Shown one piece after another: positions 1 through 64,000 of a stretch of 64,000 nucleotides of DNA. The notes under the pieces are model-generated. The model did not search any database. It was not told the origin of the DNA and saw only the letters and a program-made list of their open reading frames with translations. The position numbers and the translations under genes are program-made. Position 1 is the first letter of the stretch. Each line of letters begins with the position of its first letter. Origin of the DNA: a virus; IMG/VR virus record IMGVR_UViG_3300045125_000058, positions 24,102-88,101 of that record; one strand, written 5' to 3'.

Positions 1-2
1 TA

Positions 3-581
3 AGATATGAAATAACAAATACAACAGCACAAGCATCTGGCAGTACAATGTATCAAATATGTTCTACCGTTCTTTCTGAAGGCGGTTATGAACTAAATGG
101 CACACAACAATCAATTTCAACGCCCTTTTCCGCTGAATACAATTTGCCTGTTGCCGATACCTACTATCCTGTTGCTGCTCTTCGATTAAAAACTGACAAT
201 CTTGATGCTTGTGTTATCTTCAGTGCATTGAGCATCATACCTTCAACTTCTGGAGAAAACTATAATTACCGAATTATTAATGGCTCTGGTGTGGGTGTCA
301 GTGGAGGTTCATGGATTTCTGCTGGGGCTAACAGTTCAGTAGAATATAATCTTACTGGAACTTCCATAACAGGAACTGGAAAAATTTTGGCAAGTGGATA
401 TTTTAGTTCCAAGACAAATATTGGTGGTGTTATAAATTTGGACAAATCACAAGTTTTAAATACACAACTTTCAAGAAATACATTGACCAATACTCCACAT
501 CAGTTGATTTTAGCGATTACCGCATCACAAAATAATAGCAAAGTATTTGCATCCGTAGACTGGGAAGAGATAAGCAGATAA
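3..581 (+). CDS. Virion structural protein, 5' end outside window
   Basis: The frame is open from base 3, so the gene begins upstream of the window and only the C-terminal 192 residues are seen. The sequence is rich in Ser, Thr, Gly and Asn with a beta-sheet pattern and no enzyme motif, as in tail-fibre or virion decoration proteins. It lies directly before the collagen-like fibre gene on the same strand, which supports a structural role. I do not recognise a named family. The visible part has no frame break. Confidence 0.6.
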   Translation, partial: RYEITNTTAQASGSTMYQICSTVLSEGGYELNGTQQSISTPFSAEYNLPVADTYYPVAALRLKTDNLDACVIFSALSIIPSTSGENYNYRIINGSGVGVSGGSWISAGANSSVEYNLTGTSITGTGKILASGYFSSKTNIGGVINLDKSQVLNTQLSRNTLTNTPHQLILAITASQNNSKVFASVDWEEISR

Positions 582-630
582 AATATGGTTTTAAGATTAG
601 TACAAGCAGACTTCTCATGGTTTGAAATCA

Positions 631-638
631 TATAAATA
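631..638 (+). promoter_or_regulatory. T4-type late promoter TATAAATA
   Basis: An exact TATAAATA octamer lies nine bases before the ATG of the collagen-like gene. It matches the single-box late promoter of T4-like phages. It is the best plus-strand example of a box found before many structural genes here. Confidence 0.7.
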
Positions 639-647
639 TTTTTATAA

Positions 648-2180
648 ATGCCCATTGACTTTCCAAGTTCCCCTGCAACTGGTGTAACATATACATTTAA
701 TTCCATAACATGGCAATTTGATGGGCTTGCTTGGAATAAGATAGTAAGTGGTGGAAGTGGTGGAATTGGACCACAAGGGAACACAGGAGCCACTGGTGCT
801 ACTGGTCCCCAAGGCATCCAAGGCATTCAGGGAAACACAGGAGCCACTGGTGCCACTGGTCCCACTGGAGCCACTGGTGCCACTGGTCCTCAAGGCATTC
901 AGGGAAACACAGGAGCCACTGGATCTACTGGTCCCCAAGGCATTCAGGGTCCCACTGGTGCCACTGGTCCCCAAGGCATCCAAGGCATTCAGGGAAACAC
1001 AGGAGCCACTGGTGCCACTGGTGCCACTGGTGCCACTGGTCCCCAAGGCATTCAGGGTCCCACTGGAGCCACTGGTCCCCAAGGCATCCAAGGCATTCAG
1101 GGTCCCACTGGAGCCACTGGTGCCACTGGTCCTCAAGGCATTCAGGGAAACACAGGAGCCACTGGATCTACTGGTCCCCAAGGCATTCACAGGAGAGTCC
1201 CACTGGTGCCACTGGTCCCCAAGGCATCCAAGGCATTCAGGGAAACACAGGAGCCACTGGATGCCACTGGTCCTCAAGGCATTCAGGGAAACACAGGAGC
1301 CACTGGATCTACTGGTCCCCAAGGCATTCAGGGTCCCACTGGAGCCACTGGTCCCCAAGGCATCCAAGGCATTCAGGGAAACACAGGAGCCACTGGTGCC
1401 ACTGGTCCTCAAGGCATTCAGGGAAACACAGGAGCCACTGGATCTACTGGTCCCCAAGGCATTCAGGGTCCCACTGGTGCCACTGGTCCCCAAGGCATCC
1501 AAGGCATTCAGGGAAACACAGGAGCCACTGGTGCCACTGGTCCCACTGGAGCCACTGGTGCCACTGGTCCTCAAGGCATTCAGGGAAACACAGGAGCCAC
1601 TGGATCTACTGGTCCCCAAGGCATTCAGGGTCCCACTGGTGCCACTGGTCCCCAAGGCATCCAAGGCATTCAGGGAAACACAGGAGCCACTGGATCTACT
1701 GGTCCCCAAGGCATCCAAGGCATTCAGGGAAACACAGGAGCCACTGGATCTACTGGTCCCCAAGGCATTCAGGGAAACACAGGAGCCACAGGAGCAACTG
1801 GTCCACAAGGAAATACGGGTGCAACTGGTCCTGTTGGTAATTATGTAATATCTCTCAATGGTCTAACTGGAGGTGTTACATTATATGCTGGTTCTAATAT
1901 TACGCTAACTGTAGCAACAGCAGGAATAACGATTGCTTCAACCGCTTCTGGATCAGGCACACCTGCTGGAGTTACTGGTTCAGTTCAATTTAATACTGGA
2001 ACAGCATTTGGTGGTTCTACAGGTTTTATTTGGGATAACACAAATCGAAGACTCGGAATTGGATTAACTGCACCATCAATAGCACTTGATGTAATTGGCG
2101 ATGGTGAATTTACTGGAGATGTCTATGTTACCACTAATTTTATCAAGGTAACAAACAACGCTAGACATTGGTTCTTATGA
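648..2180 (+). CDS. Collagen-like Gly-X-Y repeat tail-fibre protein
   Basis: About 510 aa. Residues 1-40 form a short head ('[11 protein letters not shown]') common at the start of phage fibre proteins. Residues 45-395 are almost wholly Gly-X-Y triplets built from modules such as '[16 protein letters not shown]', which should form a collagen-like triple helix. A globular C-terminus contains '[18 protein letters not shown]', a motif shared with the protein at 12292. A short out-of-frame stretch at about 1188-1262 is caused by two compensating indels, so the frame recovers. The TGA stop overlaps the next ATG in ATGA. The role is inferred to be a trimeric fibre or adhesin shaft. Confidence 0.85.
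778..1822 (+). repeat. Tandem Gly-X-Y coding repeats
   Basis: This DNA is made of 9-base steps (GGTGCCACT, GGTCCCCAA, GGCATTCAG, GGAAACACA) combined into larger modules of 36-60 bases, many of them identical. Such DNA is prone to expansion, contraction and assembly collapse. The number of modules may therefore differ from the true genome. Confidence 0.9.
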
Positions 2181-3968
2181 AATTTTCAAAAAGCAGAAGT
2201 AACAATGGATATATTGGTTTAGATTATAGAACACCTTGGGGTGAAGGAAGACTTTCTCCAAGTAAACATTATCAATCGGTAATGGATCCGTATAAAATAA
2301 ATCCAGAAGAAGGATCACAATATACACCCCCCGTTGAATGGAGATCTCTGCCTACTATAGTGGCAGGAAATCAAAGATTTGCTGGAGTTTATGCAGTATA
2401 TAATGATACTAATCTAGCATCTCTGAATGCAACCGTTTCTTCGGGAAATTACATAGTAGATTGGGGTGACGGTACAACTGGATCGTTTGCTTCAAACACA
2501 CAAGCAAACAAAATTTATACACCAGCAATATATGCTGGATTAACATCCGATGTGTTTAGAAATTATAAAACTGTGGTTATTACAGTTACTCCCGCAACAG
2601 CAAATCTGACATCTGTCAGCTTTAAACACAAATTACAATCAGTTAGTAACTGGAAGAAGTTTACCTTCAAATAGATCTAGACCATGGTTAAACATTAGAG
2701 TTGCTGGTGCAAACATAACCTCCATGAATTACCAATATTGTTATGATTTGGAGCAAATAGAATTTGTTGGCACGAATAGCATGACTTCTGGTTACGCTCA
2801 TTTTAATGATTTGAGATCACTGCGAAGAATTGTCAGTTATTATACTGGAAGAATGAATAGATTTGATTTGTGTTTTAACGGAACTTATAATCTGAGAACA
2901 ATTCCACAGTTTGATTTATCTGGTCTTTCGGGAAGTGCATTTGGAATGAATCAAATGTTTTATGGAGCGTTTGGACTACAATACATTCCGTGGATGGATA
3001 CTTCAAGAGTAACTAGTTTTAATCAAGTTTTTTATCAATGTGTGTCATTAAGAACTATTCCACCATTAGATTTATCTAATTCTACAGATTGTTCAGGAAT
3101 GTTTGTTACCTGTAATGCTTTGGAATACGTTCCATATTTGAATACAAGAAATTGTACAAATTTTTCAAATATGTTTCAGTCCTGCGTATCATTGCGTACT
3201 GCACCAAAATTAAATACATCAAATGGAACAAATTTTAATAGAATGTTTTATGATGCAAATTTTTCCAGAGTGTCCACAATATGATTTTTCTAAAGGTACA
3301 AATTTTAACGAAACATTTTATAGAATAGAAAATTTAAATAAAGTTCCACCACTAGACGTTTCTTCCGGAATAACTTTTAGTTCAATGTTTATTGCTTGTC
3401 CAGCATTAACTAGTATAGATTTAACAGGTCTTACTGGTGCTTCTTCTACAGCAAATGGACGATCATTTGATTATATGTTCCAAGCATGTTCATCCTTGAG
3501 AATTATAAAAGGTTTATGTCTTGCAAATGCAATAAATTTACAGCAATGCTTTAATAGCACAGCGTTAGATTATATTCCTGCTGACCTTCCAGCGGGAATG
3601 ACAACTGGACTTCCTTCATCAGCATTTTCTACCGTGTTTGCATTTATGAACTATTTAAAAACTATTGGTAATTTTAATATGAGTGGTTTTACAGGAGCTA
3701 CTTATGCTCACAATGTATTCAGGACTTTTCTCTTGGCTGCAATAGTTTAATGAGTATGGGATTAACAGGATTGCAACATAATTTTAGCATATCAAGTTCT
3801 CAATTTGGTGGAACTGCTTTAAATGATCTATATACCAGTTTAGCAGTTGTGGGTGCATCTGGTGCTGGTGCAAAAACAGTTACAGTAACTGGAAACTGGG
3901 GAGCAACAGCAGCATATGGGCATAACCCAGTAATTGCAATAGCAAAGGGTTGGAGTGTAGCAAACTAA
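2177..3968 (+). CDS. BspA/DUF285-type repeat surface protein
   Basis: About 597 aa after repair. The ATG overlaps the previous stop. Residues 1-60 carry '[17 protein letters not shown]'. Residues 80-130 look like a PKD-type beta domain ('[13 protein letters not shown]'). The rest is a series of roughly 23-residue repeats of the form 'F.qvFy.C.[11 protein letters not shown]', typical of DUF285/BspA-like leucine-rich repeats found in bacterial surface proteins. The frame shifts near 2650, 3262 and 3740, splitting it into four pieces that join smoothly. Its place between fibre genes suggests a receptor-binding or fibre-tip protein; this is inferred. Confidence 0.75.
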
Positions 3969-3971
3969 ATA
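3964..3971 (+). promoter_or_regulatory. Late promoter-like box ACTAAATA
   Basis: The TAAATA core lies six bases before the ATG at 3978 and overlaps the stop of the upstream gene. Confidence 0.5.
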
Positions 3972-3977
3972 ATTTAT

Positions 3978-4210
3978 ATGAATACGGATAGAGGACCAGG
4001 ATTTTACAAATATGATAGTGAAGAACTACTTTATGCACAAAATTATGTTTTGTCAGGAGATTATAATCTCTATACAGAACAAAAGATACGTATCAATACC
4101 CAGTTGGAGGATGGTATTGGTTTGATACCGAAGCCGAAGCAAGACAATTTTTTAATCTTCCTCCACTAGAAATAAATGAAAATGGAATTTTAAATACCAG
4201 AAACATATAA
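3978..4210 (+). CDS. Small conserved virion-associated protein
   Basis: About 77 aa. It begins 'MNTDRGPGFYKYD' and, after a one-base deletion near 4082 is restored, continues with 'YQYPVGGWYWFDTEAEAR' and ends '..ILNTRNI'. The pattern of a short aromatic-rich protein ending in a Trp/Tyr segment is common beside tail-fibre genes of marine T4-like phages. It may be a fibre chaperone or a small decoration protein; I cannot say which. Confidence 0.6.
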
Positions 4211-4514
4211 AAGTTTTGGAACAATTTTAGGAACAACAGCAGCAACAACAATTTACTCTGGTGTCACAGGCACAGCAATAGTTAACAGTATAAATTGTAC
4301 AAACGGAAGTACATTGGCTGGTAATCCGGTAACTTTAGAAGTAGTTAAAGGATCCACGGCATATTTAATTTTATATCAAGTACCAATTCCAATTAATACT
4401 ACCTTACAAGGTTTAGATACCTCTATAGTTTTAGAATCTAACAATAGTTTAAGATTGACACCGGGACTTGCATATCCAATGCATGTTTTTGTTTCCGTAC
4501 TTGAAATTACATAA
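4182..4514 (+). CDS. Small beta-rich virion protein, start damaged
   Basis: An open frame runs from 4194 to 4514 (106 codons) with 'GNPVTLEVVKGSTAYLILY' and 'LAYPMHVFVSVLEIT'. An ATG at 4182 lies in the same frame but is followed by TAA at 4191, so the start is damaged or non-standard. The product is beta-rich and sits among fibre genes. It overlaps the end of the preceding gene by about 28 bases. I infer a small virion protein and do not recognise the family. Confidence 0.45.
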
Positions 4515-4543
4515 TTTTGCTAATTTTTATAACCTAAAAATGG

Positions 4544-4551
4544 TCTAAATA
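4544..4551 (+). promoter_or_regulatory. Late promoter-like box TCTAAATA
   Basis: The box ends seven bases before the ATG at 4559. It lies in the only non-coding gap of this fibre block. Confidence 0.5.
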
Positions 4552-4558
4552 TTAGTAA

Positions 4559-5497
4559 ATGTCCATCAATTTTCCCACAAATCCAATAGTAGGACAACAA
4601 TATTCCTACAACGGAATAACTTGGGAATATACTGGATTTGGTTGGTCTATTGTCCCACCAGGCTCCATCTGGTATATCCAGGAACTATGTAATCTCAGTT
4701 GATGGTGATACTGGGATTGTATTTCTTCCTGCGTGGACAAATACAGATCCGGATATTTCAAATGGAATTGCAAGTGGTATAACATTTACAGTTGGTTCAA
4801 ATGCAATTCAGGTTTTAGAACAATTGATATACCCATATCAACCAGTTTCATTTACTGCATTTTCTATTGGTTTGGGAAGTTCTCCTTTTGATCTTGGAAG
4901 AACTTTTGGTGCTGGTACATATACATCTACATGGAGCACATCAGGTCCTGCAGCAAACTGGACAGCAGGTTCTTTGGTCATTAGAAATACCACAAATTCA
5001 ACATTGATAATTTCCGGGTTAAATTATAATAGTTCACCACAAGGTATAAGTTTGGGTTTGTGTGGTTATGCTAATTCCAAGTCAACATGTATTTGGAATT
5101 ACAGGTCAACAACTATCAGGAAACGTTGTTTCTAGAAATGATACTTATTCTTGGTTGCATCGAATTCGTTGGGGTAAAAGCGCATCTGCATCTCCAACAT
5201 GCTATTGCAAATTTAACAACTGGTGCTAATAGTAGATTTACAAGTTCAACTACTGCTCTTGGTACTTACACATACACGTTCCCGGCATCTGGCAGTGCAG
5301 AATATTGCTATGTTATTGTTCCAACTGCCCCTGGATCACCGGGAACGTATACGACATGGAAAGATTCCAATAACTTAACATTTACACCAGTTTCTGGAAC
5401 TTTCACCGAAGCAAATTCTTATGGCGTATCAATTTCTTGGACTTGGTATCAAGTAAGTAACCCAACTACCGCAACTTTCTCGGCAACAGCATCATAA
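4559..5497 (+). CDS. Fibre-type virion protein (frameshifted)
   Basis: About 313 aa after repair. The head 'MSINFPTNPIVGQQYSYNG' and following 'ITWEYTGFGWSIV' resemble the head of the collagen-like protein at 648, suggesting a shared attachment module. The body contains 'NYVISVDGDTGIV' and a long Ser/Thr/Gly beta-rich region ending 'TTATFSATAS'. Frame changes occur near 4655, 5080 and 5200. The next gene starts one base after the TAA stop. It is likely a fibre or fibre-cap protein. Confidence 0.6.
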
Positions 5498-5498
5498 T

Positions 5499-6134
5499 AT
5501 GGCAATTACAGGATATATTTCAGTTGGTTTACCAATAGGACCTGGTTCGGTAAACGATCCATATTATGTAACTGATCCAAAATTTGGTCTTGGTGGACTT
5601 AGAACTGTAACTGATATTACAGAAAGAAATTCTATAATCAGCCAGCGTCGTGAAGTTGGTATGATGGTTTATGTTCAAGGTGATAACAAATATTATTATT
5701 TGTCTGGTGGAACAGGAAATTCTTATTGGATAGAATTTACTGGAGGAAGTGGAGGAGGGGGAACAGGTGCTGTAAGTTCTATAATAGGCACCACAAATGA
5801 AATAGAAGTAAGTTCTCCTACAGGAAATGTCACAATTGGCCTTCCAAATGATGTAAAAATTGCATCAACTCTTAACATTGGTGGAATAACTATTGGAGTA
5901 ACAGGTGGAAATTCTTTAGTAATTTACGGTGGATTGGACATAATTGGTAATATAAATACTTCAGGTACACTAATTGTAGATGGTTTAATAATAACTAAAA
6001 CAGCATTTCAGGGATTTACAGGAAACGATATATCAGAACCAATTGAAAATGTAACCCTTGATGGGGAGAATTTTAAGGAACAATTATGGCAACAATTAAA
6101 TTTAGAAGAGGATCAGGACAACCAACAGGTTTAA
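5499..6134 (+). CDS. Virion structural protein, fibre family
   Basis: 211 aa, unbroken. Early residues contain 'DPYYVTDPKFGLGGLRTV' and 'GMMVYVQGDNKYYYL', followed by a Gly-rich linker at about 85-92 and repeated beta-strand segments such as 'NTSGTLIVDGLI'. Similar layouts occur in fibre proteins of marine T4-like phages. The last 49 bases overlap the next gene in another frame; a lost base near 6080 that hides an earlier stop would explain this. Confidence 0.65.
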   Translation: MAITGYISVGLPIGPGSVNDPYYVTDPKFGLGGLRTVTDITERNSIISQRREVGMMVYVQGDNKYYYLSGGTGNSYWIEFTGGSGGGGTGAVSSIIGTTNEIEVSSPTGNVTIGLPNDVKIASTLNIGGITIGVTGGNSLVIYGGLDIIGNINTSGTLIVDGLIITKTAFQGFTGNDISEPIENVTLDGENFKEQLWQQLNLEEDQDNQQV

Positions 6135-8236
6135 CTGCATATGAACCAGCTTGGGACACAACAAACAATCGTTTCTTTGTAAATAATGGCGCAACCGCTC
6201 TTTGGGTTGGTGCCAAAATAGAAAATGATTCCGCTTTAGGTGGTGCTGGTTCTTCAGCATTCGTTGTTCCCACTCAATTAGCAGTAAAAACTTACGTAGA
6301 TAACCAAGTTGCTGGCGGTGCTGTCACTTCTGTAAATGGAACAACAGGTGCTGTAAGTATATTTTCTGGCAATAGCGGTATTCTTGTAGCTGGCAACTTG
6401 GAAAAGGTATTACAGTATCAAATATTGGTGTTTTGTCATTCAACGGAAATACTGGTGCTGTTCAAGGAGTATCTGCAGCAGTTGCGGGAACTGGTATTTC
6501 AGTATCTGGTGCAACAGGTTCTGTTACTTTTACAAACACAGGTGTACTGAGTAATGCTGCTGGATCTGGTATCTCGGTTTCAGCAGGCACAGGTAACGTA
6601 ACAATTACAAATATTGGTGTTACCAGTATTGATGGTTCAACTGGTGCAGTAAATAACATTGCCAGAACAAATACTACAAATTCTTTTTCACAATTACAAA
6701 CATTTACAAATGGTGTTTCAATTACTTCTGGTGCAACATTATCAGATGTATTGAGAATTCGTGGTTCTTTGACTGATCCGGTGGTAGAATTGAACTTTGG
6801 GATGAAAATAATGCGTTTAACGCAGCCCTTCAATTGGAAACACCGATGGCAAAAAATGCCACTTTTCAATTTGGTGGATCTGATGGATTTGTAGTTGGTG
6901 TAAATAGCGATGGTGCAACAGCAAACTGGATTGTAAAAGCCTGCAGGTGCTGGTTTACCAAATACTTGGGTTGACGCTTCAGATGCAACAACCGGTATAA
7001 CTTCATTTAAATCTTTAAGAAGTGATAGACTGTTTACTCAAGCAACAACTACAGGAACGTATCAAGTTGCTCTTTCTGGTGGAAAAACAGGATATCAAGA
7101 TTATTATACTGAAGATCAACTTACTTGGAATAATACTACACAAGTATTTACAGTTTCAAATCTTAATATTACTGGTGGTATTACTGCTCCAAATAACGTA
7201 AATAGAATTATTGCTGGAACAGGAATTCAAGTAAGTGGTGCTACTGGTAACGTAACAATTACAAATATTGGTGTACAATCACTTTCTGGAACTGCAAATC
7301 AAATAACAGTTTCTGCTGGAACTACTGGTGCTCTAACATTAAGTTTACCATCAGCAATAACTGCTCCCGGATCCCTTACAGTAACAGGTGATTTGACTGT
7401 CAACGGAACAACAACAACAGTAAATTCAAACTCACTTACTATTCAAGATCCAATTATAAACATTGGTGGTCTTACAAACGGAGCACCACCTGTTGCTGGC
7501 GATGTAAAAGATCGTGGTATTGCTTTCCAATATCACACAGGATCAACAAGTGCTACTGGTTATTTTGGATACGATCAAAGCAAAGCAAGATTTGTTTATA
7601 CACAATTAGCCACTATTGCGAGCGAAGTTGTAACAGGAAATGCAGGAAATGCTGATTTTGCTGGAATTTTTGCTCCACAAGGAACATTAACACTTAGAGG
7701 TGAATGCACAGCAAACGCAAGTATCACTGTAAGTGGTGCTGCAACTGCCGCAGCCACATCAATAAGCAATACTGCATTTGAAACATTGTTAACTTCTTCT
7801 ACAGGCATTGGAAGATTGGCAATTCAAGGTGATGCTTTGGACCCCTCATTAAAGGGAACAATAACCACAAAACGCATTTACTGCTGCTAGAACATTTACT
7901 TTGCCTGACATTACAGGCACACTTCCAGTTGCTACAACTGGTGGTGCAACAAGTGGTTGGGTTCTCAGAGGTCAGGGAGCATCTACAGTAAATACATGGA
8001 TAGATCCAACTGCATCAGGATTTACGGCATTTGCAGCCACAAACTCTGTTTTGCAACTTGTTCAAGGAACCAAGACTGGTGGAACATACGGTGTTCTTTT
8101 TGCTCTTGGTACAGGTTATAGAGATGTTTTCCTAGATTCTGCAAATGATATTGTCTGGAATACAGTTAACAATACTTTAACTGTAGGAAATGGGAATGGA
8201 AGATTTGAGGGTATTGTTGATGGTGGTGGATTCTAA
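6086..8236 (+). CDS. Long tail-fibre protein (frameshifted)
   Basis: About 716 aa after repair. The N-terminus 'MATIKFRRGSGQPTGL' with 'EPAWDTTNNRFFVNNG' is the usual head of T4-superfamily fibre proteins. The middle repeats 'SGATGSVTFTNTGVLS'-like strands. Residues 430-500 contain 'DLTVNGTTTTVNSNSL' and 'IQDPIINIGG', a phrase typical of cyanophage and pelagiphage fibres. The C-terminus ends 'GNGRFEGIVDGGGF'. Breaks lie near 6405, 6425, 6800, 6930 and 7870. The same head recurs in the protein at 8519. It probably forms a trimeric beta-helical fibre. Confidence 0.75.
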
Positions 8237-8258
8237 TATTTAAAAGGAGATTTGTGAT

Positions 8259-8468
8259 ATGGCGTTTGAAAAGAAAATGATGGAGTTTTTATATAAGAAG
8301 TATTTTGAGATAGCACAACAAAATGTTTTACATGAACTTAATCTTGTAGCCGAACAATTTAAAAATTTGGAATTACAAGAAAAAATTGACGAATTGAATA
8401 AGAAATTGGAGACTTATTCAAAAAGGAAGAAAAAAGAAGAACCACAACTAGATGGTGAAACCTTCTAA
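8259..8468 (+). CDS. Small coiled-coil protein between fibre genes
   Basis: 69 aa, intact, with a strong ribosome-binding site (AAAGGAGA) nine bases before ATG. The sequence is helical and charged, with heptads around 'LELQEKIDELNKKLETY' and a basic tail. No family is recognised. Its position between two long fibre genes suggests a fibre-assembly factor or small hinge, but this is a guess. Confidence 0.6.
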   Translation: MAFEKKMMEFLYKKYFEIAQQNVLHELNLVAEQFKNLELQEKIDELNKKLETYSKRKKKEEPQLDGETF

Positions 8469-8518
8469 ATAGTAATGTAGTTATTAAGATTTAATAATCA
8501 CTAGGAGTTTCACCGAGA

Positions 8519-9751
8519 ATGGCAATTCTTCGATTTAAACGCGGATCTGGAATCCCCGCAGGACTATCACTGGGGGAACCAGCATACGATTTTACAAACA
8601 ATAGATTATATATTGGTATTACAGGTGGAGCCTGCTTTGGTGGGTGCTTCTGGTGCTATTGGTGTTGCTTCTTTTAATGGATTGACTGGCGATGTGACTG
8701 GTGTAACAACTGGTAATGCCAATACATTTGGTCCACTTCAAAGTTTTACAACTGGAATCAGTTCTAGCAGTGGAACATTCAGCAACCAATTAAATGTTCA
8801 AAATTTAAGAATGTTGACAGTTGGTGGCGATGAAGGTGGTCAGATTGATTTTGGGTTGCCTGCTACAAACACAAGTTTAACTGGTGGTGTTTCAATTGAC
8901 ATATATCAAAATAGAGTTCGTATTTTTGAAAGTGGTGGAACTAATCGCGGAGTTTTTATTGATTTATCAGGTGTAAGTGCAGCGGTTGGAACAAATCTTA
9001 TTGGTGGTGGGGGAGGTGGTGCTGTTTCCTCAGTTTCGGGTTCAGGTAATGGTATTTTAATATCACCGACTACAGGTTCTGTTATAGTTCAAAATACAGG
9101 TGTTCATAGTTTTAATGGTTTAACGGGTGCTGTTTTTGGTGTTACAAACAGCGTAGCAAATGTATTTGGACCTCTTCAAGAATTTACAAATGGTATAAGT
9201 AGCGCAGGTGGAACTTTTAGTGCACTTACAAGATTTACTACGGGAATAAGTTCTTTGGTGGAACTTTTAGTGCTCAAACAAGATTTTTGGCTGGTGTTTC
9301 TGGATCTGGTGGTGCAACCTTTTACGGTCAACTAATAGGACAAGCAGCAGCTTTTAGTGGTCTTATAATTTCTACTGCCGGATTCTCTGGAACCGGAATT
9401 ACACTTAGCGGAAACCTGAGTGCTGCAACCAAGTCCTTCTTGATTCCCCATCCAGTTAAGCCCGAGAAAAAACTTCAGTACGCTTGCCTAGAAGGTCCAG
9501 AAAATGGAGTTTATGTTAGAGGAAGATTGGAAGGTTCAAATATTATCGAACTTCCAGATTATTGGACCGCCCTCGTACACGCAGAATCTATCACAGTGCA
9601 ACTTACAGGCTTTGGTGAATATAAGAATTACTTTGTGAAGTCTATTGAAGGAAACAAAGTAACTATTGGTCCAAGAAGCAAGGATACAGATTGCTTCTAT
9701 TTGGTGCAAGCAGAGCGTAAGGATGTCCCAAGACTAACAGTGGAGTATTGA
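8519..9751 (+). CDS. Tail-fibre protein with conserved C-terminal domain
   Basis: About 410 aa. The head 'MAILRFKRGSGIPAGL' is homologous to that of the fibre at 6086. Beta-repeat segments with 'FNGLTGDVTGVT' and 'FNGLTGAVFGVT' follow. The last 130 residues ('FLIPHPVKPEKKLQYACLEG', then 'ENGVYVRGRLEG' and 'ELPDYWTALVH') are a conserved C-terminal domain seen on many phage fibres. Frame breaks lie near 8630 and 9255. A TCTAAATA box at 8465-8472 lies 46 bases upstream. It is probably the distal receptor-binding fibre or its tip. Confidence 0.75.
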
Positions 9752-9752
9752 T

Positions 9753-10452
9753 ATGGCAGTTCAATATAATCCCGGAATAATTACAGATGGATTGGTATTG
9801 TATCTAGATGCTGCGAATAGAAAGAGTTATCCGGGAAGTGGGATAACTTGGACGGACATGAGTAATATTACAAATAGCGGAACTCTTACTAACTGGACCA
9901 ACCTACAACAGTGCTAATGGTGGTTCCATAGTTTTTGACGCTGTAGATGATTTTGTTTCAACATCAACTGCTACTGCAATAGGGATAAATGATGTCACTA
10001 AAAATTTCACTATAAGCATATGGTTTAGGCAGATAATAGTGCAAACGAGATGCCTATCTTTGATAATTACAACGGTGGCACAGATGTAAGCATCCGTATA
10101 AGAAACAGAAGTGGAGAATTTTTTTACAAAGTTCAAACGCACAGTCAATGTTTCTTCAGAACATGGGAACAGGATTTGGAAACGCAACATGGAACAATTT
10201 TACTTTTACATGGAATGGAACAAGCAAAACAGCAATTCTATATGGAAACACCGTGAATATAGGTTCATCGACAAATACATCCATGAGTGGGTCTTTTGAT
10301 TCTGGAGCAGTATTTACATTGGAAGCCGCCCACTAAATGCAGGCGCAAAATTTGCAGGAAGAGTCGCTTGTGTTTCTGTTTACAATAAATTGTTATCTGA
10401 CTCAGAAATCCAACAAAACTTCAACGCCCTCAGAGGAAGGTTTGGCATCTAA
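9753..10452 (+). CDS. LamG-like jelly-roll adhesin, first of three
   Basis: About 233 aa after repair. 'DGLVLYLDAANRKSYPGSG' at the N-terminus and 'FDAVDDFVSTSTA' are hallmarks of LamG/concanavalin A-like glycan-binding domains in phage virions. The end 'VYNKLLSDSEIQQNFNALRG' is the typical last strand and helix. Breaks lie near 9895, 10040, 10130 and 10325. The stop overlaps the next start in TAATG, implying coupled translation of three homologous proteins. The role is inferred to be carbohydrate binding at the host surface. Confidence 0.75.
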
Positions 10453-11294
10453 TGGCCCTTTCACATTCACCTCAAATAGTCTTGGATGGATTGATTCTGT
10501 ATTTGGATCAATTTAATCCAAAATCATATCCAGGTTCTGGAATTACACTTTATGATTTGAGTGGAAACAATCGTGACTATACTCTTGAATGGAGGAACAT
10601 TTGTTCAAGATCCAATTTTTAATTATACTAATTCACCAACCTCAAGAGGTTATGCTCCCGGTTATCGTCAGTCTACTGGAATTTGGATGGATGGAAGTGA
10701 AAATTATATAGGGTCAACATTTTATTCTGCTATTTCTGGATTAACACAAATAACAGTTGAACTTTGTTTTGGTGTCAGGCAATATCCGTCAAATAGAGTT
10801 TTGGCTTCTACTTATGGAAATCAAACAGGAAATGATGGATTCGGTTTATTGATTGGTGGTCTTGCAACAACTCAGCCAATAACAATAGAATTTAGAAAAG
10901 GAAGTACTACACGAAGTTTTAATTATTCTCCGAATGGTGGAGGATCATTAGATAGAACTGAACCAATGTATACACATGATGTTCAGTTAGCCATGTATGG
11001 TTTTAACTCAGTTACTGCAAGAATGTGGGGTGCAGGAGGAACAGTTTTTGCAGATATATCTGTAAATGGATCAACATTGACTTCTACACAAAGTGCTGCA
11101 TTGAGTGGTATAACATCAAATAATCCTTTTTGGATTTTTAGAAATCCACTAGGAACAACTGCTGGTGCAGCAAGACCTTTGGAAATGCCGATGCAGGAAC
11201 TTTTGCATTCTGCAGAGTTTATAACAGACTTTTAAGTGAAGCAGAAATAAAACAAAATTACGCCGCGATGAAAGGACGGTATAAAACATCATAA
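10452..11294 (+). CDS. LamG-like jelly-roll adhesin, second of three
   Basis: About 280 aa. It begins 'MALSHSPQIVLDGLILYLDQ' and then has 'FNPKSYPGSGITLYDLSGN', parallel to its upstream neighbour. The end '..RVYNRLLSEAEIKQNYAAM' matches the same closing segment. Middle residues are more diverged, with 'NRVLASTYGNQTGNDGFGLL'. Breaks lie near 10585 and 11195. TAATG overlaps link it to both neighbours. Likely a paralogous sugar-binding virion protein. Confidence 0.75.
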
Positions 11295-12035
11295 TGGCTA
11301 TTAGCGCAGGACCACCAAACATCATCAAATGGTTTGATTTATTCCATTGATCCGGGAAACAGTAGAAGTTATGACATAAATGGAGGTGCAGTATCTTTTA
11401 GAAATTCAGTTCCAGGATTATCTGGAAATGGAAATTTAAGAGTAGGGGCATCAATCGGAAGAAGATATGGTGGTGTAATATCTTTGGATGGTTTAAATGA
11501 CTATGTAACTTTGCCTCTTATGGCAAATTGGTGTCCTCAAAATATTTATGGTTATTCATCAATATCTTTTGAATTTTGGGTTAACTTAGAAGATTCAAAT
11601 GAATCAACTTTTTTAAGTAGATATTATAATAGTGGTATTGGTAGAACGGCAATTGGTTTAAATAAAGGTGGATACATACTTATAAATGCAAAAACATCTT
11701 ATAGTAACACAATTACAACAAATTGGTCTTTTACAAATGGAATATGGTATAACATTGTAATTACTGTTTCACCAACAGAAATTAGAGCATACAAAGATGC
11801 AACGTTATCTTTCTCGGCAAATCATGGTATTACTGCTGCATATGATGCAGGCTTTGACAGCATGAATAATGAAGGAATTGGAATAGGTTGTGCAGTTTTA
11901 TATAACTATGCCCCATATACAGAGGCTTCGGCATTACAAGGTTATGTGGGATTAATTAATGTTTACAACAAAATTCTTACACCAGAAGATATTGAAATAA
12001 ATTATAAAAGCATGAGGGCAAGATACAATGTTTGA
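11294..12035 (+). CDS. LamG-like jelly-roll adhesin, third of three
   Basis: About 247 aa. After one frame break near 11330 it reads 'NGLIYSIDPGNSRSYD', 'SLDGLNDYVTLPL', 'SISFEFWVNLED' and 'INVYNKILTPEDIEINYKSM', a full LamG-like domain. It is the best preserved of the three paralogues. The start overlaps the previous stop (TAATG) and the end overlaps the next gene by eight bases. Probable glycan-binding adhesin. Confidence 0.78.
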
Positions 12036-12279
12036 AAATAGAAGATATGTAATTTTTAATGTATCGGAACTTCCATTAGTTGATTTTTCTAAAGTTTTAG
12101 AGGAATCTCCTGAAAGAACTATTAGGTCTTTAGATTTAACAAAAACAGTTGTAAAATGGGATGGAGATACACCTGAATTTGTTGAAAATTTAACAACTAA
12201 AGAAGGTATATATACACTTGAAGAAATTTGGCCAATTGTCAAAGGTCCTGAGTGGACCAATCCAAATCCCACACCCTAA
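12028..12279 (+). CDS. Small conserved hypothetical protein in fibre operon
   Basis: 83 aa, intact. It starts 'MFENRRYVIFNVSELPLVDF' and includes 'TVVKWDGDTPEFVENLTTKE'. It overlaps the third LamG gene by eight bases, so translation is probably coupled. No catalytic motif, signal or membrane segment is seen. Small acidic proteins of this kind occur in fibre operons of marine T4-like phages; a chaperone role is possible but unproven. Confidence 0.6.
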   Translation: MFENRRYVIFNVSELPLVDFSKVLEESPERTIRSLDLTKTVVKWDGDTPEFVENLTTKEGIYTLEEIWPIVKGPEWTNPNPTP

Positions 12280-12281
12280 AT
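12274..12281 (+). promoter_or_regulatory. Late promoter-like box CCTAAATA
   Basis: The box ends ten bases before the ATG at 12292 and overlaps the upstream stop codon. Confidence 0.5.
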
Positions 12282-12291
12282 ATTATAAACC

Positions 12292-13002
12292 ATGGCTGAC
12301 TCAGATAAAAATATTGTAATAACACCATTTGTTGGAGCAACAAGCCAACCAAGAATAGTATTTACTGGCCAAGGAAATGATCCAATTACTGTTCGCGTTC
12401 TTGATGGTGCCACAGGGACAGGATTGACTGCTGGTGGCGCTTTGTCATTTGAGGGGTCTGCAGGCCAATTGTTCAGCGTTGTAAATCGTTTAGGAACCGG
12501 GAGTATATTCAGCGTAAATGACATTTCTGGTATTCCCAGTATGGATATAGATGCATCTGGTAGAATCCATATGGCTGCATTCACTGGATTTATTGGAATT
12601 GGATTAACTGCACCAGCTGATAAATTAGATGTTTTAGGAAATGTAAGAATTAGTGGTGGATTATGTGCTGCTGGAATATCTGCGGGATCATATATATTAA
12701 CCTCAGCAGGAATAAAAGGACTTACAGGAACAACCTATACATTCTTGTCTACAGATAATGGAGATGTGTTGACACACGATAATGCATCTGGTTGCACTAT
12801 GACAATACCCACAGGACTTCCTGTCGGATTCAGTACAACTATAATAAGATTGAATGCAACTGGAAGAGTAGGATTTACAGCAGCATCAGGAGTAACTTTG
12901 AATATTTATAATGGTTTTACAGGACTGGCTGGACAACATGCCGCAGCATCCTTGATTTCTTATGCAAGCAATATTTATAATTTATCTGGTACATTGGCAT
13001 GA
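12292..13002 (+). CDS. Virion structural protein, intact
   Basis: 236 aa without a frame break. Residues 7-80 ('NIVITPFVGATSQPRIVFTG' and 'LSFEGSAGQLFSVVN') form a module seen in fibre and virion proteins of marine T4-like phages. 'FIGIGLTAPADKLDVLGNVR' matches the C-terminal segment of the collagen-like protein at 648. The C-terminus is beta-rich. ATGA overlap with the next gene indicates coupling. Likely a fibre or baseplate-periphery protein. Confidence 0.7.
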   Translation: MADSDKNIVITPFVGATSQPRIVFTGQGNDPITVRVLDGATGTGLTAGGALSFEGSAGQLFSVVNRLGTGSIFSVNDISGIPSMDIDASGRIHMAAFTGFIGIGLTAPADKLDVLGNVRISGGLCAAGISAGSYILTSAGIKGLTGTTYTFLSTDNGDVLTHDNASGCTMTIPTGLPVGFSTTIIRLNATGRVGFTAASGVTLNIYNGFTGLAGQHAAASLISYASNIYNLSGTLA

Positions 13003-13460
13003 GGCATTTACCACAATTACAAGGATTTTCTAGAAGTATAAGAGATTTGATTCCAGGATTGAGTGGATCCTGTGCAGGAATAAATTCCGCGTTGGGTGCT
13101 ACAACTAGTAATTGGTTTCGTGGAGGATATGATGATGTTGCTGGTGTGTATGCTTATACTAGCAGAAGAATAGTAGATATTAATGAATCAATAATTTTAG
13201 GTGTAAGTTATGCATCCGGTTCTTATAATTTATATTATGCTAAAAATCTTGGAGTAAATAATGGTGGTGATTATTCGACTTTTAGAGATCCAATAAACCG
13301 TGGATTGGCATTGATAGCTAATGGTGGAACATTTTCTGTATCTAATTTAGATTATGTAGATTTTGGAGCTGAAGGAAGTTTTGGTGGATTTGCTTTTATT
13401 CTTAATAGATCTGAAAATAATAGAATTGTTGGATCAGTAGATGTTAGAATTACTTTTTAA
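12999..13460 (+). CDS. Putative virion protein coupled to upstream gene
   Basis: 153 aa. The ATG lies in an ATGA overlap with the preceding stop. The sequence is Gly/Ser/Asn rich with 'GGYDDVAGVYAYTSRRIVD' and ends 'RIVGSVDVRITF', a beta-strand tail. No family is recognised. It closes the first fibre block. It may be the displaced C-terminal part of the protein at 12292, since the two are tightly coupled. Confidence 0.55.
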   Translation: MRHLPQLQGFSRSIRDLIPGLSGSCAGINSALGATTSNWFRGGYDDVAGVYAYTSRRIVDINESIILGVSYASGSYNLYYAKNLGVNNGGDYSTFRDPINRGLALIANGGTFSVSNLDYVDFGAEGSFGGFAFILNRSENNRIVGSVDVRITF

Positions 13461-13466
13461 TAATTA

Positions 13467-13494
13467 TTGACTATACTATAATTTGTGATATGTT
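13467..13494 (+). promoter_or_regulatory. Sigma70-type promoter of dUTPase gene, leaderless
   Basis: TTGACT, 16 bases, then TATGTT, followed by exactly six bases and ATG. Transcription would start at or next to the ATG, giving a leaderless mRNA. A tighter TATAAT at 13477 lacks a good -35 box at the right distance. Confidence 0.55.
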
Positions 13495-13500
13495 ATTAAA

Positions 13501-14016
13501 ATGCTTAAAGTATATAAATTAGAATCGGATGCTCGTATTCCAAATTATGAAACTCGTAAAGCTGCATGTTTTGATTTAGCAGCGTATATTCCAGCAAACT
13601 CAAAGGTCAATATTTGGGCTGGAAAGACGCAAAGAGAATTTGATGTTCAGCATGATGGTTCAAATGGTAAGTCATATATAACGATTGCTCCAACAGAAAG
13701 AGCAATGATTCGCACAGGATTAATCTTTGATCTTCCTGAAGGGTATTCAATGAGAATCCATCCAAGATCAGGCATGGCTTTGAAGTATGGATTGATTATG
13801 GCCAACTGTGAGGGTGTCATTGACGAGGATTATGTTTATGAAACTCAGTTGATTGTATTGAATACATCTGACGAAATCATGAAAATTTACCACGGAGATA
13901 GAATTGCTCAAGGCGAACTAGTTCGCTATGAGCAAGTTTACATTGAAGAGACTTGGGAACAGCCTACGCAGAAATCAAATCGTGTGGGTGGGTTTGGAAG
14001 TACCGGGAAGAATTAA
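13501..14016 (+). CDS. dut: dUTP diphosphatase (dUTPase)
   Basis: 171 aa, intact. It hydrolyses dUTP to dUMP and pyrophosphate, keeping uracil out of phage DNA and feeding dTMP synthesis. All five trimeric dUTPase motifs are visible: 'ACFDLAAY' (about 22-29), 'HPRSGMALKYG' (84-94), 'GVIDEDYVYETQLIVLN' (103-119), 'GDRIAQGEL' (131-139) and the P-loop-like 'RVGGFGSTG' near the end. About 25 extra residues between motifs 1 and 2 are within the family range. It works with the ThyX and ribonucleotide reductase encoded 10 kb away. No frame break. Confidence 0.95.
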   Translation: MLKVYKLESDARIPNYETRKAACFDLAAYIPANSKVNIWAGKTQREFDVQHDGSNGKSYITIAPTERAMIRTGLIFDLPEGYSMRIHPRSGMALKYGLIMANCEGVIDEDYVYETQLIVLNTSDEIMKIYHGDRIAQGELVRYEQVYIEETWEQPTQKSNRVGGFGSTGKN

Positions 14017-14019
14017 TAA

Positions 14020-14430
14020 TTATAATCCTGGTCCACGTGTCAATGCGTAATTATACTGTAACCGAGTAATCGAAGCCAAAATGTTATTGTTGTCACTTAG
14101 ATTTGTAAGAGCTGTAATATAGCCATTGAGCGTGCATCCAACATTGGCTCCATCAGTGATGAGATCTTATACCAAGTCTATACAGTTTGATTATTTCCTA
14201 CAGTAAATCCAGAAGTGGATGAAATTGATACAGGATGCACCATCATTAATGCTGTAATAATATGTTGTAAACGTATTTGTTAGTGCCTTGTGTGACTGTA
14301 GCTATACAGGTTTGACTGTAATAAATGATGTGATTATCACTGAATGCAACTGTAGAACCGCTGAGAGCAGTTCGTTGTGGACCATTTATGCTGTGCCCAA
14401 TAAATTGTATTTTGACCAGTAAATCCAATT
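14020..14430 (-). CDS. Broken minus-strand structural protein
   Basis: The minus strand here is coding in alternating frames. Segments 'GPQRTALSGSTVAFSDN', 'FTTYYYSINDGA', 'SISSTSGFTVGNNQT', 'ANVGCTLNGYITALTN' and 'ILASITRLQYNYALTRGPGL' follow one another and end at TAA (14020-14022). About 135 aa would result. No clear ATG is seen; a CTAAATA box lies just upstream at about 14442-14448. Beta-rich composition suggests a virion protein. At least four indels are needed. Confidence 0.5.
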
Positions 14431-14446
14431 AGGTTTCCAAAACTAT

Positions 14447-14704
14447 TTAGTTAAATATTGGCACAACGTCAGTAGCATTGCCATTATCACCACTAGAAGT
14501 TTCATATCCCATTGCCATCATGTCTTGCAAGGATATATTACTCATTACCATGCCATTGTTTACGTTTTCCCAAAGTTGGTGCATATCATTCCATTTAAAT
14601 GGACCCATTGGGGTATTTACAATTTTGGAAGAATAACCAGAATCAACCATGTTTCCTTGCATGGCTTCAAAGAAAATTTTCATTGTTTGTTTATCTATTG
14701 ACAT
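14447..14704 (-). CDS. Small conserved phage protein
   Basis: 85 aa, intact. It includes 'NTPMGPFKWNDMHQLWENVN' followed by 'NGMVMSN', a phrase found in small proteins of marine T4-like phages. No catalytic motif or membrane segment is seen. A GATAAATA late box lies nine bases before ATG. It is first of the downstream pair on this strand and its function is unknown. Confidence 0.65.
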   Translation of the reverse strand: MSIDKQTMKIFFEAMQGNMVDSGYSSKIVNTPMGPFKWNDMHQLWENVNNGMVMSNISLQDMMAMGYETSSGDNGNATDVVPIFN

Positions 14705-14712
14705 GACTTAAT

Positions 14713-14720
14713 TATTTATC
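14713..14720 (-). promoter_or_regulatory. Late promoter-like box GATAAATA (minus)
   Basis: On the minus strand the octamer GATAAATA lies eight bases before the ATG at 14704. Confidence 0.45.
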
Positions 14721-14955
14721 TTCTGATTTGGGTGGTGATTTTGACTAAAATTTTTCTAACTTCTTTCCAAATAATCCAAAGTGCAATCATGCAAATTATT
14801 ACATACCAAAATGACCATTCAGATGCCTGACTTGGACTCCCAAAGAATGGTTCTTTTAAAACGCTGTGAATAGGATTTCCCTTCTTGTCCAAAGGAGAAA
14901 TAATTTGAGGAGTAGTGCATGAAGCGAGTAATAATAGCAGTAGAATATATTTCAT
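14716..14955 (-). CDS. Lipoprotein with C-terminal membrane helix, possible spanin
   Basis: 79 aa. The N-terminus 'MKYILLLLLLASC' is a classic lipoprotein signal with lipobox L-A-S-C, so the mature protein should start at Cys13 and be lipid anchored. Residues 46-65 ('WSFWYVIICMIALWIIW') form a transmembrane helix followed by a basic tail. A lipidated N-terminus plus a C-terminal membrane helix is the layout of unimolecular spanins, but the roughly 30-residue periplasmic part is short for that class. It overlaps the holin-like gene by four bases, as lysis genes often do. Confidence 0.55.
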   Translation of the reverse strand: MKYILLLLLLASCTTPQIISPLDKKGNPIHSVLKEPFFGSPSQASEWSFWYVIICMIALWIIWKEVRKILVKITTQIRR

Positions 14956-15388
14956 GACTTATTTGCTCCTGCAGCAGTTCCAAAGTAAAAACCTACGACT
15001 GCCAATAGAACTTGACGATTCTCTTCTGCAAACAAATAACCTGGAATTTCTACAAAGTACTTTTTGGTTGTCTCAGGAATCATTCCAAAGAAACTTGAAG
15101 GTTGTGTTTGTGTAAATTCTGCAAAGGTAGAAATTCCAAAGAATGGTAGGACAAATGGTGCGGCTACTACAGCAAACAAGCAGGCCAAGCACAATCAAAC
15201 TGTCTAACATTTTTGCCCATATCAAGTGGAACTCTTTGAACTGCTTTGTCTTGATTGTCTGTGGTTTGTTTATTGGCTCCCATAGCCATTTCAAACATTT
15301 CTTTGCGATCTTGGGCTTGTTGTGCCCAATAACGGAATAGGAATCCAGTGACTCCTCCACCCAATAATGATATTAATTCTGTTGGCAT
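14952..15388 (-). CDS. Putative holin-like membrane protein (frameshifted)
   Basis: About 145 aa after repair of one indel near 15180. The first part has 'ISLLGGGVTGFLFRYWAQQA' and a charged amphipathic stretch. Then come 'VVAAPFVLPFFGISTFAEF' and, near the end, 'VLLAVVGFYFGTAAGANKS'. This gives three hydrophobic segments, as in 3TM holins of marine phages. GAGGAATTT serves as ribosome-binding site. Together with the lipoprotein overlapping its end it would form a lysis cassette; a role in lysis is inferred. Confidence 0.5.
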
Positions 15389-15395
15389 AAATTCC

Positions 15396-16013
15396 TCAAT
15401 TCTTTTGTTGTGAAAGTTGCATTTCTATAGAATCACGAATATGATTCAAAATTATTCATGGCATTCTTCTTGAGCTTCACTTGGTATTTCAAAATCATGA
15501 TGCCATTGAAGCAGCATAAAACCAACATTGGCTCCCTTATTTTTTAATGGCAAACAAGCATATTGAGATACATTTTCATCCTCAAAAAATCCCTTTGACA
15601 TAACTGTGTGTGAAGCAAGTTGGTATGATGAATGGTGCTCTTGTTTTCAATCACCTTTGTCAATAAGGGAATATACATTGAACAGAGAGTTTCCTTGAGT
15701 TTCATTACCTGTGATGTATATCCCTTTGTATGTCGATTCGTGAGTTACGGAGAATTTACGCATTGAAATTCCATCCATTGTATACTTCACCATTATGAAA
15801 CTGAATTATGCTGGCCCTCATTGACTTTGCGATAACTCTAAGTTCTGTCAAGAAGTTCATGAATTTCCGTATGTATTTCAATAAAGTTGTCATCTTTTTT
15901 CTTTGATTTCCAAAATTTTATTATTCCCCAAATGATGCCTAGGGTTCCCGCGACTACTAAAGCTGTGGCTTCAAGAAATTTTGTTGGATCTATTTGGGAA
16001 ATTAGGTACATCT
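15396..16013 (-). CDS. Membrane-anchored GAF-like protein (frameshifted)
   Basis: About 205 aa over at least four frames. The N-terminus has a membrane helix ('EATALVVAGTLGIIWGIIKF') followed by lysines. Then come 'LRVIAKSMRASIIQFHNG', 'MRKFSVTHESTYKGI', 'YACLPLKNKGANVGFMLLQW' and 'LNHIRDSIEMQLSQQKN'. The 'R-A-S-I-I-Q-F-H-N-G' to 'G-F-M-L-L-Q-W' layout resembles a GAF-type ligand-binding fold seen in a family of unnamed phage membrane proteins. It precedes the holin-like gene, so a lysis-timing role is conceivable but unproven. Confidence 0.5.
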
Positions 16014-16048
16014 TAATGAAACTCCGGGTGACTTTAATATTTATATTC

Positions 16049-16076
16049 TTGACACCACACCTAGTGGTGCTATACT
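16049..16076 (+). promoter_or_regulatory. Strong sigma70-type promoter of replication block
   Basis: TTGACA, 16 bases, TATACT; seven bases then separate the -10 box from the ATG at 16084, so the transcript would be leaderless. The spacer holds an inverted repeat CACCA-7-TGGTG (16053-16069), a possible operator. It drives the DNA-polymerase operon. Confidence 0.7.
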
Positions 16077-16077
16077 A

Positions 16078-16408
16078 ATGCATATGACAAGAGACGAATT
16101 ATTCAAATTACACGAAGAAATTTGCACCAGTGCCAAAGAATTAATGAAGAAAAAGAATGCAGATTATGCCTGCAGCACTGATCCCTTCATGAATTTTAGG
16201 CGAGCCTGAATTTTTGGGTTTCAGCACTGCTGAAATGGGAGTTTTGATCCGAATGACGGATAAGATGTCCCGAATTTCCACATTCTTGAACCGTGGTCAA
16301 CTTTCATTGGAAAACGAGAGTGTTTATGACGCAATTGTTGACATGATTAACTATAGTGTCATACTTGCTGGACTGCTCAAGGATAGGGAAACAAACAAAC
16401 CACAATGA
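16078..16408 (+). CDS. DUF1599 (nucleotide-modification-associated) protein
   Basis: About 107-109 aa after one indel near 16203. The sequence 'NADYACSTDPFMNFR' followed by 'FLGFSTAEMGVLIRMTDKMS' and 'YDAIVDMINYSVILAGLLKD' matches the DUF1599 / nucleotide modification associated domain 1 pattern, a helical fold often found near phage nucleotide metabolism genes. The second ATG (16084) is the likelier start because the first lies only one base after the -10 box. Its end overlaps the polymerase start in ATGA. Confidence 0.7.
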
Positions 16409-18916
16409 AGTTTTATACTGCCTGCGCTATCAAGGGAAACAAGATTCTTGTAAGGGGATATAAGGACGGAGTTCGGTTTACCGACTCCGTTTCCTTTAAA
16501 CCATCGCTATTTATTAGATCCGATAAGGAAACCAAAGTACAAGACTCTTAATGGAATTGGTGTCAAAAGAATGTTCTTTGACACCCTCTATGACTGCAGG
16601 GAGTTCCTGAAACAATACGAGGATCTGAATGATTCGCCAATTTATGGAAACACTGATTTCGTCACTCAATATCTCTTGGAGACTTATGAGAGTGAGATAC
16701 TATACGATCTTTCCCAAATCAAGATAGCATACTTTGACTTGGAATGTGAAACTGAAGGTGGATTCCCGGATCTTCGCAATCCAAACGAGAAGATCAACAT
16801 CATCGGTGTTCGCATCTGCTGGTATCAATTATGCCATCACAGAGAAGCAAATATCCATTCCAAACTGCAAACTTATTCTTGTTTCGTCCGAGAAAGAACT
16901 TATTCAAAAGTTTTTTGAGTTGCTTGCGCAAGGAAGACATTGATGTAATTACCGGGTGGAACGTCAAACTGTTCGATATTCCCTACATCATTGGCAGAGC
17001 CTAGATTGTTCTTTGATGACAAGGAGATTCAATCGTGGCTTCCTTTCAACTTGATGAAGGAGCGAGAGACAAACATTGGTGGCACAGACTATAGATTGTT
17101 TGAGTTTCCCGGATACACGATCCTTGATTACATGGATCTGTATAAGAAGTTCTCAGGTACAAGCCAAGAGAGTTATGCGCTAAACTTCATCGCCAAGGCA
17201 GAGTTGGATGAACAAAAACTAGACTATGCGGAATATGGTTCTTTGCGTGAGTTCTATACAAAGGACTTCCAGCGATTTGCGGAGTATAACATTCAGGATG
17301 TTGAACTGGTTGAGAAACTAGACAATAAACTTCGTCTGATTGACTTGGCAGTCTCTATTGCGTATGAAGCCAAGATTCCCTTTGATGTCGTGTTCTTTGC
17401 AACAAGAATCTGGGGAACCATCTGCTGTGATTACCTTCTTCGCAAAGACATCATTCCACCCATTCAAACTTCGTATGCAAAGGATGACCAATTTGTGGGT
17501 GCATATGTAAAGGATGTTACTCCAGGTTTGTACAAGAATGTTGTTAGTTTTGACGCTACAAGTCTGTATCCAAGCATCATAATGGGATGGAATATTTCTC
17601 CAGAGACATGCATCAAGAAAGATGCCTCTTTGAGTGCAGATGATTTCTTGAGAAGCAAAAGAAAAGATATTCCAGATTTGGTCAATGAAGCATCTGATCA
17701 TAATGCTTGTTTGGCCTGCAATGGATCTATGTTTACAAATGACATTCGTGGATTCATTCCTATTCTCATTGAGCGGACATTCAATCAAAGAAAGGAAGCC
17801 AAGAATAAGATGTTGGAATTGGAGAAGGAATATGAACATTCCAAAGATTCCAATCTTCTTCCAAGAATTGCTGCATTGAAGATTCGTCAGTCAGTCAAGA
17901 AGATTTTGGCAAACAGTCTTTATGGTTGCTTGGGCAATCCAGCATTCATCTATTCGTCTCCTGAGTTGGCAACAGCCGTCACAGTCACAGGTCAAGTTAT
18001 CATTCGTACTGCAGAAAACTGCATGAATGGTTATATTCGTCATCTCACAAAGGATAATGACAAAGATTATGTTCTTGCTGTCGATACAGATTCAGTATAT
18101 CTGAATCTTGATGACATCATTACACAGATTCGGCAAAAGACAAAGATTACTGATATTACTGAGTTTGTTGACAAGATCTGTGAACAAAAGATTCAACCTG
18201 AACTGAAGAAAGAAATGGATCTTCTGACCAAGTCGTTGAACTGCATGGAAAACAAGATCTTCTTCAAGCGTGAAGCAATTGCATCAGCAGGAATGTTCAT
18301 TGCCAAGAAGCGATATGCTTTGCTTGTTCAAGATCTTGAAGGTAGTTCGATTTGAGGAGCCTAAACTCAAGATCATGGGTCTTGGAGACTGCACGAAGCA
18401 GCACACCAGCAATTGTTCAGAAAGAAGTTGAAAGACTGCATTAAGATTATCTTGACCAAAACTCCAGAGGAGCTGCGACAATATGTGAATGAATTCTATG
18501 ATGAATTTATGGTGCTTCCTATATCTGATGTCGCAGCTCCTCGGGGAGTCAAGGGAATAAACAAGTATTCTGACAATACAAAGATATACCAAACTGGAAC
18601 TCCTATTGCAACCAAGGCAGCATTGCTTTACAATAGTTACAGCAAGAAGATTGGGATTGACAAGCAGTATGCAGCAATCAAGGAAAACGACAAGATGAAG
18701 TTTGTGTTTGTCAAGATTCCAAATCCTTACGGTATGGCTGGCAAGGATGCTGTCATGGGATTCATCAATAGTCCACCCAAGGAATTGGATCTTGAGAAGT
18801 ACATTGATCGTAAGAAGCAGTTTGACAAAACTTTTGGTGAACCTTTGGACAATATTCTTCAAGCAATAAACTGGAAACTAAATGCACAAGTATCACTTGA
18901 ATCCTTCTTCGTATGA
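16405..18916 (+). CDS. 43: Family B DNA polymerase, T4 gp43-like (seven indels)
   Basis: Replicative polymerase with 3'-5' proofreading. Removing seven extra bases (near 16530, 16815, 16931, 17008, 18342, 18382 and 18424) gives 834 aa, compared with 898 in T4. Exonuclease motifs: 'YFDLECE' (about 109), 'GWNVKLFDIPY' (185) and 'YNIQDVELV' (293). Polymerase motifs: A 'DATSLYPSI' (381), B 'KKILANSLYG' (497) and C 'DTDSVY' (559). The C-terminus 'QVSLESFF' fits a sliding-clamp-binding box. It is coupled to DUF1599 by ATGA. The breaks are judged sequencing errors. Confidence 0.93.
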
Positions 18917-18935
18917 TGTAAAATATAAAACAGAT

Positions 18936-19166
18936 ATGACAAATATTTACAAAAAATATCAAGTACCAAAGATGAACAAATTAAAAACCAAAGAGGATTT
19001 CTATAATAATCCTTTTCATGTTCCTGCACGACCAACTTCTGTAATTCCTCAAGAGATCAAGGATTCTTTAAAGCAGAAAGATGAAAAGATTGCTGAGTTG
19101 ACTGAGGAGATGGAAGAACTCAAAAAAGAACTGGAAACTATGCGTGCCATGATGGAGGAATGTTAA
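18936..19166 (+). CDS. Small coiled-coil protein after polymerase
   Basis: 76 aa from the ATG at 18936. An earlier in-frame ATG at 18882 would overlap the polymerase. The second half is a coiled coil ('LKQKDEKIAELTEEMEELKK'). TATAAA sits six bases before ATG but lacks a clear -35 box. No family is recognised. It sits between polymerase and UvsX genes, so a link to replication is possible. Confidence 0.6.
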   Translation: MTNIYKKYQVPKMNKLKTKEDFYNNPFHVPARPTSVIPQEIKDSLKQKDEKIAELTEEMEELKKELETMRAMMEEC

Positions 19167-19169
19167 GAT

Positions 19170-19466
19170 ATGGTAAAGAAAATCAAATCTAGATATGGTG
19201 ATGAAAGAATTATCACACTTCTTGAAGACGGATCTTACAAAGTCGAAGGCAGGTCAATGTATTCTCGCTTTGGCGATGGCTTATTCGATTTTGAGGGTGG
19301 GCCATGCTTTATCGTTGGTGACCGACTACTTGATGTTAAAGATGATGTAATAATCAAAGACATCAAGATTATTCATGACACTCCGGAAGGTGTCGCTGGT
19401 TGTATTTTGTATGTAAAGGAAAACAATGTCAAAGTATCTAAAAAGTCTAATCGGAAAAATAAATAA
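19170..19466 (+). CDS. Hypothetical small basic protein
   Basis: 98 aa, intact. It contains 'RYGDERIITLLEDGSYKVEG' and 'FEGGPCFIVGDRLLDVKDDV', suggesting a small beta domain, and ends with a lysine-rich tail. Its last 41 bases overlap the UvsX gene start. I do not recognise a family. The tight packing implies co-expression with the recombinase. Confidence 0.6.
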   Translation: MVKKIKSRYGDERIITLLEDGSYKVEGRSMYSRFGDGLFDFEGGPCFIVGDRLLDVKDDVIIKDIKIIHDTPEGVAGCILYVKENNVKVSKKSNRKNK

Positions 19467-20449
19467 CCCGGACGCAAAGATTGTTGAAGAAGGACTGGAG
19501 GGATCTGATGTCACTGGCTTCATTGACACCGGATCTTATGTGCTTAATGCACTCCTTTCAGGCAGCATCTATGGTGGTCTTCCAAACAATAAGATCTCTT
19601 GCTTGGCGGGTGATCCAGCAACCGGAAAGACATTTTATGCGATTGGAATTGCTTCTCAGTTTCTAAAAGACAACAAGGATGGTGTAGTTGTCTACTTCGA
19701 CACGGAACAAGCTATTACTAGTGATATGTTCAAGCAACGTGGTATTGATACTGGAAAGAGTTGCAGTAGTTCCCGTTGCTACCATTGAAGAATTCAAAAC
19801 ACAATCTTTAAAAATTGTCAATGATATAATTGAACAACCTGAACAAGATAGAAAGCCTGTTTTGTTTATTCTTGATTCTTTGGGTATGTTGTCAACAGAA
19901 AAGGAAATGAACGATTCTGCTGAAGGCAAAAATGTTCGGGATATGACAAAGGCGCAGCAGACCAAAGCAACATTTCGTGTGTTGACTCTGAAACTTGGTA
20001 AAGCAAAGATTCCCATGCTCATGACCAACCACACATATCAAGTAATCGGTTCATATGTTCCAACTAAGGAACTAGGTGGTGGTGTTGGATTAAAATATGC
20101 AGCAAGCAATATTTTGACGTTATCCAAGAGCAAAGATAAGACTGATGAAGGTGTAGTTGGAATTTTTATCAAGTGCACAAATTACAAAAACAGATTTGTC
20201 AAAGAGAACATGAATGTTGAAACTCGCCTTAACTACACTTCAGGACTTAGCCGTTACTATGGTCTTACAGAACTTGCCATAAAGTACGGAATTTTCAAGA
20301 AGGTTTCCACAAGAATTGAACTACCTGATGGAACCAAGGTATTTGAAAAAAACATTGATGACGAGCCTGAGAAGTACTACACCAAAGATATCCTAGATAA
20401 GTTGGACGTAGAGATTCAAAAGGATTTCAAGTATGGACAAAGCACCTAA
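19426..20449 (+). CDS. uvsX: UvsX-like RecA-family recombinase (one indel)
   Basis: Strand-exchange protein for recombination-dependent replication and repair. 340 aa once one extra base near 19755 is removed. Walker A 'GDPATGKT' lies at 62-69, Walker B '[11 protein letters not shown]' near 147, and the RecA core continues through '[17 protein letters not shown]' and '[20 protein letters not shown]'. The length fits UvsX of marine T4-like phages, shorter than T4's 391. It lies between polymerase and helicase genes as in related phages. Confidence 0.9.
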
Positions 20450-20742
20450 GTTCAAGTATGTCCCAGAAGCATCATCTGATGTTGGAGCAAATTGTCCCAT
20501 TCAGATAATGGAAGGACAATACAAAAATATTATCTATCGGTATGGAAAAAATTTCATTAAAAGAAACAGAAAACGAAGAGATCAGTGTCACCATGGAAAT
20601 TGATGTATTAAAAGCACCGGATGATTTTAATCAACAGCAAGAAAAATTTACAAAAGCAGTTGGACAAATATTTACACAGATTGTCGAAGAAGGAATTGAA
20701 CAAGAACCCGTGGATCTTGAGGATGATGTCCATCAAGATTAA
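20433..20742 (+). CDS. Small conserved protein of replication block (one indel)
   Basis: About 102 aa. The ATG overlaps the uvsX end by 17 bases. It begins '[20 protein letters not shown]' and, after an indel near 20545, continues '[17 protein letters not shown]' with an acidic end '[10 protein letters not shown]'. Conserved small proteins occupy this position in other T4-like phages. No motif allows a function to be given. Confidence 0.6.
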
Positions 20743-20745
20743 TGG

Positions 20746-20774
20746 TGGACTTTCACTTATCCAAAGAGTATAAT
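20746..20774 (+). promoter_or_regulatory. Sigma70-type promoter before helicase, leaderless
   Basis: TGGACT, 17 bases, TATAAT, then exactly six bases to the ATG at 20781. The -10 box is perfect and the -35 box matches four of six bases. The predicted start of transcription falls on the ATG. Confidence 0.5.
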
Positions 20775-20780
20775 TAAAAC

Positions 20781-22194
20781 ATGGAATCAGTAATTCTAAA
20801 GAACTTGGTCCTCAATGAGGACTACGCTCATAAAGTTGTTCCGTTCCTTCAAGAGGAATACTTTCACGACAAGTCAGAGAAGATAATCTTTGGTATTGTC
20901 GGAAAGTTTATTTTAAAGTACAATAACATTCCAACAAAGGATGCTATTTTAATCTCACTTGGAGATGAAAAGACTCTCAGTGAAGTTGAGTTCAAAAAGT
21001 GTACATCGATAACAGATGAGATGTACAAAGAGGGAGAGAAGTCTGATACTGTTTGGCTAGTTGAACAGACAGAAAAGTTTTGCAAGGAAAAGGCAATCTA
21101 CAATGGTATCATGGCATCCATCGGCATTATTGAAGGAAAAGACAAGGAAAAACTCAAAATGCTTATTCCTGATATCATGTCAAAAGCTCTTTCTGTTTCT
21201 TTTGATACTAGAGTTGGCCATGACTTTTTGGAAGATGTTGACGAGCGATATGAATATTATCACAGAATAGAAGAGAAGGTTCCCTTTGACCTTGAGATGT
21301 TCAACAAGATTACACGGGGTGGAACCAGAAGAAGACTCTGAATGTAGTAATGGCTGCATCCGGTGTTGGTAAGAGTGCATTCCTATGCCATCATGCAGCA
21401 GCATGTTTGTCTCAAAATCTTAATGTTCTCTACATCACTTTGGAGATGGCAGAAGAAGAGATTGCAAAGCGCATTGATGCAAATCTTTTGGATAGTGACA
21501 TGCATATTCTTGAGCAGATGCCATTGGCTCAGTACGAATCAAAGGTTGAGAATCTAAAGAAGACATGCAAGGGAAAACTCATTATCAAGGAGTATCCCAC
21601 CGCTGCTGCAAATGTCACCCACTTCCGTAATCTTCTTGAAGAACTTAAGATCAAGAAGAAGTTTACACCGATGTAATTTTTGTTGACTATTTGAATATCT
21701 GCTCATGTGCCAGGTTCAAACTTGGAAATGGTATGAACAGTTATACATATGTCAAAGGTATTGCAGAAGAACTTCGTGGTATGGCAAAGCAATTCAACAT
21801 TCCTCTTTGGACTGCAACACAGGTTAATCGTGAAGGTGCCAAGAGCAGCGACATGGAGATGACAGACACATCCGAGAGTTTCGGTCTTCCACAGACTGCG
21901 GATTTCTTCTTTGCCTTGATTGAGAACGAGGAACTTGCAGAAGCAGGTCAACTCATGGTGAAGCAATTGAAGAATCGTGGAAACGATACTACCAAGAACA
22001 GAAAGTTCTTGGTGGGTGTAAACAAGTCCAAAATGAAATTCTATGATGTGGACAATGCAAATTCAAATTTGGTGAATTCCAATCAGACTGAAGAAGAGGG
22101 TTTTGGATCAGGTTCAGACGGCCAAGGTTTTAATCCAAAATTTGGAAAGAAGCGCAACAAGGCAATCAACTGGACTTTTGAAGAAGCCAAATGA
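20781..22194 (+). CDS. 41: Replicative DNA helicase, T4 gp41/DnaB-like (two indels)
   Basis: Hexameric 5'-3' helicase that works with primase at the fork. Restoring single lost bases near 21334 and 21673 gives 471 aa, close to T4 gp41 (475). The N-terminal domain runs to about 150. The RecA-like motor has Walker A 'AASGVGKSA' near 191, 'VLYITLEMAEEEIAKR' (H1a), Walker B 'VIFVDYLNI' and 'PLWTATQVNREGA' (H3-like). The C-terminal tail is acidic, then basic. ATGA overlap with the primase gene. Confidence 0.92.
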
Positions 22195-23179
22195 CACTAT
22201 ATATTGATAAGAAGTTTGTCAATCTGGTATCAGGTTCACTTGAAAAGTTCAAGTGGAAGAAAGATACACTAGCCACATGCAGGTGTTTCAAGTGTGGCGA
22301 CTCACAGAAGAATAAGTCCAAGACAAGGGGATACTTCTTTGAGCACAAAGGCCATTATGTTTACAAATGCCACAATTGCGGTTTTTCTTGCAATGTATAT
22401 TCTGTACTTGAAAATAATCAGCCCAACGCTCGCAAAAGAATATGCATTTGAAAAATTTAAAGACTCGCATCCGAGAGAAACTGAACCGAAACAGGAAGTT
22501 GCCCGCCAACCAGGTGTTTACTGATCTCGGAACAAGGCTTGACCTACTCAATGCTGACCACAAGGCGATAAAATATGTTAAGTCCCGTGAAATCCCCAAG
22601 GAAAAGTATTGCAACTTTTATTATTGCACTGACTTTGCAAAAGTCATGCGATCCTTTGACCGCGACGGAACCAAGGAAGATAGACTCATCATACCATTCT
22701 ATAATGACCTTGGGGAGCTTATCGGAGTTCAAGGCCGCTCTCTTGACCCAACTGGCCAAGCGATTCGTTATATCACTCTGAAACGTGAAGGCGAAGAACG
22801 CCTGTGGTACAACCTAGATAAGATAGAGCCACGGGATACTGTATATGTAACTGAAGGTCCCATCGACTCCATGTTTATTCCAAACGGAGTCGCAATGCAG
22901 GGTGCTGGTTGGTTGGCGGAAATGCCTGATAAACTGAAGAAGTCAAAGGTAGTGTTTATCTTTGATAATGAACCAAGAAATTTTGAAATAGTTGCTTTGA
23001 TAGGAAAGTACGTAGAGGCTGGACGAAATGTAGTAATCTGGCCAGAAGAAATAGATAAAAAAGATGTCAATGACATGGTATTGGCTTATGGCGTAAACAC
23101 GACCATGAAACTGATAATCAACAATGTCTATTCTGGACTTGTCGCAAAAATGAAGTATACTTATTGGAAGAAGGTTTAA
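22191..23179 (+). CDS. 61: DNA primase, T4 gp61-like (frameshifted)
   Basis: About 329 aa, close to T4 gp61 (342). An N-terminal zinc finger is visible ('CRCFKCGDSQ' and 'YKCHNCGFSC', residues about 30-65). The TOPRIM catalytic core has 'VYVTEGPIDSMF' and 'KVVFIFDNEPRN', where the Glu and Asp bind metal. It makes RNA primers for lagging-strand synthesis. Breaks lie near 22413 and 22512. It directly follows the helicase, as its partner. Confidence 0.9.
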
Positions 23180-23419
23180 ATGAAAGACGATAACGACGAA
23201 ATGACAGAGGAAGAAATTCTCAAGGCTAGCGAAGCATATCTCATGTTTGTACAGAGATTTGGAGAATATGTTAAGGAAATGAATCCTGAACTTTGGTCAA
23301 AGGCGCGAGAATATGCCGCAGACTTTACCAAGATTCCCGGTGTTAGCGTTGAACTTGTAGATAATGATGAGGATGAGAATGACACAGACAACACAAAGCG
23401 TGCGTCCGAGCTGATATAA
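23180..23419 (+). CDS. Small acidic protein downstream of primase
   Basis: 79 aa, intact, starting on the base after the primase stop. Helical with 'AYLMFVQRFGEYVKEMNPEL' and an acidic stretch 'VDNDEDENDTDN'. No family is recognised. It ends within the probable start region of thyX, so the three genes are translationally linked. Confidence 0.65.
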   Translation: MKDDNDEMTEEEILKASEAYLMFVQRFGEYVKEMNPELWSKAREYAADFTKIPGVSVELVDNDEDENDTDNTKRASELI

Positions 23420-24105
23420 AGGTTCTTGATTGTGGACATGTTCAGTTGATTGATTGGATGGGTTCAGATCTTAGCATCGTGAACGCAGCAAGAGTCTCCT
23501 TCAACAAGGAAAGTTCTTGGGAATATGCTGACAGCCATGTTCCTTCTCAATCTTTATCTGAGCGAGATGCAAAATTAATTAAGTATCTTGCCAAGCACAA
23601 TCACTTCACTCCATTTTGTCATGCTACAATTTCTATTCGTGTGAAGTGTCCAATATTTGTTCGTGCCCAACTTGGCAAGCATCAGATAGGTCTGACAATG
23701 AATGAGGTCAGCCGTCGATATGTTACATTTGATCCTGAAGTCTATGTTCCTCTTTGGAGATCTGCTCCAACTGACGGAGCAAAGCAGGGAAGCAGCGGAA
23801 GAATTGAAGATATGGATCTCTGCATTCGCATGAGACAAGAATATGAAGGTGTTGCCAAAGATTGCATCAAACTTTACAACGATCTTCTTGCAGACGGTGT
23901 TGCACCAGAACAAGCCCGTTCCATATTGCCACAAGGCACGTATACGGAATTTGTTTGGACTGGATCGCTATATGCATTTGCTCGTATTTATAATCTAAGA
24001 ATTGATGCACATGCACAATGGGAAATTCAAGAATATGCAAAAGCAATTGACAAAATAATTGCTCCACTTTTCCCAGTTTCGTGGCAAACTCTAACAACTA
24101 AATAA
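23416..24105 (+). CDS. thyX: Flavin-dependent thymidylate synthase ThyX
   Basis: Makes dTMP from dUMP with FAD and methylene-tetrahydrofolate. 229 aa if counted from ATA at 23416; the first conventional start is TTG at 23446. Normal ThyX proteins begin 'M-K-V-L-D-x-G', and 'KVLDCGHVQLIDWMG' directly follows ATA, so a G-to-A change in ATATGAAG is likely. The motif 'KHQIGLTMNEVSRRY' corresponds to the ThyX signature, and 'QARSILPQGTYTEFVWTG' with 'RIDAHAQWEIQ' is typical of the family. It works with dUTPase and NrdJ. Confidence 0.93.
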   Translation: MKVLDCGHVQLIDWMGSDLSIVNAARVSFNKESSWEYADSHVPSQSLSERDAKLIKYLAKHNHFTPFCHATISIRVKCPIFVRAQLGKHQIGLTMNEVSRRYVTFDPEVYVPLWRSAPTDGAKQGSSGRIEDMDLCIRMRQEYEGVAKDCIKLYNDLLADGVAPEQARSILPQGTYTEFVWTGSLYAFARIYNLRIDAHAQWEIQEYAKAIDKIIAPLFPVSWQTLTTK

Positions 24106-24130
24106 AGACACCAATAAAGAAAGGCCAATT

Positions 24131-26019
24131 ATGCCAGAAGTTTTATCACCATTTCAATCGTTTATTTTTATCTCGCGCTACTCACGATGGCTTCCATCAG
24201 AAAATCGTAGAGAAACATGGGATGAATGTGTCGATAGATGGTGGAATTACTTCACTGACAAAGTTCCAGCATTGGCAGAACGACCAGACATCAAAAAGCA
24301 ATTTTGAATCTTGAAGTTCTTCCATCCATGCGCAGTCTAATGACTGCTGGACCTGCATTGAATCATGACAATACTTGCTTGTACAATTGCTCGTACTTGC
24401 CTATTGATTCCATTGATTCATTCGCTGAGTTGTTTGTAATTCTCATGAATGGAACTGGTGTTGGCTACAGTGTAGAACGACAGTACACTGATAAACTTCC
24501 TGCTGTCGCAAATAAAATAGAAAAGGATTTTAATGTTATCGTCAAAGTTGAAGACTCTAAAGAAGGTTGGGGAAACGCTCTCAAGGAAGTTCTACGACAT
24601 CTGTATTCGGGTCGTCACGTTAAATGGGATGTTTCCGGGATCCGACCCGCTGGAGCCTAGACTTAAGACTTTTGGGGGTAGGGCTAGTGGGCCTGCTCCT
24701 CTTGATAATCTCTTTAAGTTAATTGTAAAGGTATTCTATGCAGCACAAGGAAGAAGACTTACTGCTTTGGAATGTCACGATATTTGCTGTGCTATTGCTA
24801 ATGCTGTTATCGTAGGTGGTGTTCGTCGTTCTGCGATGATTTCACTCAGCGATCTTTCTGATCGTGAAATGGCATTGTGCAAGAGCGGAGCATGGTGGGA
24901 GCAAGCAGGATATCGTTCATACGCAAACAATTCTGCGGTCTATCGTGGTCGTCCACCAATGGGCCAATTCCTTGAGGAATGGACTTCACTATACAACAGC
25001 CATAGCGGTGAGCGTGGTATGATCAATCGTAAGGCTTTGCAAGAGCAAGCAGCCAAATGGGGTCGTGATCTTGATTGTGAGTATGGAACGAATCCATGCT
25101 CAGAGATCATTCTTAAGCCATTTGAGTTTTGCAATCTTTCAACGGTTGTTGTTCGTCCTGATGATACAGCAGCAACACTCAAAAGAAGATTGAAATGGCT
25201 ACAATCATTGGTACTGTTCAATCCACCTTCACAAACTTCCCATATCTTCGTCCTGAGTGGAAGAAGAACTGCGAGGATGAAAGACTTCTTGGTGTCAGCA
25301 TGACTGGCATCTATGACAACAAACTCACCAGTGGTCTTGAAGGCAAGCCAAAGTTGATTCGTTTGCTTGAATCTCTAAGAGATCATGCAACTGCCACCAA
25401 TCTTCACTGGGCAGAGAAGTTGGGAATCAATCCAAGCAAGTCGATCACTTGCGTCAAGCCAGAGGGCACAACTTCGTGCTTGGTAGATTCTGCATCTGGT
25501 CTTCATCCAAGATATGCAGATTATTATTATCGTAGAATTCGCATTGACAAGAAGGATCCAATCTACAATCTCATGAAAGACCAAGGTGTTCCTTGTGAGG
25601 ATGATGTCATCAATCCAAACAATACTGCAGTCTTCACATTTGCAATGAAGGCTCCCCGTGGAACAATCACCACAGAAGATCTTCGTGCATTGGATCATTT
25701 GGATCTTTGGAAGACATATCAAGAGCACTATTGCCAACACAAGCCTTCTGTGACGGTAAACTATCGTGACAGCGAATTCCTTGAAGTTGGAAATTGGTTG
25801 TGGGAAAATTTTGATGTTGCAACCGGAATTTCATTTCTTCCGGGTGGTGACAATCACACATATGCTCAGGCTCCGTTTGAGCAGATTGATGCGGCAACTT
25901 ATGGCGAACATCCAAAGATTAAAGTGAACTTTAAAGAACTTTCAAAGTATGAATCACAGGACAACACAGAGGCAGCAAAGGAATTTGCATGTTCTGCAGG
26001 AGGTTGTCAGATAGTGTAA
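24131..26019 (+). CDS. nrdJ: Adenosylcobalamin-dependent ribonucleotide reductase (class II)
   Basis: Reduces ribonucleoside triphosphates using coenzyme B12. About 629 aa after repair of breaks near 24302, 24657 and 25190. The first redox Cys lies in 'NHDNTCLYNCSYLP'. Thiyl-radical and acid residues are in 'NPCSEIILKPFEFCNL'. The phosphate-binding segment is 'KPEGTTSCLVDSASGLHPRY', and the C-terminal shuttle pair is 'ACSAGGCQIV'. 'GGRASGPAPLDNL' is diagnostic of the monomeric RTPR type. No small subunit is needed, and none is seen. Use depends on host cobalamin. Confidence 0.93.
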
Positions 26020-26025
26020 CATTGA

Positions 26026-26098
26026 TGGAGTGTAGCACTAACGGAAGTGCAATCCGCTGTTAACGGATCGGTTACAGGTTCGAATCCTGTCACTCCAG
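26026..26098 (+). tRNA. tRNA-Asn (anticodon GTT)
   Basis: A complete cloverleaf with acceptor TGGAGTG/CACTCCA, D-stem GCAC/GTGC, anticodon arm ATCCG-CTGTTAA-CGGAT and T-arm ACAGG-TTCGAAT-CCTGT. All stems are perfect. CCA is not encoded. Confidence 0.93.
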
Positions 26099-26106
26099 TT
26101 CAAAAT

Positions 26107-26179
26107 GCCACTTTAGGCTCAATGGTAGAGCCTTGCTTTTGTAAAGCAGAGGTTGCGGGTTCGAATCCCACAGGTGGCT
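26107..26179 (+). tRNA. tRNA-Thr (anticodon TGT)
   Basis: Cloverleaf with acceptor GCCACTT/AGGTGGC, D-stem GGCTC/GAGCC and anticodon loop TTTGTAA. The T-stem GCGGG/CCCAC has one C-A mismatch. CCA is not encoded. It lies nine bases after tRNA-Asn. Confidence 0.9.
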
Positions 26180-26260
26180 TGAGTATACTCAAGCGGTCAA
26201 CGAGGGCACACTGTAAATGTGCTGGCATTGCCTACGAGGGTTCGAATCTCTCTGCTCGCA
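26179..26260 (+). tRNA. tRNA-Tyr (anticodon GTA), long variable arm
   Basis: Type II tRNA with D-stem CTC/GAG, anticodon arm GCACA-CTGTAAA-TGTGC, a long variable arm and T-arm GAGGG-TTCGAAT-CTCTC. The 3' acceptor strand TGCTCGC would want 5' GCGAGTA, but TTGAGTA is present, so the first pair is mismatched. The 5' end abuts tRNA-Thr, which suggests one or two lost bases. Confidence 0.85.
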
Positions 26261-26274
26261 CTAAATAATTGTAT

Positions 26275-26371
26275 GCGTAGTCCAGCAGCGAGATAATCGT
26301 CCGGCTGATAGGATCTTTGATCTAGAACAGAGATCTGATAAGCAATAGAGGTGCAAGTCCTCCACTACGCT
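26275..26371 (+). tRNA. tRNA-like element, anticodon unclear
   Basis: A perfect 7-bp acceptor stem GCGTAGT/ACTACGC encloses 83 bases with a near-perfect T-arm (AGAGG-TGCAAGT-CCTCC) and a 5-bp hairpin GATCT-AGAACAG-AGATC. The central loop lacks the usual T33 and the D-loop lacks GG, so no amino acid can be assigned. It is either a damaged long-arm tRNA or a tRNA-like leader of the tmRNA gene. Confidence 0.4.
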
Positions 26372-26566
26372 TTGGTATTGTTGATATCAGATAGAAATGT
26401 GTATGACACGGGAGTTCGAATCTCCCCGGATCCACTATACGGGTCCGACAGGCATCGATCAGCGCAAAGTATTAAAGAAGGAGATACCCGACACGGGTAA
26501 CAAGTGTCGTAAATAAACAGTTGCAACAACAAAAGCCGCACCATTGCGGATGGCTGCTTAAAGCAG
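26372..26566 (+). ncRNA. ssrA: Permuted two-piece tmRNA
   Basis: The gene order is reversed compared with one-piece tmRNA. The acceptor piece ends with T-arm GGGAG-TTCGAAT-CTCCC (26410-26426), acceptor strand CGGATCC and discriminator A (26434). Six spacer bases follow. The coding piece then begins GGGTCCG (26441), which pairs with the acceptor strand and places a G-U at pair 3-70, the alanine identity element. An H-type pseudoknot follows (TACCC/GGGTA and GACAC/GTGTC, 26485-26508), then the resume codon GCA at 26523. The tag reads ATTKAAPLRMAA, with stop TAA in the loop of CTGCT/AGCAG. Ribosome-rescue role by homology. Confidence 0.85.
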
Positions 26567-26574
26567 TGGGGTTT

Positions 26575-26613
26575 CCCGGTTTTCCCGCGACTGAAAAACC
26601 GGGATTTTTTATT
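26575..26613 (+). terminator. Rho-independent terminator after tmRNA
   Basis: Stem CCCGGTTTT/AAAACCGGG with an 11-base loop is followed by ATTTTTTATT. It would end the transcript covering the reductase, tRNAs and tmRNA. Confidence 0.85.
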
Positions 26614-26715
26614 GGCATAAATAATTTTGCCAAAGGATGTTGGATACCGCATTTTCTCTTGAGTCTTCGAAGTACCACCCAACAGAAAATTTAGGTCCAC
26701 ATCCTTTGAGCGAGG

Positions 26716-26723
26716 TATAAATA
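26716..26723 (+). promoter_or_regulatory. T4-type late promoter TATAAATA
   Basis: An exact octamer three bases before the ATG at 26727 and twelve before ATG 26736. The usual spacing seen here favours the second ATG as the start. Confidence 0.65.
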
Positions 26724-26726
26724 CCT

Positions 26727-27274
26727 ATGTTCTATATGCTTGTAGGTGTTGACTACTCAATAACTTGTCCGTGCTTGTGTCTGTTTGACGAGCGCAAAGA
26801 CTTTAAATTTTCAAACTGTTTTTTTATTATCTGACAAATACTAAAAAATTTGCAGATAAAATTTTACCAAATATTACTGGAGAAAGTTTTCAGGAATATG
26901 TGGCCGATGTAGATCGGTTTGACAGCATATCTGATTGGGCATCAAATTTATGCATAGGGGCTTCTGACGTAGCCATTGAAGGGTATTCTTATGGCAGCAA
27001 AGGCAAAGTTTTTAATCTTGCCGAGAACATGGGTATCTTTAAGCATAAGCTCTATAAGGCCGGGGTTCCCGTGACCATCATAGAGCCGTCCAAGGCAAAG
27101 AAACTCGCCACAGGCAAAGGTAACGCTGATAAAGTGGCAATGTACAAAGCCTTCTCCGAAGAGACGGATACAAATTTAGTGTTCACTTTTAATCAAAAAT
27201 CTTTGACAAATCCGGTGACGGATATTGTGGACAGTTACTATATTTTAAAATCTTTGCTGGCTACCAAAAATTAA
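26727..27274 (+). CDS. RuvC-like Holliday-junction resolvase (one indel)
   Basis: About 180 aa; ATG at 26727 or, better placed after the late promoter, 26736. The RNase H-like fold is indicated by 'LVGVDYSITCPCLC' (first catalytic Asp), 'VAIEGYSYGSKGKVFNLAEN' (Glu), 'KKLATGKGNADKVAMY' and 'DIVDSYYILK' (C-terminal Asp). Similar RuvC-family resolvases occur in many large phages and may replace T4 endonuclease VII to resolve branched DNA before packaging. One frame break near 26830. Its stop overlaps the convergent gene. Confidence 0.8.
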
Positions 27275-27576
27275 CGAACGTAGCGAACAGCAGATCCCTT
27301 GCCAGCATTGTCAAGTCGGTCATGGAATCTCTTTGGAACTTGACCAGATCCCTTGATTCTTGAGATCACTTCATTCCATGCACTTCCACAAACTTTAGTG
27401 GGAGTTAAAGTTGAATCGAAGGCAATGGAATTTCTTTGAGCACCCCAATTTTTGGCAACTTTCTTTTTCCCACAGTTTGGACACTTTTCCTTGGTGGGTT
27501 GGTCGTTCTCGCTCATCTTGAGGAAAACTTCAAATTCATGTTTACAGGCACCACATTCGAATGAATAATTAGGCAT
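27271..27576 (-). CDS. FmdB-type zinc-ribbon protein
   Basis: 101 aa, intact. It begins 'MPNYSFECGACKHEFEVFL' and has 'EKCPNCGKKKVAKNWG', giving paired CxxC knuckles of the FmdB regulatory zinc ribbon. The C-terminal half is basic and unique. It overlaps the end of the HNH gene by eight bases, so the two are co-translated. The exact role is unknown; nucleic-acid or protein binding through the ribbon is likely. Confidence 0.8.
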   Translation of the reverse strand: MPNYSFECGACKHEFEVFLKMSENDQPTKEKCPNCGKKKVAKNWGAQRNSIAFDSTLTPTKVCGSAWNEVISRIKGSGQVPKRFHDRLDNAGKGSAVRYVR

Positions 27577-28066
27577 TGTTTTTCTTCCTAAAAGTAATTA
27601 GCATGTGGTCAAACAGGAATCCATAGGCAGGTTCCTTTGGTTTGTTTTTGAGTTCCATCTTTGCTTCCTTTGGTGTTCTGTTTCCTTTGGTCGTATTGCA
27701 ATCTTTGCATGAAGTTACCATATTGACCCAAGTGGATCCACCACCTTTTGATCTTGGAACAACATGGTCTACCGTGGCTGTCTTTTCACACAGATCAATT
27801 CCACAATATTGACAGACATAACTGTCTCGTCGGAAGATATTCTTGCGATTTGCAACAACCTTCTTGAAAGGCAATTTTACATAATATTTAAGAATCAAAA
27901 TTTTTGGAATCTTGACAATTTTGCTGACAGAGACAACTTCATAGTATTCGGGGGATCCTTCATCGATCCACACCTTGTCCTTTGACATCAACTTGAATGC
28001 TTTTCCAACGGTAATGATATTCAGCGGTGTATTATCTTGGTTGAGCAAGAGAACCTGCTTAGTCAT
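27569..28066 (-). CDS. HNH endonuclease
   Basis: 165 aa from the preferred start at 28066. An upstream in-frame ATG at 28108 would share the CCATGG hexamer with the start of the opposite gene. The N-terminal domain contains 'VLLLNQDNTPLNIITVGKA'. The HNH domain has 'RDSYVCQYCGIDL', 'ATVDHVVPRSKGGGS' (catalytic His) and 'VTSCKDCNTTKGNRTPKEA', with four zinc Cys. This matches free-standing bacterial and phage HNH proteins, possibly involved in packaging or host DNA breakdown. Intact. Confidence 0.88.
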   Translation of the reverse strand: MTKQVLLLNQDNTPLNIITVGKAFKLMSKDKVWIDEGSPEYYEVVSVSKIVKIPKILILKYYVKLPFKKVVANRKNIFRRDSYVCQYCGIDLCEKTATVDHVVPRSKGGGSTWVNMVTSCKDCNTTKGNRTPKEAKMELKNKPKEPAYGFLFDHMLITFRKKNNA

Positions 28067-28076
28067 ACCTTTTAAG

Positions 28077-28084
28077 TATTTATG
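28077..28084 (-). promoter_or_regulatory. Late promoter-like box CATAAATA (minus)
   Basis: Read on the minus strand, the octamer lies ten bases before the HNH start at 28066. It supports that start over 28108. Confidence 0.45.
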
Positions 28085-28088
28085 AAAA

Positions 28089-28096
28089 TCTAAATA
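28089..28096 (+). promoter_or_regulatory. Late promoter-like box TCTAAATA
   Basis: The box ends ten bases before the ATG at 28107. It stands back to back with the minus-strand box at 28077. Confidence 0.5.
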
Positions 28097-28106
28097 TTTT
28101 ACAGCC

Positions 28107-29554
28107 ATGGATAATAATAAAGATAGAAAATTTTATTGGGAAGTCAAGGATTTCATGAACAAAAAGCATGAGCCAAAGCCTTCAACTCCTTCGTCAAGTC
28201 TAAAGGATAGCATAAAAAACGTACTAGAGCAAAATAATTCTTATGTACAAAAGACATTTGACCAAAATTCACAGGCTGTCAATATTGGTTCAAACTTCAT
28301 TTCTCAAAATGCAACTGTTCAAAAAGGTTACAACACAAATTGTGTAGCATACACAAAGAACAAAAATATCAACGATTTTAGCGTTGGTAAGATGATAAAC
28401 GAACAAGCAACTTCTTTTGGACAATCAAATAGAGGTGGTGGTTCTGTTGGTGGTCCCGGTGGGGCTGGCGTAATGGGTGGTGGCGGTGGTGGCGGTGGAT
28501 CATGGCGTGAAAGAAATCCAGAAGCATATGCCAGAAATGTTGCTGCTCAACAAGAACTAGAAGCAAAAAGAGCACAAAATGTAACCGCAAGTCGCAGACG
28601 TAGAGCAGAAGATGAGGCTGCAGATTATAACACCACTCAACCACAAGGACCAACTCCAACTGGAGGAAATATCGGAAGTGAACTTGAAATGGATCCAAAC
28701 GATCCAACTATCCCATTGGACAATCCAGCAAATAGAGCAAAACTAAGAGATTTTAGACAAGGTAAACAAGCGGATTACATGGCAAAAAGAATGGCCGAAA
28801 TATCAAATCGCAATCCATCAGCATCTGATGTAGCAGAGTTAAGTTTATTTAAATCAATGACACAAGGAAAAGAAGCAAGCGTTGGTTTAGGATCTAAACT
28901 TACACAAAGAGTAGGACAAGAAGGTGCATGGGCAATGGATGTAATGAAAAATGATACTCAAGATAATTTGGCATTTGTTTCTAGTCAATTAGGAAGAAAA
29001 GAAGCAGAAGCCAAAGCAGCAGAACAAAAAGCATACGATGATCAACTTGCTGGCGAACGATATGCAAAAATGCAAGATCAAATTATTCAAGGCACAAACA
29101 TGACGTATGGACAATTCAAGGCTCAATACGGACGAGATTATGATGCAAGAAATCCAGAAGATTCTGCAATGCTTGTCCGTGCTGCAAGTAACCGTTCTGC
29201 ATTCCGCGTTTCACCAACAGCACGTGCATTAAATCAAACTACCGTAGATTTCAATAGATCCTACAGAGACATCAATGCAGCCAACGCATCCCGTCAAGGA
29301 GAACTTGATCGTAGAGTAGATACTGCTCAAAGAGATTTGGATCAATTCAATGCTGATCGCAGGGGAACTGTTCAAGAGAAATTCAAGCAATTCAAACACC
29401 TGCATTTATTCAAGGTGTTGCTCAAGATATGGCTCGCGCTGTTGGTGGTCAAATTAGAAGAACAAATATGATTCCTCCAACTCCTCCACAAAGACAAACA
29501 GCAGCCAGACCTTCTTCGGCATCTCAAACAGCACCAAAAACCTACAGGATCTAA
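28107..29554 (+). CDS. Large putative virion protein with Gly-rich linker (one indel)
   Basis: About 482 aa. Residues 1-105 are polar and Asn-rich. Residues 108-132 are a Gly-rich linker (GG repeats with 'GVMGGGGG'). The rest is helical, charged and Ala/Gln/Arg rich ('AAQQELEAKRAQN', 'DTAQRDLDQFNADRR'), ending '..AARPSSASQTAPKTYRI' after a break near 29390. No enzymatic motif is seen. The late box and adjacent large proteins suggest an internal or injected virion protein. I cannot name the family. Confidence 0.6.
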
Positions 29555-29555
29555 T

Positions 29556-31983
29556 ATGGATCATCTGACAAATCTCTATCGTAATAGAGCAATTCAATTA
29601 CAGAACAAAGTTCAGTTGCTTGAGCAACTTCTTTCTGAAAAGGAAGACAAGGAACCGAATGTGTACAGACAATCCGAGGCTTCTGCTGCTATGCAACAAC
29701 CATGGAGAGTTGCTGCAGGACAAGAAGCATCTGTCCCTGAAAAACAAATGGCAGAACTTCAGGCAAGATTTGAAAAAGAACTAAAGAAAGAAACTCTCTT
29801 AAGAAAAGCACAAGAGGAAAAAATCTTGCTGCTATGCCACCTGAAATGCGCAAAGAATATTTAAAAGGCGCTGATAAAATAACAGATGAAATGGTAAGAG
29901 ATCAGGCTTTAAAGGCTGTTGTATTCAAGCATCCAGAACTTTCTGATGTTCTCCCCGAACAAGATTATGAAAGATTGGCTGGAAGTTTGACAAGTCCTCT
30001 TGTTGTTAGCAAGAGAGGAACTTTCTATGAACATCAACCAAATCTTTCCTCTGAAGCATTGGAGGGGTTAGTTGCCGCACAACAAGCAGCACAAGGTCCC
30101 ACCGAAGATGGTGGAAATAGAGTTGGTTTCCAAATCGTAACACCAGCACATAAATCTTTCAAAGATGCTGGTTCTTGGGAAAAATTTGTAACAAAAACAA
30201 TTGAAGCCTCTAAAGATCCTGAAAATATTAAATCAGCTATTGCGATGGGAATTCCAGTTGGTATTGCTAGAAAAGGCGGACAATTACTTCTTAAACCTGT
30301 TGTTGGTGCAATAGAAAGAGCTGGAGCAAAAACAGCCGCCAAAGCAGTATCTGCAATACCTGATGTTGCTTTAGGAACAGCATTGGTTGCGGGAACTGCA
30401 ATTGATGTCGCACAAGAAAGAGAAAGAGCCGCCAAAGGACTTTCAAGTACTACTTGGCAAGAAACTCTTGGAAGATTGGTTCCATCACTTGCATATGGTG
30501 CCCCCGGCTTTGCCACAGGGCAGGGTGTATTTGGAACTGTTGGTGCGGCTGGACGATCCAGAATTTCTTCTGGCATGGTTCCTTCTGCACGCGGTGAAAT
30601 ATCTGTAAAACCAGAACCAGCAAGAGCAGCAGGACCAAAACTACCTGAAACAAAATTTGAAGTTCCAGCACAAGAACCATTTGCTCCAAAAATGGAGCCA
30701 ATGACCGATGTAAAACCAAGAGTAAGAATGGTCCGTGGAAAATATGGTGAAATTACATTTGAATTGGTTGGTGAAAGAGGACAAGTACAAGTTCCCGGTG
30801 GCCAAAGAATTTCAGGCAAACCAGAAGGAATCAATCTTCGTGGTATGGAAGGACGAAGACCAAGTGAACCAAAACCATCTCTACCTCTTCCAAGTGAAAC
30901 CGCAGTACCAAAAGCACAACAAACACAAGCATCAGTTGTTTCAGACATTGCAAACATGATTATTAATCCGCTTCAATTTTCACTAGATAAAATTAGAGCG
31001 GAAAGAATGTCTCCAAAACCAATACAAGTTGGCGTAGAACCTGCTAGATTGCCGACTCCAACTACACCTAAACAAATAAAAGCATATTTTGATGAACCAT
31101 ATGCTTGGCGAAAAGCTTATGCTGATGCTGCAGCCAAAGCAGAACCAACTTTCTTCAGCTAAACCAACAGAACCACCATCTGCAGGAAGAGTTGCAGCCA
31201 CAGTTATGGGAATTCCTGGAGCAATTTCAGCCGCAGAAGCACCAATTACACCAAGAGGACTTCCACCAGTTGCAGCAGAAGTTTCAAGAATGCCTGCACG
31301 AACTGAAACTGCTCCAAGAATTGTTGTAGAGCACTGGAGTAAGCGCACCATCAGCAAGACCTAGCGGAGTTTCTGTTTCTCCAGAAGTTTCTCCTGCTCG
31401 TACTCCAACAAAATTAAGTTTATTGGACTTGGTAATGCCCAAGCAAATTGGAGATACCGTAAAACAAGCAGCAAAAGCACAAGAAACCGCTAAAGAAGCA
31501 GAGAAGGCACCTGAAGCAGCAAAAGCACAAGAAACCGCTAAAGAAGCAGAAAAAGCACCAGAAGCAGCAAAAGAAGCAGAAAAAACTGAAGATGCTGCTA
31601 AAGATATTGCAAAAGAAACTCAAAAAGCAACAGAAGATGCAACTCAAAAAGCAACAGAACGTGCAGAAGATACTAGCAAAGAAACTTCAAGTTCAACTGT
31701 AAGCGCTTTGGCTACTTCTCTGTCAACTGCAGCCACATCGGTTGTGAATACATTTAATCAATGGGGACAAAGCAGAGTAAACTATCCACCAGATAAACCT
31801 CCTGTTGCACCTCAAAGACGAGGTCGTGGTAACGAAGGTGGTGGATTGACACCTGGAATTCCATCAAATAAAGGTGGTATGGGTACAGGTGGAAAGGGTG
31901 CTCAAGAAAAATTGGGTATTGATTTGACGGCAGATTCTTGGGGTGGAAAATATTCAAGATATTTAAAAATTGCACCTTCGTAA
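29556..31983 (+). CDS. Very large putative virion protein with Ala/Lys/Glu repeats
   Basis: About 809 aa after repair of breaks near 29820, 31150 and 31335. It begins two bases after the preceding stop. Residues 1-100 include coiled-coil heptads. About 215-300 form a hydrophobic, Ala/Gly-rich region ('AIPDVALGTALVAGTAID') that could enter membranes. Then comes Pro-rich sequence ('EPKPSLPLPSETAVPKAQQ'), followed near the C-terminus by 16-residue repeats of 'AKAQETAKEAEKAPEA' type. The composition suits an injected internal virion protein. Function not recognised. Confidence 0.6.
31471..31578 (+). repeat. 48-base tandem repeat coding Ala/Lys/Glu helix
   Basis: Two nearly identical 48-base units begin at 31471 and 31519, followed by a partial third. 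They encode a 16-residue amphipathic helix repeat within the protein at 29556. Confidence 0.8.
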
Positions 31984-31997
31984 TTTAGTGTTATAAT
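31970..31997 (+). promoter_or_regulatory. Possible sigma70-type promoter of exonuclease gene
   Basis: TTGCAC, 16 bases, TATAAT, with predicted start near 32004, about 12 bases before the GTG at 32016. It is located over the end of the upstream gene. Confidence 0.4.
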
Positions 31998-32015
31998 TAC
32001 ATAAAGTCGTACTAA

Positions 32016-32690
32016 GTGAATATAAAAACATTTACACATAAACCTATTGAAATTTCTTGGAAACTTGAAGAAGTAACTCAAAACGGATCGCGTTTCTACA
32101 AGACTCCTGCTGGCATTTTTCCAAGTGTCACCACGGTTGTTGGTTGGGAAAAACAAAAATTTTTCAGTGATTGGCGAGCAAAGAATCCTGAAGAAAGCAA
32201 GCGAGTCACTTCACGGGGAACAAAGTTTCACACATTGCTTGAAAATTATCTGAATAATGAAACTTTAGATTATGACAATATTCTTTCCACACAGAAATCT
32301 CTCTTCTCTCTCATAAAACCAGAAATAGACAAGATTGACAATATCATTGCTTTGGAAACTCCTCTGTTTTCAAAGACAATAGGACTTGCTGGTAGAGTTG
32401 ATTGCATTGCCGAATATGATGGAAAACTTTCCATCATTGATTTCAAGGCAAGCACAAAAGAAAAGCGTGAATCCGACATCGATAATTACTTTGCCCAAGC
32501 AACTGCTTATGCATTGATGTTCCAAGAAAGAACGGGAATAAGAATAGATAATTTTGCAATTTTAATTGCTTGTGAAGATGGTCTTCGTCAAGTCTTCTCC
32601 GGACAACCGCTTAAATATGTTAGGCATCTGTCTAATTTAATAAAGCGATACAAGGAGGCTAACGATGTACCAAGAGCAGAAGACAATTGA
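32016..32690 (+). CDS. PD-(D/E)XK (RecB/Cas4-type) exonuclease
   Basis: 224 aa, intact, GTG start. The motif order fits the RecB-like nuclease family: 'FPSVTTVVGW', 'SRGTKFHTLLENYL' (conserved His), 'GLAGRVDCIAEYDGKLSIID' (first Asp) then 'FKAST' (D-x-K), and 'YFAQATAYALMFQE' (Q-x-x-x-Y). Similar single-domain exonucleases occur in many T4-like phages and process DNA ends in recombination or host DNA turnover. A short-leader promoter precedes it, unlike its virion-gene neighbours. It overlaps the next gene by 26 bases. Confidence 0.85.
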   Translation: MNIKTFTHKPIEISWKLEEVTQNGSRFYKTPAGIFPSVTTVVGWEKQKFFSDWRAKNPEESKRVTSRGTKFHTLLENYLNNETLDYDNILSTQKSLFSLIKPEIDKIDNIIALETPLFSKTIGLAGRVDCIAEYDGKLSIIDFKASTKEKRESDIDNYFAQATAYALMFQERTGIRIDNFAILIACEDGLRQVFSGQPLKYVRHLSNLIKRYKEANDVPRAEDN

Positions 32691-33262
32691 AGATCAAGTA
32701 AACACCAAAGGAACCAAACTTTGGATGCAGATGAATGATAACTCCAAGGCCGCAAAATTGCGAGCCTTGTTTGTTCAACAGCACGGTGGCTTCTTCCTGC
32801 AAGACGGAAGATACTGGATTTGGAAAAGTCCAATCGAACAAGAAAATGGTTATTGGCTGAAACGTGCTGATACGGGAGAAAAAGTCTTCTTTACAAGCAT
32901 GACTGAGTTTGGTGCAAAGCATGGACTTTCTTGCGTAAAAATTTGTGAGTTGATGAACGGCAAAAGAAAGACTTATAAAGGCTGGACAGCCGTTGAACTT
33001 CGCCCCGTTCAAAAACAAGAAGGTGCAAAGAAAAAGGCAAAGAAACCAAAGAAGAAAAAGATTCAAATAACTATGTCTGCAACTTTTGTGGACACAAGAA
33101 CAAATCAACAAATTCAGGTTTCAAGTATTTCCCAGTTTGCCAAAGAAAATAATCTAGACTATGCCAATCTTAGAAAATTGGCAATTGGCAAAAGCAAAAA
33201 CCTATAAACATCTTAAATTATACAATCCATTTGAGATTCCCGGCGAATCTACGGAAGGCTAA
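32665..33262 (+). CDS. Protein with two NUMOD/IENR-like DNA-binding repeats
   Basis: About 199 aa; one indel near 33198 restores the end 'LKLYNPFEIPGESTEG'. Two homologous segments are visible: 'FTSMTEFGAKHGLSCVKICE' with 'GKRKTYKGW', and 'VSSISQFAKENNLDYANLRK' with 'GKSKN'. These resemble the nuclease-associated modular helix-turn-helix of homing endonucleases, joined by a Lys-rich linker. No GIY-YIG or HNH core is present. It may bind DNA without cutting or be the remnant of a homing enzyme. Confidence 0.65.
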
Positions 33263-33265
33263 ATA
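33258..33265 (+). promoter_or_regulatory. Late promoter-like box GCTAAATA
   Basis: The box overlaps the upstream stop and ends seven bases before the ATG at 33273. Confidence 0.5.
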
Positions 33266-33272
33266 ATTTGAG

Positions 33273-35633
33273 ATGAACTTCATTACTCTTTTACAAAAAT
33301 TACAAGAAGCAGCCACACCCAAAACAGGGCAATCTATGCAAAAGGATCGCTCCAAGGGCACTGGTACCGATGCAAAGGCCAAGGATGCTGCCAGAAAGCG
33401 TGCAGAAAGATCACGCCAAGTTCCCCGTGACCGAAAGCCAAAGCAGGAATTGGTCAAGGAAGTCATTGCTGTAAAGACCAGAGATGGTCGAATCCAATTA
33501 ATCTTCAAAGATTCATTTAATGAATCAGTCCACGAAAGAGTCAGCAAGGAGACAATGACTCTTGAAGAAGCCCAACAAATTTCAAAAGATCCAAAATTTG
33601 AGCAAACACGAGCTTCTAAACTTCTTTTTGGAGATGTAAAGGACAAGGAACCCGCTGAAAAAAGGGTGGCAAAAAAGAAGAAAAGAAAGAGGGTGGAAAA
33701 CCTTCTGCAAAAGGCAAGGAAGAAAAAAGGAAGACGGCAAACCAAAAGCAAAAAGACTTTCCAAAGAACAAATCTTCCAAGCCATGAGCCAAATGAGTGC
33801 TGATCAATTGGCAACTATGCCTCTTGACATGCGCCAAGATTATTTCAAGATGATGCGTAAACCTCCAACGAACGTTGATTTTGACAATGTTTCATTTGAG
33901 GCTTTATCGGTTAAATACGCAATCAGCCCAATTTCAAGTTTGCCATATAATCAGCAAGTATTGAACGCATTGATGTTCTTGGCCAAGATCAAGGCAGGTG
34001 CATCTGACCAAGAGATGCAGACATACAGTGCAGTTGCACCAAGTGCAACAGAGTTTACAAGAACAGCCTTCAACACCGCAAGAAAGATTCTTTCACAGAT
34101 TGGTGAAGAGTGCATTCAAAATTTAGTTTCTACAGTAGAAACTGGTGGACAGCCGGTTAATGCAGAAGGTTCAGTTGACATGGAATGTGGAAACTATAAG
34201 TTCAAGGTTTCTGCTGGTGGTGAAATGTCTTTGTCAACTACACAGTTTGATCAATCAAACAAGTCCTTCAGAGGGCTTATTGGCAATGCATTGATGCAAG
34301 CATTGTCAAATCCAAAATCAATTCAATCAGATCCACGCCTTGCAGAACTGATGCAAACAGGTTCTCAGGAATCACAAAATTTTCAACAACCTTGATTCCT
34401 GATGACATGGTTCAACAATTAATGCAAGATCCAGATATGGCAAAACAACTTCAATCCTTGAAGTTGAAGGATGCAACTGGAAAGGACATTGGCCCTGTCA
34501 TCGATGAAGAAGGAAACTTGAATCCACTTGCATCATTGAGCAACTACCAAAATCTTTGGCTTGATCGAAGCAAGAGCATACTGGCAGGAAACAAATCTTC
34601 CGCCAAGTCTCCATTCCGAGCCCTTGTTGCTTCCAGCATCTTAAAGAATTATCTTCGGGGTGATGGAATTGTTGATCCCAAGATGGCTCCAAACCACTTG
34701 GTCACGGTCAATGGTGTGTTTCCAATGACAGATCAATATTTTGATGCAATTTCAACCCAAGCAGACATTGATGTAAAGCCCGCGAAGGATGTAATCAATT
34801 CATCAAACATCGGATCCTTGAAAGCATCTTCAGCCGAAGCAATGAAGAAATACCGTGTGGTTGTTGAAGCAAAGGAAGAAAAGGAAGCCAGAAGCCATCT
34901 CTCAAGCAGGCTTTGGTCAACATCAAGGACATCGATCCGGTGCAATTGATGGTATCCAATATAGTGGATAACAGGGATTTCTTATTCAATGTAAGTCTGT
35001 TGCCAGGATTCAGTCCAAAAGATTTGAATGCAGTTGAATACAACTATGTGACAATTGGAAAGAAAACAATAAAGATTCCTGTAATTACTCATGAAAAAGT
35101 AGCACAACAAATGGTGCAGGAATCTGCATTGTTGCTCAACGATTGTCTTATTGAAGCCTTGACAAATAATTTTGTTCTTCGTGCCTTCAGAAATGTTGAA
35201 CTTTTGACTGATTCAGAGCAAGCACTGTTTGAAACAAACCCAGCAGTCTTGCTTGAGTCATATGAAGATATCACTCCTTTGAAAGAGATTTACAGATCAA
35301 TAATGGAAAAGATTCAAATGAATCCTTCAATTCTTGAGGCATTCATTCTTCAACTTGAAGAAGCCGAAAGAGACTATAAGAAGGAATACAAGAATTATCA
35401 TGGTAAGGCGAAGCAAAGAAAAGAAAGAGCAGCCAGAACTGCTGCCCGCGAATTGATGATCAAAGAAGGGTAGAGCAAAACGTGGTGATGGCAAGGACAT
35501 TGATCACAAGAAGCCTCTGCGCAGCGGTGGTTCCAAAGGCATAAATAATCTACGCGTCAGAGATAAATCTTCCAATAGATCTGACAATGGCCACAAAAAA
35601 GGTGAAAAACAAAACAAAGGTAGCTGGAAATGA
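33273..35633 (+). CDS. Large putative virion protein with HNH-like C-terminus
   Basis: About 786 aa after repair of breaks near 33660, 34385, 34895 and 35475. Residues 1-60 are basic. Near 95 comes 'KETMTLEEAQQISKDPKFEQ', followed by a Lys/Glu linker. Residues about 170-690 are helical without known motifs. The last 60 residues read 'RAKRGDGKDIDHKKPLRSGG' and 'NNLRVRDKSSNRSDNGHKKG', an arrangement (D-H ... N-L-R-V ... N-R-S) like the core of HNH nucleases. The late box suggests a virion or packaging role. The nuclease reading is tentative. Confidence 0.6.
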
Positions 35634-36780
35634 TCTCCAATCACATAAAGTTGATAACTGAAAAGTTTATTCAGATTCCGGTTTGGGAAAATGGTTCAAC
35701 AAGGAATCTGCTGGTGGTGGACCTGGTTGGGATCGTTACAATACCAAGGGTGAAAGAGTCGGCAAATGTGGTGATGCCAAGGAAGGAGAAGCCTATGCTG
35801 CATGCCTGAGTCGTCAAAAGGCAGATAAACTTGGAAAGAAAAAGATTGGAAGTTTTGTACGCAGAAAGCGTGCAGCACAAAACAAGGCAGGAAGAGGCAA
35901 GAAGGGCGAAGGAAAGAGCGGAAAGAAGCCAATCTTTGTAAAGACGGGGGTGACTGAAGTAAAGGAATGTTTTGATTCTTTCTTGGTTGAAAATTCAAAT
36001 CATGTCATTCCATTAAAATTTGCAAGCATTGAAGCACAGGAACTTCTTCCATTTGATTTGATCATCAATGAAAATGGTGATTTCCTGAATGTAGACATGA
36101 TTGAAATTACAGAAGATGGGAAGTATGAAGTAACCTTCACAGATGAATTTGGCTGCGAATTGAAAGAGTCTTTCAGTCCAGATACAACTATGGGATTTGT
36201 TGATGTAACTGAAGGTGGAGAATACAATGACTTTGATGAAATGCTGGAACTTCACGAAGAAGAAAAGAAAAAAGTCAAACTCAACAAGATCATGCGTGGT
36301 GATGTCAAAAAGTACAAAGTTTATGTAAAGAATGATAAAGGAAATGTCGTCAAGGTAAACTTTGGTGATCCTAACATGGAAATCAAGCGTGATGATCCTG
36401 CACGAAGAAAGAACTTCCGTGCCCGTCATAACTGCGACAATCCCGGTCCTCGTTGGAAAGCTCGTTATTGGGCTTGTAAGACTTGGAGTGCAAAGCCAGT
36501 TTCTGCCATGTTGAAGGAATCAGAAATTCTTGATGAAGCCAATAACAAACCAAAGAATCCAAAAAAATGGTCATCCTGCATTGCACAAGCAAAACAAAAA
36601 TTTGATGTGTATCCATCTGCATATGCAAACGCTTGGGCTGCAAAATGCTACAAAGGCAAAGGTGGAAAGTGGAAAAAATTGACAGAAGAGATCGCAGAAT
36701 ATGCTCTTAACAGCATGAAGAACAAAATTTATAATCCAGATCTTTTTGGATTGATAAAGAATAGAAACGGTAAAAATTAA
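35630..36780 (+). CDS. Conserved phage protein, Cys/Trp-rich modules
   Basis: About 383 aa. The ATG lies in an ATGA overlap with the upstream stop; one indel near 35665 joins it to the long frame. Modules: 'GGGPGWDRYNTKGERVGKCG' plus 'EAYAACLSRQKADKLGKKK' (about 25-75), an acidic middle part with 'INENGDFLNVDMIEITEDGK', then 'ARHNCDNPGPRWKARYWACK' and 'KFDVYPSAYANAWAAKCYKG' near the end. These modules recur in conserved unnamed proteins of T4-like environmental phages. Function unknown; basic patches suggest DNA contact. Confidence 0.65.
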
Positions 36781-36788
36781 TCTAAATA
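36781..36788 (+). promoter_or_regulatory. Late promoter-like box TCTAAATA
   Basis: The box ends eleven bases before the ATG at 36800, with AGAGAAG between as ribosome-binding site. Confidence 0.5.
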
Positions 36789-36799
36789 GAAGAGAAGCC

Positions 36800-37355
36800 A
36801 TGAAATTTAAACAATTACTTTCAAAAATCAACACATTGGTCGAAAATGCTCCTGAGCAAACTTTCGGTGGTGGTCTTTACATCGGAGATCCCCAAGGAGC
36901 AGGAAAAGTTTCAGCTCTTTCCGACAAAGGAACTTTTAATCTAAAACTTCCTCGTTCGATTGATGCAATCAATGCATTGCTTCATACCTTTTCAAACAGA
37001 GATTACATCGATCCAGATGGTCTGACAGGCATCGTAAAGCAGAAGTTGAATCACTTTGGCCTTGACTTCTCTTGCAGTGGCAAGGTTGGCGATGGCGAGA
37101 ATGTATATGAACTTGTTCAATACGGAAGCCCACAACTGGGTGTATATGGACAAAATCCTTATGATGATGTTAATAAGACAGGCTTTAAGCAAGGTGATGG
37201 AATCAAGGAAAAACTAGGCCACTCCCTAAATTTGGTAGTATCTGTTCAAAGAATGCCAAATGGTCTTCGTAAAAGTCGGAATGATGATTGTTCCAGCCAA
37301 TTCTTCTTCATACAACAGTGACATGGCAGGTTCTGATTGTGGATGCCAGCATTAA
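36800..37355 (+). CDS. Hypothetical virion-block protein (one indel)
   Basis: About 185 aa. It starts 'MKFKQLLSKINTLVENAPEQ', then 'GGGLYIGDPQGAGKVSALSD' and 'FGLDFSCSGKVGDGENVYEL'. After a break near 37276 it ends 'KVGMMIVPANSSSYNSDMAG' and 'SDCGCQH'. The basic amphipathic N-terminus 'M-K-x-F-K-x-x-L' recurs in several proteins of this block (56087, 58780, 59229, 61399) and may be a shared virion-targeting or capsid-cleavage segment. Family not recognised. Confidence 0.6.
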
Positions 37356-37362
37356 TCTATTG

Positions 37363-37761
37363 ATGCAAGAAAAAATAAATTCTCTGACAGAAGAAAACTT
37401 TGTTGAATTCTGTCAGAGATATTATTTTAATCCAGAGTGTTCTGGAAAGAATGAGTTCGTGGATGACCTCAAGCGTGTAAAATACATAAAAAGATTATTG
37501 CAAAAAATCCATAAGCACAAGACTCTAAAGTCAATTCGTGAACGATTAATAATAAACCATCTGATAATTTTAAGAAATGTATTCGGGGACCAAAATTGTT
37601 CCCGAATTTTGTTTTTCAAGTTAGAACCTCGACTACACTCATATCTCAAATCTTTCACCGTATTCTTGGAATTTGAGATAAAAAATTCACCAGAAGTAAG
37701 ATACTCAGAATTGAATACTGATCCCAGAGTGGATCGAAAACTCTCTCTGACAGAAAACTAA
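37363..37761 (+). CDS. Conserved T4-like phage protein of unknown function
   Basis: 132 aa from the ATG at 37363. Helical, with 'NFVEFCQRYYFNPECSGKNE', 'FVDDLKRVKYIKRLLQKIHK', 'RLIINHLIILRNVFGDQN' and 'RILFFKLEPRLHSYLKSFTV'. The order of these phrases is strongly conserved in a protein family of marine T4-like phages located in the virion block. No enzymatic motif is seen. It is intact and lies nine bases before the next late gene. Confidence 0.7.
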   Translation: MQEKINSLTEENFVEFCQRYYFNPECSGKNEFVDDLKRVKYIKRLLQKIHKHKTLKSIRERLIINHLIILRNVFGDQNCSRILFFKLEPRLHSYLKSFTVFLEFEIKNSPEVRYSELNTDPRVDRKLSLTEN

Positions 37762-37764
37762 ATA
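37757..37764 (+). promoter_or_regulatory. Late promoter-like box ACTAAATA
   Basis: It overlaps the upstream stop and ends six bases before the ATG at 37771. Confidence 0.5.
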
Positions 37765-37770
37765 TTTTAG

Positions 37771-39509
37771 ATGCGTCCCGGAAACTTGGTTCCATCCTTT
37801 TACTTCTATAAGTTGGCTGATGCTCTCAGCAGCCCTTATACGTCTTTGACGGCCTATTCCGCTGGATTGATCGACGCACAGGGAAATGTCTTAAAGCCAG
37901 AAAGCAGCATCGATCCTTTTGAATATCTTGTCATAAAATTGAAAAAGATCTTCGATCAATTGCCTTATGGAATGACAAGAGCCAGACTTGGAAATTATCT
38001 ATCAACTCTTCAATTGTTTTCTGAAGAAGTAGAACAGTTTGACATTACTCAAGAACAATTTCATTGTTTGGTTGAAGGGCTTGTAACTCAGTACTCAAAT
38101 GGAGAATTGAGTTATTTGGAGTTGCTTGAAGACATGTCAACAGGTGGTGGAGCTGGTGCTTTGGGAGTTCCTGCACAAGGTGGAAATATCAATCAAGGTG
38201 GTATAGCCGGATTTGATCCACGACTTGGAATGCCTCTTCAAAGAAGAAAGACTCCAAAGTACTTTGACAACTGTGAAATATTTGAAGTGTGTCCAGAAGA
38301 ATTTTTGCAATTAAAGGCAGCAAGAACTTGGAAAGAAGTTCCCGAAGGTGATACAAAAAATTATCTGCAACGATTTCAACGAAGAAACAAGGGTGGAAAG
38401 ATTGCTGTCAAGTCTTTGAACCCATTGAACGCGGAGCATGAATTGCATTGGATCAATTATCCTGCCAAAAACTTTATGGAAGATATTGACTTGTCTTTTT
38501 TTCTGAATTGTTAACTGAAACAAATGATGACAATCCAGATAGATTTGATGGTCCTGATGGAGGATCACAAGCAGATTCATCAGAGGTTGCATTGGGTCAA
38601 GTTTCAAAACAAATTGCAGATGTTGCAAAAGCAAGAGAACAAAAAAGGGGACACACTCCACCAAGAAGTTTTCCAGACGATCCACATAAAGAATTTGTGG
38701 CACATATGAAGCATCTTATGTTTCAATATTCAGACCCCAATGTATCTAAAGGAAGAAAAACAGAAATTGAAGGCAGAATGTTATTTCATGCCAAAGCATA
38801 CAATATGCTAAAAGACAATCACGAAGAATTGTCAAAATATATTGCACGTGCACATCCAATGATTCATTCAAGCACAAGTGCTAATGATAGTGAAATAAGA
38901 AAAGAGGGTGATTCTTTGTTTGTTCAACATGGAAAAGATGGTGTTGTCACACACCCATTAGAAATAAAAGGCAAAGGTGGCAACATAAAGGACAGCATTA
39001 CAAATGAACAAAAAGATCACCTGATAAAACATTATGGTCACTTAATGCCAACATGGGTTCAAGGAGCATCAGCACATCCAGTTGCTGGCCAAAGATTTAT
39101 GTTTCAAACTCATCATGGCAAAAAATTAGAGGAAGAATTTAAAGCAGCCTTGGATGCCGAAGAAGCTGATGCCATAAAAGATCAAAGAGTCTCAATGAGA
39201 CACCAGATTCTTTCTAGTTTAAAAGCACAACCTTCACATTTGGTTAGAAAAATAGGAAAACGATTCTATTATTTTGGAAATCCGACCACATCAGAACCTA
39301 AACTCAGATTAGGTTGGTCTGGAAAAGAACGAGGCCAAGAAGTTCCAGAAAGAAGAACTTCCCTTAGAATCGAACGAAATTTAGGACAAAATAAAAAATT
39401 TAATGGTGAATTGGTAAGAATAACCCAAGATGAATATTCACCTTGGGTTTCTTCTCTTGATGAAGTCTCAAAAACTCAATTTGAGACACTTTTCAAACAA
39501 CATCATTAA
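37771..39509 (+). CDS. Large conserved virion-block protein (one indel)
   Basis: About 579 aa. The N-terminal 130 residues ('MRPGNLVPSFYFYKLADALS', 'DPFEYLVIKLKKIFDQLPYG', 'GELSYLELLEDMSTGGG') are conserved in marine T4-like phages. One break lies near 38505, after which 'PRSFPDDPHKEFVAHMKHLM', 'QHGKDGVVTHPLEIKGKGGN' and 'QDEYSPWVSSLDEVSKTQFE' follow to the end. The part after the Gly-rich linker (about 133-155) may be a separate domain. A structural role is inferred from context. Confidence 0.65.
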
Positions 39510-39727
39510 TCCTGAATAAAGTTTTTCTTCTTACAGCATTTGGGTTTTATGCAAGAGTTTCTTTCTCGGGCTTCATTGATTATTTTTGTATCCGCATCTT
39601 CCCAACCAGTTTTGTATTCCTTCCAATAAGGATCCATTCCAAAAACTGCTTGATTTGGAAGTTCACCACCATTCATACGACAATTAAAACCCTTATCATA
39701 ACCTTCACCTGGCTTGTATAGACTCAT
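39506..39727 (-). CDS. Small Cys-containing hypothetical protein
   Basis: 73 aa, intact. 'KPGEGYDKGFNCRMNGGEL' and 'YWKEYKTGWEDADTKI' are followed by a Cys/Lys-rich tail 'CIKPKCCKKKNF'. A ribosome-binding site (AAAGGA) precedes the ATG. It is the last gene of the minus-strand group that begins at 40859, and its end overlaps the convergent virion gene by four bases. Confidence 0.6.
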   Translation of the reverse strand: MSLYKPGEGYDKGFNCRMNGGELPNQAVFGMDPYWKEYKTGWEDADTKIINEARERNSCIKPKCCKKKNFIQD

Positions 39728-39729
39728 AA

Positions 39730-40149
39730 TTAATCCTTTTGTCTAGGGGGCATTGGAATCATTTGAATTTGATTGAGAACTTTATCCAAAGCCTTCACGT
39801 GAGCATACTGTTCAGTGATCGCTAGATATCCACGAATCTCAATCAACTTCATGTATTCATCTTGAGTAAAGTTTACCACAGTAGACTTTCTTGAATTTTT
39901 GCGAGATGGCTTTCTGTGATTCTGTTGCTGCGAATGTTCCCTGAGAATATCATTGATATTCAGATAATTTGCAAGATCTTCCATTCCGTTACCCTTATTC
40001 ATATTTTCCCACATCTTTCGAAATGCTTCAGATGACTTGGAATTGTATGGAAGTTTCCAATAATTGAATGGAGGATAATTGTTTGGATTGTTACCGTTTT
40101 CATCTCCATTTTGCCATTGATCAAAATCGTTATAGTCAGAGTTATTCAT
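39730..40149 (-). CDS. Hypothetical protein, Asn-rich N-terminus
   Basis: 139 aa, intact. The first 35 residues are Asn/Asp/Pro-rich; then come 'SEAFRKMWENMNKGNGMEDL' and a basic segment. The end 'EIRGYLAITEQYAHVKALDK' is helical. GAAAGGA precedes the start. The phrase 'MWENMN' recalls 'LWENVN' in the small protein at 14447. Unknown function. Confidence 0.6.
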   Translation of the reverse strand: MNNSDYNDFDQWQNGDENGNNPNNYPPFNYWKLPYNSKSSEAFRKMWENMNKGNGMEDLANYLNINDILREHSQQQNHRKPSRKNSRKSTVVNFTQDEYMKLIEIRGYLAITEQYAHVKALDKVLNQIQMIPMPPRQKD

Positions 40150-40158
40150 AGTTTCCTT

Positions 40159-40455
40159 TCAGTTGACATCAAAGAATTGCTCGTACAAAACTTTTCCATG
40201 ATTGTCTGTCACGGAAAGATAACGTACATGACGAGTGAGTGCGTCATTAATATTTAGACCATCCTTTGAACCAAAGGACAGGTTCTTAATCCAAGCCGCA
40301 CAGCCACCCAAGGAAATTCTGACTTCATTACCATTCACATCAGAACCGTAAAAATCAAAGGTAGCCTTCTCACCATCATAATAGGTAAAGAAACACTCAA
40401 TCTTATCAAACTTTTTGCGAATGTCCTCAATGGACATCTGTGTAGAATTAGCCAT
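40159..40455 (-). CDS. Hypothetical small protein
   Basis: 98 aa from the ATG at 40455, which follows GAGAGA; an upstream start at 40506 overlaps the next gene. It has 'KFDKIECFFTYYDGEKATFD' and 'RYLSVTDNHGKVLYEQFF', a compact alpha/beta pattern. No family is recognised. Part of the early minus-strand group with promoters at 40629 and 40866. Confidence 0.6.
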   Translation of the reverse strand: MANSTQMSIEDIRKKFDKIECFFTYYDGEKATFDFYGSDVNGNEVRISLGGCAAWIKNLSFGSKDGLNINDALTRHVRYLSVTDNHGKVLYEQFFDVN

Positions 40456-40502
40456 TTGGCAATCTCTCTTGCTTGACTGACTTAGGAAGTTGGTTAATCC
40501 GG

Positions 40503-40622
40503 TCAAGGCTCTCGGAGTGTTCCAACCTTGGCGTTCATCAGGCTAGCAGCCCTCTGACGCTTACGACGTTCATGGCTTCGCTTATGCTTACGATTAGTGA
40601 TGCGTTGCTTTGAATTAGGCAT
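40503..40622 (-). CDS. 39-residue Arg/Lys-rich peptide
   Basis: The product contains 'RITNRKHKRSHERRKRQR', so 16 of its first 24 residues are basic or His. It is directly preceded by a consensus promoter whose -10 box ends six bases before ATG. Such peptides bind nucleic acid or acidic surfaces; an early host-takeover role is possible. It is too short for most gene finders. Confidence 0.6.
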   Translation of the reverse strand: MPNSKQRITNRKHKRSHERRKRQRAASLMNAKVGTLREP

Positions 40623-40628
40623 GGTAAA

Positions 40629-40657
40629 AGTATATCACTTGGTCTTGCGTTTGTCAA
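40629..40657 (-). promoter_or_regulatory. Consensus sigma70 promoter (minus), leaderless
   Basis: TTGACA, 17 bases, TATACT on the minus strand, then six bases to the ATG at 40622. Both hexamers are near perfect and the spacing is optimal. The -35 box lies inside the upstream 48-residue gene. Confidence 0.75.
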
Positions 40658-40781
40658 GTTTTTTCTTGAGTTCCATGTTTTCTGCAGCAAGTTTGCCAGC
40701 AGAAACTGTGATCTCTCGGTTCAATTTTTGGAGTTCTTGGATCTTTTCTTGGAGTTTTTTGATTTGGTCTTCTTTTGACAT
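40635..40781 (-). CDS. 48-residue coiled-coil protein
   Basis: The peptide 'MSKEDQIKKLQEKIQELQKL' continues as a coiled coil with basic end 'KKKLDKRKTK'. It is intact. Its codons contain the promoter for the next gene. Function unknown. Confidence 0.55.
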   Translation of the reverse strand: MSKEDQIKKLQEKIQELQKLNREITVSAGKLAAENMELKKKLDKRKTK

Positions 40782-40859
40782 CCAAAAATTTTCTCCCAAT
40801 TTTCACAGTAAATTTTATAGTTTACTGGCCTGATAAGAATCACCTTTGCCTGCACTCAT
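40778..40859 (-). CDS. Small conserved phage protein (one indel)
   Basis: From the ATG at 40859 the frame reads 'MSAGKGDSYQ' and, after one indel, 'PVNYKIYCENWEKIFG'. This is the shape of a widespread tiny phage protein ('G-D-x-Y-R-P-V ... Y ... W/Y-x-x-I-F-G'). The end overlaps the next start. A consensus promoter lies six bases upstream. Confidence 0.5.
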
Positions 40860-40865
40860 GACAAT

Positions 40866-40893
40866 AGTATATATCAAGCCAACAAAATGTCAA
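40866..40893 (-). promoter_or_regulatory. Consensus sigma70 promoter (minus), leaderless
   Basis: TTGACA, 16 bases, TATACT on the minus strand, then six bases to the ATG at 40859. It overlaps the non-coding side of the divergent late gene. Confidence 0.75.
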
Positions 40894-40894
40894 A

Positions 40895-40902
40895 TCTAAA
40901 TA
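40895..40902 (+). promoter_or_regulatory. Late promoter-like box TCTAAATA
   Basis: The box ends five bases before the ATG at 40908, supporting that start over the in-frame ATG at 40887. Confidence 0.5.
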
Positions 40903-40907
40903 ATTTT

Positions 40908-41724
40908 ATGAAGAACAATAAAGGTTATTATAGTTGGATTCACTCCCTTAAGCAAGCCGCAATGCAGTCTCACACAAAGGGTGCTGAAATGCTTTCTGAA
41001 GCAAGAAAAAGAGTAGAGCAAGGCCCTGATCTTGCTGCAAAGGCTGCAATTGATGCTGAAATTTTGGCAAGAGGTGAGCGTAAGAGCATTGAGTGCAAGA
41101 GAATTGGCTGCTGCTGGTGATGCAAATGATGTTGCAGCAGAGGCACAGAATGATGAAGATGAGGATCACATTCCAGACATTGCGGATCCAGATACAGCTC
41201 CTCGAACCTTCAATGTGCCTATGACTCCAACGACAACAGAACACCCAGAGCCTTGGTACAAGACTCCAGAGGAAGCAAACCGTGCTGCAAGAGAAATGGG
41301 TGCGTACTACAGAGGTGAAACGGCTCCAGAAGAAGAAGACTTCGTTCCCCCTCATGAAGAAAAAGCCCGCAGCAGCGGGTGGTGCTTGGTCAAAACCAGC
41401 AACATTCAGAGAGAGCGTGAACAAGAAGATCAAAAAGATTATTTCTGAAATGCGTGGTGATAGAACCTGTAAGAGATTTGCCGGTTAGAGGTGAAAGAGG
41501 AACAATGAAAACTGGCCAATCTGGAGAATCTGCAGGACTTTTGGGTCAAAGACTTCCAACGGATTTACTCAATAACATTCGATCCAACACAAAGAAATCC
41601 ACAAGGAATAATCAAACATTTAATTCAAGTTGTTGAAAATCCTGAACAACATCCACCACATCATTATAAAATTGCAAATCAAATATTAAGCACAATGGGT
41701 GAAGTTTATAGAGGAAATCGTTAA
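40908..41724 (+). CDS. Putative virion protein (at least three indels)
   Basis: About 272 aa as one gene. It starts 'MKNNKGYYSWIHSLKQAAMQ' with Ala/Glu-rich helices, then an acidic part 'EAQNDEDEDHIPDIADPDTA'. Next come 'YKTPEEANRAAREMGAYYRG', a Lys-rich segment, 'GTMKTGQSGESAGLLGQRLP' and 'YSITFDPTQRNPQGIIKHLI', ending 'STMGEVYRGNR'. Breaks lie near 41080, 41365, 41450 and 41560, so more than one gene could be involved. Unknown family; the late box suggests virion assembly. Confidence 0.5.
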
Positions 41725-41927
41725 ACGTCAGGGAATCCAATTTCCCTAGTCCATTCCCACTCTTCCCAAATTATTTGAGCAAAATCGTCGCCCCTGTTAT
41801 GGCGACGATTTTCTATTTCAGCCATTCCGGAAGCCGAGATAGGTGCTTCAAGTTCCCATGAATACCAATACCACTCTCCGGAATCTAATGTCCTGTTGGT
41901 AACAAGACACCGGATTTCTCTAGACAT
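41721..41927 (-). CDS. Small Trp-rich hypothetical protein
   Basis: 68 aa, intact. 'TLDSGEWYWYSWELEAPISA' and 'FAQIIWEEWEWTREIGFPDV' make it unusually aromatic and acidic. It starts next to the end of the broken structural gene upstream, and its stop overlaps the convergent stop in TTAA. Unknown function. Confidence 0.6.
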   Translation of the reverse strand: MSREIRCLVTNRTLDSGEWYWYSWELEAPISASGMAEIENRRHNRGDDFAQIIWEEWEWTREIGFPDV

Positions 41928-41931
41928 GTTA

Positions 41932-42205
41932 TTAGTTAAGAATAGTAACCAAGTTCCCGTTAATGACGTAACGACGATATGCTTGTATTAGGCAAAACAT
42001 TTAGTGTATTTTGAAGCCAAAACTGTATTCAGATGTAAACCCTACGGCAAGTGTTACACTCGCAGCCGCATCATGAGAAGTAATTCATAGAAGGTAATAG
42101 AACCACTGGCTGCGGAACTTAATAATAAAATTCCTTTATGGTTTGGGAGGATTTCATTTAATGTAAATGAGTTATTGCAGAATTTGAATTATATTTGTCG
42201 TACAT
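41932..42205 (-). CDS. Broken minus-strand small virion protein
   Basis: About 90 aa in shifting frames: 'MYDKYNSNS', 'LNEILPNHKGILLLSSAASG', 'SITFYELLL', 'AAASVTLAVGFTSEYSFGF' and 'QAYRRYVINGNLVTILN'. A late box on the minus strand precedes the ATG. Composition and pattern recall the small virion protein at 4182. At least three indels are needed. Confidence 0.5.
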
Positions 42206-42212
42206 GATAAAA

Positions 42213-42220
42213 ATATTTAG
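42213..42220 (-). promoter_or_regulatory. Late promoter-like box TCTAAATA (minus)
   Basis: The minus-strand box lies seven bases before the ATG at 42205. It shows that late-type boxes serve both strands. Confidence 0.5.
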
Positions 42221-42243
42221 ACTGACTTAATGGTCACATCTTT

Positions 42244-42530
42244 TCATTGCCAATGAAGTCCAGAAACGGTTGCTAAATGTTCTGGGGCTGTGGCAAATCC
42301 AACCATCCAAATACATCTTTGGACTTGGCCAATTTCTTCATTCACACCAACATGATAGGATGCATCTTGGTCTCATATTGGTCTACTTTTGACTTTGAAA
42401 GGGAGTCTTTGATTTCCACTTCCTGAACAAATGAATTTTGAATATATTCAGGATAGACAGGTGTTTCAATTTTAACAGGCTTCTTTGGCTTACGCTTTGG
42501 TTGTGATGATGTTTTTCTAATTCTTGGCAT
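42244..42530 (-). CDS. Hypothetical basic protein (one indel)
   Basis: About 95 aa. The start at 42530 is chosen because upstream codons lie within tRNA-Gly. It begins 'MPRIRKTSSQPKRKPKKPVK', continues 'VEIKDSLSKSKVDQYETKMH' and, after an indel near 42343, ends 'MVGFATAPEHLATVSGLHWQ'. The basic head suggests DNA or membrane contact; no family is recognised. Confidence 0.5.
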
Positions 42531-42533
42531 AAA

Positions 42534-42609
42534 TGCGTCTGCAGGGATTTGAACTCTCATACGGCCAGAATGGAAATCTGGCATGCTGACCGTTACATCA
42601 TATAGCCGC
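42534..42609 (-). tRNA. tRNA-Gly (anticodon TCC), imperfect
   Basis: The anticodon arm CCAGA-TTTCCAT-TCTGG is perfect and the T-loop is TTCAAAT. Acceptor strands GCGGCTA and AGACGC pair with one or two mismatches, and the T-stem is poor. The defects match the indel and substitution noise of the window. Confidence 0.7.
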
Positions 42610-42611
42610 GT

Positions 42612-42619
42612 ACTAAATA
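42612..42619 (+). promoter_or_regulatory. Late promoter-like box ACTAAATA
   Basis: The box ends five bases before the ATG at 42625. Confidence 0.45.
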
Positions 42620-42624
42620 TTTAC

Positions 42625-42819
42625 ATGAAAAAACTAAAAGAGGGCAATCTTTACAATGTCGAACAGTCTGTAACTCCGAGTACAGGAGCAAATGCCAGCA
42701 AAGTTGGTTTGGCTGCGTGGAACCGTGAAATGCGAAAACAATTGATGCAAAAATTGAAGCATTATGCTCCCGACCAAGTTGAAAAAATTATAAATGCCAC
42801 CTTCGGGGACAACATTTAA
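42625..42819 (+). CDS. Small hypothetical late protein
   Basis: 64 aa from the ATG after the late box; an upstream in-frame ATG lies in the tRNA. It reads 'MKKLKEGNLYNVEQSVTPST', then 'VGLAAWNREMRKQLMQKLKH' and 'YAPDQVEKIINATFGDNI'. Intact and helical. Function unknown; it overlaps the convergent gene by four bases. Confidence 0.6.
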   Translation: MKKLKEGNLYNVEQSVTPSTGANASKVGLAAWNREMRKQLMQKLKHYAPDQVEKIINATFGDNI

Positions 42820-43010
42820 ACTCCAAGCATCTTTCGAACTTTGGAATCTCCCTTAAAATACGAATCCAATCTAGAAATGATCTTTTCCTTTTCGGAAAGC
42901 AGTTTGTTGTATTCCTTGGTGCTTGACTTGTCATTGGTTTCACAGCGACCAATGTGCTTCATAGTCTCACCATACTCATAAATCAACTCTTCAAGTTCCT
43001 TGTTGTTCAT
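42816..43010 (-). CDS. Small charged helical protein
   Basis: 64 aa, intact. 'ELEELIYEYGETMKHIGRCE' and 'EKEKIISRLDSYFKGDSKVR' suggest a helical hairpin. A consensus promoter lies nine bases upstream. Function unknown; expression is likely early. Confidence 0.6.
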   Translation of the reverse strand: MNNKELEELIYEYGETMKHIGRCETNDKSSTKEYNKLLSEKEKIISRLDSYFKGDSKVRKMLGV

Positions 43011-43012
43011 GG

Positions 43013-43020
43013 TCTAAATA
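43013..43020 (+). promoter_or_regulatory. Late promoter-like box TCTAAATA
   Basis: It lies 34 bases before the ATG at 43055 and touches the -10 box of the divergent early promoter. The spacing is longer than usual. Confidence 0.35.
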
Positions 43021-43047
43021 GTATAGCAGCAAATGTAGATTTGTCAA
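43020..43047 (-). promoter_or_regulatory. Consensus sigma70 promoter (minus)
   Basis: TTGACA, 16 bases, TATACT, then nine bases to the ATG at 43010. The leader would be about two bases at most. Confidence 0.7.
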
Positions 43048-43054
43048 GCAACAT

Positions 43055-46000
43055 ATGAAACACCCAAATCAATCATTTATTGACAGTTTTAATAGACCTA
43101 ATACGGAAATACAAGGACTTTCTACGTATCGATATACTCAAAAATTTATAGAAACAAAAAGAAAACAAAAATTTGATTATTTTGTTGAGTCTTTGAATAA
43201 CCCCAAACCAAAGACTAATAATCTAGCACAAGAAATTAATAGAATCTTTTCTTACAATACTCTGTCAAAAAATACCAATAGAACTTTATTGGAAACAAAA
43301 CAAAGTATTGGTTCATTACCACAACAGTTTAATTACAATGGTTTGCTTTATGCGTTCAATCAAGAATTGAATATGTATGTCAATCAACATGGACATGCAA
43401 TTTCAATTGAACAAGCCACTGCATTTATGGATATGGCTCAACTTGAAGAAGTTGGTTCATTTTCATCAGAATCAGATACAGATGGTGGAGCCATTGCTCT
43501 GCCTTCAGTAATTCCGGAGCCACCAGAGGCACCTACTGGATTGACCGCAACAAACATTGGAATAGATGGTGTAACTCTATCTTGGCAGGATAATTCTACT
43601 ACTGAAACAGAATTCAAAATTTACTATAGAAACTAAGAATAATGCCAAACCTAGATCCAATTACATCTGATCAAATTTACATTGATGGAAATACCTTCAC
43701 TTTAGGTGCAACACTTCCGGGAACTATTTCTATTGGTCAAGTTGTTACAAATATTACAAACTTAAACCCAGGTATTAGTTATTATTTTTCTGTAGTTGCT
43801 TTTAACGATTTGTCCGGTTATTCTGGGTGGGCAGGTCCGATTGTTGTTTATATTCAACCAGAAATTAGAACAGTCATAAATGCATATTCATGGACTTGGC
43901 CACATTCGCCACTTTATACAACTGCATTTGGTGGAGATCCATTCACACCAATAAGCCTATTCTCCAACACTCAAGATAACTTATTCTATCTCAGTAATAA
44001 TAGTTATGTAACACCTGTTTGGAGTCCTGTTAATTTTAATTCATCAAATTCTAGTTTAAGTAAATTTACTGGAATCACAGCACCATTTCCAAATGCAAAT
44101 GTTACAGCAATAAATATCAAGCAATCTGGATATTTTAATTTAAATCAAAAAATTGATAATCTTATACCAGGTGTTACCTATACATATTCATTTTATCATT
44201 ACATTGAAGGGTTGACTGGATTTCTTGCTTATAGAATTGATCATGCTACGGGATTAACAACATATATTCGTCAAATTGAACCAGTAGATCAAGGAAATTT
44301 TAGTTTGGATGAAGAAAACCCAACCAGTACATTAAGATATGTAACATATCCAGTAGGTGGAACTGGTTGGAAGCGATTTGTTGCACAATTTGTTACGAAT
44401 CCAGGCCAAACATATGGAAACTTTTCTTTGTTTGAGTTATTTTACAGATGGGTCCCGCTTAGGAACCGCATATGTTGCTGCACCACAATTAGCAATTGGT
44501 TCCACTGCTGGTCCATTTGTTGCCACAACGGTAATTTCAAATTGGCAAGGTCTATGTGCTGATGATGAAAAATGGTTGGCTTTTGGTGATTCTTATGGCC
44601 TGACTTACATTGCCCCCACAATAAATCCAACTCTTGAATTGGGTATTGGACCAAATAATCTAATTTATGGAGAAGGGATTTTATGGAAGCAATACAGTAC
44701 AACGAACGGCTAAATTATTAAAATCTCTGCCACCAAACAAAAGAGCAATATTGCCCGGATACTTTTTCTCGGATGATACTTGGTATTATTATGACGATTC
44801 ATTAGACTTTGCAAGTGGGAATTGCTACACATTCTTTGAAAATTATTATGATAGAATTGATTCAGATCAAAATTATCCTTCTATTTGGTCATTTGCTGGT
44901 GTCAGTTATGGGAAAGGAATATGGAATTCCATTTTAACATCCTTGGCTAATACTGGAGCCTCATTTGATTATTTGATAAGCAATGCAGAGATGTACGGAA
45001 ACTATGGTGCATTCAATTGGAATACTCCGGGTTTGACAACTGCTATGTCATCTGGTGGAAAAGGATCTTATTATTATGATTCTTATAAAGGTTTAACTTC
45101 TTGGAATGATTGGTTGACTTTCTATGGTGCCACTATTGATAATGTAATGGGTGTTAATGATGCTGACGGAAATTCAAAAATTTATCAAGGTTGGTCTAGT
45201 GGTAAATTGGACTTTGTAGTATGGGATATGATCAACCGTGCTCACGAATTACGAGCGGTTGATGCAATATTTGAAGGGAACTACGGCCTATTATCCGAAT
45301 GCAGTATTGGCTGAATACGAATGGTCTTATGTAACGGATGGAAATCCAATCGATGGTCCTGCAAACATCAATGGTAATCCAGATTTTTTGGCAATATTAT
45401 TTGGAAATGCTTCAGCACCACAACTATATGGTTGGATGGGTGGTATTTTAAATTCAGGTATTTGTGGATCAAATCCATCATACATTTATTTTGCTCCATC
45501 AAATAATGTTGGCGCTGGACCACCAAATTGGGGATTGGCTCCCGGTGATACAAGACCACAAAAGAATGCTTGGACAAGTTTTGTAATGGGATTGCAGGCT
45601 GTAAGAAGTTCGAAGAGAGCACGGCCAAACCTACAAATAACTCCTTGGATTGCTTCAGTCAAATTCCCTGGCCAAGATGCATTCTATCCTGGAGGGAAGT
45701 GCAGATCGACCACAAATTGGATTTGTTGACATGAATGTTGGTTATAATCCTCAACAGGGTTTGACTTTAAATATTGCGGGTGGAAATAGTGCATATTATT
45801 ATGAAATGATTCGCCACGCCGCCCTATCTGGTGTCAAAGGATTCTTGTATTGGAATACATATTCTTTTGTGGATTATCGAATAGATTCAAATATAAACAG
45901 TTCTCCAATTTCATCGTTGGTAAAATTTGCAAACAATCAAGGTGGTACTTATTTCATTGAAGACATGCAAAATTTAAATTATGTGCTCAATGATGTAAAT

Positions 46001-46245
46001 GATAAACTTGAAGGATTTACGCTCACGACGGCAGATGCCAGCAGGATCAGTTGGTTGGCTCCTTATGTTGCATCTGGTGCCCCGGACCAAACGGAATCAC
46101 TTGGTGGTGGAGAATAACCACAAACCCAGGAAACACCACATTTGTCAATGGACAAACATTATCCGTTGCAAACAACAATATAGTTGGAACTTGGGTTTCC
46201 ACTACCGGACCAACTTTGGCTGGAATAAGTATCACATTTATCTAA
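43055..46245 (+). CDS. Giant fibronectin-III adhesin or glycosidase-like fibre (frameshifted)
   Basis: About 1060 aa after repair of breaks near 43630, 44445, 44680, 45265, 45690 and 46085. Residues 85-115 hold 'LPQQFNYNGLLYAFNQELN', a module shared with the next gene. A fibronectin type III domain spans about 150-265 ('PPEAPTGLTATNIGIDGVTL' to 'YYFSVVAFNDLSGYSGW'). The rest contains a large domain with 'YDSYKGLTSWNDWLTFYGA' and 'ADRPQIGFVDMNVGYNPQQG' that could be a carbohydrate-active fold, followed by a beta tail. Probably a host-surface adhesin. Confidence 0.7.
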
Positions 46246-46248
46246 ATA
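46241..46248 (+). promoter_or_regulatory. Late promoter-like box TCTAAATA
   Basis: It overlaps the upstream stop and ends eleven bases before the ATG at 46260. Confidence 0.5.
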
Positions 46249-46259
46249 AAAGGTAGACC

Positions 46260-47437
46260 ATGGACCGAAGCATTCTTAAACAATATCTTTCTAGTTTTCA
46301 AGCCATAAAGCGCCCATCCTTTTTCTTAGAAAATTCGATGGCTTTAGGCAATCTTCCTCAAAATATAAGTTACAATGGTTTGTTGTATACTTATAATTTA
46401 CAAGAGAATGCATTTGTAAACCAATTTGGCCACAAAATTGATCCGAGTCAAAGCATCGGTATTTATCAGCGAAGCCCGTCAATTCAATCAATTGATGTCA
46501 ACCGCAATAATGGATTTGACAAGTAATGCTAGTGGTGATTCACCAATTCCGGTAGTAACTCCTCCAGCAGCAAAAGATATTTTTGTATTCTCCGATCCTA
46601 TATCACCAACAACTAAAAATGATATTACTTGGGATTATATTAGCGGAATTGATTTTGATACAATTATTGTTTCTTATTCGGCAACAAGCCCATCTGGTCC
46701 TTTCGTGACGTTAACAACAATCACGGACACTGACATTCAATATTATTCGCATAGTGGTGTTACCGGAGGAGAAACTTATTATTATAGGGTTTCTTCATCT
46801 AAGAATTCTGTTGTTTCTGATGGTGGAGTCATTACATTCCAGACCGCTGGTTCAACCTTACCACCTGTTGGAGTTACAGCACCATCTGGTCTTTCATCTT
46901 ATGCACTTACTGCGACCACAGTTGGACTTACTTGGTCGGATAATTCAAATAATGAAAAGGGGTTTTATGTATATCGCGCTCTTGGAAATTCTGCCCAACC
47001 GCTTTCAATCATTCGTGGGACAGTTCCAAATCAAAATTTTGTTACCATTCAAAGACTCACTGCAGGAACAACATATTCATTCGCAGTGGCCGCATATGGA
47101 ACCGGAACTACATCAGGCTCTGTCAAACATAATCACTGTAAAAACTTTAGTAAATCCACCAGCAGATGTAAAAATCTTACTCTAACTGTTTTGGGAACAT
47201 CGTCAATCAGAGCTAACTGGAGTGATACAACTGGTGAAAGTTATTATAATATAGCCCGATCCACAAATAATATAACTTATACAGCTGGTGTAACTTTACG
47301 CCGCTGGATCAACTACGTATACCTTTACAGGGTTGAGCATGGGAACACTATATTATGTAAGATTGAATGCTCAAAACGCAGGTGGAACTTCAGCATTTGC
47401 TTTTGCAAACGCAACAACAGAATCACTGGGTCTATAA
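46260..47437 (+). CDS. Multi-domain fibronectin-III fibre protein (frameshifted)
   Basis: About 392 aa. The N-terminus has 'LPQNISYNGLLYTYNLQEN' with 'FVNQFGHKIDPSQSIG', homologous to the N-terminal module of the upstream adhesin. Three fibronectin III domains follow: 'SGIDFDTIIVSYSATSPSG', 'SSYALTATTVGLTWSDNSNN' and 'LTVLGTSSIRANWSDTTGES'. The end is 'AQNAGGTSAFAFANATTES'. Breaks lie near 46470, 47130 and 47305. A secondary adhesin on the virion is likely. Confidence 0.7.
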
Positions 47438-47479
47438 ACCTTTTAACCAAGATTTTTAAACCTCTTCAAGTTTAATTTC

Positions 47480-48335
47480 ATGATTGTAAAACGAGATAAT
47501 AAATTCGTAGTCATGGATTCTGAAGGAAAAAAGTCCTTGGCACACATTCCACAGAGCAACAAGCGGAAAAGCAATTGACCGCAATTCATATTTCTCAAAA
47601 GAAAAGAAAGTCATTGAAAGAGTTTCTTGAAGAAGCTTCTCAACTTACTCTTCAATATCATGATCAATTGAATCCCAACCTTTGGGAAAACAATAAACTA
47701 AAAGAAGACGTAAGAAACAAACTTATTCAAATAGCCGATGTGTGGTCAAAATTTTCAAAGATTCCAGCAGAGGCAATTGAAGATGTCTTGATGGTTGGTG
47801 GAAATGCAAACTTCAACTATACCCCTATTCAGACATAGACCTCCATATTCTCGTAGACAAAATCAAAGATTGCAGACTGCCCAGAAATACTTGATGAATA
47901 CCTGAAAGACAAGAAGCGAGAGCTTTGGGCACATTCCCACGACATAAAGATCTACGGCCACGATGTTGAGATCTATGCCCAAGACATCTCCGAGCAAGTA
48001 CCAGCCAACCAAGGCTCCTACAGCCTCACACAGGACGAATGGCTCCAATGAACCCAAGCAGGAAGAAGTAAACCTTGAAGATCCTGAAATTTCATTGAAA
48101 GTAAATGAACTTGTGAATAAGATTGATAATATGATGTCTTCCAAGGCAAGCGATGAATCTTTCACAAAATTAAAAGAAAAGTTCCGTACAATGAGAGTCT
48201 GCTGGCCTAAAGAAGGCAGGAGAATATTCAGTTGAAAATTTGGTATTCAAGGAACTTCGAAACCGTGGATATTTGGATAAGGTCAATGACTATATTCTCA
48301 GCACACAAGACGAAAATCTAAGCCTTAAAAATTAA
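47480..48335 (+). CDS. Nucleotidyltransferase-fold protein (frameshifted)
   Basis: About 285 aa. After breaks near 47540, 47828, 47860, 48045 and 48200 the core reads 'VGGNANFNYTPYSDIDLHIL' followed by 'VD', matching the G-N/S ... S-D-x-D-x-H active-site signature of the nucleotidyltransferase superfamily. The N-terminus 'MIVKRDNKFVVMDSEGKK' is a small module common in phage proteins of this block. The target (tRNA, protein or small molecule) is unknown. Confidence 0.6.
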
Positions 48336-48341
48336 TAAATA
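48334..48341 (+). promoter_or_regulatory. Late promoter-like box AATAAATA
   Basis: It overlaps the upstream stop and ends five bases before the ATG at 48347. Confidence 0.45.
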
Positions 48342-48346
48342 ATATT

Positions 48347-48553
48347 ATGAGCGACTTAAACAAAGATCTAATCGAACAACTACTTCAACGCATCGACCTT
48401 CTTGAGAAGGAAATGAAGCATCACAAGAAGGCCAAGAAGGACTATGACAAAGATGGAAAGGTAGAGTCTTCAGAGGAAGAATATCTTGGTTCAAGAGATC
48501 GTGCCATCAAGAAGGCTCAAGGAAAGATTGAAGAAGGCTTTGGAGAGAATTGA
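48347..48553 (+). CDS. Small EF-hand-like phage protein
   Basis: 68 aa, intact. A helical N-terminus ('LIEQLLQRIDLLEKEMKHH') precedes 'KKDYDKDGKVESSEEEYLGS', a Dx(D)xDG loop resembling an EF-hand calcium site. The end has 'RDRAIKKAQGK'. This short motif is widespread in virion-block proteins of marine T4-like phages. Calcium binding is plausible but unshown. Confidence 0.65.
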   Translation: MSDLNKDLIEQLLQRIDLLEKEMKHHKKAKKDYDKDGKVESSEEEYLGSRDRAIKKAQGKIEEGFGEN

Positions 48554-48579
48554 GTGGAAATGTAAACACAAATAGCCCA

Positions 48580-49094
48580 ATGCATTCGTTCATCGACTAG
48601 CATAGATTAAGAAAAGTCAGATTTGGTTGAAAAAGTTTTGAATAAATTAGATCAAATGCAGTGATATAAACAAAAAGTCATTCAGAGATCAAGGCACTAA
48701 AGTTCAGCTCTCCAGAGAATTTGGTATTCGGTGGTTTCCCACGAACCAAGTTGAATGAAGGTGAAGAATCTGAAAGTCTTGCTGCAGCACCACCGCATTT
48801 GATCCACACAACAGAAGTATTTTATCCCAGTAAAGAATTTGCAGATCTTCATGGTATGTACATGAAAGCAATTCAAGGCACATAACGCTGATCCATCAGA
48901 ACAAAACAAGCAAGAAGTCAGAAGAATGTTTGCAACGTTAAGAGCCCATCCACACTTCCAAGAACACCAAGACAATATTAGAGAACGTGAAAGAAGCCGA
49001 ATGGAACGTGGTGGATCCCAAAGTCGAACGTTCTCCTTCCATACCAATTGATGATCCTCGTCTTGGTATTCAAGGTCGCAGTTCGATCAACTAA
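48580..49094 (+). CDS. Broken small virion-block protein
   Basis: Plus-strand coding sequence in shifting frames: 'SSPENLVFGGFPRTKLNEGE', 'APPHLIHTTEVFYPSKEFAD', 'HNADPSEQNKQEVRRMFATL', 'RAHPHFQEHQDNIRERER' and 'IPIDDPRLGIQGRSSIN'. The start is unclear; an ATG at 48580 is one option. At least four indels. Unknown function. Confidence 0.5.
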
Positions 49095-49097
49095 ATA
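49090..49097 (+). promoter_or_regulatory. Late promoter-like box ACTAAATA
   Basis: It overlaps the upstream stop and ends fifteen bases before the ATG at 49113, with AAGG between. Confidence 0.5.
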
Positions 49098-49112
49098 AAT
49101 TACAAGGTAAAA

Positions 49113-49759
49113 AATGGATCCATATATAAAGCATCTCAACGAACTTGTATACACCGTTCAAGGCTCTTACAGAGGAACTTGAAATTGCGTATGACATCAT
49201 CGATAATCTATTTGAAGATGAAGATTATGATCTGAACGAGGAAGTTCTTCTTGAGAAGAAGAAGTGGATTCAAGCAGCAATTGAAAAGGAAGGATCACTT
49301 CGCAAGTCTCTCAAGACCAAGGAAGGTAAAAACATTCCTGTATCCAAACTTGAGAAGGCTGCAGAGAAAAGTGGAAAGACCGGCAAGAGAGCCCGTCTAG
49401 CCTCTGACTCTTCGTAAGCTGTCCAAGAAGAAGAAAAAATTAAATGAAGAAAGATCAGCTCAACCTGATATAATTGAACTTTTGGGAAACTGGAGTAACA
49501 AACCAATTCAATTTGATGTTTCTACAGATGAAGGATTATCATCCGCTTTTACAGCATATTCATGGTGTGGATCTGACAGCATCTGCAGCAGATTCTAGTG
49601 AAAATATTTCTCCTACCGAAAAGGCTGCGCTTGCACCGTAACAAAAAACACCATGATCGACTAAGACAGTTGGCGGCACAAAGAGGATCAAAAGTCAAAT
49701 TGCCCGGTTTTTGGGGTGACTTTGAACACGATTATTCAAAAGAAAAACTAATACCCTAG
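49113..49759 (+). CDS. Putative virion-block protein (frameshifted)
   Basis: About 215 aa. It starts 'MDPYIKHLNELVYT' and then has 'EELEIAYDIIDNLFEDEDYD', 'SLKTKEGKNIPVSKLEKAAE', 'RSAQPDIIELLGNWSNKPIQ', 'HGVDLTASAADSSENISPTE' and the end 'RLRQLAAQRGSKVKLPGFWG'. Breaks lie near 49150, 49410, 49530 and 49635. No family is recognised. It is the last gene before a strong terminator. Confidence 0.5.
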
Positions 49760-49780
49760 GAATCGTATTCTTAGGCCGAC

Positions 49781-49812
49781 AACCCCCGCGCTTCACGGGG
49801 TTTGTTTCTTTT
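49781..49812 (+). terminator. Rho-independent terminator
   Basis: A GC-rich stem (AACCCC paired with GGGGTT around CGCGCTTCA) is followed by TTGTTTCTTTT. It ends the long plus-strand late region before the opposite-facing operon. Confidence 0.75.
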
Positions 49813-49862
49813 AGCAATCTATGTTTCTGTAATAATCCATCAACTCAACATAATCTTCAAGG

Positions 49863-50131
49863 TCATGAAATCTTTTTCATGACCTGCATCTTGATGTCAT
49901 ATGCACGTGATGATATGTCAATGTAATCTTTCCTGTCATAATATTTTTCAGGAAACTTTTGGATTATCTTGCCGATCTCTTCACAAGCATTTGCATATTC
50001 ATTGAGAAGAACCTTCACAGGCATGATGCTGATTCTATCTTGGAATTGCTTTTCATCCATGTCAATGAAGAATGGAGTTGTCTTCCAAGGAATGGTTTTG
50101 TGACGATCTTTTTAATCTTCTTCTTTGCCAT
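49863..50131 (-). CDS. Small helical protein (probable one indel)
   Basis: From the ATG at 50131, after GGAGAG, the frame reads 'MAKKKIKKIVTKPFLGRQ'. After one indel near 50080 it joins 'FIDMDEKQFQDRISIMPVKV' and 'YANACEEIGKIIQKFPEKYY', about 89 aa. An internal ATG at 50060 gives an intact 65-residue version. It is last in the accessory operon and overlaps the co-chaperonin stop region. Unknown function. Confidence 0.5.
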
Positions 50132-50133
50132 GA

Positions 50134-50400
50134 TCATCTCTCCACGAATGAGACCCAGTCTTGATGTACCACATGGTTTCCAGCATAACCATCTTTGATC
50201 TTGCTGACATCCCACCAGATCACATCACCAACTTGAATGTCTTCGGTGAGTTTATTGCCAATTGCCTCTACCTTTGCAGGAATGATCTTTGAAGAAGACT
50301 TCTCGTTGTATATGATTCCTGCTGAAGTGGTCTTTTGACCACCGATCAAAGACTTTGCGAGAATCCATTTGCCTACGGGTTTCATTGTTTTGTCTTTCAT
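50134..50400 (-). CDS. GroES/gp31-like co-chaperonin
   Basis: 88 aa, intact, starting at 50400 just past tRNA-Gln. 'PVGKWILAKSLIGGQKTTSA' contains the mobile loop that binds GroEL; 'GIIYNEKSS', 'PAKVEAIGNKL', 'VGDVIWWDVSKIKD' and 'YAGNHVVHQDWVSFVE' follow the Cpn10 beta-barrel order. Large T4-like phages use such proteins (T4 gp31) with host GroEL to fold the major capsid protein. The end overlaps the next start. Confidence 0.85.
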   Translation of the reverse strand: MKDKTMKPVGKWILAKSLIGGQKTTSAGIIYNEKSSSKIIPAKVEAIGNKLTEDIQVGDVIWWDVSKIKDGYAGNHVVHQDWVSFVER

Positions 50401-50402
50401 AA

Positions 50403-50478
50403 TTCCCTTGAAACTGGATTCGAACCTAGACACATAGAAGTTCAAAGTCTAATAGTGCTGCCGTTACCTCACAAGGGA
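50403..50478 (-). tRNA. tRNA-Gln (anticodon TTG), imperfect
   Basis: A perfect acceptor stem TCCCTTG/CAAGGGA and T-loop TTCGAAT are present. The anticodon loop reads CTTTGAA, but its 3' strand CTTCTA and the T-stem CTAGG/CCAGT are disrupted, as if by a few base errors. It overlaps the methyltransferase end by 15 bases. Confidence 0.65.
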
Positions 50479-50976
50479 GTGAATCTTGGCGCAATAATTA
50501 TTCATTATGATGCCAGAGGCCGTACCAACATTGATGCTTCTCACAGAACCATACTGAGGAATGTAAAGAAGATCATCACACATATCTAGAACGTTTTCAG
50601 GAACACCGATTTGTTCCTGCCCAAAGATCATAATATAATGCACATTTGGGTCAAAGTCAAATGCATTTACGTCTTTTGCTTCACGTACATTGTCAATTCC
50701 CAATAGTTTAACTTTGCCTTCATGCTTGGAAACAGTTTCTTCAATGTAGGAGCCGAGATCTTCAATGCCTTTGACATGACGCAAGTGGGTGTAGTGATGA
50801 GTACCGACAGTCCCTCGCCTATCGTATTTCTTATTCCCATAGATTACGACCTCTTGCGCGAGGAACGCATTGCTATTGCGTATAATGGTTGCAATATTAA
50901 AATCGTTACCAATATTGCAACACACAACTGAATAGTTATGACGCTTGCTGTCAAGATTAGTGAGTATAGGCTTCAT
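50464..50976 (-). CDS. SpoU/TrmH-family RNA 2'-O-methyltransferase
   Basis: 170 aa, intact. The three SPOUT motifs are present: 'DFNIATIIRNSNAF' (motif 1, catalytic Arg), 'YIMIFGQEQIGVP' (motif 2) and 'LYIPQYGSVRSINVGTASGI' (motif 3, SAM knot). The length equals small TrmL-like tRNA enzymes with no extra RNA-binding domain. It is next to tRNA-Gln and tRNA-Glu genes, so modification of phage or host tRNAs is a reasonable inference. A late TATAAATA box precedes it. Confidence 0.85.
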   Translation of the reverse strand: MKPILTNLDSKRHNYSVVCCNIGNDFNIATIIRNSNAFLAQEVVIYGNKKYDRRGTVGTHHYTHLRHVKGIEDLGSYIEETVSKHEGKVKLLGIDNVREAKDVNAFDFDPNVHYIMIFGQEQIGVPENVLDMCDDLLYIPQYGSVRSINVGTASGIIMNNYCAKIHSLVR

Positions 50977-51173
50977 CGGTCCAATATTTATAGTGGTCGA
51001 TGAGATTACGGGTTTCCAGATTCATATGACTGTAATTCTTAGCTTCAAGAACTTTGACATCTATCTTCCAACTCTTTCAAACTGCCACTGAGTTGCAGTA
51101 AGAAAGTAACACAAAGAACTGCTGTTGCAAATAAAGCATCGTAATAGGTGAAATATTTATTTTCGTTATTCAT
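50957..51173 (-). CDS. Small membrane protein (one indel)
   Basis: About 72 aa. 'MNNENKYFTYYDALFATAVL' with 'CVTFLLQLSGSLKELE' gives one transmembrane helix; after an indel near 51060 it ends 'NLETRNLIDHYKYWTDEAYT' with 'H'. The stop lies inside the start of the methyltransferase gene. Function unknown. Confidence 0.5.
50985..50992 (-). promoter_or_regulatory. T4-type late promoter TATAAATA (minus)
   Basis: The exact octamer on the minus strand lies eight bases before the ATG at 50976. It lies inside the upstream gene and could boost methyltransferase and co-chaperonin late in infection. Confidence 0.6.
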
Positions 51174-51210
51174 CTTTGCCATAGGTCCAATCTACCATTA
51201 TGATTTTCAT

Positions 51211-51415
51211 TCAAAATAGAACGGTTTGGTGATTAATATGATCTTTGTAGATTTCATTCAATCGATGTTGCATTGGAAAATGCTTCAATACTCTTGCAGG
51301 CTCTTTCACTAATTTCAGATGGAACTTTTGGGTGTATGAGCAGGATTCATGAAGATCATACAAGAAAGTTTTTTGCAGCAACTAAACTATAATATTCTTC
51401 ATTTGGTAGTGTCAT
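51211..51415 (-). CDS. Small BPSL0761-like protein (frameshifted)
   Basis: About 68 aa. It starts 'MTLPNEEYYSLVAAKNFLYD' and, after indels near 51360 and 51280, continues 'PAHTPKVPSEISERA' and 'RVLKHFPMQHRLNEIYKD'. The 'M-T-L-P-x-E ... F-L-x-D-L ... P-x-x-P-x-x-I/V-R-x-R-A ... L-R/K-H-F/Y-P' pattern matches a widespread short family in phages and proteobacteria. Function unknown. TAATG overlap with the upstream gene. Confidence 0.55.
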
Positions 51416-51714
51416 TAGTGTAACCCCAATTCTTCATCTAAATCAGCCAATCTGTCAAGAGCCTCTTTTCTCTTTACCAAACGATCTTGATATTCTTGTT
51501 CTCTTTCAGGAGTTTTAAATTTTTTCATGTAAGAACAAGAACAAACATGAAACTCATCTGAATCAGGATGAATCAAGAAGATCATCCCAATTAGAACAAA
51601 AATGCCAACCTTCTTTTAGTTCATCTTCAGAAAGACGAACGCATGGTCCAGTTGCCTTCCATCAGGTGGTCATATCGTTCGAATGGACATTCCGTAATAA
51701 GTTTTGTCTGCCAT
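51415..51714 (-). CDS. Small Cys-containing protein (frameshifted)
   Basis: About 100 aa: 'MADKTYYGMSIR', 'GPCVRLSEDELKEGWHFCSN', 'IHPDSDEFHVCSCSYMKKFK', 'REQEYQDRLVKRKEALDRLA' and an acidic end. Four or five cysteines suggest metal binding. Breaks lie near 51670, 51650 and 51570. It starts just after tRNA-Glu on the same strand. Function unknown. Confidence 0.5.
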
Positions 51715-51716
51715 AA

Positions 51717-51790
51717 TGATCCCTAGAGATTCGAACCCCTAGTTATGGCCTTGAAAGGGCCGTGTCCTAGACCGACTAGACGAAGGGACC
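51717..51790 (-). tRNA. tRNA-Glu (anticodon TTC)
   Basis: Acceptor GGTCCCT/AGGGATC, D-arm like bacterial tRNA-Glu (TTCGTCTAG), anticodon loop CTTTCAA. The 3' side of the T-stem is one base short (CTCT), fitting a sequencing deletion. CCA is not encoded. Confidence 0.85.
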
Positions 51791-51793
51791 AGT

Positions 51794-51964
51794 TCACTCG
51801 TACTTGGCCTTGATCTCAAGAGCAAGGAAAGCAACGATCATTCCCACGATGCTTCCAACAACTGCCCCTTCATAATTCTTGTAAAATACAAAACCAATGA
51901 AGTTTATTGCGAGAAGGATCAACATCGGAATCATGAGTTTGTTCAATATCTGTTTCATAGCCAT
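51794..51964 (-). CDS. Small two-helix membrane protein
   Basis: 56 aa from 51964, or 54 from the ATG at 51958, which is better placed (six bases) behind a TATAAT box. Two membrane helices are visible: 'MIPMLILLAINFIGFVFY' and 'GAVVGSIVGMIVAFLALEI'. It is intact and too short for many gene finders. Possible roles are a holin-like or superinfection-exclusion protein; neither is shown. Confidence 0.6.
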   Translation of the reverse strand: MAMKQILNKLMIPMLILLAINFIGFVFYKNYEGAVVGSIVGMIVAFLALEIKAKYE

Positions 51965-51992
51965 ATTATATATCCAATTTGACTAAAGGCAA
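51965..51992 (-). promoter_or_regulatory. Sigma70-type promoter (minus), leaderless
   Basis: TTGCCT, 16 bases, TATAAT, then six bases to the ATG at 51958. The -35 box is weak. Confidence 0.45.
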
Positions 51993-52280
51993 CTTTGTCT
52001 TTCTGATTTTGCCTTTTTCATGGTAATGCAATATTCTATGGCAATTTGCACAAAGACATAAGCATTTTGCAATTTCTCTTTTGATTGCATTTATGGAATA
52101 AGTACTCAGCATTTTGCTGATCTTCATAAATTTGGTTTCATGATCTTTGTGATGCCATTCCAAAACACGGTGATCACTATTTCCACAGTGAGCACAGCAT
52201 TGAGTTTTGATAAAAGCCAAGTACCAAATCTTTTTTTTATTTCTTGATCTTTGACTTTTTTCTTTGGCTGATAAAGACAT
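51966..52280 (-). CDS. HNH-type endonuclease, small
   Basis: 104 aa, intact. A basic N-terminus precedes 'CAHCGNSDHRVLEWHHKDHE' and 'CLCLCANCHRILHYHEKG', giving two CxxC zinc pairs and the His-His catalytic segment of HNH nucleases. It starts in a TAATG overlap with the decarboxylase stop. It could act as a homing enzyme or in host DNA degradation. Confidence 0.8.
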   Translation of the reverse strand: MSLSAKEKSQRSRNKKKIWYLAFIKTQCCAHCGNSDHRVLEWHHKDHETKFMKISKMLSTYSINAIKREIAKCLCLCANCHRILHYHEKGKIRKTKLPLVKLDI

Positions 52281-52714
52281 TAAAGTTTTCCCTTACGAAA
52301 CAACTCATTGTTCTTATTGGCTTCATCAGCACAATAAAGTTTTCCTCTGACGAAATAATTTTCTTCAAAATCCGTGAAACCAAAACACTCTTTAGCATAC
52401 TGCAAAACAATGTTCTTGTCAAACTTGTTGCAGGAATACACATCAAGCGTGATGAAATGATCCGGTTCAATAGAATGAATCTGAATGCCACTCTCAATCA
52501 GAGGAACCCAACCACTGACACCAGCCTTCTTGGGATAGAGTTCCACACCATCTTTGGTGGGGCCGTGAATCACGATGGGCTGGCTCATGCGAGTCATTCC
52601 GATTCTATCGACCACACGCTCAAGAAAGCGATAAGTAAGTTCCATATCATCTGCTGCACCCTTGATGCAGTTGTACATGTCCAAGTAATAAGAATATCCG
52701 AATGGTTTGTTCAT
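52280..52714 (-). CDS. speD: SpeD-like S-adenosylmethionine decarboxylase
   Basis: 144 aa, intact. The central 'WVPLIESGIQIHSIEPDHFI' and 'TLDVYSCNKFDKNIVLQYAK' match the bacterial AdoMet decarboxylase core. The Glu-Ser pair (about 73-74) is the expected self-cleavage site that creates the pyruvoyl cofactor. Family members supply decarboxylated SAM for spermidine synthesis, and several marine T4-like phages carry the gene. The N-terminal 60 residues are less typical, so the assignment rests on the core. Confidence 0.75.
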   Translation of the reverse strand: MNKPFGYSYYLDMYNCIKGAADDMELTYRFLERVVDRIGMTRMSQPIVIHGPTKDGVELYPKKAGVSGWVPLIESGIQIHSIEPDHFITLDVYSCNKFDKNIVLQYAKECFGFTDFEENYFVRGKLYCADEANKNNELFRKGKL

Positions 52715-52731
52715 TTGTTTTCCTTTTAAAA

Positions 52732-53093
52732 TTATTCAGTCGTTGTTTGCTTTGAAATGTCTTTTACAAACACTTTAAGCCCTTTTTTCTTCGCAATGAT
52801 CAATCATCATCTTGGTGCCACGGGATTCACCATCCCATACGGCTATGAGGGCATCAGCGTTCTCTGCCATCTCAGTATTTCGAATGAATCCTGCGCTCTT
52901 GCCATGCAGGGACCAGTTGGCGGGAAACTATGCACAGGAATGTCGTGGTTGATTGCCCACTCTTTTCCAAGCCAATCAATACCACGGGCTTCACCACAGA
53001 CTACGATGGTAATATTAAATTTGGATTCTGCGATGGCAGATTCCAAAAGTTTTTATCATCAATGTCACGGGAGCCAGCAATTATTGTTCGCAT
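52732..53093 (-). CDS. YspA/DUF2493 SLOG-family protein (frameshifted)
   Basis: About 121 aa. Joined pieces read 'MRTIIAGSRDIDDKNF', 'IVVCGEARGIDWLGKEWAIN', 'HGKSAGFIRNTEMAENADAL' and 'IAVWDGESRGTKMMIDHCEE'. This is the SLOG Rossmann-like fold with the G-S-R, G-x-A-x-G-x-D and W-D-G-x-S-x-G-T signatures of DUF2493, thought to bind nucleotides. Breaks lie near 53043, 52910 and 52790. A role in nucleotide signalling or salvage is inferred from the family only. Confidence 0.7.
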
Positions 53094-53374
53094 CACATTC
53101 CTTTGATTTGCATGGTCATCATCACCGACAAAGAACTGAAACTTTTGCCAGCGCTTTCAATTCACAGAAGTTATCCATCAATGTCTGCACATCTCCATTG
53201 TGGTGCTTGGCGTACTGATATGCCGCAGTGAACCTAGGCCTCGTCGTCGCTGCTTTTGGAAGCTGTTCAATTTATAGATCGCCAGTTTCATTCCCATTGC
53301 GATCCGAAGATTTCCACATGCCACATCACTCGCATTGAATCTTTCGCAGAGTTTCGATGATGTCCTCTACTCAT
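53093..53374 (-). CDS. Hypothetical small protein (frameshifted)
   Basis: About 93 aa in shifting frames: 'IIETLRKIQCE', 'DVACGNLRIAMGMKLAIYKL' and 'TAAYQYAKHHNGDVQTLMDN', then 'FQFFVGDDDHANQRN'. The ATG overlaps the preceding stop and the end overlaps the SLOG gene start. Helical; function unknown. At least three indels. Confidence 0.45.
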
Positions 53375-53642
53375 TTGTCCTCCTTGAAGCAGTCCCAACC
53401 GCGTGATTTCATGTACCTCATGGCGATCTCATGGAACCGATTGCTGTCCACATAACATCAGGACGGTATCGGCTGAATCAACTCATCGCTTGTGTATTGT
53501 GGAGTTGTAAAGCGTGGTGATCTCCACTTCGCATCGTCCTTCTGATACAACCCGCACACCCACGGGACGATTTTTCTCTGCTTCCATGTGCCAGACGATC
53601 CATCTTGGTGATGCGATTGGTCTTCTTCTTTGTCCTGCTCAC
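53371..53642 (-). CDS. Small protein with C-terminal RGWDC motif (frameshifted)
   Basis: About 90 aa. The GTG start lies in a GTGA overlap with the upstream stop. Readable parts are 'WVCGLYQKDDAKWRSPRFTT' and 'RFHEIAMRYMKSRGWDCFKE'. The end 'RGWDCFKEDK' repeats the end of the next gene upstream ('RGWDCYSEDNK'), so the two look like relatives or share a short C-terminal motif. Function unknown. Confidence 0.45.
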
Positions 53643-53879
53643 TTGTTGTCCTCGCTGTAACAGTCCCATCCACGAACCTTTGCAACTTCTTCTGAAGTCT
53701 TATCAGTATCCAACCTGCCATAGACATACTTCTTTTCTCGCCTCGTCACGCTCCCGCTCCAACTCACAGATTCTAGCATAACCGTGAGAAATTATATTGA
53801 TAACTTCGGGACTGAGACACCAGTTCTTGGAAAGTAGACGCAATTCGCTTGCAACATCTTCGGGCTTGATCTTCTTCAT
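53639..53879 (-). CDS. Small helical protein with C-terminal RGWDC motif (one indel)
   Basis: About 80 aa. It begins 'MKKIKPEDVASELRLLSKNW' and continues 'NIISHGYARICELERERDEA' with a coiled-coil feel. After an indel near 53727 it ends 'RLDTDKTSEEVAKVRGWDCY'. ATGA and GTGA overlaps link it to both neighbours. Function unknown. Confidence 0.5.
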
Positions 53880-54303
53880 GGCATCATATTTCTGTTGTAG
53901 GGAATGTATTCATCCTTTGCACAGTCAGAGCAGAGAGTCTTCAGCCAGAAGCCACCTTTGGACACTTGGACCACTCCGCGCTTTGCCACACTTCACAGAC
54001 ATTGGCACTCTGTTCCTCTGCATAGTTTATCCAATCCCACATGGTTTCATCGACTTCACCACTCACATAGAATCGCAGAGTACCAAACTTCTCCTTGATC
54101 TGATCTATGCGGAATGGAAATTCACGGTTGATAAACTTGTCAGGATTGGCAGCAAGGTGATCTTCAAGTCTCCCAAGAAGAACATTAATAATTTTGTACC
54201 AACCGGGCTGAACTTCAATCCCATACATACAGCACCCCTGATGCTTGAAGCAGAGGGGATACTGTTTCTCTAGATCTTCAAGGTTTAGATAATGGTTTTC
54301 CAT
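53876..54303 (-). CDS. Conserved phage protein with zinc-binding C-terminus (frameshifted)
   Basis: About 142 aa. 'GIEVQPGWYKIINVLLGRLE', 'FPFRIDQIKEKFGTLRFYVS' and 'MWDWINYAEEQSANVCEVCG' are followed, after indels near 53990 and 53940, by 'GGFWLKTLCSDCAKDEYIPY'. Two CxxC pairs suggest a C-terminal zinc ribbon. The family recurs in diverse phages as an unnamed protein. Function unknown. Confidence 0.65.
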
Positions 54304-54578
54304 CGACTTGATCCTTGTAAAAATACATTGCCTGTCTCATTGCAGCCGCAGTCTTGAAATCAGTGCGATACATCTCTGCACCGGAATAATTTTGATAAAA
54401 AGTCAGATCTTTTAATACATTGGTAAGAACTTTGGCAGGCTCTTGGTTTCTCTCTTCAAGACGCAAAGAGATTCTTTCTTTGTTCGTCAACCTTATCACA
54501 CAGAGCAATTACCATGTCATTTGTGACCGGGGAATTGGTCTTCAACAATTCACGAACAGAGTCACCAATATTTTCCAT
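54278..54578 (-). CDS. Hypothetical protein (one indel)
   Basis: About 99 aa. It starts 'MENIGDSVRELLKTNSPVTN' and, after a break near 54470, continues 'SLRLEERNQEPAKVLTNVLK' and 'FYQNYSGAEMYRTDFKTAAA'. The ATG lies in TAATG with the upstream stop and the end overlaps the next gene by 26 bases. Helical; no family recognised. Confidence 0.5.
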
Positions 54579-54777
54579 TACTTGCCTGCTGTGATCGTGA
54601 TCTTGCCTGCCATCAGAATGGCCGATACAGCCATCATAAGCGCACCAGACATCAGGATGGCAACCATGGCAATGTCAACCATGACACCCAGCATTCCCTT
54701 GTGGGAAACAACTTTAGAGTCATGGGCTGCGAGTTGGACTTGACGGCGACCTTCTTTTTTGCAATTTTCTTAGTCAT
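54578..54777 (-). CDS. Small membrane protein with basic head (one indel)
   Basis: About 66 aa. 'MTKKIAKKKVAVKSNSQ' is joined after an indel near 54725 to 'VVSHKGMLGVMVDIAMVAIL' and 'MSGALMMAVSAILMAGKITI'. One or two membrane helices follow the basic segment. The gene overlaps both neighbours. Function unknown. Confidence 0.55.
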
Positions 54778-54889
54778 AGCGATTCCTTTTTTCAATAAAG
54801 TAGATAATTAGATCCCCCACAAACATGGTTATCACAGGAAAAAAAGTAAAGAACGCAAACCAATAAATTTGTGGGGGATGTTGGTCCAT
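54770..54889 (-). CDS. 39-residue single-helix membrane peptide
   Basis: The peptide 'MDQHPPQIYWFAFFTFFPVI' continues 'TMFVGDLIIYFIEKRNRYD', giving a long hydrophobic helix with a basic end. It is the first gene of the long minus-strand accessory operon and lies just behind a consensus promoter. Possible early membrane-targeted peptide; function unknown. Confidence 0.6.
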   Translation of the reverse strand: MDQHPPQIYWFAFFTFFPVITMFVGDLIIYFIEKRNRYD

Positions 54890-54900
54890 TACACTATTAT

Positions 54901-54929
54901 AGTATAGGCTCATCAATAATGGAAGTCAA
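54901..54929 (-). promoter_or_regulatory. Consensus sigma70 promoter of accessory operon (minus)
   Basis: TTGACT, 17 bases, TATACT, eleven bases before the ATG at 54889. A second TATAAT overlaps it and ends six bases before ATG, but would need a 22-base spacer. The -35 box overlaps the end of the methyltransferase gene. Confidence 0.7.
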
Positions 54930-56034
54930 GAACTACAATTAATTATTCTCTCGCCTATCCATTCCATGCAGTTCACAGCCATGCTGTTTCCAAGAGCCCT
55001 GTAGCGATGTCCATCAGGACACTCGGGCTTACCACGCCAAGGAATTAGTGTATAGTCATCGGGAAACCCCTGAAGTCTTTCACATTCCCGTGGAGTAAGT
55101 TTGCGTACTCTTGTGGTATTTGTAGTCGGCACAGACAAAAATAATCCACATTCATCACCCGATGGACCACCTGAGCCTTTGGCCCACTTGCTTGTCACCG
55201 TATCAGAGCAATGAGGATCATTGCCACCATAGCATGACACATCAACGATGGCTGCAAACGAGGCATTGTCTCTTGCCAATGTGTGGCAAGGATCACCGGG
55301 GATTCGGCTCTGCTTGTTCAGGGGTTCTGTGATCTTGAACAAGTCGTAGGGGACGGGGATGTAGGTGTCTCCGTCTTCTCTAAGTCTTGCGCAGCGCCTT
55401 CCTGCAAGGCACTTAGCAATATCTTTGGTAGGATCTTCCCCCGCTTTTCTGCGCGGGTAGAATTCCTTTGCAGGCTTTGGGACTCAAAAAGAACTTTGGC
55501 GGCACTGGTTGCGTCTCCAAGACATCCGACAACGAAGATACGTCGCCGTCGCTGCGGGACGGCAAACGGATGCCCGTGTGTTCGGACCCACTGAGCGTCC
55601 AAGACCCTGTAGGCCCACCCATACCCCAAGTCTCCCAACGCCCCGACAAAGGTTCCAAAATCCCTTCCTCCGTTGCTTGACAGAACACCGGAGACATTTT
55701 CCCAGACGATCCATCGGGGCCGATAACGCCGAGCGATCTCAAGATAGGTGAGCATGAGTCCTCCACGGGGATCGGAGAGCCCTCCTCTGAATCCTGCCAA
55801 AGAGAAAGATTGGCACGGCGTGCCCCCGACGAGGAGGTCGATTTGTTCTTGAATTTCCCATTTTTCATATTTTGTCATGTCTCCAAAGTTTGGAACGGTG
55901 GGATAATGGTGGGCAAGAACAGCAGAAGGAAATGGTTCAATCTCGCTGAAGCCAACCGGAACCCAACCAAACGGATGCCAAGCAACTGTTGCGGCTTCGA
56001 TGCCTGAGCATACAGAGAGGTATCGCATGGCCAT
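54926..56034 (-). CDS. dcm: DNA cytosine-C5 methyltransferase (one indel)
   Basis: About 367 aa; the ATG at 56028 ('MRYLSVCSGIEAA') is preferred. Motif I 'LSVCSGIEAATVAWHPFGW', motif IV 'GGTPCQSFSLAG' with the catalytic Cys, motif VI 'WENVSG', motif VIII 'QRRRRIFVVG', motif IX 'KLTPRECERLQGFPDDYTL' and motif X 'YRALGNSMAVNCMEWIGERI' are present. One break near 55368. It probably protects phage DNA from restriction or marks it. The gene is visibly more GC-rich than its neighbours, suggesting recent transfer. No partner endonuclease is adjacent. Confidence 0.92.
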
Positions 56035-56062
56035 AGTATGCCATGCAGGAGGCTACAGTCAA
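56035..56062 (-). promoter_or_regulatory. Sigma70-type promoter of dcm (minus), leaderless
   Basis: TTGACT, 16 bases, CATACT, then six bases to the ATG at 56028. The first ATG (56034) directly touches the -10 box, which argues for the second. It is back to back with a late box at 56062. Confidence 0.6.
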
Positions 56063-56069
56063 CTAAATA
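56062..56069 (+). promoter_or_regulatory. Late promoter-like box ACTAAATA
   Basis: It lies 17 bases before the ATG at 56087 and shares a base with the divergent early promoter. Confidence 0.5.
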
Positions 56070-56086
56070 TCTTTACGGGAAATACC

Positions 56087-57151
56087 ATGATCAAATTTAA
56101 GAAATTTCTTTACGAATCTGACCTTGCCACAAAAAAATTTAAAGATTATCTTTCTTTTTTGGCAGAGGACAATATTTCATTATCTCAGGCCCCAAAAAGC
56201 GTTAATTGGGGAACAGTAAAAGCTGGGTTTGATCAAGCCAAAGATCCTACCAAACGTTCTCAATTGGGAAAACAAGGAAGAAAAATGCGTCCAGAGTTAT
56301 TGGGTGATGCTGGTAGCAATCCAAAACTTGCAAAAGAGGCAGAAGTTATTCCTGAATTTAAAACCAAAGGTCTTTCTCTTTCTCCTTCTGATGAATCAGG
56401 AAGAATTAATACTTGTTCTTGTGCAACTGCTGAATGCCGTGCAGCCTGTTTGAATAAGTCTGGTCATGGTGCTTTTGATCCAACTCAAGAAGCAAGACTC
56501 AGAAAAACTGATTTCATGCTTGACAATCCCGGTCACTTTATGGGAATGTTACATGATGAAATTCAAGCCCATGAACGATCTTCCACAAGACAAGGAAAGC
56601 GTGCTGCCGTAAGATTGAATGTTGTGTCTGATATTCCATATGAACATTTGCACCCTGAAATTTTTACTGAAAATCCAAATGTTCAATTTTATGATTATAC
56701 AAAAATTGCAAGAAGAGTTCTCAATTCAGATGGAACGGCAAGACAACTTCCAGCAAATTATCATTTAACACTTTCTTCTACTGGAATTCACAAAGGTTCA
56801 AACTGGTCAGACGCAAGACAGCATTTGGATAATGGTGGGGTAGTTGCAATGGTATTTGCTATTCCTGCAGGTCGAGGTGGAAAACCTGGTGCACCTCTTC
56901 CAACTCACGTGGTAGATCAAAAATCGGGAAAGAGATACCGTGTTATTGACGGAGATATTCATGACCACAGACATTTGGATCACAAATATAACGATGCTGA
57001 ACCTGGTGAAGGTTTGATCGCTGGATTGAGGTTGAAAAGAGTTGAACAAAAAGATTGGCAACATGTTCTTTCTAAGGCAGGAGATTTTGCCGTCAAAGTT
57101 CCAACTGGCCAAACTGAAGTAGTAGTTCCAGATCACAGCAAACAACCATAA
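56087..57151 (+). CDS. GP88-family phage protein
   Basis: 354 aa, intact. The core 'GLSLSPSDESGRINTCSCAT' and 'AECRAACLNKSGHGAFDPTQ' matches the phage 'gene product 88' family, with conserved Cys residues that could bind metal. Later 'AAVRLNVVSDIPYEHLHPEI', 'YDYTKIARRVLNSDGTARQL' and 'DARQHLDNGGVVAMVFAIPA' agree with that family. Biochemical function is not established. The basic N-terminus 'MIKFKKFLYE' is of the type repeated in this block. Confidence 0.8.
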   Translation: MIKFKKFLYESDLATKKFKDYLSFLAEDNISLSQAPKSVNWGTVKAGFDQAKDPTKRSQLGKQGRKMRPELLGDAGSNPKLAKEAEVIPEFKTKGLSLSPSDESGRINTCSCATAECRAACLNKSGHGAFDPTQEARLRKTDFMLDNPGHFMGMLHDEIQAHERSSTRQGKRAAVRLNVVSDIPYEHLHPEIFTENPNVQFYDYTKIARRVLNSDGTARQLPANYHLTLSSTGIHKGSNWSDARQHLDNGGVVAMVFAIPAGRGGKPGAPLPTHVVDQKSGKRYRVIDGDIHDHRHLDHKYNDAEPGEGLIAGLRLKRVEQKDWQHVLSKAGDFAVKVPTGQTEVVVPDHSKQP

Positions 57152-57163
57152 AATTTAGGGGAA

Positions 57164-57171
57164 AATAAATA
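57164..57171 (+). promoter_or_regulatory. Late promoter-like box AATAAATA
   Basis: It ends five bases before the ATG at 57177. Confidence 0.5.
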
Positions 57172-57176
57172 CTAAT

Positions 57177-57914
57177 ATGCAACACTCAAACGAACACAAG
57201 CAATCAAAAATTTTGGTAGAAGGCATGATGTACGGCGGTTTTCCAAGAATTGCCAACACCAAGCAAGAACCATTGAACGAACTCAATGTTTATTCTCCAT
57301 TGACAACATCATACATAAATCCTGCTGAAGAAGAACAAAGAGCATATGGCGAACATACACCAGCATCAGAGAGAGCTTTGAGACGGGGTGATCTTCTGAC
57401 TCACATGAGAGCAGCACAAATTCACCCAGATTCAACAATGGAAGAAATGGATGCCATCGAAAGAGTGTTGATGGATGCAAGACAAGACGGAGACGGAAAG
57501 ATGGCATCTGGCGACCATGCCCGAATTGCATTGAAAGCCGTGGAAAGATTGAGAGACAACAAGGGTTTTGACAAGATTGTCAAGCACTTGGTTTCTCAGC
57601 ATATGCCATATTCTGCTGCAAGAGAGGTGGCCAATACTCCTGCAAAATTTGGTGAAGTGAATGCACCAAGTTTAAGTGACGATGATTGGGTAACAATCAA
57701 TAACAGAGTTGAAAGAGAAATTGGAAGAACAAAGGCAGGATCAGACGTAAGTTCATTCGCTGCAGATGTTGGAAAAAGAGCCTATAAGACATTCAGACCA
57801 CCATCTGAAAGTTGGGGTTTGATCAAGCGAATTCGTGACGCAAGAGAAATGCAGGACATAGTTGGTAAATCTGCAGTACGAACTGCTGATCGAATTGTCA
57901 GAGATATTCGTTAA
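57177..57914 (+). CDS. Hypothetical virion-block protein, intact
   Basis: 245 aa, no break. It starts 'MQHSNEHKQSKILVEGMMYG', with 'RALRRGDLLTHMRAAQIHPD', 'SGDHARIALKAVERLRDNKG' and a basic helical end 'SWGLIKRIRDAREMQDIVGK'. Mostly helical and charged. I do not recognise a family. The late box and neighbours suggest a virion or assembly role. Confidence 0.6.
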   Translation: MQHSNEHKQSKILVEGMMYGGFPRIANTKQEPLNELNVYSPLTTSYINPAEEEQRAYGEHTPASERALRRGDLLTHMRAAQIHPDSTMEEMDAIERVLMDARQDGDGKMASGDHARIALKAVERLRDNKGFDKIVKHLVSQHMPYSAAREVANTPAKFGEVNAPSLSDDDWVTINNRVEREIGRTKAGSDVSSFAADVGKRAYKTFRPPSESWGLIKRIRDAREMQDIVGKSAVRTADRIVRDIR

Positions 57915-57919
57915 ATGTG

Positions 57920-58480
57920 ATGTATGCCAAAAAATTAAAAACTTTTCAGCAATTCATTATTGAGGATGCACAGCAGTTTTCATCTGCAGAGACAAGCATC
58001 AACAAGAATAAATTGCCAGAGGCATACTCAACAATTCACAGAAAATTTGGCTGGCAACCAGATACACTTCACTTAGACATCGGTGGTGGAAAGTTTGACA
58101 ATGCAGTTGATTTTCTAAAAACACAGGGTGTTCGTGGATTGGTGTTTGATCCATTCAACAGATCAGAAGAACACAACGAAGGGGTGATGAGGGAAGTTGG
58201 GAAAGGTGGCGTACACAGCGCTTCTTTATTCAATGTTCTCAATGTCATCAAGGAACCAGAGTACCGTGCAGAAGCACTGAGAACTGCACATCAATCATTG
58301 AAACCTGGTGGCAGAGTATTCATTTCAATCTACGAAGGTGATAAGTCAGGAACAGGCAAACAGACAAAGAAAGATTCTTGGCAAAACAACATGGCAACGG
58401 CAGCGTATCTTGAGGAAGTTCAGAGAATCTTCCCGAATGCCAAACTACAGCATGGAATTATTCACGGAACGAAAGAATGA
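57920..58480 (+). CDS. SAM-dependent methyltransferase, class I fold
   Basis: 186 aa from the ATG at 57920. The SAM-binding loop is 'LHLDIGGGKFDNAVDFLKTQ' (about 55-75), the second strand acidic residue is in 'RGLVFDPFNRSEEHN', and 'SLKPGGRVFISIYEG' is the typical post-IV segment. The N-terminal 'YAKKLKTFQQFIIE' again shows a basic amphipathic head. The substrate is unknown. Intact. Confidence 0.75.
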   Translation: MYAKKLKTFQQFIIEDAQQFSSAETSINKNKLPEAYSTIHRKFGWQPDTLHLDIGGGKFDNAVDFLKTQGVRGLVFDPFNRSEEHNEGVMREVGKGGVHSASLFNVLNVIKEPEYRAEALRTAHQSLKPGGRVFISIYEGDKSGTGKQTKKDSWQNNMATAAYLEEVQRIFPNAKLQHGIIHGTKE

Positions 58481-58535
58481 CAAAATTTATTCCTTACATC
58501 TTCGCAGCAATTCTTTTCTGACACCCAGACCAACA

Positions 58536-58778
58536 ATGGGACAGACTTTAATCATGCCAGTAGACGATCTTCTAATGGAGATTCCCTACTTTACCAATGC
58601 TCCCGAATACAATTTCAACAACGGAATGCAAGGGAATCTACCAATAGGAACCCATACCAAGCAACCAAGAAAGAAAGTATCAGAACAGGAGATACTAGAC
58701 TTGGCATGGAGCATATTCCCAACAGCAGAGAATATCAAAGTTTGGAACAAAAAATTAATAATAAAATTAAAGGATTAA
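58536..58778 (+). CDS. Small hypothetical protein
   Basis: 80 aa from the ATG at 58536. An alternative start at 58477 ('MTKFIPYIFAAILF'), in an ATGA overlap with the upstream stop, would add a hydrophobic head if one indel near 58520 is assumed. The body has 'PVDDLLMEIPYFTNAPEYNF' and 'VSEQEILDLAWSIFPTAENI'. No family is recognised. Confidence 0.5.
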   Translation: MGQTLIMPVDDLLMEIPYFTNAPEYNFNNGMQGNLPIGTHTKQPRKKVSEQEILDLAWSIFPTAENIKVWNKKLIIKLKD

Positions 58779-58779
58779 G

Positions 58780-59232
58780 ATGAAAAATTTTAAACAATTT
58801 CTAGCAGAAAGAAGTTTTTCTCCACATGAAGATGATGTTGTTTCTGATGCAGACTTTTACGGGGAACACAAGGAAAGATCTCCCAAAGAATTTGGAAAAT
58901 TTATTGAATCTTTAACTGGTCAAATGGCTGAGAAGGAAAAAAAGTTAAAAGATATGGAAGTTGATGCGTATGAGATTAACCCATATGCTATGTGGAGACA
59001 TGATAATCAAAGACAACTTGATTATCACATTACAAATCCAAACCTCACTGATGAACATCTACATCATGCCATTCCACATTTATTAAGTTATGATTATGAA
59101 GCAGCCATGGATAATTTGGATATTCCTTGGCATGTAATGAAACCCCACGCAGAACTTGCTTTGGCAGCATTCCCAAATGAGAAGATGGTTCGTGCATTTG
59201 ACAGAAGAGAATCTTACGAGAATAAAAAATGA
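58780..59232 (+). CDS. Hypothetical protein with NP-x-T-x-EH repeat
   Basis: 150 aa, intact, starting one base after the previous stop. The head 'MKNFKQFLAERSFS' resembles those of neighbouring genes. 'HITNPNLTDEHLHHAIPHLL' is one copy of a repeat found several times in the next protein. The end 'WHVMKPHAELALAAFPNEKM' is helical. It overlaps the next ATG by four bases. Likely functionally linked to its neighbour. Confidence 0.6.
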   Translation: MKNFKQFLAERSFSPHEDDVVSDADFYGEHKERSPKEFGKFIESLTGQMAEKEKKLKDMEVDAYEINPYAMWRHDNQRQLDYHITNPNLTDEHLHHAIPHLLSYDYEAAMDNLDIPWHVMKPHAELALAAFPNEKMVRAFDRRESYENKK

Positions 59233-61402
59233 AAAAATTTAAAGAATTTCTATCGGAAGAACTACAAATTGTTTCTCTAATTTTAGAGGGCAAAGAACAA
59301 CATCAAATTATTAAACAATTTGGTTTGAAGATATTGAAAAGAATGACAGCGGAACATGAGCAGAAATAGAGTTCCATTTGCCCAACAATTGATCTCAGAA
59401 CTCCCGGTTTATTGCATTACGATAGACTTCATCACGATATGCTGAATCACAGCACGGGTGAAGATGGTAAATTGAAATTAGACAGTAAACCAAAATTTGA
59501 TGTAACTCAAATGCATGATTACATAATGAAACACTTTGGTTTTGATAGAGTTCCTGAACACATAAACAAAAATGACCCAACAGAAATGGCAGAGAGAAAT
59601 AAGCATATAAACTGGATGTTAACCAGATATGCTCAAGGGGACATTGATAAAGATGGAGGAGCAACGGGTATTGCCAGACTTGAGGATGTCGTTCACCGAG
59701 CAGAACCAACCCTAAAGCGCTTCCATAGATTAGTAAAAGAAGGAAAAATGCAATCCGAGTCTCTTGCTAAGTTTAGGCATTTGGGTGATCTTGAAAAAAG
59801 CGGTAAATAATTCAGATCCACTTAACGCAACAGATATTGATCCAAGAGAGTATACAAAAGTTGCGGAAAATGAGCATTGGCATGTTGTCATTCCACATAC
59901 TCCCGATGCTGCATGTCACTTTGGTCATGGAACGAGTTGGTGCACTACATCAGGTGCATTCGACCGTTATAATGAAGAGGGACCATTACACATTGCTATT
60001 CCAAAGGTTCCTTCCCATAAAAATGAAAAATACCAACTTCATTTGGAATCTAAGCAATTCATGGATGAGGAAGACCAACCAGTCAGAAAAGAACAATTTG
60101 CACAGATTCACGGCTCAAGACCTTTGCCTCCAGTTTTTTCTGCTATGGCAAAAATTCATCATGGATATCGTGCTGATTTATTATCCGATGAAGAGGTCAA
60201 CCATGTAGTTGAACATTCTCCGGAATCTGCCGTTAAAATTGGGTTGGCAGGTCGTATAGGCAAAGAACATGTAATGAATATACTGAAAAAAGGTTCCCCA
60301 AATAATGAAGACACAGTTAAAAAGGTAGTTGGTGGTACGAAACACCTTCAGCAAGAAGATGTAGATCATATATTCAAAAATCTCAAAGGTGTGGAGGGTG
60401 GTTCGCAAGAATATCCAATGAGTGTTGCTCATGCTTTGATTGGTTTGCCTGGATTCGATTTTAAACCAAGTTATGATGCGACAACTTCATATAAAAGCAT
60501 GATAACACCGGAACACTTGAGAGCAGCATATCAAGCGACAGAAACACATCTGCAAAGCATTCCAGAAGCTTATCGTCGTGCAGCACAGTCTTCCCACTCT
60601 TTACGAAGTAATTTAACTCGTCATCCAAACGTACCAGAAGACGTTCTTGAACATGCCCGAAATAGTGGTGTTCCGGGTGCATTTCAAAATCCCAAGACAA
60701 CTGGACAACATATTGAAGATTTTTTTGAAATGCAAAAAGCAGATCCAAAATTTAGTCACCCAGATTCTCGGGATGACATATTACACAATGCTTTGAGAAA
60801 TCCAAACTTTCCAAAACATTTGTTTTGATTCATTGATGACACCGGATGCTCTTCCAAAGAGAGATACACCACGTGGAAAAGAATATAGTTGGAATGGTAT
60901 AAACTTAAGTTCAGAAGATCTGAGGAAACACAGAGATATCGCACTTGCAAATCCATCAATACCACATGAACACATTGACCAAGCATTGGAAAATCCTCAT
61001 GGAAATATTGGACGACACTTTAAGGAATCTCTTGTCAGTATAATTCAAAATCCTTCGTCCACCCCTGAACACGTAGTAAAAGCCATACAATCCGCACCCA
61101 TAGATGAAAACATCAGTCATGGCACTACACAACTAAAACATAATTTTACATTTGAAGTTATTGGTAGGTACAACAGACATGCAAATGGGGTAATTCCCGA
61201 CAATGTTTTTAATGCTTTAATAGATTCCCAAGTACCAAATCAACCAGGCGCTACTGATGAACTAATCAAACACCCCCAATTCAATCAAACTCATGGTGAT
61301 ATGCTTAAACAAAAATTGAATTTGAGAAGTGATGACTATACGCACAGAAAGATTGACCAACGATTGATTCCAAGACAACCATTACCACAGGTTCAACAAT
61401 GA
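59229..61402 (+). CDS. Large repeat protein with 'GTSWCTT' domain (frameshifted)
   Basis: About 724 aa after breaks near 59365, 59400, 59805 and 60825. Residues 1-45 include the head 'MKKFKEFLSEELQ'. A domain with 'HWHVVIPHTPDAACHFGHGT' and 'SWCTTSGAFDRYNEEGPLHI' follows (about 215-270), matching a conserved phage/PcfJ-like motif. The C-terminal half repeats 'HPNVPEDVLEHARNSG', 'NPSIPHEHIDQALENP' and 'NPSSTPEHVVKAIQS', short helical hairpins like leucine-rich variant repeats. Function unknown. Confidence 0.65.
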
Positions 61403-61549
61403 AATCTTTCAAGAAGTTTTTGGAAAATTATGATGTCTATCTAGACAAACCAATGGGATTCAAGAAGCCCGAGGACACAGAGCCACACAGAGGAAGAAAG
61501 CGATGAGTCCGTTGCGCAAGAAGAAAATGCAAACGAAGTAAGGAAATAA
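61399..61549 (+). CDS. Small acidic-tailed protein (one indel)
   Basis: About 50 aa. 'MKSFKKFLENYDVYLDKPMG' is followed after an indel near 61483 by 'EEESDESVAQEENANEVRK'. The basic head and ATGA overlap tie it to the upstream gene. Function unknown. Confidence 0.45.
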
Positions 61550-61552
61550 ATA
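61545..61552 (+). promoter_or_regulatory. Late promoter-like box AATAAATA
   Basis: It ends five bases before the ATG at 61558. The region around it is repeated at 62452. Confidence 0.5.
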
Positions 61553-61557
61553 ATTTT

Positions 61558-62456
61558 ATGCACTACCTAACATAGACTACTACAAGAATCTCTCCGAGCA
61601 ACTTCAGGAAAAAGTAGAATTTTCTTGAAGCCCAGTTGAAAAGAGGGTCGTTACAGCTTCAATCGATTCCCGCAACTAGAAAAGGTAAAACTATTACTGG
61701 AATTGGAAAAGTACCCGTATTGGGAGATACCGATGCAATCAATGTCATACCAGAACCAGACAGACCTGTCATTGACTTTGAAAACCACACCACAGAACTT
61801 ATACAAAAAGGATGCCCAGCAAGACCCAAAATCCCAATGTCCCCGGAAAGAAAGCCATTGATTGGAAAAGTACCCGGTCTTGGTGATACGGATGCTATTA
61901 ACATAATGCCTGAACGCAAACAGGAATGCAATCAATATAATGCCAAAATTTGGATCAAAGGGACCAGTAAGACGCGATACACTCTATACACTACCCAAGA
62001 AAGATATAAGAAAGATTGGGTGAGGGTAAATTCTAGTGAAAAGTTTTTAAGCAATATCTCACAGAAGTAGAAAATTGGGATCAGCAGATCGCCGTCAATG
62101 ACGAGACTGGCAAGAAGTACCGAGTCAAGGACATCTACGCTTTCGCCAAGAAGAACACAAAATTAATAAAAGATTTGCCCATCAAGGATACAGACGCATT
62201 AGAATGGTGGGACAAGCAATATGACATGGACAATAAAGCCCATAAGGAAAGAATGCTAAAGGCAGATACCAGTGTACCTGTATTGGGAATAAGACAAGAG
62301 GATGGGACTATATCCATTACTGATGGCTTGAACAGAATAAAGAAAGCATCATGTAGAGAGACAAGAAGACAATACCAGCCTATGTCATAGACAAAAAGGA
62401 TATGGATAATATAAAGCCAGTAGGGGAAGATTCAGAGGGAGTAAATTGGGGAATAA
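61558..62456 (+). CDS. ParB/sulfiredoxin-like protein with internal duplication (frameshifted)
   Basis: About 299 aa. The head 'NIDYYKNLSEQLQEKVE' is shared with the next gene. 'GKVPVLGDTDAINVIPE' recurs about 53 residues later as 'GKVPGLGDTDAINIMPE'. The C-terminal part ('LPIKDTDALEWWDKQYDMDN', 'DTSVPVLGIRQEDGTISITD', 'GLNRIKKA', 'KTIPAYVID') follows the order of ParB-like nucleases and sulfiredoxin folds. Breaks lie near 61570, 61628, 62055 and 62365. Function uncertain. Confidence 0.5.
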
Positions 62457-62459
62457 ATA
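62452..62459 (+). promoter_or_regulatory. Late promoter-like box AATAAATA
   Basis: It ends five bases before the ATG at 62465, exactly as in the duplicated region at 61545. Confidence 0.5.
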
Positions 62460-62464
62460 ATATT

Positions 62465-62990
62465 ATGAACTACCTAACAAACTACTACAAAAATTTATCA
62501 GCAACAATTACAAGAACGAGTGAACCATCTTCAAAGATTGGTTGAAAGCAAACTTGGGTCGCAAGAAGTACATAATGCAATTGTTGATCATATCATTGAT
62601 GAACACGTGAAAGTATTCCCCCATATAAGAATGGGAACTCAGGGCGATTTTAATATGAGAAGATCTCGCTCAGGAAGAGCCCAAGCATCCGAACAGCACA
62701 TGAGAGAAATTTTAAACAATCACCCCAAGCACCTTTCTTTGACGTTGGAAGAGCTGTAGACGCAATGGTTGAAGCAGGTGGTTTGGATTCTCCAACTGAC
62801 TACGGCATTACATGATCGTTTTGGACCTGGTGAAGGAACACCAGCAAGAACAGAAGATTTGCAAGATGATTACACAAACGATCTAATTACTCACATTAAT
62901 AACAAAATTTCGGGTTATGGGGCCCCCACAAACAATGCTTCAGCAAACATCCAAAGTGTAAGAAAATATGCTTATGATGATTTGAAATAA
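62465..62990 (+). CDS. Hypothetical protein sharing duplicated head (frameshifted)
   Basis: About 174 aa. 'MNYLTNYYKNLS' parallels the head of the preceding protein. It continues 'ERVNHLQRLVESKLGSQEVH', 'DEHVKVFPHIRMGTQGDFNM', 'DSPTDYGITHDRFGPGEGTP' and ends 'SANIQSVRKYAYDDLK'. Breaks lie near 62505, 62745 and 62810. It is the last gene before the non-coding end region. No family is recognised. Confidence 0.5.
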
Positions 62991-63127
62991 TCATCATCTG
63001 GTTATCCCGGTGAGAGTGGATTCAGAGGGGTAGAATTTGAGGGATTAAAGGAGTGAGAGGGGTAGAAGATTTTTAAGAATATTTTGAGAAGATTGAGTTA
63101 GAGACCCCCTCAAACACCCCTTTAACA

Positions 63128-63139
63128 GCGTTTAAACGC
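63128..63139. repeat. 12-base perfect palindrome
   Basis: GCGTTTAAACGC is a perfect inverted repeat lying 16 bases before the terminator stem. It could be a protein-binding site. Confidence 0.5.
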
Positions 63140-63154
63140 CTTTACAGACACTTT

Positions 63155-63185
63155 AAGGCTCTCAGACACCCCTGAGAGCCTTTTT
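63155..63185 (+). terminator. Rho-independent terminator
   Basis: Stem AAGGCTCTCA/TGAGAGCC plus TT closes an eight-base loop and is followed by a T run. It ends the plus-strand block whose last gene stops at 62990. Confidence 0.85.
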
Positions 63186-63194
63186 CATGCCTAA

Positions 63195-64000
63195 TGGCCT
63201 ATATCCTGTCCTAGAAGTCAAGCAAATACTTTAAATTTCTGACAAATATTCAAGAATTTTTGACAATATTCGAATCCTGTCCTCCAGTAGGCTCCATCCT
63301 GTCCGACAATATGCCTATTCCCTGCATAGGGAGTTCCTACGCCCTCCCAATCCCGTCCAAGATCTTCGCAGGTCAGCCATTCGAAGACTCTATGAAACTT
63401 ATTGTTAATCTTATCCAAAATTTTTGATATTCTTTGAGATCTGTCCATGTGAATCCTGTCCGGTATTATACACCAGTCCTGTATCCTGTCCAGTAATATG
63501 CATCCTGTCTAGGCTGTGGGGGCTGTCTGGTCCCCCCTCTTGTCCTATAACACCCCCTGATAGTAGTGGCTTTCAAATTTATCTGAAAATTTTGAATCCT
63601 GTCCTGCTGGATCCTGTCCAGAAGACTCAGGTCCGGTAACCAAGGTCTCATAAGCAAGAAAGATTATCATCCCCAGAAGAGTCCGATAACCAGCAGGATC
63701 GGAAGTCCGATAACCATTATAGCATGGCCAGTCCGATAAGCAAGGACCGATAACCAGTGGCTGGGGAGCGTAGGGTTATCGGACCTGATCAACAGGTCCT
63801 ATAAGTATACACCAGATATGGGGGAGTCAAGCACTGGGCACGCAAGTCCCATAACGGGATTCCAGGGAGCTGGCACCAGGCTAACCGGCTGGAATCCGAG
63901 GACTCCGAAAGATTATTATTATTCTGGCGGTCCCTCTCGTCCCGTCCAGGCTACCATGCGGGCATCAGGCAATCCCATCCAGTCCCGTGCCGTCCATGCC
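63195..64000. repeat. Non-coding region with two short-repeat families
   Basis: From 62991 to the window end I see no credible gene. The ATCCTGTCC family has exact copies at 63203, 63274, 63296, 63453, 63483, 63596 and 63611, with variants at 63350 and 63502. The GTCCGATAA family has exact copies at 63681, 63705 and 63731, an inverted copy at 63776, and variants at 63631, 63745 and 63796. GC content rises towards the end. Spacing is irregular, so this is not a CRISPR array. Possible origin, operator cluster or recombination hot spot. Confidence 0.7.
63776..63804. repeat. Long inverted repeat inside repeat region
   Basis: TTATCGGACCTG and CAGGTCCTATAA flank a five-base loop ATCAA, forming a 12-bp hairpin with one mismatch. 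It contains copies of the GTCCGATAA family in both orientations. Confidence 0.65.

What the first reader, a model, noticed from the sequence alone, without database searches (positions are those of the whole stretch)
26372..26566. Phage-borne circularly permuted two-piece tmRNA
The acceptor part precedes the coding part, separated by six bases. Seen directly: a 7-bp acceptor stem across the break with G-U at pair 3-70, a T-arm, an H-type pseudoknot (TACCC/GGGTA with GACAC/GTGTC), a resume GCA, a 12-residue tag ATTKAAPLRMAA and a stop codon in the terminal hairpin loop. Permuted tmRNA is characteristic of alphaproteobacteria, and phage tmRNAs described so far are mostly one-piece. The tag ends M-A-A instead of the usual L/V-A-A. 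It suggests that the phage takes over ribosome rescue or retargets tagged proteins.
Basis: partly seen in the sequence, partly recalled or inferred. Interest (0 to 1): 0.88.

Follow-up and report, generated by a model that had tools for sequence, protein, structure and literature searches.

The report
Compact two-piece tmRNA in T4-type phage
This phage carries its own gene for a two-part version of the RNA that rescues stalled ribosomes; such phage genes are already known, but this one is unusually compact, and its closest relatives carry an undescribed folded RNA segment inside the same gene.

Summary
Window 26374-26566 is a circularly permuted (two-piece) tmRNA gene. ARAGORN calls it as permuted with tag ATTKAAPLRMAA, and Rfam tmRNA_permuted scores 52.2 bits against a cut-off of 47. 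I compared 46 distinct genes, the window's included, from one clade of uncultured T4-type phages. All keep a 7/7 acceptor stem across the break, with compensatory changes, an invariant G3-U70 pair and an Ala-Ala-ending tag.

Two-piece tmRNAs in phages are already documented: 53 of 133 distinct isolate-phage tmRNAs (PMC9004378). I also found them in CcrColossus, phiCbK and Panino. Kinship to alphaproteobacterial tmRNA fails the test. Met before Ala-Ala alternates with Ile and Val in the clade, so retargeting is unsupported. The first stem of the proposed pseudoknot competes with a better-supported helix.

What is new is the variation. The window's spacer between acceptor ends is only 6 nt. Most relatives have 71-98 nt there, folded into a conserved, covarying RNA that matched no Rfam family, GTDB genome or isolate phage tested. 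Likely function: host-SmpB-dependent ribosome rescue during infection (inferred). Host unknown; phage smpB not found.

The parts
26374..26378 (+). GGTAT, 5' end of the acceptor piece, pairs with ATACC 26484-26488
   Evidence: 46/46 sequences paired, one pair with a double-sided change; pairing also in the RF04321 alignment
26398..26402 (+). TGTGT, pairs with GCGCA 26462-26466 (tmRNA P2-type helix joining the two pieces)
   Evidence: ARAGORN layout
26410..26426 (+). T-arm GGGAG-TTCGAAT-CTCCC
   Evidence: ARAGORN; stem pairs covary in relatives
26427..26434 (+). 3' acceptor strand CGGATCC plus discriminator A73; CCA not encoded
   Evidence: 7/7 pairs in 46/46 sequences
26435..26440 (+). intervening segment CTATAC, to be removed at maturation; 5-6 nt in this form, 71-98 nt in most relatives
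26441..26447 (+). 5' acceptor strand GGGTCCG (G3 pairs with U70)
   Evidence: G3-U70 invariant in 46/46; pairs 4-7 show compensatory changes
26448..26459 (+). D-loop analogue ACAGGCATCGAT
   Evidence: aligned to the RF04321 D region
26485..26508 (+). PK1-type stem-loop: GACAC 26490-26494 with GTGTC 26504-26508; possible competing stem TACCC 26485-26489 with GGGTA 26495-26499
   Evidence: GACAC/GTGTC has two double compensations in 5 sequences; TACCC/GGGTA broken at two pairs in 5 of 46
26523..26561 (+). tag reading frame, resume GCA to stop TAA: ATTKAAPLRMAA*
   Evidence: ARAGORN; homologous tags across 46 distinct genes
26554..26566 (+). terminal hairpin CTGCT-TAA-AGCAG with the stop codon in its loop
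   Evidence: sequence; 33 of 46 genes identical here, the others differ at the stop codon or next to it
26572..26612 (+). likely intrinsic terminator CCCGGTTTT...AAAACCGGG plus T-run; conserved in relatives but not picked up by the simple scan
   Evidence: sequence, alignment; not listed

Best explanation
A genuine phage ssrA gene of the circularly permuted kind. One transcript folds so that the acceptor stem is capped by a 7-nt loop (A73 plus CTATAC). Cutting on both sides of the 6-nt spacer (5' side probably by RNase P, 3' side by RNase Z or exonucleases, then CCA addition) leaves an acceptor RNA and a coding RNA held together by base pairing. AlaRS charges it through G3-U70. With host SmpB and EF-Tu it enters stalled ribosomes, adds the tag and releases them, so the phage keeps up or supplements trans-translation while host RNA is lost during infection. 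The gene, tag frame and two-piece pairing are shown from sequence; processing, charging and use during infection are inferred. The compact spacer is probably a derived version of a form whose spacer is a conserved folded RNA in most relatives.
For: ARAGORN permuted call; RF04321 52.2 bits over cut-off 47. In 46 distinct genes: acceptor 7/7 paired with compensatory changes at pairs 4-7, G3-U70 and A73 invariant; tag ending [M/I/V]-A-A* conserved. Syntenic tRNA-Asn/Thr/Tyr array in relatives. 18 of 19 whole records, chosen mostly because they were large or already tmRNA-bearing, carry one. The nrdJ tree puts the compact form inside one clade, with the long form throughout the rest and at the base of the compact clade. 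No smpB found in 16 records.
Against: No RNA data. RF04321 score is only 5 bits above cut-off, and older clade models are far below theirs. Removal of so short a spacer from a tmRNA precursor was not tested. Host unknown. In 17 of 46 genes of the clade the GCA resume codon is out of frame with the conserved tag end, which the simple model does not explain.
Confidence: 0.8

Rival explanations
1. Decoy: the RNA occupies host SmpB or AlaRS and inhibits host trans-translation, like the tRNA-like-domain-only tmRNA of mycobacteriophage DS6A.
For: Inhibition by such a domain in E. coli is reported for DS6A-type RNA (PMC11915505, PMC4131195); no phage smpB found.
Against: The full tag frame and its Ala-Ala end are kept under change across 46 distinct genes; a decoy would not need them.
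Confidence: 0.1
2. Passenger: a captured host ssrA gene or relic with no function, kept by linkage in the tRNA array.
For: ssrA fragments in prophages are noted in PMC9004378.
Against: Compensatory changes in acceptor and T stems, conservation across the clade at more than one genome position, no GTDB genome contig carrying the clade's spacer motif.
Confidence: 0.06
3. On origin, not function: the compact form was not made by simple deletion of the spacer but by exchange of a module (T-arm, both acceptor strands and spacer) from another tmRNA. Compatible with the best explanation.
For: L056 matches compact forms in T-arm plus 3' acceptor (33/34) but the long form L150 (25/34 there) in the tag segment (51/51).
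Against: Few sites; no donor identified.
Confidence: 0.5

Closest known systems
tmRNA_permuted (Rfam RF04321), the two-piece tmRNAs of Alphaproteobacteria, Betaproteobacteria and Cyanobacteria
   Same: gene order, tRNA domain, tag frame, two-piece pairing
   Different: spacer only 5-6 nt, CCA not encoded; does not reach the cut-off of any of the three clade models
ssrA of Methylophilales phage Melnitz (MZ577097) and the marine two-piece phage tmRNAs of PMC9004378
   Same: permuted tmRNA on a T4-type phage genome; Melnitz also has a B12-dependent RNR, ThyX and DNA polymerase B
   Different: Melnitz tag ANDNYVPVDYALAA, long spacer, reported glutamine riboswitch; window RNA has no such riboswitch hit
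Permuted tmRNAs of Caulobacter phages CcrColossus and phiCbK (unannotated in the records) and Maribacter phage Panino
   Same: RF04321 hits of 83.8, 71.4 and 62.2 bits
   Different: unrelated tags and spacers; the long-spacer model R1 finds nothing there
Circularly permuted tRNA genes with short acceptor-loop spacers (1-74 nt; PMC3978253)
   Same: short spacer between acceptor ends, thought to be removed by RNase P and tRNase Z
   Different: those halves are religated to one piece; tmRNA stays in two pieces

Membership tests
Permuted (two-piece) tmRNA, Rfam RF04321 | covariance-model score over the curated cut-off of 47 bits | tested here: met
   52.2 bits
Permuted (two-piece) tmRNA, Rfam RF04321 | acceptor strands in reversed order with a 7-bp stem across an intervening segment | tested here: met
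   7/7 pairs, compensatory changes in relatives
Permuted (two-piece) tmRNA, Rfam RF04321 | AlaRS identity pair G3-U70 | tested here: met
   46/46 sequences
Permuted (two-piece) tmRNA, Rfam RF04321 | tag frame with resume codon and stop, ending hydrophobic-Ala-Ala | tested here: met
   ATTKAAPLRMAA*
Permuted (two-piece) tmRNA, Rfam RF04321 | mature RNA is two molecules | not testable with these tools
   needs RNA from infected cells
alpha_tmRNA (RF01849) | score over cut-off (50 bits) | tested here: not met
   not listed at gathering threshold; for comparison CcrColossus reached 53.5 bits
beta_tmRNA (RF01850) | score over cut-off (84 bits) | tested here: not met
   34.2 bits
Standard one-piece tmRNA (RF00023) | 5' acceptor half before coding part, 3' half after it | tested here: not met
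   ARAGORN layout permuted; no RF00023 hit at gathering
Phage tmRNA under glutamine riboswitch (Melnitz type) | glnA-type riboswitch next to the gene | tested here: not met
   no such family in 26000-26900 at E up to 10

The most novel reading that the evidence does not exclude
The 71-98-nt spacer of the sister tmRNAs is a new functional RNA (self-processing or ligand-sensing) that controls maturation of the two-piece tmRNA, and the window's lineage has escaped this control by reducing it to 5-6 nt; in addition, part of the clade sets the tag frame +1 from the standard resume codon.
Probability: 0.2. Interest if true: 0.75.

Novelty: new variant of a known kind. Interest (0 to 1): 0.47.

Why it matters
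Phages that carry their own ribosome-rescue RNA offer a natural test of why trans-translation matters in infection. This clade adds three testable things: a two-piece tmRNA with almost no spacer, a conserved folded spacer RNA of unknown role in its sisters, and tags whose conserved end is out of frame with the rule for choosing the resume codon.

Tried and rejected
Chance or contig artefact: rejected (46 distinct genes). Alphaproteobacterial origin: tested, not met. Host assignment: no Photo_RC (psbA-type) or CsgG genes in ten records; GTDB hits to the NrdJ piece are Patescibacteria at 40-47% identity, but that search is pattern-driven and none of 145 Patescibacteria genomes exceeds the RF04321 cut-off, so no host is claimed. 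T4-type RNA ligase 1 not found in seven records, but the control rang nowhere, so this is uninformative. Known ribozymes or riboswitches in the long spacer: no Rfam match other than tmRNA families at E up to 10 in L146. Promoter scan not above shuffles.

Full report
What is there. Window 26374-26566 (+) holds a circularly permuted tmRNA gene. ARAGORN calls it as permuted with tag ATTKAAPLRMAA. Rfam RF04321 tmRNA_permuted scores 52.2 bits over 26374-26561, cut-off 47, E = 2.5e-7. Read from the sequence: T-arm 26410-26426, 3' acceptor strand 26427-26433, discriminator A 26434, spacer CTATAC 26435-26440, 5' acceptor strand 26441-26447, resume GCA 26523, stop 26559-26561 in the loop of the terminal hairpin. 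CCA is not encoded.

Homologues. A 454-aa gene beside the locus and the nrdJ piece brought in related uncultured phages. A T-arm/acceptor pattern found 16 contigs with the same compact form. Relatives without a tmRNA beside nrdJ often have one elsewhere: of 19 whole records searched, 18 have an RF04321 hit. These records were picked mostly because they were large or already known to carry the gene, so 18 of 19 is not a prevalence estimate. In all, 46 distinct genes (the window's included) were compared. They were found by motifs of the window's gene and of the long spacer, so more distant members will have been missed.

Evidence for the fold. The acceptor stem is fully paired in 46/46, with three standard pair types at position 4, four at position 6 and two each at 5 and 7; T-stem pairs covary too; G3-U70 and A73 are invariant. 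Stem GACAC/GTGTC is doubly compensated at two pairs in five sequences. A pseudoknot is therefore possible but not established.

Two forms. The compact form (window and 17 contigs) has a 5-6-nt spacer. The long form has 71-98 nt: a GCC/GGC stem around hairpin 1, hairpin 2, and an optional hairpin 3. On 29 distinct spacers 95.1% of cells pair, 11 pairs change on both sides, and 0 of 500 shuffles reach the pairing or covariation score; one of the five measures, the number of further pair types, was below all shuffles. The structure was drawn by eye from these same sequences, so the slid-register control favours it. An independent RNAalifold run gave the same hairpin 1 core and hairpin 3, the GCC/GGC stem, and a slightly shifted hairpin 2. 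Single spacers fold only modestly better than shuffles (z -1.6 to -1.8). Most covariation is in hairpins 1 and 3. The predicted loop-loop contact CTGCAA/TTGCAG rests mostly on invariant pairs, has one doubly changed sequence (L144), and its fifth pair is unpaired in 23 of 29. The spacer motif was found in 43 IMG/VR contigs and in no GTDB genome contig (exact pattern). A covariance model of it finds nothing in CcrColossus, phiCbK, Panino or Melnitz. No Rfam family other than tmRNA models matches it.

Direction of change. On a tree of the nrdJ piece the long form occurs across the tree and at the base of the branch that contains the compact form. The compact form is therefore probably derived, with two long-form lineages inside its clade. 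The root is a midpoint and several forks are weak. L056 looks mosaic, so exchange of a T-arm/acceptor/spacer module is at least as likely as deletion.

The phage. DNA polymerase is about 43% identical to cyanophage T4-type polymerases. Relatives have a T4-type Gp23 capsid, closest to Synechococcus phages at 54%. The window's own record gave no Gp23 match. Host unknown. SmpB was not found in 16 records, several of them fragments, with the control ringing in 10 of 14 genomes.

Mechanism. Processing of the capped acceptor loop, alanylation, SmpB-dependent tagging and ribosome release follow from established tmRNA biology; none was shown here. A short acceptor-loop spacer is known in permuted tRNA genes, where RNase P and tRNase Z are thought to remove it (PMC3978253). 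The tag end MAA alternates with IAA and VAA, consistent with an ordinary ClpXP-type degron (general knowledge), so special retargeting is not supported.

Against what is known. PMC9004378 found 402 phages with tmRNA, 133 distinct structures, 53 of them two-piece and 50 of those from marine or aquatic phages. PMC11915505 lists 79 distinct phage tmRNAs. The window's gene is a new variant of this known kind. I did not see an earlier description of the compact or long-spacer clade in the open-access library searched, which lacks most subscription papers.

Open oddity. In 17 of 46 genes the frame from GCA to the conserved stop is 40 nt, so GCA is out of frame with the conserved ...A[MIV]AA end, while the bases just before it are the same as in in-frame genes. 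By the ruler of PMC2481249 (resume codon four bases after A86) GCA should be chosen. Three different sequences show the extra base, in many assemblies, so a shared sequencing error is unlikely.

Noticed in passing
26275-26370: Unannotated cloverleaf-like RNA just upstream of the tmRNA: 7-bp outer stem GCGTAGT/ACTACGC, T-loop-like UGCAAGU, and a palindromic central loop (TCTAGA here, TTGCAA in others). Variants occur in L003, L052, L079, L144, L146, L147, L150, L171, L185; no Rfam match at E up to 10; ARAGORN calls it only with relaxed settings and inconsistently.
   Followed up: partly
L144 3458-3554, L146 3116-3211, L147 3221-3317, L150 3269-3364 and others, between acceptor strands: 71-98-nt structured spacer in the long-form tmRNAs, covarying, no known family.
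   Followed up: yes
L152, L155, L156, L160, L165, L167, L187 and ten more: Tag frame of 40 nt: GCA resume codon is +1 out of frame with the conserved tag end.
   Followed up: partly
24304-26019: nrdJ is split into three ORFs in different frames in the window but is one 629-aa ORF in L065 and L067; the window contig probably carries indel errors.
   Followed up: yes
L204 676-969; L205 676-994: Caulobacter phages CcrColossus and phiCbK carry permuted tmRNAs (83.8 and 71.4 bits) that are not annotated in the GenBank records used here.
   Followed up: partly
L206 669-877: Maribacter phage Panino, a phage of a Bacteroidota host, has a permuted tmRNA with a spacer of about 39 nt.
   Followed up: partly
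L067 4872-5288 and 5459-6070: HNH endonuclease and a phrog_3704 protein (labelled ferredoxin) inserted in the tRNA array of relatives.
   Followed up: partly
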